Below, one piece after another: positions 1 through 64,000 of a stretch of 64,000 nt of DNA. The stretch is from positions 62,001-126,000 of the forward strand of contig NZ_FCNU01000007.1 in the NCBI RefSeq assembly GCF_001545115.1. The letters are read 5' to 3'. The first letter of the stretch is position 1, and each line of letters opens with the position of its first letter. Below the pieces are notes generated by a model. The model had not been told where the DNA came from, made no database searches, and saw only the letters and a program-made list of their open reading frames with translations. The translations under genes were made by a program, and so were the position numbers. Origin of the DNA: Candidatus Protochlamydia phocaeensis. Lineage in GTDB: Bacteria; Chlamydiota; Chlamydiia; Chlamydiales; Parachlamydiaceae.

Positions 1-180
1 GTAGAATGGTATGGAGGAAACAATCCATCTGAAGGTGATACTATTGTAGGTGATATTGAGTCTTATGGGTTTAAAGATGTTTATAATCTTTCTAGCAGAG
101 ATGAAAGTCGCTTTTATGTAGAGGATTATTTATTAAGCGAGGACGACGCTATTGAAAAAGTTTATGAATTAGGTGGTTAG
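1..180 (+). CDS. C-terminal end of an unknown protein (partial)
   Basis: Frame 1 is open from the first base to a TAG at 178-180 and encodes the last 59 residues of a protein whose start lies outside the window. The segment is acidic and rich in Asp, Glu, Gly and Tyr, with no motif I recognise. It is followed after 37 nt by an exported-protein gene on the same strand, so the two may share a transcript. Codon use is AT-rich like the rest of the integrated element. It could be a cargo gene of that element; its function is unknown. Confidence 0.6.
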   Translation, partial: VEWYGGNNPSEGDTIVGDIESYGFKDVYNLSSRDESRFYVEDYLLSEDDAIEKVYELGG

Positions 181-217
181 GTTTAAAATACTCCCGTTTA
201 ATAAAAAGGATGTATAA

Positions 218-1315
218 ATGAAAACAAAAGTATTTTCATTATTGGTTCTGTTTTTTGTATTCTCTTCCAATATTGTATTCAGTGAGCAAGATAGAACAGC
301 TATAAATTCTTATACCGACTCATTAACTTTCTTAGCTAAACAGCGTTTAGCTACAGAGTTTACCTTAGATGCGGCTTTAGCTATTGACTACTGCAAAGAA
401 GCTGACGAATTATTTGTTAAATCTCTTATGGCTTTTTTAGATTCTGAAAAGAGTGAGCAAGATTGCTTATTTGATTTTTATAAAGCACAAGAAAAACTTA
501 TAGATGCTAAGCAAATCGTAGAGAAATGGGAAAAGAAAAGCCAAATTTCTAAAATTACAGAAGAAATCAGCATTCTTAAACAAGGGATATCAGACATCAC
601 TTATGGATGCGAGGTTTGGACAAAAATTGTTGAGAATATTTGTAAAGGAAACACAGAAGAGGATGATGTAAGTTTCAAAGGTTCTCAAGCTTCAACAAAA
701 GTTCAAGTTGGAAGAGAAAGGCTAATGAAGTTTTCTGTTAATTGGGCTTTTTCTATTTATTGTAGTAAAAGCAAGCCTCGTTCCAATTATATACAACTTA
801 CCAAAGCTCAATATGCGTCAATAAAAAGGCACATAAGTAACATTTTTACGAATGAGCTAAAAGCCTTTAAAGAGTCAAAAGATCGCAATGAACTTTCTAC
901 TTATGTTTGGTGTGCAAGGATGTTTGATTATGTTGTTACCGAGGAATTAGAAAGGGATATTGAAGAAGAAGATATTGAAAATACACGAGACATAGAAGAA
1001 CCAGAAAGCAATGAAGTTATTGAACAAGATGGAGAGACTTGGATAATTTCCAAATTTAGGACCAAAAAAGGACATATAGTTTTCATTCGCACTCGCTTCC
1101 AAAAATCTGATCAGTCTTACGACAAGCAATCTATTTTTATCCCAGGTAAGTATGAATGCTATCAAGAAAGCCTTAAGCCTAAAATTGTCATACTTCCCGA
1201 AGGGGAAAAATTGTTCGCTTTCTCTTATGATGAATATGGAACTTTTCTTTGTATAATTAGTTTAGATGAAAAGAAAGTTCAGCATCAATGCAAATTACTA
1301 ATATCCAAAGAATAA
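218..1315 (+). CDS. Exported protein of unknown function, 365 aa
   Basis: The protein starts with a Sec-type signal peptide: Lys residues, a hydrophobic stretch to about residue 19, then a likely cleavage after VFS near residue 22. The mature part is mostly helical, with Lys/Glu-rich segments to about residue 230. An acidic linker rich in Glu and Asp follows at about 240-265, then a C-terminal part that looks beta-rich. An AAGGA element lies 7 nt before the ATG and supports this start. I do not recognise the family. It is AT-rich, sits in the left cargo part of the tRNA-linked element and precedes another exported protein. A secreted or periplasmic role is inferred from the signal peptide only. 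Confidence 0.75.
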   Translation: MKTKVFSLLVLFFVFSSNIVFSEQDRTAINSYTDSLTFLAKQRLATEFTLDAALAIDYCKEADELFVKSLMAFLDSEKSEQDCLFDFYKAQEKLIDAKQIVEKWEKKSQISKITEEISILKQGISDITYGCEVWTKIVENICKGNTEEDDVSFKGSQASTKVQVGRERLMKFSVNWAFSIYCSKSKPRSNYIQLTKAQYASIKRHISNIFTNELKAFKESKDRNELSTYVWCARMFDYVVTEELERDIEEEDIENTRDIEEPESNEVIEQDGETWIISKFRTKKGHIVFIRTRFQKSDQSYDKQSIFIPGKYECYQESLKPKIVILPEGEKLFAFSYDEYGTFLCIISLDEKKVQHQCKLLISKE

Positions 1316-1388
1316 TTGAATAGATTCAAAATTTAATAAGACAGAAACAAAACAAATAAAATACTTTCGTGACATATTAAGGATGTTT

Positions 1389-1766
1389 ATGACAATAAAA
1401 TGCTCTAATTTTTTATGCCTCTTTTTATCGATCTTTTTATTTTTTCAGTCATTTCCTTTACTAGCTGAAACTTGCCTCTATTCTACTAAGTACGATATTA
1501 GTTATAATCCTGATTATCAAGGGTATGTATCTAAAAATATATATGAACAAAAAGGAAAAATACTTTATATCGTTAATACCGTAGAAAGTGGACCGTATGT
1601 TGGTGTTCAACTGTTCTGTAATTACAGTGAACAGGGGTATGGTAACATAGCAAAATATCTTCCAGATTCATATATTGAGGCAAATGGAATAAAATATTCT
1701 GTTTACGACTATGTTGATTACTTGATATGCCACTGTATTGATGATGAAATTCTAATAGTTTTGTAA
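1389..1766 (+). CDS. Small exported protein of unknown function, 125 aa
   Basis: I place the start at the ATG at 1389, because the AAGG at 1379-1382 is then 6 nt away; the ATG at 1383 directly abuts that element. The protein begins with a signal peptide that has a long Phe/Leu-rich core and a probable cleavage after LLA. The mature part is about 100 residues, with several Cys (one just after the cleavage site, one central and a CxC near the end) and many Tyr, compatible with disulfides outside the cytoplasm. No family is recognised. It follows the 365-residue exported protein on the same strand, 73 nt downstream. Confidence 0.7.
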   Translation: MTIKCSNFLCLFLSIFLFFQSFPLLAETCLYSTKYDISYNPDYQGYVSKNIYEQKGKILYIVNTVESGPYVGVQLFCNYSEQGYGNIAKYLPDSYIEANGIKYSVYDYVDYLICHCIDDEILIVL

Positions 1767-1774
1767 TTTTAATT

Positions 1775-2104
1775 TTAGCTAATGGGTCTTCCAGTTTTCA
1801 ATTCCTCTTTTCTCTTCGGAAATGAGGCTTCTCTTTCTTCTTCTAGCTTATTCACAGCCGTCGAGAAGGCTTCTTCTGCTAGGGAGGCTAGTGTAAGACC
1901 AGGCGTCCAATAGACAGCGTTTTTAACTCGCTCTATAACATCTTCAGAAATTTGAACGGTGATGCGCTGTTTTTTGGAAGATTTTTTCTTTTGATAAGTT
2001 GATGGTTTTTCTTCATCAAGGATTACTGCAGAACTCTCTTTGCTCTCTGTTTTTTGAAATAATTCATCAATGGAATTTGTCATAACCGTTTGTCCTTTTT
2101 CCAT
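1775..2104 (-). CDS. Ribbon-helix-helix DNA-binding protein, ParG/CopG-like
   Basis: The 109-residue protein has a polar, Lys-rich N-terminus and then a segment from about residue 46 that fits a ribbon-helix-helix fold: a beta strand (RITVQIS), a helix (EDVIERVKNAVYW) and a second helix (LASLAEEAFSTAV). Small proteins of this class act as dimeric repressors or as plasmid partition partners. An AAGGA lies 7 nt before the ATG. No ParA ATPase is visible in the window, so partition is not supported. A regulator of the element is the safer reading. It is convergent with the exported protein gene ending at 1766. Confidence 0.6.
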   Translation of the reverse strand: MEKGQTVMTNSIDELFQKTESKESSAVILDEEKPSTYQKKKSSKKQRITVQISEDVIERVKNAVYWTPGLTLASLAEEAFSTAVNKLEEEREASFPKRKEELKTGRPIS

Positions 2105-2228
2105 ATTCGTTTCCTTTTTGGCTACAATATCTTAAATACCTACATTTTCTGTAAATAGGCTAAATAAATTGCTTTGATGAATTTTTCAAATATCAACGTT
2201 ATGTAAAATTTGATGTTAATAATGATTA

Positions 2229-3008
2229 TTAATAGGCTGCATCTGCAAAGACTGTTTCGCTAACATTTTTTCGATATGAATTAATTTTCTGCTTAATTTT
2301 AAAAGTATCTTCTTCTGAAAAATTTTGATTTAAATTGCTAAGAATTTTTTCAAGACTAGAGGGAGAAACAATATCATTTTCTTGCCATTCAGAATTAAAT
2401 GTTTCTTGAATCTTTCTAGCATCAATATTAGTTTGATTGTCTGGAAAAGCCTTTTTTATTATATCTTCACATATTGCGATAGATTCGTCTATAAGTTCCC
2501 AACGTTTTCGTGGTGCCCAAACTCTTTGCCATTCTGAAGCTGATAAATTTAGGCTCGTTCCTCTTCGATTAATGGCATCGGTTGACTTGTTAATTTCTTT
2601 TTTAGTCCAACCTGCCCATCTATTTGAGGCTGCTATAATACGCGAATACATCTCTAAAGCATCTACAACTGTTTCACGAATATTGTTTTGGACTTGAATA
2701 ATTTGCTTTTCCAAATTTTCAATTTCATTTTGTTTGCTTGCAATTTGTTCAAGAGTAGCTTCCATGCCTTTATGAGAAAGAGATAATTTAACTAATTTAT
2801 CTCGTTGCAAAATTGCAACGCAAAAAAAAATAGTACCAAAAACTCCTACTATTTTCTCTCCTGAATTACTTATTTGAATCAAAAACGCAAATGAATCAAA
2901 AAAATATGGAAGAAGCAATGAGCTAATCATTCCTATTAAAAGAAGAATGATACCGAAATAGCAACTACAATCGATTAAATGGTTAGCAAGAAGCTTTATT
3001 TTGTTCAT
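2229..3008 (-). CDS. Membrane protein with coiled coil, unknown, 259 aa
   Basis: Two hydrophobic segments (about residues 16-36 and 50-67) form a short N-terminal membrane hairpin. A heptad-like stretch rich in Ile, Glu, Gln and Asn follows at about 80-112. The remaining 145 residues are polar, helical and probably cytoplasmic. No catalytic motif is seen. Membrane-anchored coiled-coil proteins are common cargo in mobile elements, sometimes as parts of defence or exclusion systems, but nothing here proves such a role. It lies between the RHH protein and the XRE regulator, all on the minus strand, so they may be co-transcribed. Confidence 0.6.
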   Translation of the reverse strand: MNKIKLLANHLIDCSCYFGIILLLIGMISSLLLPYFFDSFAFLIQISNSGEKIVGVFGTIFFCVAILQRDKLVKLSLSHKGMEATLEQIASKQNEIENLEKQIIQVQNNIRETVVDALEMYSRIIAASNRWAGWTKKEINKSTDAINRRGTSLNLSASEWQRVWAPRKRWELIDESIAICEDIIKKAFPDNQTNIDARKIQETFNSEWQENDIVSPSSLEKILSNLNQNFSEEDTFKIKQKINSYRKNVSETVFADAAY

Positions 3009-3099
3009 AGCATTCCTTCAATTCATCTCAACTGTTAAGGCTTAGAATTAACTGGAATCATTCTAAATAGAGAGAATTCTTATAGCAAGATTGATTATT

Positions 3100-3333
3100 T
3101 TAATCTGGCATTAAATCTTTGGGAGAGCACTGCAGAGCATGTGCTAAGGCTATGATATTTTCTAAGGCGATATTACGTTCGCCTCTTTCTACGCTTCCTA
3201 CGTAGTTAGGGTGCAGGTTAGCTAATTCCGCTAGCCTTTCTTGAGATATGTCCAATTGATAGCGAAGCTGCCGAACCTTCGCTCCAAAATCCACCCTTAT
3301 TTTTGTGCGTTTTCTGTTGTGTGCTTCCTTCAT
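3100..3333 (-). CDS. XRE-family helix-turn-helix regulator
   Basis: The 78-residue protein is almost entirely one HTH_3 domain. It has a first helix (FGAKVRQLRYQL), the helix-turn-helix core (SQERLAELANLHPNYVGSVE) and a closing segment (ENIIALAHALQCSPKDLM). I chose the ATG at 3333, because a GGAG lies 7 nt upstream; a longer GTG-started form would run into the palindrome at 3385-3417. This class usually represses its own promoter. It is divergent from the exported protein gene at 3457, so the palindrome between them is its likely operator and could control both genes. Confidence 0.85.
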   Translation of the reverse strand: MKEAHNRKRTKIRVDFGAKVRQLRYQLDISQERLAELANLHPNYVGSVERGERNIALENIIALAHALQCSPKDLMPD

Positions 3334-3384
3334 CCCTTTGCTCCAAAAGCAAAAGGCTAAAATTCTTAAGCACCAAAAAACCAC

Positions 3385-3417
3385 ACACTATGGGTGTTGA
3401 AATAAAACCCATAGTGT
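3385..3417. promoter_or_regulatory. Perfect 11-bp inverted repeat, probable XRE operator
   Basis: ACACTATGGGT at 3385-3395 is perfectly inverted at 3407-3417, with an 11-nt AT-rich spacer. The arm centres are 22 bp apart, about two helical turns, which suits a dimeric HTH repressor. It lies in the divergent intergenic region between the XRE gene (start 3333) and the exported protein gene (start 3457). There is no T-run after either arm, so a terminator is unlikely. Confidence 0.65.
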
Positions 3418-3456
3418 TTATAATTATCCTGTCGGAAAAATAAAAATAGGTTTATT

Positions 3457-3873
3457 ATGAAAAAGATAATTTTATGTTTATTTTTAATTCTGCTTAGTGC
3501 AACTAATTATGCAGAACAAATTTATTTAGAAAATCAACCTATTAGAGAATGGGAAAATAAAAATTATTCTATTAAGTTAAAACAAGTATATTTAGACCCA
3601 TGCGATACGCTTTGGGCTGGTGGGGAAAAGAGCATCACATTCGCTTATATTATTCAAATTAACTCTCCTTTATCAGAAAGAGAGGGATTAATTTTTTTGG
3701 AATTTCTAGACGAAGATGGATTTTCTTTAAATTCTAATATGATAAAAGTATGTACGGGTAATTTTACAGGCACAATAAAAGGAGATTTTGTAGTCCCTTT
3801 GAGAGAATTTGAAAAATACAAAAATTTTAAAAGCCTGGAACTTTCTTATACACCCGAAATTAGTTGGAAATAG
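3457..3873 (+). CDS. Small exported protein of unknown function, 138 aa
   Basis: The protein has a short Lys-led signal peptide with likely cleavage after NYA near residue 19. The mature part of about 119 residues looks like a single beta-rich domain with two Cys (PCDTLW and VCTGNF), which could form one disulfide. An AGG lies 6 nt before the ATG. No family is recognised. It is transcribed divergently from the XRE regulator and may be under its control. Its position inside the integrated element suggests cargo. Confidence 0.7.
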   Translation: MKKIILCLFLILLSATNYAEQIYLENQPIREWENKNYSIKLKQVYLDPCDTLWAGGEKSITFAYIIQINSPLSEREGLIFLEFLDEDGFSLNSNMIKVCTGNFTGTIKGDFVVPLREFEKYKNFKSLELSYTPEISWK

Positions 3874-3879
3874 ATTCAA

Positions 3880-4446
3880 TTAAACTTTGGAATAAGATAG
3901 GTAGAATTCATTCATAAAGGATATATTTGCTGCCAGTATGTATTCTTCAATTTTACTCTTTATCTTTTGATAAGTTGTATGGTGCATTCGCTTCGGTCTT
4001 ACCAAATGAAAAAATTCATCTCCTTCCAGCTTTCGAGCAAGCTTTTGAGCCATAGCTAGTAACCGATCTGATTTGCGAGTATTTTGCGAGATATAAGCTA
4101 ACCGAAGGCAATGGCGACATTGCAAAATTCCTTGGTCATTATAAAGCCTTTTAACTCTTTTCGAACAATTGGGATTAGGACAGATAAACCAATATCGATA
4201 ATGACCATAATGGCATACTGTCTTGTCGATGCATATTTCGTAAGGCAAAAATAGCTTACCACTTAAGGAAGAAATTTGCATTCGATCATCACAGATATCA
4301 ATTTTAACGTTTCTCCAATTGTAGCTTCCCCTATTACACTTAAAGCTATTTCGAAAAGATGAAGTATCAAGAAAAGCGAATTGCTCAACGCAATTTTTTG
4401 TAATATGCCCTTTTCTTCGCCAATAGTACCACCAAGAGTTTTTCAT
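3880..4446 (-). CDS. Zinc-ribbon protein of mobile elements, 188 aa
   Basis: The central part carries a zinc ribbon: a CPNPNC pair near residue 90 and a CRHC pair about 18 residues later. It is preceded by an aromatic segment (HYGHYRYWFICP) and followed by a Lys/Arg-rich helical tail. Proteins of this pattern are common beside integrases and primases in integrated elements; their function is not established. The gene starts 2 nt after the primase stop codon, so it is translated from the same transcript. A nucleic-acid-binding role is inferred from the ribbon only. Confidence 0.65.
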   Translation of the reverse strand: MKNSWWYYWRRKGHITKNCVEQFAFLDTSSFRNSFKCNRGSYNWRNVKIDICDDRMQISSLSGKLFLPYEICIDKTVCHYGHYRYWFICPNPNCSKRVKRLYNDQGILQCRHCLRLAYISQNTRKSDRLLAMAQKLARKLEGDEFFHLVRPKRMHHTTYQKIKSKIEEYILAANISFMNEFYLSYSKV

Positions 4447-4448
4447 CT

Positions 4449-5471
4449 TTAGGCTTCCTTTTTATCGAAATCATTAGGAAAAGTGCCTTTTAAATATAGC
4501 TTAATTCCCTCCTCTACCCAATGGCGTAAGTTAATTTTAAAGCAAGCCAAAGCATCTCCTGGACTTTTTCCTTCCGGTGCTGGCCATGCTCTTAAATTAG
4601 AATAGGTATTGCGCCAAAAAGCATAGGCTTTTTTGCCTGCCTCGTCATAATCCATGCAGAATAAGAGTAGAGGAGAATTACATAGCTTATAATGAGTATT
4701 TAGATCAGGCTTTCGTCCAACTCCGCCCACTGCTAAACAACCACACAAATCGCCCGCAGCTTCCTGGGTCAGCATAGCATCTAATTCTGATTCCATAATG
4801 AAAATTGGTTTGTTATAGTCTTCTCCATAAAATGAAGGCGCATTCATGCTGCCTATCACTTCAACGTATTTAGGAAGGGGATCAGCTTGTTTCCAATCCG
4901 TTCTTCGAATTTTTAACTTAATTAATTTACCTTCCTGAAAGGTAGGTATTGTAATACCACTTGGCAGCCATAACTTATTTTTGCCTTTAGGTAATCCCCA
5001 TTCTTCTAATTTTCTTTGAAAATTCTTTGGGTTAAAGCCTATTCTAAACTTTTCTAAAGATTCAGATGTAAATCCTCGCATCATTAGCAAATTAGCAATT
5101 TTAGCTGACTCCAAAAGCTGCTTTTGGCACCAATTATTAAAGTTTAATCCCTTTTCTTGCCACTCCGAGGAAGGAAGAGTTGCAATTAAAGGTGCCTTAT
5201 AAGACTGATACTTTGGCTGTTCACCTTCCCTTAAGATTTGAGGCCGCACTCTAATCAGTTGGCAAGCTTCAAGATAGCTCATTCCTAAGAAATCTCGGCA
5301 AAATTGAATCTCATCTCCTCTTTTTCCGCATTGTCTACACCAATATTTTTTTTCTAAATGCCAAATAATAAAACGGTCCTTTCCGCCACAATGAGGACAG
5401 GAAGAATGATATTCTTTAGCTGATGCTCGTTTAGGAGTAAGACCGCATTTATTGATTAAATTAAGAATCAT
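4449..5471 (-). CDS. Element-encoded DNA primase, CHC2 zinc finger plus Toprim
   Basis: The N-terminal 65 residues hold a CHC2-like zinc-binding domain with CPHC and CRQC pairs separated by about 19 residues. After a linker there is a Toprim fold from about residue 222: the conserved Glu in IMESELDAML and the DxD motif in CMDYDEAGKKA. These are the metal-binding residues of DnaG-type and phage-type primases. At 340 residues it is shorter than host DnaG and lacks the DnaB-binding C-terminal domain, as expected for a phage or satellite primase. It is followed immediately by the zinc-ribbon gene and preceded by the repeat cluster 5484-5691. It likely primes replication of the excised element. 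Confidence 0.85.
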   Translation of the reverse strand: MILNLINKCGLTPKRASAKEYHSSCPHCGGKDRFIIWHLEKKYWCRQCGKRGDEIQFCRDFLGMSYLEACQLIRVRPQILREGEQPKYQSYKAPLIATLPSSEWQEKGLNFNNWCQKQLLESAKIANLLMMRGFTSESLEKFRIGFNPKNFQRKLEEWGLPKGKNKLWLPSGITIPTFQEGKLIKLKIRRTDWKQADPLPKYVEVIGSMNAPSFYGEDYNKPIFIMESELDAMLTQEAAGDLCGCLAVGGVGRKPDLNTHYKLCNSPLLLFCMDYDEAGKKAYAFWRNTYSNLRAWPAPEGKSPGDALACFKINLRHWVEEGIKLYLKGTFPNDFDKKEA

Positions 5472-5483
5472 AATAATTTATTA

Positions 5484-5691
5484 TTGCTAAAGTTGCTAAT
5501 TTGCTAAAAACAATGTTTATTCGTCTTACAGTTAACATGTTACGTTTATACATACTTTTACTAAACTTAGCTAATTTTGCTAATAACTGCATATGATTTT
5601 AGCAATGATTTAGAAACTATTTAGCATTTATATAATTAATATAAATCGTTTATCCTAAAGACTATAAATACCAATTTAGCAATTTTAGCAG
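5484..5691. repeat. TTGCTAA/TTAGCAA repeat cluster, candidate origin
   Basis: In this 208-bp AT-rich gap between the primase and DUF3987 genes the heptamer TTGCTAA occurs at 5484, 5493, 5501 and 5577, and its complement TTAGCAA at 5599 and 5676. A palindromic TTAGCTAA lies at 5567, and one-mismatch copies at 5621 and 5685. The left half carries one orientation and the right half the other. Iteron clusters next to a primase gene are a known layout of replication origins in plasmids, phages and satellites. They could instead be operator sites for the element's regulator. Confidence 0.6.
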
Positions 5692-5695
5692 GTTT

Positions 5696-7294
5696 TTATT
5701 TTTTAAGTGAATATGCCTCTTTATAATTTTTTCCAGAAACCTCAACGTTACGGTGTATAATAACCTGGTTGTGCTCCAATAAAATCTTCATTATAGAACG
5801 GGCTTTTTTAGCTTCTCGGATTGCATTGGGACCATATTGATAGATAAATGGTAAAGGAACAATCTGGTCTGGATATTTGTCTTCCATCCATTGTAAAGTT
5901 TTCTCAGCTAAAAGCACGTCTGGATTTATAGTAGACAATTTTTGCAAATTAATTGATTCATTAAGAAAGTATTTACCAAGAGAAATAGCATGGTTTAAGC
6001 AATCTATATGGATTAATGCCGCCTCAATGTTTTCTATTAAAGTAATTACACAAGCTATTCTAAGAACATGCTCTGGAACCTTACTAGCAAAAGGTTTGAT
6101 AGAGTGATAGATCCCATTAGAGTGCAGTTCTTTTTCTATTTCATTATAAAAATTTATCCAGGCTAGCTTGGCTTCTTGGTCTAATTTTATAACTTTTGGA
6201 TTTAGCTCATTGGACACTTTGCTATTTTTATCCACCGGAATAGGTTGATCTAAAATGAATTGTATTCTTTCAAAATACTTACAAATATCGGGATTTAGAG
6301 AGGGGTTAATTTCCCGATAACTGCGAGATCCTGCTCTGGAAGAAGGATGAGCAATTAGGCACCTAGCAAGCAAACCTTGCGAACTTAAAATCTTGCTAGA
6401 ATTAACCTGGTCAAATACAACAGGTTGGATCATTAAATGAAGAGAAAATCGACGACCATATAAAAATTTGCTTTCGTTAGTACGTATTCGACTAATCGGC
6501 TTGCCATCCCAAAGCCCAGATAATCCACAGCATGTATTTAGCATATTTTCAGAATTCATTCCCCATCCCCCAAACATGCTACCGCCCTCATCAGAAAATA
6601 ATCCTATGCTAGGCTGGCCTTCATCCAATAGCCTAACTAATCCTTGATAGGTAGGTTCTTCCACTATCATAATTGGTTTTAAGGGTGGTGTAGGTTCTGC
6701 TTCTAATGTATTCAACTGAGACTCTCTTTCGGAAGGATTAGCTAAAATTTCTTTTCTTTTTAATGTCCATAAGTCTCGGTTATTTGTAAATTTTTGACAT
6801 TGTTCTAGATAGGTTTTCATAAGCATTTTTTGCCAATCATAGATAGGCTTTAAAGCCACTTTATCAACAGCACTCTTTCTCTCACCTGAATCGGCAATAG
6901 AAATTAAAAAAAGTGATAAAGGAAATTGACGGCCATCAATTTCAACATCGGCATAAGTTTGAGTAGCTAATGCGGCCGCACCTAGTACGCTTAATCCGCA
7001 GATAGCATCCGGTGCTTGAATAATTTCATACAAGGCTTTTGCAGCCTTTCCTAGAATCTCACCCAAACTTTCAAATGGAAATGCTTCTTGCTTTATAGAA
7101 TCTCGCTGCAAAGGAATCGGGCTATGGTTATTTGCTTGGGGAAAGTTACCATCTTGTAGGTTCTGATTCTGCAGCATTTGTTCCAATTGATTTGCCCTTT
7201 CTAAAGATTTCTCCTTAATACTCAATTGCGATATTTCGTTTGATTGGGAGCAAAAATCTATTTGCTCAATAGATGTCTGATTTGCTAGACTCAT
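5696..7294 (-). CDS. DUF3987 (YfjI-like) replication-associated protein, 532 aa
   Basis: From about residue 70 the protein matches the DUF3987 family: a segment on auxiliary loading (AKALYEIIQAPDAICGLSVLGA), a self-protection-like stretch (ISIADSGERKSAVDKVALKP) in the position of a modified P-loop, and an acidic motif (IGLFSDEGGSMFGGWGMN) like a Walker B region. Members sit beside primases in integrated elements and are thought to act in element replication; the biochemical role is not settled. The P-loop-like segment has GERKS instead of a full GxxxxGKS, as is usual for the family. The gene is separated from the primase by the repeat cluster. Confidence 0.75.
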   Translation of the reverse strand: MSLANQTSIEQIDFCSQSNEISQLSIKEKSLERANQLEQMLQNQNLQDGNFPQANNHSPIPLQRDSIKQEAFPFESLGEILGKAAKALYEIIQAPDAICGLSVLGAAALATQTYADVEIDGRQFPLSLFLISIADSGERKSAVDKVALKPIYDWQKMLMKTYLEQCQKFTNNRDLWTLKRKEILANPSERESQLNTLEAEPTPPLKPIMIVEEPTYQGLVRLLDEGQPSIGLFSDEGGSMFGGWGMNSENMLNTCCGLSGLWDGKPISRIRTNESKFLYGRRFSLHLMIQPVVFDQVNSSKILSSQGLLARCLIAHPSSRAGSRSYREINPSLNPDICKYFERIQFILDQPIPVDKNSKVSNELNPKVIKLDQEAKLAWINFYNEIEKELHSNGIYHSIKPFASKVPEHVLRIACVITLIENIEAALIHIDCLNHAISLGKYFLNESINLQKLSTINPDVLLAEKTLQWMEDKYPDQIVPLPFIYQYGPNAIREAKKARSIMKILLEHNQVIIHRNVEVSGKNYKEAYSLKK

Positions 7295-7311
7295 ATTTGT
7301 ACCTTTATTTG

Positions 7312-7331
7312 AGCCTGCTGGCAGGCAGGCT
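7312..7331. promoter_or_regulatory. Small GC-rich hairpin upstream of the DUF3987 gene
   Basis: AGCCTGC at 7312-7318 pairs with GCAGGCT at 7325-7331 around a 6-nt loop. It lies 18 nt before the DUF3987 start and stands out in AT-rich surroundings. It could be a protein-binding site, a leader hairpin affecting translation or a weak attenuator. There is no T-run, so a standard terminator is unlikely. Confidence 0.35.
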
Positions 7332-7374
7332 TATTCTACTTCTTGTTGTCTATTAGTTATCTTATTCATATTAA

Positions 7375-7593
7375 TCATAGCTGGCTGTAGGTTGTTCTTT
7401 CTTGTATCCTATTGATACATTTAAAAAATTCCTGTTCATCAATAAGTACCCTCCTACCTACCCGTTTAATAGCTGATTGAAAACCATTAGTTGAAGCATT
7501 TAAGATTATGGCTCGAAGGGCACTCTCAGATGGCCAACTAAATTTGGAACAAAAATGTTTTACAGTTGAAAGTTTACTTTCTTCTACTGTCAT
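7375..7593 (-). CDS. Small excisionase-like DNA-binding protein
   Basis: The 72-residue protein has the look of AlpA/excisionase-type regulators: a helix (TVKHFCSKFSW), a second helix (SESALRAIILNA) and a wing-like segment (AIKRVGRRVLIDEQEFFKCI). I chose the ATG at 7593 because a GGAGG lies 5 nt upstream. It sits between the integrase-side genes and the replication genes, a frequent place for xis or a replication activator. A 10-bp inverted repeat lies just upstream of it. Recombination directionality is inference. Confidence 0.6.
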   Translation of the reverse strand: MTVEESKLSTVKHFCSKFSWPSESALRAIILNASTNGFQSAIKRVGRRVLIDEQEFFKCINRIQERTTYSQL

Positions 7594-7627
7594 AAAAGCC
7601 TCCATAAATTTGCTTGTTGTCGTTTGA

Positions 7628-7674
7628 TCTCAATTATAAAAAAAAGACATATCTATTCCTGGTGATAATTGAGA
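7628..7674. promoter_or_regulatory. Inverted repeat upstream of the excisionase-like gene
   Basis: TCTCAATTAT at 7628-7637 is perfectly inverted as ATAATTGAGA at 7665-7674 with a 27-nt spacer. It occupies the promoter region of the minus-strand excisionase-like gene that starts at 7593, so it is a candidate operator. The arms are AT-rich, so chance cannot be excluded. Confidence 0.4.
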
Positions 7675-7728
7675 ATTTCATTTCGGATAGGCTTTTCTCT
7701 CGAAAAAAACTTTCTTAATAGCCTAAAT

Positions 7729-8811
7729 TTACTTCAATTCGGATAGGCAAATATTTTTTAGTTCGGATGAACTTAGCAAGGCTATAGACTTGGAACTTTT
7801 AGGATGCCAAATAAGTTCTTCTCTGAGCTTTTTACAAGCTTCTCTTATTGGCTTCTTATCCCAACCAAAAGTGCTACTAATCAAATCTACGACATGTTGT
7901 GTCTTGATTTTAGGCCGATCTTTAAGTCCATAGCGGGTGAAAAGTTTTCTAATTACTTGAATAGCCTTATTCTGTGTTTCTTCAGAATAAACAGTTCTGC
8001 ATTGAGGACCAGCCAAACCTGTTACACGAGAATGAAATAGCTTGAGAAAATGAATCAATCTCTCAATAAGCTTTAAGAGACTGCTACAATTCCATCCCTC
8101 TTGAGAAAGCGATTGTCTTAATGCAGGATAGTTTTCCTTGAATAAAGCATAGAGGTGGTTTCGGTAAGATTGGTCTAACTCATTTTGAGCATAAACAATT
8201 CTGTTTCCATCACCTAAATTTAGACTATTTGAATAAAGAGATTGCCAAAAAATTAATTGGTTTAAAATTTCATAATCATCAACATCCAATCTAATCTCCC
8301 ATTTGTGCTCACTATCTGAATGAAATAATAACTTCCTGACATTTGTAGGTATTTTATCTACATTAAGAAAACTTAAGTCCAAGCTAAAGTCTGCTAAACT
8401 AAGTTCTGCTGAGGATACAACTACAGCTATTCTTTGAATTTTAAGCCATAGAGCATCGTATAAAGGTCTTCCATATTCAAATATTTTTCCCGCAAATAAA
8501 TCCTGAAGTTCTTTTAACTCTTTTCGTATATCTAATTGGTTTTGAGGTATAATTTGATCAAGTTTGGAGATAACTTCTGCAAACCACTCATATGTTACAA
8601 TTTTCTGTTTTTCAATTTGCTGATTCCTCTCTTCAATTTTCTTTCGACAAGAAAAATAAAATTCTTTTGAATAAGGATGTTTTTGCAATAGCAGTAGAAA
8701 ATTGCTTAAATGCGTAGCAAAACCCTCATCATGGATAGATAATTTCATTAAAGCTTGTAGACACTCGGCTTTATCAAAGAATTCCTTTTCCTGTTTTTGT
8801 TTCTTATTCAT
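7729..8811 (-). CDS. Unknown protein of the integrated element, 360 aa
   Basis: The protein is soluble and largely helical, with a Lys/Glu/Gln-rich N-terminus, no signal peptide and no membrane segment. I see no catalytic motif. The C-terminal 80 residues, basic with a possible small winged-helix pattern (RYGLKDRPKIKTQHVVDLI), might bind DNA. Its start overlaps the integrase stop by 8 nt, so the two are translationally coupled. Genes in this place in comparable elements are usually accessory to integration, replication or phage interference. No function can be assigned. Confidence 0.6.
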   Translation of the reverse strand: MNKKQKQEKEFFDKAECLQALMKLSIHDEGFATHLSNFLLLLQKHPYSKEFYFSCRKKIEERNQQIEKQKIVTYEWFAEVISKLDQIIPQNQLDIRKELKELQDLFAGKIFEYGRPLYDALWLKIQRIAVVVSSAELSLADFSLDLSFLNVDKIPTNVRKLLFHSDSEHKWEIRLDVDDYEILNQLIFWQSLYSNSLNLGDGNRIVYAQNELDQSYRNHLYALFKENYPALRQSLSQEGWNCSSLLKLIERLIHFLKLFHSRVTGLAGPQCRTVYSEETQNKAIQVIRKLFTRYGLKDRPKIKTQHVVDLISSTFGWDKKPIREACKKLREELIWHPKSSKSIALLSSSELKNICLSELK

Positions 8812-9886
8812 TTTCTTTCTCCTTCAATATGGTGTGGTTATTCTTTTGTAATAGATTAGCAATGTGCTGCTGACTAAAATGAGCATAGCGACGTGTCATT
8901 TGAGGTGAACGGTGACCAAGGATTGCCATTAACTCCCCTTGTGTCGCTCCATTCATAGCTAAATAGGAAGCGGCCGTATGTCGAAGGTCATGAAAGCGAA
9001 AGCTTGATATGCCAGCTTCTTTTAAAGCGCGTGCAAAGGATTTTCTTATAGAAATAGGTTGATTGGATTGAATAATTTTAAAGCTTTGAAAAATAAAGCT
9101 GATAGGTTCAGAACCATAAGTGGGGCATTTCTTTAAAATTGAAATAATTTCTTCGGTTAATGGAATAAATCTCTTTTCTCCATTTTTGGTTTCATGAAGG
9201 GTTATCAATCTTTGCTCAAAATCAATATCTTTCCACTTCAAGTTAATAATTTCCCCATAACGCATGGCTGTCATTAAAGCTATAGCCACAATTGAATATA
9301 AATAAGGGTTTGAAGAAGCTTTACAAGCCTTTAGAAGGCTATCCTTTTCGTCTAAGCTTAAAAATCGATCTCTTCCACGAGATTCTTTTGGTTTTGTTAT
9401 TTTCTCTACTGGATTCTCTAAAATCCATTCCCATTCTTTTACAGCGACTGACAAGGCTTTCGAAAAAGCAGCTATATATCGATTAACAGTGGATGGACTT
9501 CTTAGTTTGTTTTTAGAGGTTTTTTCTGAGAGAAGCTTATCTCTTACAGTAGCGATGTGAGATGGTGAAAGATTGGCAAGAAGGACATCTCCTAACTCTT
9601 CCTTCCATTTAGACAACAAGCCAACCTTTTTCACATAATATTTTGGATGCTTTGGAAGGCATTGAGCAATAAAACGATCTATTAATTCTTTAACCAAATA
9701 TTTTCTTGATGCAGATTGGTTTTTAAAACGTCCATCACGAATAGCAGCCTCTGTGTCTTGAATCCACTTTTTGGCTTGCGTTCTTGTACGAAAAGATTCT
9801 CTTTGCGATGGAAATCCTTTTAGCCTTACCTCTGCATGATAGCTTTTCTCTCCATTCTTTTTTGTTAGTTCGCGAATTGTACCCAT
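8804..9886 (-). CDS. Tyrosine recombinase / integrase
   Basis: The 360-residue protein is a phage-type integrase. The N-terminal 60 residues resemble an arm-binding domain (EVRLKGFPSQRESFRTRTQA), and a core-binding SAM-like domain follows at about 70-165. The catalytic domain has Arg in AMRYGEIINLKW (about 207), a Lys in the beta hairpin HETKNGEKRFIPL, HDLRHTA (about 298), GHRS and the nucleophile Tyr in RRYAHFS (about 332), so all catalytic residues are present. The gene ends toward the element and starts 346 bp from the tRNA gene at 10233, the usual place for an integrase that targets a tRNA 3' end. It is likely active in integration and excision. Confidence 0.95.
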   Translation of the reverse strand: MGTIRELTKKNGEKSYHAEVRLKGFPSQRESFRTRTQAKKWIQDTEAAIRDGRFKNQSASRKYLVKELIDRFIAQCLPKHPKYYVKKVGLLSKWKEELGDVLLANLSPSHIATVRDKLLSEKTSKNKLRSPSTVNRYIAAFSKALSVAVKEWEWILENPVEKITKPKESRGRDRFLSLDEKDSLLKACKASSNPYLYSIVAIALMTAMRYGEIINLKWKDIDFEQRLITLHETKNGEKRFIPLTEEIISILKKCPTYGSEPISFIFQSFKIIQSNQPISIRKSFARALKEAGISSFRFHDLRHTAASYLAMNGATQGELMAILGHRSPQMTRRYAHFSQQHIANLLQKNNHTILKEKENE

Positions 9887-10025
9887 AGCAAATCTCCGTT
9901 AAAGAAAATATTTTAAAACCAAAGGGATTAAATGAGAACAAGGGATTACAATTCCGCTGCATTTTCTTTCTAACTGGTTGTTTTATAGTGGTATTCCATA
10001 ACGATTCATCTGGAATTCCGCACTT

Positions 10026-10171
10026 TTTACGCACTTGAAGAAAAAATTGATTGATTTTGACTATGTAAAAAAATAAATGGGATTTTTGGAGGAAGGGAGA
10101 AAGGGGATTTTTAAATAAAAAGCAATTGCTGCCATTTATTCTGCTTGAGTGCGTAAAATTTGCGTAAAAAG
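10026..10171. repeat. Repeated GCGTAAA motifs, candidate integrase arm sites
   Basis: TTTACGCACT at 10026-10035 recurs in inverted orientation at 10148-10157, directly followed by a related TTTGCGTAAAAAG at 10159-10171. They lie between the integrase gene and the tRNA 3' end, where arm-type binding sites for integrase or excisionase are expected. The same decamer appears at the left edge of the tmRNA-linked insertion (27034-27043). Confidence 0.55.
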
Positions 10172-10232
10172 AGGATCTTACACAATTTACGAAGCAAGCA
10201 AAGAACTGTCTAGAATAGGTTGTGAAAAGAGT

Positions 10233-10304
10233 GGGGCAAGTAGGATTTGAACCTACGACCAGCGGGTTATGAGTCCGCTGCTCTAACCACTGAGCTATTG
10301 CCCC
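10233..10304 (-). tRNA. tRNA with anticodon CAT (elongator Met or lysidine Ile)
   Basis: On the minus strand the sequence folds into a full cloverleaf. It has a 7-bp acceptor stem (GGGGCAA with TTGCCCC), a D arm with GCTCAGTGGTTAGAGC, an anticodon loop CTCATAA and a T arm with GGTTCAAATCC. The discriminator is A and CCA is not encoded. The anticodon CAT in this loop context fits either elongator Met or the Ile tRNA whose C34 is changed to lysidine; sequence alone does not settle it. The last pair of the anticodon stem is an A-C mismatch. The 3' end faces the integrase gene, so this is the probable integration target. Confidence 0.95.
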
Positions 10305-10358
10305 ATAAAAATTGGTACCCATTAGGATACCAATCCGTTGAACAAGAATCAAGTCTTT

Positions 10359-11930
10359 TTAACGCCTGACTTGATTTCCGCTTCGCTCCTCTTCATCCTG
10401 GCGCTTAAGCGTGTCCTGATAATAGCTCGCCAAATCTTTCTTCAGCTTGATCAAAGAGGGACGATGAATATACATCATGTGCCCCGCATCATAGTACTGC
10501 ATGTCTATATGATCGAGCAAAGAGGGATCCAATCCCAAATGATTGAACGTATACTCCGTCGCAAAGAACGGCGTTGCCAAATCATAATACCCGTTTGCCA
10601 CAAAAACAGTCATATACGGATTCTTGGTCATCACGCCGCGCAACGTATCGGCCACATTCAAATACTGATTGCTAATGCCATAGTCCCAAGGCTGGACGCT
10701 GGTCAAGATCTTATAATGGTTATCATTCTTCCACTTGAGCTCCGTATGGACATAATTGTTAAACGTGGCTGTAAAAGCGCCGAAAATAGCATCCGCACTG
10801 GGATCATACTCAAAGCGCTCGCCCACAGCATCGGCATCTATGCCCATAAAACGACTGTCAAAGCGGCCGATCGTCCGTTTGCGGTTGCGCAAGAGCTCCT
10901 TGGCATAGCGCAAGATGTCAATGCGCAGGTTGCTTTTCTCAATGTAGTCCGAAGAAAGGCCGGTAAAGCGAGCGAGCTTGCGCGTAACGTCTGCGCGCTG
11001 CTGGGGAGATAAGAGATCTCCCTTGAAAAGAGCCAGCACGTATTCATTGTTGACAAAGTCGCGCGCGGCCTGCAAGACCTCTGTCAAGCTGGCTTGCTGC
11101 AAGTCTTCAGGAAGCTTTTTATGGTACCAAGCAGCTGCCGTATAGCTGGGCAAAAAAAGCAAATAGGACAAATCATTACCAGCAGAAAAATCAATGGACT
11201 GGAAGTTAAGAACGGAAGAGACAAGAATCACACCATTGACATACATATAGTACTCATCGTGCAAATAACCGGCCAAGCCTGCCGCACGCGTTGTCCCATA
11301 GCTTTCGCCTGCAATAAATTTGGGCGACTCCCAGCGATTGAAGCGGGTGATGTACAGGCGGATAAATTCAGCGACAGACTTAATGTCTTCTTCCACCCCA
11401 TGAAAGCGCTTCGCTTCTTCGGGAGGAATGGCCCGGCTAAAACCCGTTGAAACGGGATCGATGAAAACCAAATCGGTCTGATCCAAAATGGAAAATTCGT
11501 TATCGACCAAGTGATAAGGCGGCAAGGCATCCCCGTTTTCCGTCAAAAATACCCGCCGAGGCCCAAATACGCCTAAATGTAACCAAACCGATGAAGAACC
11601 GGGGCCTCCATTAAAGCAAAAGGTAATGGGCCTTTGGCGCATGTCCTCTGTCCCCTCCTTGGTATAGCTGATAAAGAACAGGCTCGCTTTGGACTTGCAA
11701 TTGTCGTCCCTAAGGATCATATTACCCGCAACAGCTTTATAAGCAATCGGCTGCCCATTAATGGTGACTTCATGCCTTGTCTCGGAAAATTCTTCCTGGT
11801 CAATACAGGCTGTTTTATTGGCTTCTTGGTCATTGCCATTTTTTTTCGCTTCTTCTGCGGTTACGCTAAAAGGAAGAAAAACAAGACAACTCCAGAAAAA
11901 TAGGCGGCATATTTTTTTGAGCATAATCAT
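10359..11930 (-). CDS. Exported S10-family serine carboxypeptidase-like peptidase
   Basis: A signal peptide (cleavage near VTA, residue 25) is followed by an alpha/beta-hydrolase of peptidase family S10. The oxyanion region GGPGSSSVWLHLG, the nucleophile Ser in AGESYGTT (about 209), the Asp in NGYYDLATPF (about 447) and the His in DAGHMMY (about 481) form the triad. S10 enzymes remove C-terminal residues at acidic pH; in bacteria they are exported. Length 523 is normal. The start is ATG at 11930, with a second ATG two codons later. The gene stands alone and ends 54 nt from the tRNA. A role in peptide nutrition inside the host vacuole is inference. Confidence 0.9.
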   Translation of the reverse strand: MIMLKKICRLFFWSCLVFLPFSVTAEEAKKNGNDQEANKTACIDQEEFSETRHEVTINGQPIAYKAVAGNMILRDDNCKSKASLFFISYTKEGTEDMRQRPITFCFNGGPGSSSVWLHLGVFGPRRVFLTENGDALPPYHLVDNEFSILDQTDLVFIDPVSTGFSRAIPPEEAKRFHGVEEDIKSVAEFIRLYITRFNRWESPKFIAGESYGTTRAAGLAGYLHDEYYMYVNGVILVSSVLNFQSIDFSAGNDLSYLLFLPSYTAAAWYHKKLPEDLQQASLTEVLQAARDFVNNEYVLALFKGDLLSPQQRADVTRKLARFTGLSSDYIEKSNLRIDILRYAKELLRNRKRTIGRFDSRFMGIDADAVGERFEYDPSADAIFGAFTATFNNYVHTELKWKNDNHYKILTSVQPWDYGISNQYLNVADTLRGVMTKNPYMTVFVANGYYDLATPFFATEYTFNHLGLDPSLLDHIDMQYYDAGHMMYIHRPSLIKLKKDLASYYQDTLKRQDEEERSGNQVRR

Positions 11931-12085
11931 CCTTATCTATTTCTATAAACTTCGGTATTTGGGGCTATTGTACGGCTTTTTCTTTTTTATGCCATCTCAT
12001 TTGCCTGCCGTTTCCCTCTTTCAAAAATTCCTATTGACTTAGCTTTTAATCATTTATATATTTTTCAGTTAAAAATGGTCGGCTT

Positions 12086-12919
12086 ATGCTTACTTTAAAT
12101 CCTATCGCGTTCTCGTCTTTCGTTAACTTTCCCGCTCTCTTTTACAAAGAATTGTCAAAAAGAGAAAAGCTTATTGCCGTCATTAGTGCGGTCGCTGCAG
12201 GCATTATTGCCTTATTTTCTTTTTATAAGCTTTATTCTCTATATAAGCATTATGTGCTTTGGCCACAGCGTATCCGAAAGCTGAACGAGGAAGGAATAGC
12301 AGAAAAAAGGGTGCGAGAAGCAGCCGGTCGCTACTTTCCCATTAAAGGCGTATTCGATTCTGATCCCTTAGAGCGCTCCCATGATCGTTTGGTTTGCATG
12401 TGGAATACCTTTCACAGCCGCTTAACACACAAAGAAGCCTGGAAAGATCCCGTTTTGATTACGCAATTCACTCATTTAATGGAACGCGCCGGCGATGAGA
12501 TCGACTTAATTTTCCATCAACTGGATGAGCTGACAGAAAATGAGCCTGATAAACCGGCTAAAATGGCAAATATCTTGACTTTTCAAGCCTATGCCAGGAC
12601 GGACTACAATTTTTGCTATAAGTATTTTCGCTGCAGCGTCACTCAACTCTACCATCTAGCTAGGGGCTATGTCTATTTCAATGGCAATTATTACCAAGGG
12701 ACCCGCAATATAACTGATGCGGAAAAAGCGCCTTTCTATACGCCAGGAACGCCTCAGAATCGCTGGAGAGAAATTTACAATCGATTTTGTGAAAAGATTG
12801 ATTTGTACCATATGCGGGGCACGCTGCAAGAGCAAGACGAACGCTTCCTCAACTGGGCCAACCCTGATTTGAGAATGGAAGATCCTTTTTCTCCCTTTCC
12901 GGATACGACACCTACTTGA
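12086..12919 (+). CDS. Membrane-anchored protein of unknown function, 277 aa
   Basis: One strong membrane segment lies at about residues 28-47, followed by aromatic and basic residues (SLYKHYVLWPQRIRK), so the protein probably has one N-terminal anchor and a soluble domain of about 220 residues. The soluble part is rich in aromatic residues, His and Arg, with no known motif. I see no clear ribosome-binding site. It is convergent with the DUF167 gene, 9 nt away. Family unknown; probably restricted to chlamydiae. Confidence 0.6.
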   Translation: MLTLNPIAFSSFVNFPALFYKELSKREKLIAVISAVAAGIIALFSFYKLYSLYKHYVLWPQRIRKLNEEGIAEKRVREAAGRYFPIKGVFDSDPLERSHDRLVCMWNTFHSRLTHKEAWKDPVLITQFTHLMERAGDEIDLIFHQLDELTENEPDKPAKMANILTFQAYARTDYNFCYKYFRCSVTQLYHLARGYVYFNGNYYQGTRNITDAEKAPFYTPGTPQNRWREIYNRFCEKIDLYHMRGTLQEQDERFLNWANPDLRMEDPFSPFPDTTPT

Positions 12920-12928
12920 GTATTCCGG

Positions 12929-13213
12929 TTAAAAGGCCTCCATTTTAGCCTGCAGATCGGTTAGGGAGATTCCAGTGAGGCAGAGGCGCTTATGACGGCT
13001 TGTTTCGCCTTGGATGAGTTCGACATGCGACTTGCCGATTCCAAGAAAGCCGGCAAACATGCGGATGAGCTCGGCGTTCGCCTCTCCCTTGTCCGGAACG
13101 GCAGCGAGGCGTATTTTCAACTCCTCGCCCTCCCATCCGACAATTTCTGAACGGGACGCTTTCGGAATGACTTTGACTTTTAAAATGATTCCCCGATTTG
13201 TCTGTTGAAACAT
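12929..13213 (-). CDS. DUF167 / YggU family protein
   Basis: The 94-residue protein covers the whole DUF167 domain: VIPKASRSEIVGW, LKIRLAAVPDKGEANAELI and SHVELIQGETSRHKRL. The family is widespread in bacteria and eukaryotes; its biochemical function is unknown. The gene is single and convergent with the membrane-anchored protein ending at 12919. Confidence 0.9.
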   Translation of the reverse strand: MFQQTNRGIILKVKVIPKASRSEIVGWEGEELKIRLAAVPDKGEANAELIRMFAGFLGIGKSHVELIQGETSRHKRLCLTGISLTDLQAKMEAF

Positions 13214-13262
13214 TTTATCTCATCCGCTATGAAGGAATTAGATCTAAAAATAATACTCGCTT

Positions 13263-13484
13263 ATGTCAGATAGAACCATTTTATTTATTTCTTCGCTTGT
13301 CATTGCGTTAGCGGCCGTCGCTAGCCTGATCCGCTTTTTTTGGAACATTCCGGTTGTTGTGGGCTGCTTGACTTTTCCCGGATGGACGGGCGCAATTGCC
13401 TTTTTGCTATTGGGACTCTTGTCCTCTTGGTCCTTTAGAGCTCTCTATTCTCTTTCTCCTTCATCACTCCCTCGAGATCTTTGA
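13263..13484 (+). CDS. Small membrane protein, 73 aa
   Basis: Two hydrophobic segments (about residues 6-26 and 31-57) with a short linker predict a two-pass membrane protein. No Shine-Dalgarno is obvious. Its last 50 nt overlap the end of pncA on the other strand, so it may be less secure than its neighbours. The composition is typical of a real membrane protein. Function unknown. Confidence 0.45.
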   Translation: MSDRTILFISSLVIALAAVASLIRFFWNIPVVVGCLTFPGWTGAIAFLLLGLLSSWSFRALYSLSPSSLPRDL

Positions 13485-14085
13485 AGGACACAAGCACAGC
13501 GCCTGCCCGTTGCATGAGCTGCAAAGCCTGCTGGCTATCCTGTGGCTGAAGATTGACCCCACGGCAAGCGTCGGCGATCACATAAGGATTAAATCCCAGC
13601 TTGAGCGCATCCAGCACGGAATACTTGACACAGTAATCGGTCGCCAGGCCAGCGAAGTATAAATCCTTGATGCTTTGCTCCCTTAGATAAGTTTCCAATC
13701 CGGTGGATTTGAGGTGGCCATTATCAAAGAACGTGCTGTAGCTGTCTATTGAAGGGTCCGTGCCCTTATAAATGACCTTATTGATACAGGTAGTGTCCCA
13801 GCCAGGTGCAAACTCGGCTCCGCGCGTCCCCTGCACGCAATGCGTGGGCCACAAGATCTGATCGATTCCGGCCAGCTTCACATGCTCTCCCGTCCGCTTG
13901 CCGTGATTGGCGGCAAAGCTCCCATGATCGGACGGGTGCCAGTCTTTGGTCGCAATAATCAAATCAAACGGATAATGAACGAGCGCATTGATCAAGGGAA
14001 TGATTTCATTGCCTTGCTTGACAGCCAAGTTGCCGCCAGGCAGAAAATCGTTTTGCACATCGACAATAAGAAGGGCTTTTTTCAT
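13435..14085 (-). CDS. pncA: Nicotinamidase
   Basis: The enzyme converts nicotinamide to nicotinate and ammonia. Family motifs are clear: the Asp in ALLIVDVQNDFLPGG (about residue 10), the metal-site segment KDWHPSDHGSF with Asp/His ligands, and the nucleophile Cys in GLATDYCVKYSV. Length 216 is typical. It starts 6 nt after the pncB stop codon, so the two genes form an operon that feeds nicotinate into NAD synthesis by the Preiss-Handler route. Related cysteine hydrolases exist, but the metal motif favours nicotinamidase. Confidence 0.93.
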   Translation of the reverse strand: MKKALLIVDVQNDFLPGGNLAVKQGNEIIPLINALVHYPFDLIIATKDWHPSDHGSFAANHGKRTGEHVKLAGIDQILWPTHCVQGTRGAEFAPGWDTTCINKVIYKGTDPSIDSYSTFFDNGHLKSTGLETYLREQSIKDLYFAGLATDYCVKYSVLDALKLGFNPYVIADACRGVNLQPQDSQQALQLMQRAGAVLVSFKDLEGVMKEKENREL

Positions 14086-14091
14086 AATGCT

Positions 14092-15588
14092 TCAAGGGGT
14101 TGGGGATGGAATGGGCGTGACTTCCCTTACTTGTTTAATCAAATGAATTTTTAAGTCATAAAGCGTTTTTTCCATGCCGACAAAATAGAGATGCGGATTG
14201 ATAAAGCGCTTGATTCCCATGGGAAAACAGCTGAGCTCTTTTTTAGTCCGTTCCCGAATTTCCTTTAAAGTCGGCAGTTGATAAACCCGCTCCCCATTGC
14301 GAAAGATGGGCTCAAGCAAATCCTTGCTTTGCAGCCCTTTTCTAATCAATCGCTCTTTGGTGGGGTCAAGCGGATCGACAACGCGGCAGTCTCCCTTTAT
14401 AGGAGTTTCGATATTGTAGATGACGTCAGCAACGTTTTCCTGGCTGGTATAAAAGCGCTTGACCTGCAAGATGCCGGGATTGGATACCTTCGTCATTTGC
14501 TCGGAGAGCTTCAGCTTATATTTCCATTCTTCTCCGGGATTGCGGATCGCAGACAATTTGTAGACGCCGTCCAAAGCCGGCTGATCTTTAGCCGTGATCA
14601 AATTCGTCCCTACTCCCCAGACATTGATCTGGGCTCCCTGGCGCTTCAGTTCGCTGATCAGCAATTCATCCAATTCATTGCTGGCCACAATGACAGCATC
14701 TGGAAAACCGGCCTGATTGAGAAGCTCGCGGCTTTTGATGCTGAGATCGGTCAAGTCGCCTGAATCCAAGCGAATGCCAAGCATTTTTTTGCCTTGCGCC
14801 TTCAGCCACTTCCCTACTTCAATGGCTTTTTTTACTCCAGCCAAGCTATCATAAGTATCGACCAAAAAGATACAATTGTTGGGCAAGGCTTCGGCATAGG
14901 CTTTAAAGGATTCCATTTCATCATCAAATACCATCACCCAGCTATGTGCATGCGTTCCCTTAACGGGAATGCCAAACAGCTTTCCGGCCAAGACATTGGA
15001 CGTCGACTCGCAGCCACCAATATAAGCCGCCCGGCTAGCTGTCAAGGCCCCGTCAATCCCCTGCGCCCGCCTCACGCCAAATTCCATCACGGGCTCTCCC
15101 TTAGCCGCCAAGCAAATGCGGGCGGCTTTAGTCGCAATCAGGGTCGGAAAATTGATTAAGTTCAGAATCGGGCTTTCGAGAATCTGGCACTCAATCAACG
15201 GACCTTGCACGCGCACAAGCGGCTCATAAGGAAAAACAGCCGTTCCTTCGGGAACGGCATCAATACTGCCTGAAAATTTTAAGCACGACAGATAGTCCAA
15301 GAAATCTTCATGAAAATAAGGCTGTCCGTCCGGGCCTGAGACTTTGGCCAGATAATCCAAATCAGACGAATCGAAGTGAAAATTTTCCAAAAAATCGATC
15401 AGGCACTCCAGCCCGGCTGCAATCGTAAATCCGCCTTGAAAAGGCGTTTTACGGAAAAAAAGGTGAAAGACGGCCTCTTTCTTGTCCAAGCCTTGCTTCC
15501 AATAGCCATAAGACATGGTCAATTGATAAAGATCGGTCAATAGGGCGAGCGACTGATTATAAATATGCGGAATACGAGTTTGGGACAT
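14092..15588 (-). CDS. pncB: Nicotinate phosphoribosyltransferase
   Basis: The enzyme joins nicotinate to PRPP, giving nicotinate mononucleotide. Motifs include LLTDLYQLTMSYGYW at the N-terminus, FGVRRAQG, the catalytic His region VKGTHAHSW and the phosphate-binding stretch RLDSGDL. At 498 residues it belongs to the longer NAPRT type. It is followed by pncA and preceded, 4 nt upstream, by a small exported protein gene. The pair indicates that the organism salvages nicotinamide or nicotinate. Confidence 0.95.
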   Translation of the reverse strand: MSQTRIPHIYNQSLALLTDLYQLTMSYGYWKQGLDKKEAVFHLFFRKTPFQGGFTIAAGLECLIDFLENFHFDSSDLDYLAKVSGPDGQPYFHEDFLDYLSCLKFSGSIDAVPEGTAVFPYEPLVRVQGPLIECQILESPILNLINFPTLIATKAARICLAAKGEPVMEFGVRRAQGIDGALTASRAAYIGGCESTSNVLAGKLFGIPVKGTHAHSWVMVFDDEMESFKAYAEALPNNCIFLVDTYDSLAGVKKAIEVGKWLKAQGKKMLGIRLDSGDLTDLSIKSRELLNQAGFPDAVIVASNELDELLISELKRQGAQINVWGVGTNLITAKDQPALDGVYKLSAIRNPGEEWKYKLKLSEQMTKVSNPGILQVKRFYTSQENVADVIYNIETPIKGDCRVVDPLDPTKERLIRKGLQSKDLLEPIFRNGERVYQLPTLKEIRERTKKELSCFPMGIKRFINPHLYFVGMEKTLYDLKIHLIKQVREVTPIPSPTP

Positions 15589-15592
15589 AAAG

Positions 15593-15937
15593 CTAGGTAA
15601 GTAAGGATTGAGAGGATTGCTTTAAAAGATAATTTTTACGCTGTTGAAGCTCTTCCAATTGCTTCTGCAAATGCTCAATTTCTTCTTCCTTTTGCTTAAT
15701 TTTTTGAATTTCGCGGCTATAGGCTTCCCAGTCTGCAATCATCAACCCTTGCCCTTCGACCTCTTCTTGCATTTCTTGCAAATGGGCATCATGCAGGCGC
15801 TTCTTCAAACTCGCAATTTGTTCTTCAATGGAAGCCAATTCCATTTTAACCGGCTTTCCTTGGATTTCTTCACCTATCAGGCCATTTCCCAAGAGCGGAG
15901 CGGCGCAAGCGATGAGCATGTATATTTTTCGTTGCAT
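15593..15937 (-). CDS. Small exported coiled-coil protein, 114 aa
   Basis: A signal-like N-terminus (hydrophobic residues about 5-20) is followed by a long coiled-coil region from about residue 35 to 105, rich in Glu, Gln, Lys and Leu. No family is assigned. It ends 4 nt before pncB and is probably in the same operon; no functional link to NAD salvage is visible. Confidence 0.6.
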   Translation of the reverse strand: MQRKIYMLIACAAPLLGNGLIGEEIQGKPVKMELASIEEQIASLKKRLHDAHLQEMQEEVEGQGLMIADWEAYSREIQKIKQKEEEIEHLQKQLEELQQRKNYLLKQSSQSLLT

Positions 15938-16103
15938 AGAAAGTCTCCATTAATATCGTGCAAAGAATACTGAATTTAGAATTCGAAGTGAAGCAGTATA
16001 AAAGGCTGCCTTTCTTCTTTTTCATTTGTTTTCTTTAAAATGACTTTTTTTCCCTAAAAAAATTTCCTGTCTTTATAATCGGTTCAACTATTCGAGGATT
16101 ATT

Positions 16104-16871
16104 ATGCATCGACCTTCTTTGTATCTTCTCTTATTTATGGTCTGTTTATTTGGAGGGAATCCCTTCTTGACCGGAAATGAAACCCTTGTCTTGCGTGACA
16201 ATTTGCAGCGAGCCGAGCCGGGCGATTACCTTGTCATTTCTTCGAATAAGACCGATACGCTGATGCATATCTACGCCAAACAAGACAACGTCATCACAAT
16301 AGAAGAAATTGCCGTACCGGACGGGGAAAAACCAAATAAACTGTCTTGGAAAGACTGGGTGACGCAAAATGCTCCCGGAAATACTTCTTGGGTCATGTAC
16401 GACATCGACCTCCGCACGGGGCAAATGATCAGCTATTACTCTTTCACCAAAAGAGGCTGGTATGAGATACCAGATGCCGACAACTTCTTGTCCAAGCTGC
16501 TCAATTTGCGCTTAACAAAAATTCCCTTGAAAGCCAGAAAAAAAGTCGGCCCCAAGCCTACTTCAGGGCCTGACTTCCGCCCGCTTTGGCAACCGCGCAT
16601 GATCGTGGACGGAAAGACTCTTAAAGACGTCCAATTTGACGGCTGGACGACCAAATGGCCGCGGGACAGCAGCGATCTGTCCGGCAAAACCATCGAGGTT
16701 TATTTGCCCCAGGAAAGCCAGCGCTATCCCTCTTATTTCCCCTATTGGCTGCAAATTAACGGAGCGGTCGGCAAAGCCAAGATACGCGTCATCGATTCAG
16801 GCAACCATCTGCACTCTCCCAAGCCTCCTTTGTCTGAACTAAGCTCCTATTCATTCACTCCTTCAGATTAA
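16104..16871 (+). CDS. Exported protein of unknown function, 255 aa
   Basis: A signal peptide (about residues 1-24) precedes a mature domain that looks beta-rich, with Trp-rich segments (SWKDWVTQNAPGNTSW and DGWTTKWPRDSSDLSG) and a Pro/Ser-rich C-terminus. No enzyme motif is evident. It probably lies in the periplasm or outer envelope. The sequence is host-like in base composition, in contrast to the islands, and may be a conserved chlamydial protein. Confidence 0.65.
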   Translation: MHRPSLYLLLFMVCLFGGNPFLTGNETLVLRDNLQRAEPGDYLVISSNKTDTLMHIYAKQDNVITIEEIAVPDGEKPNKLSWKDWVTQNAPGNTSWVMYDIDLRTGQMISYYSFTKRGWYEIPDADNFLSKLLNLRLTKIPLKARKKVGPKPTSGPDFRPLWQPRMIVDGKTLKDVQFDGWTTKWPRDSSDLSGKTIEVYLPQESQRYPSYFPYWLQINGAVGKAKIRVIDSGNHLHSPKPPLSELSSYSFTPSD

Positions 16872-26533: not shown

Positions 26534-26925
26534 GGGGGTGTTACGGTTTCGACTAGGAAATGAAAAATTGATTGCATGCGGAGGATATCGGTTGGCCTCC
26601 TTAAAAAACCGGTAAACTATTAAATGCCGACAAAATTGTCGCACTCGATTTCAGCCCAGAGGCTGAACTCCGAGCTGCTGCTTAAGACCTAACAGTCTGA
26701 GTAGCACGATAGCCTGAAATTGGACCAGGGGTTTCAGAATCTATCGTCATCCACTTGGTGTGGAATTAGCCCCGCCGCTTCTAGGAGCTAATGCCGAGAT
26801 TAAACGAAGCAAACTAATCTTATTGGCGCGTTCTGCATAGAGATTAGCCAATTTTCAGAACGATAAGCATGTAGTGGTCAATTCGTAATTTGCCAAGGAC
26901 GAGAGTTCAATTCTCTCCACCTCCA
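26534..26925 (+). ncRNA. ssrA: tmRNA (transfer-messenger RNA)
   Basis: The RNA rescues stalled ribosomes and tags nascent chains. The 5' GGGGGTG pairs with the 3' CACCTCC (one G-U), and TACGGTTTCGACT follows the 5' end as in other tmRNAs. The T arm is GAGAG-TTCAATT-CTCTC (26901-26917), and discriminator A is at 26925 without an encoded CCA. A tag frame starting with GCC at 26626 runs to TAA at 26683-26685 and encodes 19 residues that begin ADKIVALDF and end ELRAAA, so the tag is hydrophobic at the end as required for proteolysis. The 3' end is the core of three repeated attachment-like sites downstream. Confidence 0.96.
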
Positions 26926-26982
26926 ATCAAACAAAAGGCTTCAGTTTAACGACTGAAGCCTTTTGTTTTTAGTGACATACAA
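26913..26982. repeat. Attachment-site copy 1, tmRNA 3' end
   Basis: This 70-bp segment begins in the T arm of tmRNA (CTCTCCACCTCCAATCAA) and continues through a terminator hairpin. It recurs at 31367-31436 with only two mismatches. The first 18 nt recur again at 31922-31939. Repeats of a tmRNA 3' end are the hallmark of site-specific integration at ssrA, so this is read as the left end (attL) of the insertion. Confidence 0.85.
26933..26970 (+). terminator. Rho-independent terminator after tmRNA
   Basis: AAAAGGCTTCAG (26933-26944) and CTGAAGCCTTTT (26953-26964) form a perfect 12-bp stem with an 8-nt loop, followed by GTTTTT. It directly follows the mature tmRNA end and is part of the duplicated attachment segment. 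Confidence 0.9.
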
Positions 26983-27008
26983 TACAAAATTCATACCGAA
27001 AAATTCGA

Positions 27009-27043
27009 CTGCGTAAAGCTCAATTACGCAGTATTTACGCACT
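27009..27043. repeat. GCGTAA motifs at the left edge of the tmRNA insertion
   Basis: CTGCGTAA (27009-27016) is perfectly inverted at 27024-27031, and TTTACGCACT follows at 27034-27043. The last decamer is identical to those beside the integrase and tRNA at 10026 and 10148. The position, just inside an attachment repeat, fits arm-type recombinase sites. Confidence 0.55.
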
Positions 27044-27087
27044 AGACCAAACGAAACTGCAGTAAAAGAATTGGAGACACAGTTGGC

Positions 27088-28050
27088 ATGGAATCAATAA
27101 ATCCAGTTTATCTGGATAACAGGGTCGTAAGGAAGTTAATAGAAAATCCTGAAATCCGCATCGAACTTTTCGATGATTTTTGCAGGCATATTGGACGACG
27201 TTATCAACCTGTCCATTCTTATTACTTATTTTTCGAATATATTGGATTTCATAAAACAAAATTAGAAATACCTAAAGATCTACAGGCACCCACGCTACCT
27301 TTTCTACAAAAGCTCAAAAAAGAAAATTTATCCAAAGACGAATTAGCTACTATAGATCAAGAACTTATCAAAGCCCACTCTAGCATTAAAGAACACGTTA
27401 ACGCCAAACTTTACACGTTGATTACTCACTTTAAACATCTCATTAAGGTGAGAGAAGTTCGTTTAAAAATAATTAAAAAGAAGTTTAAAGCAGAGCAAGA
27501 TGGCATCGAGCTTCATGAAATTCTGTTTGCGGATATAATAAATCTTTTCAGGAAAAGTTTGTCACAATTTGTAGAAAGAGCTTCTGAATATCTAGCATGG
27601 GATATTTTTTGTACATTAACCCCTCCCAGCGTATCTACACCACGCCTAAGGCAAAGACAACTAGCTCATTGGTTTAAAATACATCAAGACGGTATTACAT
27701 TACCTTTTGGAAAGTTGGTAGATGATCATGCCGGATATTATAATATGAAATTTGATTCCAATTACAAGTCCTATGAAGACATGGTGGATTCTGAGGCATT
27801 GACCTATCTTGTCACTGGTCTTAAGGATGCCGATTGCCAGATCTTAGCAATAAAATATGTAACTTTTGACGCTTCAAGTGAGATCGGTGAAAGGATTCAA
27901 CTTGGGCTAGGGACACTCCAAAATATTGAACAAACTTTGAATGTTTGTATACCGAAACAAACAGGCAAAGCCTATTTGCTGGATGAAATCACCCACAAAA
28001 TTGTGAATATCCACGAATCTACTGAGAGAAAAAACATCATCTGTTTATAA
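27088..28050 (+). CDS. Unknown protein of the tmRNA insertion, 320 aa
   Basis: The protein is soluble and mainly helical, with a Lys-rich central part (about 85-160) and a more mixed C-terminus. No signal peptide, membrane segment or known motif is seen. It is the first gene inside the left attachment repeat. It does not carry the tyrosine-recombinase residues, so it is not a cryptic integrase of that class. A GGAG lies rather far (11 nt) before the ATG. Function unknown. Confidence 0.6.
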   Translation: MESINPVYLDNRVVRKLIENPEIRIELFDDFCRHIGRRYQPVHSYYLFFEYIGFHKTKLEIPKDLQAPTLPFLQKLKKENLSKDELATIDQELIKAHSSIKEHVNAKLYTLITHFKHLIKVREVRLKIIKKKFKAEQDGIELHEILFADIINLFRKSLSQFVERASEYLAWDIFCTLTPPSVSTPRLRQRQLAHWFKIHQDGITLPFGKLVDDHAGYYNMKFDSNYKSYEDMVDSEALTYLVTGLKDADCQILAIKYVTFDASSEIGERIQLGLGTLQNIEQTLNVCIPKQTGKAYLLDEITHKIVNIHESTERKNIICL

Positions 28051-28158
28051 TGTACTGTGACACTTGTGATTTCCGTGATTCCCTGAGAAGGAGGCATCAC
28101 AATTCAATGCATTGTCACATAGATGGAAGCATTGGTAAAGAGATGGTCTATTTAACCG

Positions 28159-28695
28159 CTAAGCGATATCAAATAAATTTCTCATGCGTTGGAAATCAAT
28201 AGTATTCTCAGAGAATTTAATAAAATATTGTAATTGCCAGGCTTGCGTTTTCTTAGCTTGAGAATTATCAGCTCTATCCCAAGGGGGATAAATACGCATA
28301 GCTCTTTTGCCTTCCTTTCCATTGCAAGATACAATTCCTTTTTCGCAGAGCACAGTTTTTGGAAAAACAAATTGGCCAAAATGGTTTTCGGCACGCACGC
28401 TGACTACAAGAGAGTCAAAAGAATCAGTAAATTCATAGGGCAAAATTGGTCCTTCACCTAGACGTTTCCAAAAAGTGACAAATTGTCCAACTTTTGTTGG
28501 GGTGATCTTTCCTACGCGAAATTTGACAGAACGATTCTTTATGATAAATTCAGAAGCTCCGTAATCTTCACTCTCATCCTCTATCTTCAGATTCTGAAGG
28601 ATAAGCCCAGATGGCTTATAGATAAGGTTTTCAGCTAATAGCAAATCTGGATGAACCCTCTTTGAAAGGACATTCTCCTTTAATTCAATGACCAC
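28159..28695 (-). CDS. MepB family protein
   Basis: The 178-residue protein covers the MepB family pattern: FRVGKITPTKVGQFVTFWKR, then GQFVFPKTVL, a Gly-Lys-Arg-Ala segment, RIYPPWDRADNSQAKKTQ and WQLQYFIKF. MepB was named from a staphylococcal multidrug-efflux locus, but its biochemical function is not known. The likely start is GTG at 28695, with an AAGGA about 8 nt upstream; it overlaps the YjdF stop by 11 nt, so the two genes are translationally coupled. Confidence 0.85.
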   Translation of the reverse strand: MVIELKENVLSKRVHPDLLLAENLIYKPSGLILQNLKIEDESEDYGASEFIIKNRSVKFRVGKITPTKVGQFVTFWKRLGEGPILPYEFTDSFDSLVVSVRAENHFGQFVFPKTVLCEKGIVSCNGKEGKRAMRIYPPWDRADNSQAKKTQAWQLQYFIKFSENTIDFQRMRNLFDIA

Positions 28696-29107
28696 GATGT
28701 TTTTCCTTTCGTTTTTCTTGTTTGAGGGAAAATTGCTCTTCTTTGTGAGCTTGTTTCTCAGCGCTGCTTATGCTTTTTTTCTCTTTCTTTTTCTTCTCAA
28801 TCTCTTCTCGCATGTAGTCTTTTGCTAAAGTTGATGGCTTTGATGTTTCCCTCATTTTTTCCATTTCTCGACGGACTTCCCGCTGCACTCTTTTTGGATT
28901 CATCCGCTGAATTTGAATAGTGATTTCTTTAGCTTCTCCAAATTTTAGCTCTACATAGTGCTTTAGAACAAATTCATGAACTTCAGAATCAGAAGGTTCT
29001 GTACCAAAAATATGACGTGCAATTGTATATCCTTCTTTATCTGTACGCTCAAAAGTTCCCACGCAAAAGCGTTTTTCAAAGAAAATCGTTGCTTTAACTA
29101 TAGCCAT
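28685..29107 (-). CDS. YjdF family protein (DUF2992)
   Basis: The 140-residue protein has the family features from end to end: TIFFEKRFCVGTFER, the segment ARHIFGTEPSDSEVHEFVL, NPKRVQREVRREM and the very basic tail ending KRKEKHRGH. In Firmicutes the yjdF gene is often controlled by the yjdF riboswitch, which senses azaaromatic compounds, but the protein's own role is unknown. Only 150 bp separate it from the divergent abiE operon, and I see no riboswitch-like structure there; instead there are two operator-like palindromes. A GAGG lies 7 nt before the ATG. Confidence 0.85.
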   Translation of the reverse strand: MAIVKATIFFEKRFCVGTFERTDKEGYTIARHIFGTEPSDSEVHEFVLKHYVELKFGEAKEITIQIQRMNPKRVQREVRREMEKMRETSKPSTLAKDYMREEIEKKKKEKKSISSAEKQAHKEEQFSLKQEKRKEKHRGH

Positions 29108-29177
29108 CTCTTTGCCTCATACTCTCGCCGTAGATTACCCATCCACAGCTACACTTTCTGGGTAATCCTATCTAAAT

Positions 29178-29257
29178 TTCACAAAAACAACTATATTTTT
29201 GTGAATTTTATACATTTTCTATTGCGATTTTCACAAAAACATGATACTTTTTGTGAA
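29178..29257. promoter_or_regulatory. Twin inverted repeats, probable AbiE operators
   Basis: TTCACAAAAA and TTTTTGTGAA form a perfect 10-bp inverted repeat with an 8-nt spacer at 29178-29205, and again with the same arms and a different spacer at 29230-29257. The two start 52 bp apart, about five helical turns, on the same face of the DNA. AbiEi-type antitoxins are known to repress their operon cooperatively through two upstream inverted repeats, and this pair fits. Because the yjdF gene is divergent, it may be controlled too. Confidence 0.8.
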
Positions 29258-29274
29258 AAGTGAGTAGGAACAAT

Positions 29275-29883
29275 ATGCGCGAAAGTATGGAAAGCAAAAT
29301 AAAAAATAGGATTATCGAACACGGCAGCGGTTGGTGTTTTACCCCTATGCATTTTGCAGATTTAGGTAGCGATGCTTCTATTAGAAAAGCTCTCTCCCAA
29401 CTTCAAAAACAAAGCTTTATTAGAAGGCTTGCGCAGGGTTTGTATGATTATCCCAAAAAGCACGATCTCCTGGGTATTATTCCTCCAGATGTCAACGAAG
29501 TAGCCAGAGCAATTGCGGAAAAAGATAGTGTACTAATCCAACCTGCAGGCGCTCATGCGGCAAATTTAGTAGGCTTTTCCACGCAAGTTCCAGGCCGAGT
29601 TATATTTCTTACCGAAGGGGCATCTAAGAAGGTGAAAGTTGGCAATCAAGAAATCATTTTCAAAAAAACCACAAGAAAAAACATGCTCTCTGCTGGAACT
29701 AAAGAAGGTCTCATAATACAGGCTTTAAAAAATCTGGGAAAAGATCATATCGACAAAAAAATGCATATGCAAATTGCAAAATTGCTCAAAGATTCGACTG
29801 AAGAAGAAATTAGAAAAAACATGAAGTTCGCTCCCGCCTGGATCAGAGTTCTTGTTTTTGAAGTGATAGGAATAAAACCATGA
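29275..29883 (+). CDS. abiEi: AbiEi-type antitoxin and repressor
   Basis: The 202-residue protein resembles AbiEi/DUF6088 antitoxins. A winged-helix N-terminus (about 1-60, with ALSQLQKQSFIRRLAQGLY and then YDYPKK) is followed by a domain with GAHAANLVGFSTQVPGR and FLTEGASKKVKVG. In AbiE, a type IV toxin-antitoxin system, this protein antagonises the toxin and represses the operon. I start at the ATG at 29275, as AGGA lies 5 nt upstream; an upstream GTG at 29260 is less likely and too close to the second operator. The stop overlaps the toxin start by 4 nt (ATGA). Confidence 0.88.
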   Translation: MRESMESKIKNRIIEHGSGWCFTPMHFADLGSDASIRKALSQLQKQSFIRRLAQGLYDYPKKHDLLGIIPPDVNEVARAIAEKDSVLIQPAGAHAANLVGFSTQVPGRVIFLTEGASKKVKVGNQEIIFKKTTRKNMLSAGTKEGLIIQALKNLGKDHIDKKMHMQIAKLLKDSTEEEIRKNMKFAPAWIRVLVFEVIGIKP

Positions 29884-30896
29884 ACGAGATTCATCTTTTA
29901 CCTCAAAATGAACGAGAACTTTTTTTCAGAGCTGCCGTTGATATCAAGAGCATGCCTTTTGAAATTATTGAAAAAGACTATTGGGTCGTATGGGTTTTGA
30001 AAAGGCTGTTTTCGCTAGAAAAGATGAAGCCCTATCTCACCTTTAAAGGGGGCACCTCTCTTTCAAAAGTATATGGCTTGATTGATCGTTTTTCAGAAGA
30101 TATTGATCTTTCAATCGAAAGAGAATTTTTTGGCTTTGGTGAACCTCATAATCTTGAAAATGCCTCTTCCAAGAAAAAACAAAACGCTATCATTGATAAT
30201 CTTTCAAAAGCTTGCTCCAATTATGTACAAACTGAAATGTTAGCCAGCCTTAAAGAAACTTTTTCTGCAGAGCTCAAAACAACCGATGGGTGGCAAATTT
30301 TTTCTGACCCAGAAGATCCTGATGCCCAATCATTGTTATTTGAATATCCAAGTAACACCTCAAAAACAGGATATATTCGCCCTCTTGTAAAAATTGAAAT
30401 TGGAGCAAGGTCTGAACACTGGCCTGTCAGCGAACACAAAATAGAGAGCTATGTTAAAGAAGTATTAAAAGAAAAAATTCATGAACCTGATACAGTTATT
30501 CGCGTACTGAATGCTGAACGAACTTTTTGGGAAAAAGCAACTATTCTTCATCAATACGCACACCTGCCTGAAGATAAAAAGCTTCCACCACGCATCTCTA
30601 GACATTTTTATGATTTTTTTCGATTAATAAACTCTTCAATAAAGAAAAAAGCCCTTGAAGAGGTAGCCTTACTTGAAAGAGTGGCCAATCATAAAAGTAT
30701 TTATTTTGCCTCAGGCTGGGCAAGCTATGCCACCGCCAGAAAAGGAAGCTTAAAGCTCGTTCCCCCACCTCATGTTTTAAAGGAAGTTCAAAAAGATTAC
30801 AGTCTAATGAAATCAATGTTTTTTAGAGAGATTCCTGCCTGGGAATTGATTTTAAAAACCGTTAGTGAATTTGAAAACGAGTTTAACAAAGAATAG
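29880..30896 (+). CDS. abiEii: AbiEii-type nucleotidyltransferase toxin
   Basis: The 338-residue protein belongs to the AbiEii/AbiGii family. The nucleotidyltransferase signature is visible: GGTSLSKVYGLI followed by SEDIDLSI (about residues 60-82), with the two metal-binding Asp. A later conserved segment, AERTFWEKATILHQ, is also typical. AbiE confers phage abortive infection; related toxins modify RNA with nucleotides. Length and gene order are standard. It is probably an active toxin, as no key residue is lost. Confidence 0.9.
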   Translation: MNEIHLLPQNERELFFRAAVDIKSMPFEIIEKDYWVVWVLKRLFSLEKMKPYLTFKGGTSLSKVYGLIDRFSEDIDLSIEREFFGFGEPHNLENASSKKKQNAIIDNLSKACSNYVQTEMLASLKETFSAELKTTDGWQIFSDPEDPDAQSLLFEYPSNTSKTGYIRPLVKIEIGARSEHWPVSEHKIESYVKEVLKEKIHEPDTVIRVLNAERTFWEKATILHQYAHLPEDKKLPPRISRHFYDFFRLINSSIKKKALEEVALLERVANHKSIYFASGWASYATARKGSLKLVPPPHVLKEVQKDYSLMKSMFFREIPAWELILKTVSEFENEFNKE

Positions 30897-30913
30897 CTTG
30901 TATAGGAAAACTA

Positions 30914-31366
30914 ATGAAATTCCAAACACCTTTGCCATTAAAACCAGGCGATAAAGTCGCTATCGTATCTCCGTCTTCTGGAATGCCTTTTCTTTTTCCA
31001 TGGGTATACAAACAAGGATTAAATCGAATTAAGAAAATTTTTAAGCTCATACCTGTAGAATTTCCTACTGCCTGCCAAAGTCCAGAATATCTCTCTTAAA
31101 ATCCTGAAGCTCGCGCAAAAGACATTAACGAAGCTTTTTCAGACCCCTCTATTAAAGGCATCATTGCGACAATAGGTGGAATCGACCAAATCAGGATACT
31201 TCCTTACTTAGACAAAGAGCTTATTTCACGTAATCCCAAAATTTTTATGGGTTACAGCGACTGCACCAATCTATATCTGTTTTTATGGAATTTAGGAATT
31301 GTTTCTTATTACGGGGATGCCGTGATGACCCAATTTGCAATGGGCGGTGGGATGCAAGATTATACA
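30914..31366 (+). pseudogene. Broken S66/MccF-like LD-carboxypeptidase gene
   Basis: The frame begins with KPGDKVAIVSPSSG, the N-terminus of S66 peptidases, and an AGGA lies 6 nt before the ATG. An in-frame TAA at 31097-31099 interrupts it after 61 codons, but the same frame then continues with IKGIIATIGGIDQIRILPYL and PKIFMGYSDCTNLY, which contains the nucleophile-type GYSD. It runs straight into attachment copy 2 at 31367, so the C-terminal half with the rest of the catalytic triad is missing. S66 enzymes include LD-carboxypeptidases and MccF, which gives immunity to microcin C. It lies 17 nt after abiEii. Confidence 0.85.
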
Positions 31367-31436
31367 CTCTCCACCTCCAATCAAACAAAAGGCTTCAGTT
31401 TAACGACTAAAGCCTTTTGTTTTTAGTGATATACAA
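31367..31436. repeat. Attachment-site copy 2, tmRNA 3' end duplicate
   Basis: The segment repeats 26913-26982 over 70 bp with two changes, at 31409 (A for G, weakening the terminator stem by one pair) and 31430 (T for C). It includes the last 13 nt of tmRNA and the terminator hairpin. It forms the right end of the 4.4-kb insertion and cuts the S66 gene. Confidence 0.85.
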
Positions 31437-31489
31437 CATCTGTTTCTATAAAAGACAAAACGATGTCCAATTAGTTTTTTTACTGTTGT

Positions 31490-31840
31490 CTAGCTGCTTT
31501 TCTTCACAATCTCCGATTTGAGCATCATCTGACCAAACCCTGGAACCTTCGCTTCAATGTTATGGCCGTTAACCTCATCCACCAAGCGAATATTTTTCAC
31601 TTTTACTCCTACTTTTAAATCTGATGAGGATCCTTTAACCTTAATATCTTTGATAATGGTCACAGTATCGCCATCCTGAAGGGTATTCCCATATGCATCC
31701 TTCACAACGGACTGTTCCGTTTCGCTTTTCTTCTCAGTATAAACAGTCCACTCATTTCCACATTCTGGACAAACATAGTAGGCACCATTTTCATAAGTAT
31801 ATTCAGAACCACATTTTGTACATTTAGGTAAATCTGTCAT
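31490..31840 (-). CDS. PhnA/YjdM-like zinc-ribbon protein
   Basis: The 116-residue protein has a zinc ribbon ([13 protein letters not shown] and then CPECGNEW) followed by a YjdM C-terminal domain with [20 protein letters not shown] and VKVKNIRL. The family was named PhnA from the phosphonate locus of E. coli, but is not a phosphonate hydrolase; its role is unknown. I start at the ATG at 31840, where GGAG lies 7 nt upstream. The gene is alone between attachment copies 2 and 3. Confidence 0.92.
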
Positions 31841-31920
31841 TAATAAACTCCGCTTATTTATGCAAACCTCTATCATAAATCATAAAATGAACTGTCGTCC
31901 AATCAAAAGTTCTGAATGCG

Positions 31921-31971
31921 TCTCTCCACCTCCAATCAATTCGGGCTTCACTCTTAAAGTGAAGCCTTTTT
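31921..31971. repeat. Attachment-site copy 3 with distal terminator
   Basis: TCTCTCCACCTCCAATCAA at 31921-31939 repeats the tmRNA 3' end a third time. It is followed by another hairpin, GGCTTCAC (31944-31951) with GTGAAGCC (31959-31966) and a T-run, unlike the terminator in copies 1 and 2. This distal hairpin may be the original tmRNA terminator, displaced by two insertions. Confidence 0.8.
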
Positions 31972-32049
31972 ACTTCCCGTTTCCTTCACCTTAAAATTCA
32001 ACGAACGCTTCAAATACATAAAATCCAATTACGCCTGGCTATTCCTCTC

Positions 32050-32460
32050 TTACTTCCATAAAGAAAATTTTCTTGTCAGCTCCGACACTTTATCCCAACT
32101 GCCAAATAAAACAACGCCATAATAGATTAAAGCGGCTTCTTCTGTTTGCTTGGTTCGTTCGATTTGCTCTAAATAACTGCCTATAGTCATGGTATCGGTA
32201 AAATCAGCAAAACGTATTCCAGCCTGTAAAGCAGCCTCGCGGAGCGCTCTTATTTTATTCGAATTCGCTTTCAAAATCATGAAGGGCATCTCAGAGATAT
32301 TTGGATGACTCCCTCCATCCGCATCCATATAATCGGTCAGGCGTAAAAGCTCTTTACCTATATCGGCCCCAAAACCGATACACATGTGAGCCAAGGCATT
32401 CATAATTACACCCGGCTCAATCTTTTCGTTCATAACCGCTACCAATTTATTTTCGAACAT
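32050..32460 (-). CDS. DUF2000 family protein
   Basis: The 136-residue protein matches DUF2000: KLVAVMNEKIEPGVIMNALAH at the start, a central MPFMILKANSNKIRALREAA and an end with the EEAALIYYGVVLFG segment. The fold is related to peptidyl-tRNA hydrolase 2, but the function of DUF2000 is unknown. The gene lies 79 nt from the distal attachment copy on the host side and is single. Confidence 0.85.
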   Translation of the reverse strand: MFENKLVAVMNEKIEPGVIMNALAHMCIGFGADIGKELLRLTDYMDADGGSHPNISEMPFMILKANSNKIRALREAALQAGIRFADFTDTMTIGSYLEQIERTKQTEEAALIYYGVVLFGSWDKVSELTRKFSLWK

Positions 32461-32538
32461 AACTTTTCTCTAAAATTTAATTAGATAACTGTAATGGCTT
32501 CCTTACTCATCAAGGAGTGATAAGAAGGCTGTTTTTGC

Positions 32539-33117
32539 TCAGTCATTAGACCAAGAAATATCCCAAATTCCAAAAACTCGCGGAAGATTAAGGTCTTCTG
32601 TATTCGGCTCCATTTTTTTAGCAATGGCGCAAAGACCCATCATAAAATTTTTCTGGGCTTCAGAAAAAGAAGAATCAAGATTTTCGCCGCGCGCAAAAGC
32701 CACCACTTTATTAAATAGCTGAGAATAATTAAATAAAGCCGCCGGATCCTCAAATTGAAACGCTCCCCGCTCCCCAGTCTCATAAGCCAAAGAGGTCATA
32801 GGAGAGGCAAAATTGACCAACTGGTTAGAAGCGCTAATATTCACCACCCCCTCTTCCGATTCAATTGTATTAAAGCGAATGATGTTGATTGCCGAGATCA
32901 CTATATCGGTCTTACTTTTAATTGGAGCTAAAAGAATCAAGCTCCAATCTTCACACTCTAGCCTAATGGGACCATTCGATTCTAGAGGAGAATATACAAT
33001 GGCAAAGATAGACCCATTAATATCGACTAGCTGTAATCGGCGATCTTCAGTGCTCGTCGGAAAACCAATTTTCAGCTTACTATTATTAAGCGGCAGGTCG
33101 TTATTTGGATCTTTCAT
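32539..33117 (-). CDS. Unknown protein, 192 aa
   Basis: The protein is soluble and mixed alpha/beta, without signal peptide or membrane segment. No known motif is found; a hydrophobic strand (LRLECEDWSLILLAP-like region near residue 55) and an acidic C-terminus with a final Trp-rich segment are the only features. It is 78 nt upstream of the DUF2000 gene on the same strand and may be co-transcribed. Confidence 0.5.
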   Translation of the reverse strand: MKDPNNDLPLNNSKLKIGFPTSTEDRRLQLVDINGSIFAIVYSPLESNGPIRLECEDWSLILLAPIKSKTDIVISAINIIRFNTIESEEGVVNISASNQLVNFASPMTSLAYETGERGAFQFEDPAALFNYSQLFNKVVAFARGENLDSSFSEAQKNFMMGLCAIAKKMEPNTEDLNLPRVFGIWDISWSND

Positions 33118-33208
33118 TGTCTCCTCACAAAATTTTATGTATTTATGGGTAAGGATTTTATATTAAAATTTACTTTTAATACAAGAATTAGGAAGCAGAC
33201 TTTTCTTT

Positions 33209-33389
33209 GAATTAGATGGGAAGTCTTTAAATATTGGAAATGTTAGAAGGAGTAAGGGCATTTATCCGAAGAGACATTCCAAACGCCTCTTCAGCGCCAA
33301 TAGATCAAGATATGTTCTTTAAGAGAGCCTTAAAATCGCAGATGGCCAAGACTCGCATTTTTTTAAATAGGGGTTGTTATGGGGTTTAA
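33209..33389 (+). pseudogene. Possible gene remnant, frameshifted
   Basis: One frame reads ELDGKSLNIGNVR from 33209, and a second frame continues from 33240 for 49 codons to a TAA at 33387, ending with NRGCYGV. The two segments are weakly like the N-terminus of aromatic amino acid lyases (LDG-S-L and YGV), which would require one frameshift. The match is short and done by eye, so this is only a hint. The rest of the 33118-33385 gap shows no gene. Confidence 0.2.
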
Positions 33390-34147
33390 TACATCTCTAA
33401 GAAAAGCCTATAGCCCACATAGCGGTCATCATAAGAATCCCCATACACACCCGGATCAAGGGTTTCATCAAGCCTAAAACCGGCGCGTATATATAAACAA
33501 TGGGCTGCCCAATTGATTTTACGTGTGATTAGCTTTAACTCTTTGGCTCCAGGAAAGATTTCATTAATATAGTCATTTTTAACAACTGCAGCAAAAAGAG
33601 TGGTTGCGACTCTTTGGTTGTGAAAACATGCCTCTAACGAACATTGGCTAAGGTAAATATCCCCTTTTTCAGAAAGGGGGCTATGAGATAGCCAGCCGAT
33701 CAGATTTCCTTCCACGTCGGATAGATAGATCATCCGCTTCAATCCCTGTAAGCATTCGGCGTACTCTTCATCAAACGTGTGGCTCAGCCATGTTTCTAAA
33801 GACAGCCCTTCTTTTAAACGCAGCCACTCTTCAATCGTCTGCATTGAGCCGCTTTGTCGATGATACTCTTGATAAGTTGCTGAAAAAGCGTCCTGGAAAA
33901 TTCGTTTGGCAAGATCCGCTGTTCGTTGCATTTCCTCTGTATCTGGGCGATAGACAAGACAAAGGCCGATAGGCGTTTCAATTTCTAAATAAAGGACCTG
34001 TGAGGAAACATCCCAACTAGACTTTATTTCCGCTTGTAGCGGCATGGCCATTAGTAAAGGAAGCAAAAGTAAGAAAAAAAGGCATTTGATCTTCATTAGG
34101 GACGCTCGAGTTTTCGATTTTACCGTTTGCAATTTTAAACCGTTCAT
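33386..34147 (-). CDS. Exported GNAT-like acetyltransferase domain protein
   Basis: A very hydrophobic segment (LFFLLLLPLLMAMPLQA) near the start looks like a signal peptide with cleavage after LQA. The later part resembles a GNAT fold: YLSDVEGNLIGWLSHSPL, then SLEACFHNQRVATTLFAAVV in the acetyl-CoA-binding position (R-V-A-T, an imperfect R/Q-x-x-G-x-G/A), then AAHCLYIRAGF. I use the ATG at 34147, with AAGG about 9 nt upstream; the ATG at 34096 would give a shorter, more usual signal peptide. An exported acetyltransferase is unusual, since acetyl-CoA is cytoplasmic; a type III effector or a lost cofactor site are alternatives. Confidence 0.65.
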   Translation of the reverse strand: MNGLKLQTVKSKTRASLMKIKCLFFLLLLPLLMAMPLQAEIKSSWDVSSQVLYLEIETPIGLCLVYRPDTEEMQRTADLAKRIFQDAFSATYQEYHRQSGSMQTIEEWLRLKEGLSLETWLSHTFDEEYAECLQGLKRMIYLSDVEGNLIGWLSHSPLSEKGDIYLSQCSLEACFHNQRVATTLFAAVVKNDYINEIFPGAKELKLITRKINWAAHCLYIRAGFRLDETLDPGVYGDSYDDRYVGYRLFLEMY

Positions 34148-34399
34148 TTTAACAGACCTTCTAAATTTTCCCAATTAAAAGTCCTGTCCTGTCCGCTTAC
34201 CTCCCATGCGTTTTCCTTTATCTTTTCTTGGCAGAAGTTGACGTATAGGTGTATTAAAACCCATAAGGAACGAGAGAGAGAGGGACAATCTGAGTAAATA
34301 TGGCTCTCTTACTCGAACTTTCTAAAGGAAAAGAACGCGAATCGAGGTCATTAGCGGTTTTAACCCCCTTTTAGAGGAATGGATAAGCCATTTTATTTC

Positions 34400-35332
34400 C
34401 TACCACGCCCTTACGCTCTCTCTGTTTTTTGCTGGCTTTATCGCCTTGAGAGAAGCCGGTTCCTCTTTACTTTGATGCGAAACAAGACGCTCAAACAAAT
34501 GCGCCAATAAAAGCTCCCGCTGCTCATTGCCCTGAAAAAGGCTGGGAAGGATTTTTTCTAAATGGACATCGCTGGCATCCAAGAATAAGGGATCGTACTC
34601 GAAATGGACTCCGCTTAAAATCGCTGTTCCTTGTCCTATTCGGCATTGAATAATGGCAGGAAGGGTTTCTTCAAGGTCATAAAAAGCAAGGATTGAAACG
34701 TCTTTGTAAGCAGGAGCTTCAACAAAATAACAACCGCCATTATAAAAAATAGTGAAACGCTCCCCTTTTGGAAAAGCCTCTTCCACGGCCCACGTTACTT
34801 GGGCTGCCCGCGCTCCACTTTCTGAAAGGTAATCGTAGGGAGCAAGGACTGGACCTTTTGCACTGCCGGGAAAGAAAGCCAGTTCTCTGTCTCCTTGGAC
34901 CTCAAGAGGCGTATCTTTGGCAAAATCTACAAATGCGCTTGCATAGTATCCGCCTGCACAAATTCCAAGGAAAGATCCGCCTTTTTCGACGTAATCTTTA
35001 ATTTTCTGATTACCCGTCCCATTTAAAGCCTGCGTATAGGGAATGTCGGCCCCCCCAGGAATAATAAACAAAGCCGCCTTCTCTTCCCATTGATCCGAGA
35101 TCACTTGCAGCGGGCTGATCTTTTCCACAGCGTAAGAACCCGAAAATTTTCTTCTGGCTGCCAGCTCTATTTGTTTAAGGCTGGCTTGCGACACTCCCGG
35201 GCCGTTGTAAATAAAGATGGTCTTTTGAGAAGAGACGTCCTTATCGCACTGTGAATAAAGAGCCAAGGAATGAAAGCAAAAATAAAAGAGAGAAAGGAGC
35301 TTATATTTTATTTTAAATAATTTATCTGACAT
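34400..35332 (-). CDS. BPL_N-type glutamine-amidotransferase-like protein
   Basis: The 310-residue protein has a hydrophobic N-terminus (about 10-28), probably a signal peptide. It then has a class I glutamine-amidotransferase-like domain of the biotin-protein-ligase N-terminal type: IFIYNGPGVSQASLKQIE, FIIPGGADIPY, the nucleophile Cys in LGICAGGYYAS and a later FYNGGCYF. It lacks the biotin ligase catalytic domain. Such proteins are frequent in chlamydiae, but their substrate is unknown. The partial gene at the right end of the window is a relative. Confidence 0.8.
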   Translation of the reverse strand: MSDKLFKIKYKLLSLFYFCFHSLALYSQCDKDVSSQKTIFIYNGPGVSQASLKQIELAARRKFSGSYAVEKISPLQVISDQWEEKAALFIIPGGADIPYTQALNGTGNQKIKDYVEKGGSFLGICAGGYYASAFVDFAKDTPLEVQGDRELAFFPGSAKGPVLAPYDYLSESGARAAQVTWAVEEAFPKGERFTIFYNGGCYFVEAPAYKDVSILAFYDLEETLPAIIQCRIGQGTAILSGVHFEYDPLFLDASDVHLEKILPSLFQGNEQRELLLAHLFERLVSHQSKEEPASLKAIKPAKNRESVRAW

Positions 35333-35377
35333 TAATCATCTCCTTAATGGCCTGATGCATTTGTGTTTCTGGATGCC

Positions 35378-36610
35378 CTAAACGGCAAAATAGTCTGCAA
35401 GCGTAATGGCATTAGCTGCGCGTTTAACGCGATTAACAGAGCGGTTGGTCATGAAATTCATCCATTTTCCAGGCAAAATGCGCATGAACTGGTCATGCAA
35501 CCAAACGACCCATTTGTTCTTGTTTTCTCCTGTCATATTCTTAGCAAATACTTGCCCTAATCGTTGGTTTTCTTCGACAAAGCGGCGCATGCGCTTTTCA
35601 TATTGGCTGAATGCAGTCTCGTAATTGCCGGACGCTGCAGCAAGCTCTCCCGCCAGCACAAAAGCTCCGACCAAAGCTAGGCTAGTCCCCTGCCCTGATG
35701 CAGGCGAAGCACAATAGCCTGCGTCTCCAACTAAAGCAACGCGCCCCTTCGACCATTTATCCATTTTAATCTGAGTGACCGAATCGAAATAGAAATCGGG
35801 CGCATGCGCCATTGCTTCTAGCAACCTAGGCACTTCCCAGTCAAGCCCTGCATAGGCATCGGCAAGCAATCGCTGCTGTTGTTTAATATCTCGCGGATTA
35901 AAGTGCAAATGTTTCGAAACAAAAAGAAAAGCCGCCTTTGCATCGCTCTCGCCCCTCGCGCTATACAGGTTAACAAGCTTGTGATTGTCGGCATATTCGA
36001 TTTCCCAGCGATCGAGATTTAAAAAATTGGGAACCGTAAAAATGGAAATGTACAGGCCGAGCTCTTGCATGAAATGCGGGTCTGCTCCAAACGTCAATTT
36101 TCGAACGGACGAGTGCAAGCCATCTGCTCCGATGACCAAATCAAAGATGCGATCAGGGCCTTTTTCGAACCGGCCAATGCCCTGTTCAAATTGCACTAAT
36201 ACGCCTTCTGATTCTTGTGCCATTGCCTTGATTGAATTGCCAAATACATATTCTATTTCTCCCGCTTGGGCCTTGAGCAGCCGGCAAAGATCGCCGCGCA
36301 TAATCTCTAAATCCGCGCTTACGCGCAAACCAAAGGTGTCGCCGCTCATTTCTGCGACGGAATTGCCAAATCGGTCCACGATAGTGGCACCTTGGATATC
36401 CGTCCGCGCTTCCGAAATGGCAGCATAAAGATCCATGCGCTTGACCACCTCTAGAGCTGCTCCCCGAATATCGACCTTATAGCCGCCCGTGCGTAAAACC
36501 GGCGCCCGTTCAAGAACAGTGGGTGAAAATCCATAATGGCGCAGCCAATAGGCCAATGCCAGTCCTGCCACGCCTGCACCGGAAATTAAAATTTTTTTAT
36601 TTCTCATCAT
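35378..36610 (-). CDS. FAD-dependent monooxygenase
   Basis: The 410-residue protein is a flavoprotein hydroxylase. The dinucleotide-binding motif GAGVAGLALAYWLRHYGF comes first, the GD motif region DLVIGADGLHSSVR is central, and VALVGDAGYCASPASGQGTS binds the FAD ribityl. These features define the PHBH-type family that includes tetracycline-inactivating and aromatic hydroxylases; the substrate cannot be told from sequence. The gene starts with two consecutive Met codons. It may derive from horizontal transfer, as relatives are common in soil bacteria. Confidence 0.88.
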   Translation of the reverse strand: MMRNKKILISGAGVAGLALAYWLRHYGFSPTVLERAPVLRTGGYKVDIRGAALEVVKRMDLYAAISEARTDIQGATIVDRFGNSVAEMSGDTFGLRVSADLEIMRGDLCRLLKAQAGEIEYVFGNSIKAMAQESEGVLVQFEQGIGRFEKGPDRIFDLVIGADGLHSSVRKLTFGADPHFMQELGLYISIFTVPNFLNLDRWEIEYADNHKLVNLYSARGESDAKAAFLFVSKHLHFNPRDIKQQQRLLADAYAGLDWEVPRLLEAMAHAPDFYFDSVTQIKMDKWSKGRVALVGDAGYCASPASGQGTSLALVGAFVLAGELAAASGNYETAFSQYEKRMRRFVEENQRLGQVFAKNMTGENKNKWVVWLHDQFMRILPGKWMNFMTNRSVNRVKRAANAITLADYFAV

Positions 36611-36985
36611 TCAACTCGACCACTACTTCATTTATTAACCCAAGTTTGGACAACTCTTATTCAATCAATCTTATCCTAAAAGAACGGGCTTCGATCCCTA
36701 TTGAAAAAAGACGGGGAAGTTTTTTTAATGAAAGGTTTTAAACTCTCTGGCTTTCAGGGAAATATTTCGTCAAATTGTTCAGCTTTAAAAAGACTTAAAA
36801 ATAAGAAGTTACTTATTATTAAGCAATTAAAAGTTAATTTATTAAAATTAATTAAAAGAAAGAAGGAAGAAGGAAGAAGGAAAAAAATTGGCTGCAAAAT
36901 GGATTTTATACAGCTAAGAAGATTCCTTAAACCTTATGAGAATAGTTTTAAAGGAACCTTCTTAGAGAGAATAATTAGACTAGCT
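36611..36985. other. Intergenic region with a short tandem repeat
   Basis: This 375-bp AT-rich gap lies between the monooxygenase start and the PhoH stop. A heptamer (GAAGGAA) is repeated about three times at 36861-36881. Plus-strand frames here are Lys-rich and low complexity and are not supported as genes. Confidence 0.4.
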
Positions 36986-38284
36986 TTAAAGAACTTCGGC
37001 AGCTAAAGCAGCCAATTCCGATCGTTCCGTTTTATCCAAGAAAATATGCCCATAAATTTTATGGTTGATGAATTTTCCTACTGTAAAGGTCAGTCCGTTT
37101 GAGTCCTTGTCGAGATAAGGATTATCGATTTGAGTCGGATCGCCGGCCAAGACTACTTTTGTCCCCTCGCCTGCCCTCGAAATAATGGTTTTTACTTCAT
37201 GGGGAGTCAAGTTTTGGGCCTCATCGATGATTATATACATTTTAGGCAGCGAACGGCCGCGAATGTAAGTGACAGCTTCCATTTCAATTTTTTTGCTATC
37301 CATGACCCATTTCAATGTTTCGCTGGACTCTCCGCCGGTTGAAGCGCACAGGAATTCCAAGTTATCATAGATCGGCTGCATCCAATGAAAGAGCTTTTCC
37401 TCTTTGGTGCCCGGCAGATAGCCGATATCCCTTCCCAATGGAACAATTGGACGGCTGACCAGAATGCGCGAATAATTGCCTTCATCAAAAACTTTTCTCA
37501 GTCCGCATGCCAGAGCCAAGAGTGTTTTTCCCGTTCCCGCCGGTCCCATCAAAGTGACGAGTTTGATGTCATCCCGCAGCAGCAAATCCATCGCGCAGCG
37601 CTGCTCGACATTGCGTGGCTTGATCCCCCAAATATTAGTGGTTTTCAAAAGCGCTTCCACATTTTGATGGCTCGCATCGTACTTCCCAATCGCCGATGAA
37701 TTTTCCGGCGAGGTCATGATGAAATATTCGTTGGGGTGGCTAGCGATATTTTCTAGCTTTATTTTGCCATCTTTATAAAAGAGATCGATCTCGGACTTGG
37801 GAAGCTCCAGCTTATGAATGCCTTTGTAAACAGCTTCATAGGAGTACTTGAGGTTTTCATAGTCCTCGGCTTCAATGCCAAGCGCTTCTGCCTTGATGCG
37901 GGCAGCGAAATCTTTTGAAACAAAGACAACTTTTTCTCCGGATTCTTGCAATAAATAAGCCGCTAAAACAATTCGGTTATCATTAACCGTCAATGTCAAG
38001 TTATACTTGCTCTCTCTGGCAAACTCCAATTGAATGCGGACAGTTGCCCCATTTTCTAACTTTACGCCGGAGTGCAAGTTTCCTTTCCCTACTTTTTTGA
38101 GCGAATCGAGCAGGCGAATGGTCTCTCGTGCGTTTTTCCCCAATTCATTAGGGAGACGCTTCATCTTATCCAACTCTTCCAAAACAGCAACAGGAATGAC
38201 GACATGATTGCGTGAAAATTTCATAATCGATGCAGGGTCATGCAGCAACACATTGGTATCAATAACAAAAGTCTTATGCGACAC
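36986..38284 (-). CDS. PhoH-family ATPase with N-terminal PIN domain
   Basis: The protein joins a PIN nuclease domain (KTFVIDTNVLLHDP, about 1-130) to a PhoH ATPase domain with Walker A GPAGTGKTLLALA (about 245-257) and the acidic motif IIDEAQNLTPHE. This PhoH2-like architecture is an RNA helicase/nuclease in studied examples. I begin at GTG 38284, because GAAGGAG lies 7 nt upstream and the PIN motif starts at once; the extra 20 codons upstream look non-homologous. Product 432 aa. Confidence 0.93.
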   Translation of the reverse strand: MSHKTFVIDTNVLLHDPASIMKFSRNHVVIPVAVLEELDKMKRLPNELGKNARETIRLLDSLKKVGKGNLHSGVKLENGATVRIQLEFARESKYNLTLTVNDNRIVLAAYLLQESGEKVVFVSKDFAARIKAEALGIEAEDYENLKYSYEAVYKGIHKLELPKSEIDLFYKDGKIKLENIASHPNEYFIMTSPENSSAIGKYDASHQNVEALLKTTNIWGIKPRNVEQRCAMDLLLRDDIKLVTLMGPAGTGKTLLALACGLRKVFDEGNYSRILVSRPIVPLGRDIGYLPGTKEEKLFHWMQPIYDNLEFLCASTGGESSETLKWVMDSKKIEMEAVTYIRGRSLPKMYIIIDEAQNLTPHEVKTIISRAGEGTKVVLAGDPTQIDNPYLDKDSNGLTFTVGKFINHKIYGHIFLDKTERSELAALAAEVL

Positions 38285-38649
38285 GTCTTTCTCCTTCAAT
38301 AACTTAAAAATGAGCATCATATGCAGCCTTTGGATCCCTGACAAGCAAAAAATTTATCCTCCTTTAATAGATTGAAATTAGGAACTTTACACATAGATTT
38401 TTTTTTAGCTTTTCCTCTCCTATCCCTGATGCTGCTTACTTTTGCCTTTTCTTGATCGAATTAAGCACTCTCAAACCCTGACTGCTAAATCAGTTGCCAA
38501 ATAAAGGCTAAAGGCGTATAATAAGCTCGTATTAAATAGATGATGGTTTAAATAAAAAGATTTGGTGAAAGATCTATTATCTTTTATAATTCCATTCTGA
38601 GGAAATAGAGAAGCTAGATTGAGAAAAATCTAGTTAAAGGAGTGTCGTT

Positions 38650-39363
38650 ATGCAAATAAAAATTAATGAAAAAATCCTCAGCATTCCGCCTTACATCTCG
38701 ACGAGTTGGTCACGCATTGCTGCGCTTCATATGAAGGGTGGCATTTTAGCTATTACTTTAATAGACGGGGATACAATTAATATCCCGAAGCTATCAGATG
38801 AAACAATTGAGCAGATTTTTTCTTATCATGCAACTTACCTTGAGAAAGAGCAATTAGCATCTCAGGCAGGCTCTGCTTATACTTTAAAAGAAGAAAATTT
38901 AAAGGGAATGGTAGAACAATTTGGCGAGCCTTCATTTAAATTGGCATTTGGATCGCTTGATGGTTTGAATACAGCCATGCAGCATAATCCTGCGCAAGCC
39001 AATGCGCCGGACCTGCCTCCTGAAATTTTGCAAAAAATTGAAGCGATCTCAAAGGTCATTGCGCCTAGCGATGAGGCGTTGTTGCCCAAAGCGGAACCTT
39101 TTTGCAATTGCTTTCACTGTCAAGTGGCACGCGTGCTAAATCCCCCTCCAATTACAGCAACAGTTGAAGAACATCATGAAGAGGTCTCTGATTCGGACCT
39201 GCAATTTCAGCAATGGACGATTACGCAGACAGGGGATAAATTGTTCTCTGTGACCAATCGCTTAGATACCCATGAAAAATATAGCGTTTACTTGGGACAT
39301 CCGGTCGGATGCACATGCGGGAAGCAAGGCTGCGAGCACATTTTAGCGGTGCTGAAAAGCTAA
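38650..39363 (+). CDS. Unknown protein with Cys-rich SWIM-like C-terminus, 237 aa
   Basis: The first half is soluble and mixed alpha/beta. Near residue 153 there is a CNCFHC cluster, and the C-terminus carries CTCGKQGCEHIL, which fits the CxCx(n)CxH pattern of SWIM zinc domains. These bind nucleic acid or protein. An AAAGGAG lies about 8 nt before the ATG. A strong terminator follows. No family name can be given. Confidence 0.6.
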   Translation: MQIKINEKILSIPPYISTSWSRIAALHMKGGILAITLIDGDTINIPKLSDETIEQIFSYHATYLEKEQLASQAGSAYTLKEENLKGMVEQFGEPSFKLAFGSLDGLNTAMQHNPAQANAPDLPPEILQKIEAISKVIAPSDEALLPKAEPFCNCFHCQVARVLNPPPITATVEEHHEEVSDSDLQFQQWTITQTGDKLFSVTNRLDTHEKYSVYLGHPVGCTCGKQGCEHILAVLKS

Positions 39364-39386
39364 GGATCAAGCCCTTCTCTTTATTT

Positions 39387-39437
39387 GTTAAAAGCTAAGA
39401 ACAAATGGCAAGGATTCTTGGCTTTTAACATTTTTTT
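39387..39437 (+). terminator. Strong rho-independent terminator
   Basis: GTTAAAAGCTAAGAA (39387-39401) pairs with TTCTTGGCTTTTAAC (39415-39429) over 15 bp with one G-U pair, followed by ATTTTTTT. It closes the transcript of the SWIM-like gene. Confidence 0.9.
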
Positions 39438-39624
39438 ATCTCTTTAATCCATTTTCCTCTTCGTTTCTTTAGCCTACGTTGATTTTCTATTAGTCAAAAA
39501 AGAACTTTTTAGTTAATCAATCTATTTCAATGATAGTCTCTTAATACTTTGCTTAAATGTCTTAAAACTTTAGAATCTCTTTTCAATATCGCTTTTAACC
39601 TGTTTATTCAAGAGGATCAAGATT

Positions 39625-40962
39625 ATGAGAAACATTCCCCCCTCTTTGCTAACTATGTTATCGTTGCTGCTTCCTTGCTCTGCATTTTCTCTACCTAATG
39701 AAAACAAGGAAGAGACGACAACTGATCAACAACAAGCGGCTCCTGCGGATAAGCCCAAAGCAAAAGAAGCGTCTTCTAAAAAAACCGCGCTCTCTAAGTT
39801 CGAGCCCTTTACAGGCAAAATCACCAAAAACAAAGTCCGCATGCGCCTTCAGCCAGGATATGATGGGCAAGTCTTGCGCGAGTTTACTCGCAATGACCTG
39901 GTTATTGTTTTGGGGGAGACCGATGACTTTTATGCCATTCAGCCTCCGGCTGATATGCGGGCCTATGTATTCAGAACATATGTATTGGATAATGTTGTTG
40001 AAGGATCTCGCGTAAATGTCCGTTTAAAGCCCGATCTGGACGCTCCTGTAGTTGCTCAGTTAAATTCAGGAGACCGAGTAGAAGGCACTGTTAATCCGTC
40101 CAATAATAAATGGATGGAAATCAAATTGCCTGAAGCAACCCGTTTTTATATTGCCAAGGAATACATCGAGAAGGCAGGCGATGCGGGCATGATGGCCCGT
40201 CAAGAGAAGCGCCGCGAAGAGGTCTATCATTTGTTGAACACGACCGAGGCGATGAGTAAAAATGAAATGCAAAAGCCCTTCGATCAAATCAACATCGACG
40301 CCGTTAAGGCCAATTACCAACATATTATTTTAGACTATACGGATTTTCCAGAAGCCGGCGAAAAAGCCAAAGACTCGCTTGCCGCTTTGCAAGATGCCTA
40401 TACAGCTAAAAAAGTCGCTTATTTAGAAGCGCAAGCCAAAAATTCATCGATCGTCCTGGAAGCGAAAACTAAACAACTGAATGACGAACTGCAAGCGCAT
40501 AAGAATAAGCTCGCCACTTTAGAGCAGCGTCTGGAAAAAGAAAGGCAAATAGCAGCCACAGCCATTGCTGTCCCAGCGCCTGCCGCCATGGCTGCAGCAG
40601 CTCCTGTGCGTAAACCCACTCAGCTTCCCATCAATATGTCCATCTGGCTACCAATTGAGGAAAATTTGTTTGCCAATTGGACGCAGCAAACGCATAATTC
40701 CAATCCCAATGCTTTCTATGAAGAGCAACGTCAAAATTCATTTGTGCTCAGAGGAATCATCGATCCTTATAACCGTCCTGTTAAGAACAAACCGGGCGAT
40801 TACATGCTGATCAATTCTGCCAGCAAGTTGCCTATTGCTTTTCTTTATAGTACGCAAGTCAATTTACAGGATTTTATTGGACATGAAGTGACGATCCGCG
40901 TGGCTCCTCGTTCCAATAATAATTATGCTTTTCCTGCTTATTTTGTCTTATCAATCGAGTAG
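39625..40962 (+). CDS. Exported protein with two SH3-like domains, 445 aa
   Basis: A signal peptide (cleavage near AFS, residue 22) and a polar Gln/Lys-rich linker precede two bacterial SH3-type repeats: KITKNKVRMRLQPGYDGQVL (about 68) and VEGSRVNVRLKPDLDAPVV (about 128). A long helical, coiled-coil part (about 195-310), an Ala/Pro-rich linker and a C-terminal beta domain follow. SH3b domains bind cell-wall peptides or proteins; in chlamydiae they may act at the septal peptidoglycan. The next gene starts 3 nt after the stop, so they form an operon. Confidence 0.8.
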   Translation: MRNIPPSLLTMLSLLLPCSAFSLPNENKEETTTDQQQAAPADKPKAKEASSKKTALSKFEPFTGKITKNKVRMRLQPGYDGQVLREFTRNDLVIVLGETDDFYAIQPPADMRAYVFRTYVLDNVVEGSRVNVRLKPDLDAPVVAQLNSGDRVEGTVNPSNNKWMEIKLPEATRFYIAKEYIEKAGDAGMMARQEKRREEVYHLLNTTEAMSKNEMQKPFDQINIDAVKANYQHIILDYTDFPEAGEKAKDSLAALQDAYTAKKVAYLEAQAKNSSIVLEAKTKQLNDELQAHKNKLATLEQRLEKERQIAATAIAVPAPAAMAAAAPVRKPTQLPINMSIWLPIEENLFANWTQQTHNSNPNAFYEEQRQNSFVLRGIIDPYNRPVKNKPGDYMLINSASKLPIAFLYSTQVNLQDFIGHEVTIRVAPRSNNNYAFPAYFVLSIE

Positions 40963-40965
40963 GCA

Positions 40966-41748
40966 ATGGAACTGCGTGAATGGGCCCAGTCTATTTTAGC
41001 TGCCGATACCTTGGCCGGCAAACTGGCTTGTCCTGCCGTTTTAACGGATGATGAGCCAGGTCCGGCCCTTATTTGGGAAGAGCCTGTCCGTCCGCCTGGC
41101 ATGGCTTTCACCCGGCGGACTAGAGAAGAAAAACTTCCTCCCTTTCAAGAACATGGCGATCCCGATAAGCGGGCAATTTGCCTACACCGTTTTGCCGGCC
41201 ATGAACTATTAGCCGTCGAGATCATGGCCTTTACCTTGCTAGCCTTTCCTGATGCTCCAAAAAGGTTTCGCAAGGGGTTGGCCAATACGTTGAAGGAAGA
41301 GCAAGGACATGTCCGCTTATATATGGAGCGCATGAGCCAGCTAGGCATTCAATTTGGCGATCTTCCCCTTTACCGCCATTTTTGGAAGCATACCCCGCAT
41401 ATTCACTCGCCACTCCACTACATCAGCATGATGAGCTTGACCTTTGAGATGGCCAATTTGGATTTCGCTCCCATGTATGGAAAATCCTTCCTGCATTTTG
41501 GCGATCAAAATTCTGCTGAGCTGATGGCGACTATTTTAAAAGATGAAATTGCGCATGTCAGCTTTGGCTGGCACTGGCTTCGCAAGCTAAAAGAGAAAGA
41601 AGCCAGCGAATGGGATTCTTGGGAAAAAACACTGGCTTCTACGCTTTTAACGCCTAAAAGAGCGAAAGGATTCTGTCTACATGAAGAACCACGCTATCAG
41701 GCAGGCATTCCCTCCGACTGGATTGAAAAACTCAAGTCTTATAAATGA
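40966..41748 (+). CDS. DUF455 ferritin-like protein
   Basis: The 260-residue protein matches DUF455. The helical bundle has repeated Glu/His pairs that could bind a di-metal centre: HRFAGHELLAVEIMAF, EEQGHVRLYMERM, FEMANLDFAPMY and KDEIAHVSFGWHWL. Members are sometimes annotated as MiaE-like tRNA hydroxylases; the true reaction is unknown. It follows the SH3-domain gene by 3 nt and overlaps the next, convergent gene by 10 nt. Confidence 0.85.
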   Translation: MELREWAQSILAADTLAGKLACPAVLTDDEPGPALIWEEPVRPPGMAFTRRTREEKLPPFQEHGDPDKRAICLHRFAGHELLAVEIMAFTLLAFPDAPKRFRKGLANTLKEEQGHVRLYMERMSQLGIQFGDLPLYRHFWKHTPHIHSPLHYISMMSLTFEMANLDFAPMYGKSFLHFGDQNSAELMATILKDEIAHVSFGWHWLRKLKEKEASEWDSWEKTLASTLLTPKRAKGFCLHEEPRYQAGIPSDWIEKLKSYK

Positions 41749-42083
41749 TTGGAAGAGATGGGAGACACCGCTTCTTCCTTTTCTTCATTTTTTATTTTCT
41801 CCTCTTTCTGTTCAGTGATATCTTGTAGTTCGAATTCTATTCCCCCTACACGAGCAGCAATCAAATTGTAAACCCAGCAACCGACCACATATCCGATATA
41901 GAGGACAATCCAATAAATGAAGGGCATGAGGACGAGAACGATGAGCCCAGCCAGCAACTCTCCTTGGAATAAATGAGAAACAGCCCAAGGGATAACAAAG
42001 AAAACAGTGAAAACAGCGGCATACATGACGGCAAGCACTTTACTTGTCTGATGCACAGAAAGGTGAACGATCTGTTTTTTCAT
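41739..42083 (-). CDS. Small membrane protein, 114 aa
   Basis: Two or three hydrophobic segments (about 15-35 and 43-78) lie between a short basic N-terminus and an acidic Glu/Lys-rich tail. The pattern resembles DUF4282-like two-pass membrane proteins, but I cannot confirm this. It is convergent with the DUF455 gene. Function unknown. Confidence 0.55.
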   Translation of the reverse strand: MKKQIVHLSVHQTSKVLAVMYAAVFTVFFVIPWAVSHLFQGELLAGLIVLVLMPFIYWIVLYIGYVVGCWVYNLIAARVGGIEFELQDITEQKEEKIKNEEKEEAVSPISSNHL

Positions 42084-42275
42084 GAAATTCCTCCTTATAG
42101 ATAGGAGATCGATTCAAATATGCTTAAAGTGTGCCAAGTCAGGTATTTTTTGACTCATAGATGAAAAGAAGGGACTCGCCCTGGCAAAGATTTCTCTTCA
42201 ATTCCAGAAAAAGGAATAGAAACAAGCCGATATTTGTCCAGGCCAGCCTATCGCAGGCTGGCCATGGCTAGAGAA

Positions 42276-60065: not shown

Positions 60066-62696
60066 ATGGCGCGAAAAACTAAAGTTGCAAAAAAAGATAC
60101 AAAAGAGACTCGCCAGCCCATTCCCTGGACGACTACAGAAACGCGTGGGTTCCTTATCCTTTCCTTCGCCGTTATTCTGCTTCTAAGCCTAATGAGCTTT
60201 GCCATTGCTCCCGACTCTAAAAATTTGCTTGGACTCATGGGGCACACCCTGGGATGGGCCTTCCATGCTTTTTTTGGCCTATCCAGCTATTTGATCGTGC
60301 TTTATATCGGTTGGATCGGATGGCGCTTGCTGTTCAGCAAACCCCTGCATTTTTTATGGCTTAAAAATATTTATGTCGGCGTCTGCATTCTTTCTACCTG
60401 CATGCTCCTCAGCGTGATCGAAAGCGACTCTCCCAGCATCGCACAGGCATTAGGCGACACGTTCTATCCGGGCCTTTGGCTAAAAAAGCAGCGCTACCAT
60501 CTAGGCGGAGCCTTTTTCTTTTACCTCTATCATGATCTGCCGGCTTTCAACTTCAATCATATCTTCAATACTGTGGGCGTCGCCTTAATTTTTTCAAGCA
60601 CGTTGATTGCTAGCCTGCTGTTTCTATTCAAAATTCGCCTTCTCCACGTCTGCCAATGCTTAATTGAGTTTGTGAAGAAGGAGATAGCCGCCAAGCGCGC
60701 CCGTGCGGCCGAAGCGGCTGCACTGCGCGAGGCTGCCGCCAAAGAAGAGAAGAAGGAAAATAAAGAAGACAAAAAGACGGCTAAAGAGGAGGATAAGAAG
60801 GCCGCTTCTTCCTCGACCGCTGCTTCCGAGGAGCCGGATAGTGATTTTTTGCGCTTTGTCAAATTGCGCATCCCTACGACTACCCTTCAAGAAGGAGCCT
60901 CGAAAGCAGGCCCGCTCTCCCCTGTTCCCCCTGATCTTTTGGCCATTCAGCCGGAGAAAAACCTAAAAGTCCGCCCTTCCGTCTCCCGCAAAGAGCAGTT
61001 TGATGACATTGTCGATCCTGACTTATTCGAAGAAACGCTCCCTCCACAGCGCCCCAAGAAACGCGATCCTCTTTTGGAGGCCATTGAGGAACCAGAAGGA
61101 CGTGAAGCATTCAAAAAAGCGGATCCCTCAAAGGACAACAGTCCGGATGGCAAAGCACGCCGTAGAGAGGCAGCTTTGGCAGCCCAAAGCGTTTATAATG
61201 GAGACTTTACCAATTATAACCTCCCCGCTCCTAATCTCTTGAGCAATCCCAAGAAAGTCGACCAGTCTACTCTAAAGAGGGATTTAAAGCGCCAGGCCGA
61301 AGTATTGGAGGAAACCCTTCTTAGCTTTGGCATCGAAGCGAAAGTCGGTCAGATCAACTGCGGGCCGACGATTACTTCTTTTGAAGTGCATCCAGCGATC
61401 GGCGTCAAAGTGCAAAAAATCAAGACGCTTGACAATGACATTGCCTTAAACATGGAAGCCAAGTCCATCCGGATTATTGCCCCTATTCCCGGAAAGGCTG
61501 CGGTGGGAATTGAAGTCCCCAATCCTCAACCTCAAGAAGTTGGCTTTAAAGATATGCTGATGGCCTATCAACAAGGCTCTCAGAAATTCCATATCCCTAT
61601 TCTTTTGGGCAAAGCGGTTAATGGCGATTACGTCATGAGCGATTTGGCCAAGATGCCCCATTGCATCATTGCAGGGGCAACAGGTTCAGGTAAATCCGTC
61701 TGCATCAATACAATTGTGATGTCGATTGTCCTGAATGCTAAGCCCGATCAAATTAAAATGATCATGGTCGACCCCAAGAAGGTGGAATTGACTCCTTATA
61801 CCCGCCTTCCCCACATGCTGGCTCCCGTCATTACAGAGCCTCAAGGGGCAGCTGCAGCGCTCAGCTGGTTGGTCAAAGAAATGGAGAGCCGTTATGAAAT
61901 TCTCAAGCTGGTCGGGGTGCGCAATATTGACACTTTCAATAAGCGTACGGTGAATGCTGAATTTGAAGCAACTTTGGGAAAGGAGATCCCTTCCAGCATG
62001 CCTTACATCGTAGGCATTATTGACGAGCTGGCGGACCTGATGATGGTGGCCAGCCAAGATATCGAAACACCGATCGCCCGCATTGCGCAAATGGCGCGCG
62101 CTGTCGGCATCCACCTGATCTTGGCAACACAAAGACCCTCTAGAGAAGTCATTACGGGATTGATTAAGGCGAATTTCCCGACACGCATTTCATTTAAAGT
62201 TGCCAGCCGTGTGAACAGTCAAATTGTTTTGGATGAAACCGGAGCGGAGTCTTTGCTGGGCAATGGCGACATGTTGTTCCTGCCTCCCGGCTCTTCACAT
62301 TTAGTGCGCGCACAGGGAGCCTTTGTCCGCGATGAAGACATTCAGGCAGTGGTCGATCACATCTGCCAGCAGTCCCCTCCCAATTATGTCATTCAATCAT
62401 TCGATAACTTTAATGGCCTTGACGGACTGCCTGGCTTGGGAGATGAAGAAATTGAATTGGACAGCCTGTACGATCAAGCGAAAGATATTGTCTTGAGCAC
62501 GGGAAATGCGTCGACAACGTTTCTTCAGCGCAAACTCAAAATTGGCTATGCGCGGGCAGCCAGCCTGATGGATCAGCTTGAAATGCAAGGAATTGTCGGA
62601 CCAGCCGAAGGAAGCAAGCCACGCAAAGTATTTGCAGGCAAAGCCAACAGTGCAGCCGAGAACGATCTGTCTGACGAAGAGGCCTTATTGGAATAG
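60066..62696 (+). CDS. ftsK: DNA translocase FtsK
   Basis: The 876-residue protein has four N-terminal membrane segments (about 24-190), a charged Ala/Lys/Glu linker and the motor domain with Walker A GATGSGKSV (about 536) and a Walker B IIDELADLMM. The C-terminal gamma domain (about 808-860) recognises KOPS-like sites. It moves chromosome ends through the closing septum. In chlamydiae, which lack FtsZ, it is a key division protein. Confidence 0.96.
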   Translation: MARKTKVAKKDTKETRQPIPWTTTETRGFLILSFAVILLLSLMSFAIAPDSKNLLGLMGHTLGWAFHAFFGLSSYLIVLYIGWIGWRLLFSKPLHFLWLKNIYVGVCILSTCMLLSVIESDSPSIAQALGDTFYPGLWLKKQRYHLGGAFFFYLYHDLPAFNFNHIFNTVGVALIFSSTLIASLLFLFKIRLLHVCQCLIEFVKKEIAAKRARAAEAAALREAAAKEEKKENKEDKKTAKEEDKKAASSSTAASEEPDSDFLRFVKLRIPTTTLQEGASKAGPLSPVPPDLLAIQPEKNLKVRPSVSRKEQFDDIVDPDLFEETLPPQRPKKRDPLLEAIEEPEGREAFKKADPSKDNSPDGKARRREAALAAQSVYNGDFTNYNLPAPNLLSNPKKVDQSTLKRDLKRQAEVLEETLLSFGIEAKVGQINCGPTITSFEVHPAIGVKVQKIKTLDNDIALNMEAKSIRIIAPIPGKAAVGIEVPNPQPQEVGFKDMLMAYQQGSQKFHIPILLGKAVNGDYVMSDLAKMPHCIIAGATGSGKSVCINTIVMSIVLNAKPDQIKMIMVDPKKVELTPYTRLPHMLAPVITEPQGAAAALSWLVKEMESRYEILKLVGVRNIDTFNKRTVNAEFEATLGKEIPSSMPYIVGIIDELADLMMVASQDIETPIARIAQMARAVGIHLILATQRPSREVITGLIKANFPTRISFKVASRVNSQIVLDETGAESLLGNGDMLFLPPGSSHLVRAQGAFVRDEDIQAVVDHICQQSPPNYVIQSFDNFNGLDGLPGLGDEEIELDSLYDQAKDIVLSTGNASTTFLQRKLKIGYARAASLMDQLEMQGIVGPAEGSKPRKVFAGKANSAAENDLSDEEALLE

Positions 62697-62816
62697 GCGG
62701 AAAGAGCCTTTGATAAATTTTCTCTATTCAGGCTTTAAATGTTGGTTATCGGATCAATCAGTCAATTAAAGATTTGCTCAGCAGCTCCGCTGCTGGCATA
62801 TGAACCCGGAGGGAAT

Positions 62817-63050
62817 ATGCAACCGGAGAAGCGAATGCAAGAACAAGCCGGGCGCCTTAAATTCATGGGATGGATTTTTATTGGATTGGCGCTTTTTTGC
62901 AGCACATGTGCTTATTTCATTCCCACCAATGAAGCCATTTTTTTGTTGTCTTCCAGAAATAAAGAAGGCGTCTACGTTCTTTCAGGGTTCTTTTTTTTCC
63001 TGGGACTCTATTGCTTGGGAGCTATTTGGAGAAGGCGGCACTTTTTTTAA
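62817..63050 (+). CDS. Small membrane protein, 77 aa
   Basis: Two hydrophobic segments (about 17-34 and 50-67) define a two-pass membrane protein with a basic N-terminus. I start at the ATG at 62817, because GGAGGG lies 3 nt upstream. Its last 69 nt overlap the end of the convergent gene. Function unknown. Confidence 0.55.
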   Translation: MQPEKRMQEQAGRLKFMGWIFIGLALFCSTCAYFIPTNEAIFLLSSRNKEGVYVLSGFFFFLGLYCLGAIWRRRHFF

Positions 63051-63422
63051 AATAGAAGGATGGTGGTTGAAATCGATCCACCCTTCCACTTCTTCTTCAC
63101 GCAAGCGGCTGAGTTCAAATTGAATGAGACCGTGGCTTGCATTGAGATTCTGAATGAATTCTTGGTTAAGGAACTGGAATCGCTGCAACTGGTCATGAAA
63201 ATGATGATGAGTAGCGGCATCCATGAGATTGGGGTAGTTTTCTTGAATCAACGTATCTACTTTTTCCAGTTCCTTTAAAAGGTCTTGCTGATGGGCCTGC
63301 AAAGGAGCGAGTTCCTCCTCTGAAATCACCTGTCTTGAAACATCTCTTAATTTAGTCGCCGTCTGAATAAGCTCTTCGAAGAGCTGTTTCATTTGATTAA
63401 TGTACTGCGCGAGACGTTCCAT
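62982..63422 (-). CDS. Coiled-coil protein of unknown function, 146 aa
   Basis: The protein is almost entirely helical, with heptad-like Leu/Gln/Glu patterns and a Pro/Ser-rich C-terminus. The size and helical make-up recall FlgN or type III chaperones, but no specific motif confirms this. It overlaps a small membrane-protein gene by 69 nt in convergent orientation. Confidence 0.6.
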   Translation of the reverse strand: MERLAQYINQMKQLFEELIQTATKLRDVSRQVISEEELAPLQAHQQDLLKELEKVDTLIQENYPNLMDAATHHHFHDQLQRFQFLNQEFIQNLNASHGLIQFELSRLREEEVEGWIDFNHHPSILKKVPPSPNSSQAIESQEKKEP

Positions 63423-63570
63423 GCTTGGTTGATCCTTTTTCTGCAGGTCAATAAAAAATTTTTATTTATCAAATTCATTCTGAGAAATATTGAGTTTCTG
63501 GTCAATCTTTTGCTGATTTCCCTTTATGCGAAAGGAAAAAGGCAAGCATGGCTTTTCTTTAGATAAACTT

Positions 63571-64000
63571 TTACGCTTTCTCCGGAAAAGTCGAATGGAT
63601 GCGCTGCATAATCGAATGAATGGCCAAGAGACGGAAATCCTCTCCTTTGTTTAATCTTTTATGCGTTTTCTCCCATTTACTCGAGTAGGCAAAATACGTC
63701 TGCTTCAAAGCGTTCAAGGGATAATCCTTTACGCTATTTTCAAAATGCGGAAAGCTTAGCCAAACACGTCCTTTTCCCACTTTTACCTCAACGGCCGCTA
63801 TTGACTTCTCCTGCGCCAGTCCTTGATAACTTGCCAAGACTTCATAAGGATAAACAGGATTTTTATCGGGCTCAAAATATCCGCCGCCAGCTAAGACCAC
63901 ATAACCGGTGTTCTTCTCATTTTCCAAATCTTTCATTTGAACTTTGACTGCTTCAACAATTGGATGAGAAAAAGGCGAATCGATTAATGGCCCGATTCCT
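63571..64000 (-). CDS. BPL_N-like amidotransferase protein, partial
   Basis: The frame is open to the end of the window, so the N-terminus is outside. The visible 143 residues begin IGPLIDSPFSHPIV, contain YVVLAGGGYFEPD, a segment analogous to the FYNGGCYF of the gene at 34400, and end with GKGRVWLSFPHFEN. This is the C-terminal part of a BPL_N-type glutamine-amidotransferase-like protein. The nucleophile Cys would be in the missing part. Confidence 0.7.
   Translation of the reverse strand, partial: GIGPLIDSPFSHPIVEAVKVQMKDLENEKNTGYVVLAGGGYFEPDKNPVYPYEVLASYQGLAQEKSIAAVEVKVGKGRVWLSFPHFENSVKDYPLNALKQTYFAYSSKWEKTHKRLNKGEDFRLLAIHSIMQRIHSTFPEKA

Follow-up and report, generated by a model that had tools for sequence, protein, structure and literature searches.

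A candidate iteron replication origin beside the DUF3987 helicase gene of a chlamydial integrative element, proposed to be read by the helicase's own winged helix

Analyses of the repeats lying between a primase gene and a DUF3987 gene indicated, with high probability, that a 12.8 kb integrative element starts its replication here and that the DUF3987 helicase it encodes recognises this origin via a C-terminal winged helix. The observations are the array itself, its constant location 3' of DUF3987 across many lineages, the order in its geometry, and the covariation between its bases and residues of the helicase.

The window (the whole 64 kb stretch of DNA analysed, C7:62001-126000) belongs to a Chlamydiota genome of 3.42 Mb. 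The 3' part of tRNA-Met is repeated perfectly over 52 bp at C7:59442 and C7:72225, and the two copies bound an element of 12,835 bp that has 33.9% GC, compared to 42.4% GC in its surroundings. The minus strand of the element carries, in order, the integrase, two ORFs without assignment, DUF3987, the repeat region and the primase. The main features of the element are as follows:

10225 to 10276, no strand: att copy in the tRNA-Met 3' part (tRNA at 10231 to 10304), with an identical 52-bp partner at C7:59442-59493, 2.56 kb left of the window
8804 to 9886, minus strand: tyrosine integrase of the element
5696 to 7294, minus strand: DUF3987 (YfjI-type), a predicted MCM-like AAA+ helicase of 532 aa and the proposed initiator (Pfam PF13148, E=1.9e-87; PHROG 2373, DNA helicase)
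5699 to 5947, minus strand: predicted DUF3987 C-terminal winged-helix domain, residues 450-532, the proposed iteron reader, with covarying P482, Q486 and I492
4449 to 5471, minus strand: DnaG-type primase with a CHC2 zinc ribbon

The PF13148 match scored 294 bits against a curated cut-off of 27, which places the protein in the DUF3987/YfjI family. No packaging genes were recognised among the element ORFs searched, and the tRNA was the sole Rfam match in the first 12 kb of the window. The tRNA-Met 3' end was found five times in a row on C7 (37070, 39520, 45748, 59442 and 72225), suggesting that several islands have accreted at one tRNA gene. An adjoining island has its own integrase and genes resembling a type I restriction-modification set.

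The intergenic region (5472-5695, 224 bp) contains six copies of TTGCTAA, eight of the core TGCTAA and ten of GCTAA. Exact heptamers start at 5484, 5493, 5501 and 5577 on the plus strand and at 5599 and 5676 on the minus strand, and a palindromic TTAGCTAA lies at 5567-5574, between the two repeat orientations. When up to one mismatch was allowed, the array resolved into about 11 ordered sites, whose 6-base cores in plus-strand coordinates are at 5485, 5494 and 5502, then 5559 (weak), 5569 and 5578 in the forward orientation, and at 5599, 5610 (weak) and 5621, then 5676 and 5685 in reverse. They fall into four sub-arrays, the two inner ones flanked by the two outer ones, with a pitch of 8-9 bp in the outer sites and about 10-11 bp in the inner ones:

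5484 to 5691, no strand: candidate origin, four opposed TTGCTAA iteron sub-arrays in 72-82% AT DNA
5484 to 5507, plus strand: outer iteron triplet, TTGCTAA at 5484, 5493 and 5501 (pitch 9, 8)
5559 to 5583, plus strand: inner iteron triplet, 5559 (weak, one mismatch), AGCTAA at 5569 (half of TTAGCTAA) and TGCTAA at 5578 (pitch 10, 9)
5599 to 5626, minus strand: inner iteron triplet, TGCTAA at 5599, a one-mismatch site at 5610 and TGCTAA at 5621 (pitch 11, 11)
5676 to 5691, minus strand: outer iteron pair, TGCTAA at 5676 and 5685 (pitch 9)
5084 to 5106, minus strand: extra iteron array in the primase gene, TTGCTAA, TTGCTAA and AGCTAA (pitch 8, 9)

The third site of the reverse outer set, expected from the relatives, was not recognisable in the window, and the extra array within the primase gene may be coincidental. 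The array begins within 5 bp of the 3' end of the DUF3987 gene, and its position in the relatives is similar.

The preliminary description of this DNA had reported a heptamer cluster with an orientation switch and a palindromic middle copy, and had proposed a comparison with shuffled sequence. The exact copies bore the cluster out, and the 9-bp and then 8-bp spacing it had pointed to at 5484, 5493 and 5501 turned out to belong to one of the four ordered sub-arrays. At 77% AT, the region has a composition in which short words may cluster by chance; however, when it was shuffled 5,000 times (22.8% GC) with dinucleotides preserved, TTGCTAA occurred at most three times, against six in the real sequence, and six copies of any 7-mer with at least two G/C were reached in only one of the 5,000. 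Over the whole window TTGCTAA was seen 22 times where 19 were expected, and as there was no enrichment at that scale the signal is local. The array region also ties for the highest count of a single 6-mer among all 208-bp segments of the 64 kb, the others that reach a count of six being AAGAAG runs. These shuffles, together with the conservation of the array and its recurrence in many genomes, refute chance clustering, the probability of which we regard as vanishingly small.

To follow the array in relatives, 13 chlamydial homologues of DUF3987 (37-47% identity) were taken with their flanks. Most had an array of this kind at the 3' end of DUF3987, and the array keeps this place while the repeat word varies (e.g., TTGCTAC in L043 and TTGCGAC in L044). 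A cluster beside DUF3987 in close relatives, which the preliminary description had named as a check on its reading, was present in nearly all of them. Many of the relatives have frames of 784-842 aa, and the length of those of at least 784 aa suggests a primase-DUF3987 fusion; loci with such frames mostly have compact arms, with three forward and three reverse sites in about 50-65 bp. Where the primase and DUF3987 genes are separate (e.g., in the window, in L033 and in L034), the arms extend over about 200 bp and there are further sites between them. Farther afield, at about 25% identity, several chlamydial DUF3987 genes have arrays of GGGACAA type with a 9-bp pitch. The right arm in L043 lies about 300 bp past the DUF3987 stop, apparently inside the next primase gene. 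Two loci, L076 and L082, match Chlamydiota genomes (G170 and G193) but are titled Chlamydia trachomatis and Verrucomicrobiota, and these metagenome-bin labels look doubtful.

The survey was widened to 80 DUF3987 loci from many phyla, some of which come from chlamydial genomes already used above. An exact test asked for a single 6-mer repeated at 8-11 bp pitch in arrays of opposed orientation, in the 400 bp at the 3' end of the gene; it detected arrays at 39 of the 80 loci and in 5 of 1,600 control tiles from the same loci; for near-exact arrays of three plus three sites the numbers were 44 of 80 and 4 of 1,600. Arrays beside DUF3987 were also found on Paracoccus and Legionella plasmids and in the phages Javan191 and NatCom_43819. 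About half of the 80 loci failed the strict test; some of these have halves that are far apart or degenerate, and in others nothing was found. No array was recognisable near the Citrobacter/E. coli YfjI genes (L059, L060 and L061) or in the Legionella anisa plasmid L057, though the C-terminal motif is similar. Alignment queries found the relatives, whereas single-protein pattern scans of genome contigs and viral contigs found none.

The inverted arms could in principle form a hairpin, such as a transcription terminator, with the identity of the repeats a by-product, and compact loci such as L032, in which arms of three plus three sites lie close together right after the stop codon, would suit such a structure. 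In 22 compact loci, however, mirrored spacer bases matched at a rate of 0.51 compared to 0.53 for non-mirrored ones, while the cores matched at 0.95, so that pairing of the arms is not the conserved feature. In addition, the outer arms in the window are about 170 bp apart. The terminator hairpin was rejected, as complementarity of the arms is not maintained outside the repeat cores, and we consider this explanation extremely improbable.

The geometry seen in the window recurs in other loci. In the 13 loci with four sub-arrays (forward, forward, reverse, reverse), outer spacings were 8-9 bp in 49 of 50 cases and inner spacings 10-11 bp in 45 of 53. We hypothesise that six sites per half-origin suit one hexamer each. 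The full 12-site geometry is present in L098 with its halves 4 kb apart and genes between them; L144 is similar, and L121, L139, L151, L143 and L092 have matching distant triplets. Across these seven loci the forward and reverse half-arrays are 2.4-6.6 kb apart with intervening genes, and in L139 and L151 one half-array is inside an upstream coding frame. L098, L121, L139 and L144 were searched for direct repeats that might, as att sites, bring the half-origins together when the DNA is excised, and none were found. In L081, L086 and L129 the triplets are divergent (reverse then forward) rather than convergent, an arrangement that is not explained by a simple model of rings placed face to face.

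To identify the protein that reads the iterons, those of 65 loci were set in one register and mutual information was calculated over all columns of the protein alignment. The highest values were for Q486 with iteron position 5, P482 with position 7 and I492 with position 2, all of which are winged-helix residues. Gln486 accompanied T5, and Arg, Lys or His486 accompanied G5, in 60 of 61 training loci; Arg482 accompanied C7, and other residues at 482 accompanied A7, in 60 of 62. Three training loci (L114, L116 and L120) have other residues at 486 with T5. The 486 pattern was first seen by eye, so that the held-out loci provide the clean test; the rule was fixed in writing before any of the held-out loci with an informative residue 486, except L072, had been fetched.

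The held-out set consisted of 57 loci (48 of 51 viral-contig loci and nine obtained earlier but previously unused). Arrays were found in 30 of these, 25 of which have an informative residue 486, and all 25 follow the rule; the count was 23 of 23 after removal of L159, the same segment as training locus L135, and L184, which is the same as L182. The 482 rule was looser in the held-out loci, where Arg occurred with C in 13 and with A in 3, and other residues with A in 6, T in 4, C in 3 and G in 1. A general pairing of residue 492 with G2 was dropped after it failed to generalise to these loci.

On a tree built from the helicase domain only, 17 changes were counted at base 5 and likewise 17 at residue 486, and 11.5 of 12 independent pairs were concordant with none opposite (p ~0.001). 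Partial Mantel tests correlated the iteron with the recognition region given the helicase (r=0.37, p=0.0005), compared to r=0.03 for the iteron with the helicase given the recognition region. This places the association in the recognition region rather than the helicase, and the partial Mantel tests and the switches on the tree together indicate that relatedness alone does not explain the covariation.

The preliminary description had offered DUF3987 or an excisionase-like protein as the recogniser. The former is favoured by the covariation with its own winged helix in both training and held-out loci and by the occurrence of arrays beside DUF3987 on plasmids and in prophages; the latter gained no support, its ORF having no Pfam, PHROG or NCBIfam family match. 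That the repeats are sites for some other protein of the element, such as the product of the small ORF at 7375-7605, an HTH regulator or the integrase, might be argued from L139 and L151, whose second array lies inside an upstream integrase-like gene, and from L098 and L144, whose second array is just past a frame of similar size (identities judged by eye). We nonetheless consider this very unlikely, since arrays accompany DUF3987 on plasmids and in prophages and the iteron bases covary with the winged helix of DUF3987 itself.

DUF3987 was earlier predicted to be a helicase (PMC5862659). The best PDB matches to its fold were MCM/CMG subunits (E ~3e-5), and this similarity to the MCM ATPase fold is a distant one, with a TM-score to the query of about 0.37; a solved DUF3987 relative was not found by sequence search of the PDB. 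The prediction for DUF3987 is an AAA+ helicase of MCM-like type, with a winged helix at its C-terminus. Residues 486 and 482 are modelled on the second, short helix of the winged-helix domain and not on the usual third recognition helix, and their contact with the iteron may therefore be indirect.

Recognition by DUF3987 could also serve regulation or copy-number control, with the array acting as a primase operator or as incompatibility sites and initiation occurring elsewhere. In favour of this, the primase gene is downstream of the array, and the outer triplet overlaps promoter-like sites, although these are no more frequent than chance predicts (4 found, 3.2 expected). Against this, the array is 3' of DUF3987 even where the primase and helicase appear to be fused and another gene is downstream, and its geometry fits the origins of PICI/SaPI elements (PMC6092414, PMC7581432); we regard a purely regulatory array as unlikely. 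The iteron origin proposed in the preliminary description is supported, as an inference, by the shuffles and by the presence of the array beside DUF3987 in relatives, and we infer that the array is an origin rather than a binding array only.

If the array is the origin, each iteron would span 7-8 bp and follow the pattern NNGC[T/G]A[A/C], and the opposed groups of sites would place two helicase rings face to face over the AT-rich DNA that separates them. The rings would then melt this DNA, and once the element had been excised the DnaG-type primase encoded alongside would start synthesis. Direct binding, assembly of the rings, melting, priming and replication itself are all putative steps of this model.

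Classical iteron plasmids of the RepA/TrfA type have longer iterons, arranged as direct repeats, and an initiator without helicase identity of its own. As in the present element, they have repeated initiator sites beside an AT-rich region, whereas the sites here are short, opposed and apparently read by the helicase's own domain.

Closer parallels exist in the SaPI/PICI elements. In PICI origins two iteron sets flank an AT-rich region 3' of rep (PMC6092414), and the candidate origin here likewise has two opposed iteron sets around AT-rich DNA (72-82% AT), a location directly 3' of the initiator helicase gene, and a primase and helicase that are adjacent or fused (PMC6092414, PMC7581432). The SaPI/PICI helicase has a C-terminal DNA-binding domain (PMC6092414, PMC7581432), while for DUF3987 recognition of the iterons by the C-terminal domain is suggested by strong covariation. 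Differences include the Rep families, which are DUF927 or SaPI5-like Primase_Cterm in SaPIs, in contrast to DUF3987/YfjI as the sole Pfam match here; the NNGC[T/G]A[A/C] type of the iterons, with a readable residue-base correspondence; and the occurrence of DUF3987 arrays on plasmids and prophages as well. In SCCmec, repeats just downstream of the helicase gene are bound by the C-terminal domain of Cch/Cch2, and the Cch2 site consists of three direct repeats (AAGTG), its inverted repeats not being needed for binding (PMC7581432); those helicases belong to the DUF927 and Primase_Cterm families, compared to DUF3987 here.

A neighbouring island at the same tRNA encodes a DUF927/SCCmec Cch1-like helicase (L031:12073-13809, minus strand), and opposed repeats of 9-bp pitch (GTGAGA ... 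TCTCAC) are located directly downstream of its gene (L031:12000-12072), which is consistent with the same layout being used with a different helicase family.

The PICMI of Vibrionaceae resemble the present element in having an integrase and a DUF3987/DUF5906-type protein, which is needed there for full replication, and deletion of this prim gene from the satellite PICMI115 (Vibrio) lowers the number of circular copies (PMC10803314). PICMI integrate beside fis, unlike this element, which is at tRNA-Met, and AlpA was not identified here. No origin or iterons are described in the portion of the PICMI text searched (PMC10803314).

A search of a collection of open-access papers found none tying DUF3987 or YfjI to iterons. 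What appears to be new here is a probable PICI-like iteron origin with DUF3987 as its proposed initiator, together with the residue-base rule. More broadly, we tentatively propose, with somewhat less than even confidence, that DUF3987/YfjI proteins are widespread self-recognising initiators that follow a geometric origin rule. A full half-origin would have six sites, an outer triplet of 9-bp pitch and an inner triplet of 10-11 bp pitch, so that every subunit of a hexamer has a site of its own; a complete origin would dock two opposed hexamers; and the bases read would be predictable from residues 486 and 482. With the residue-to-base rule, single substitutions can test the specificity of the initiator directly, and sequence could serve to locate origins of this kind in unannotated elements.
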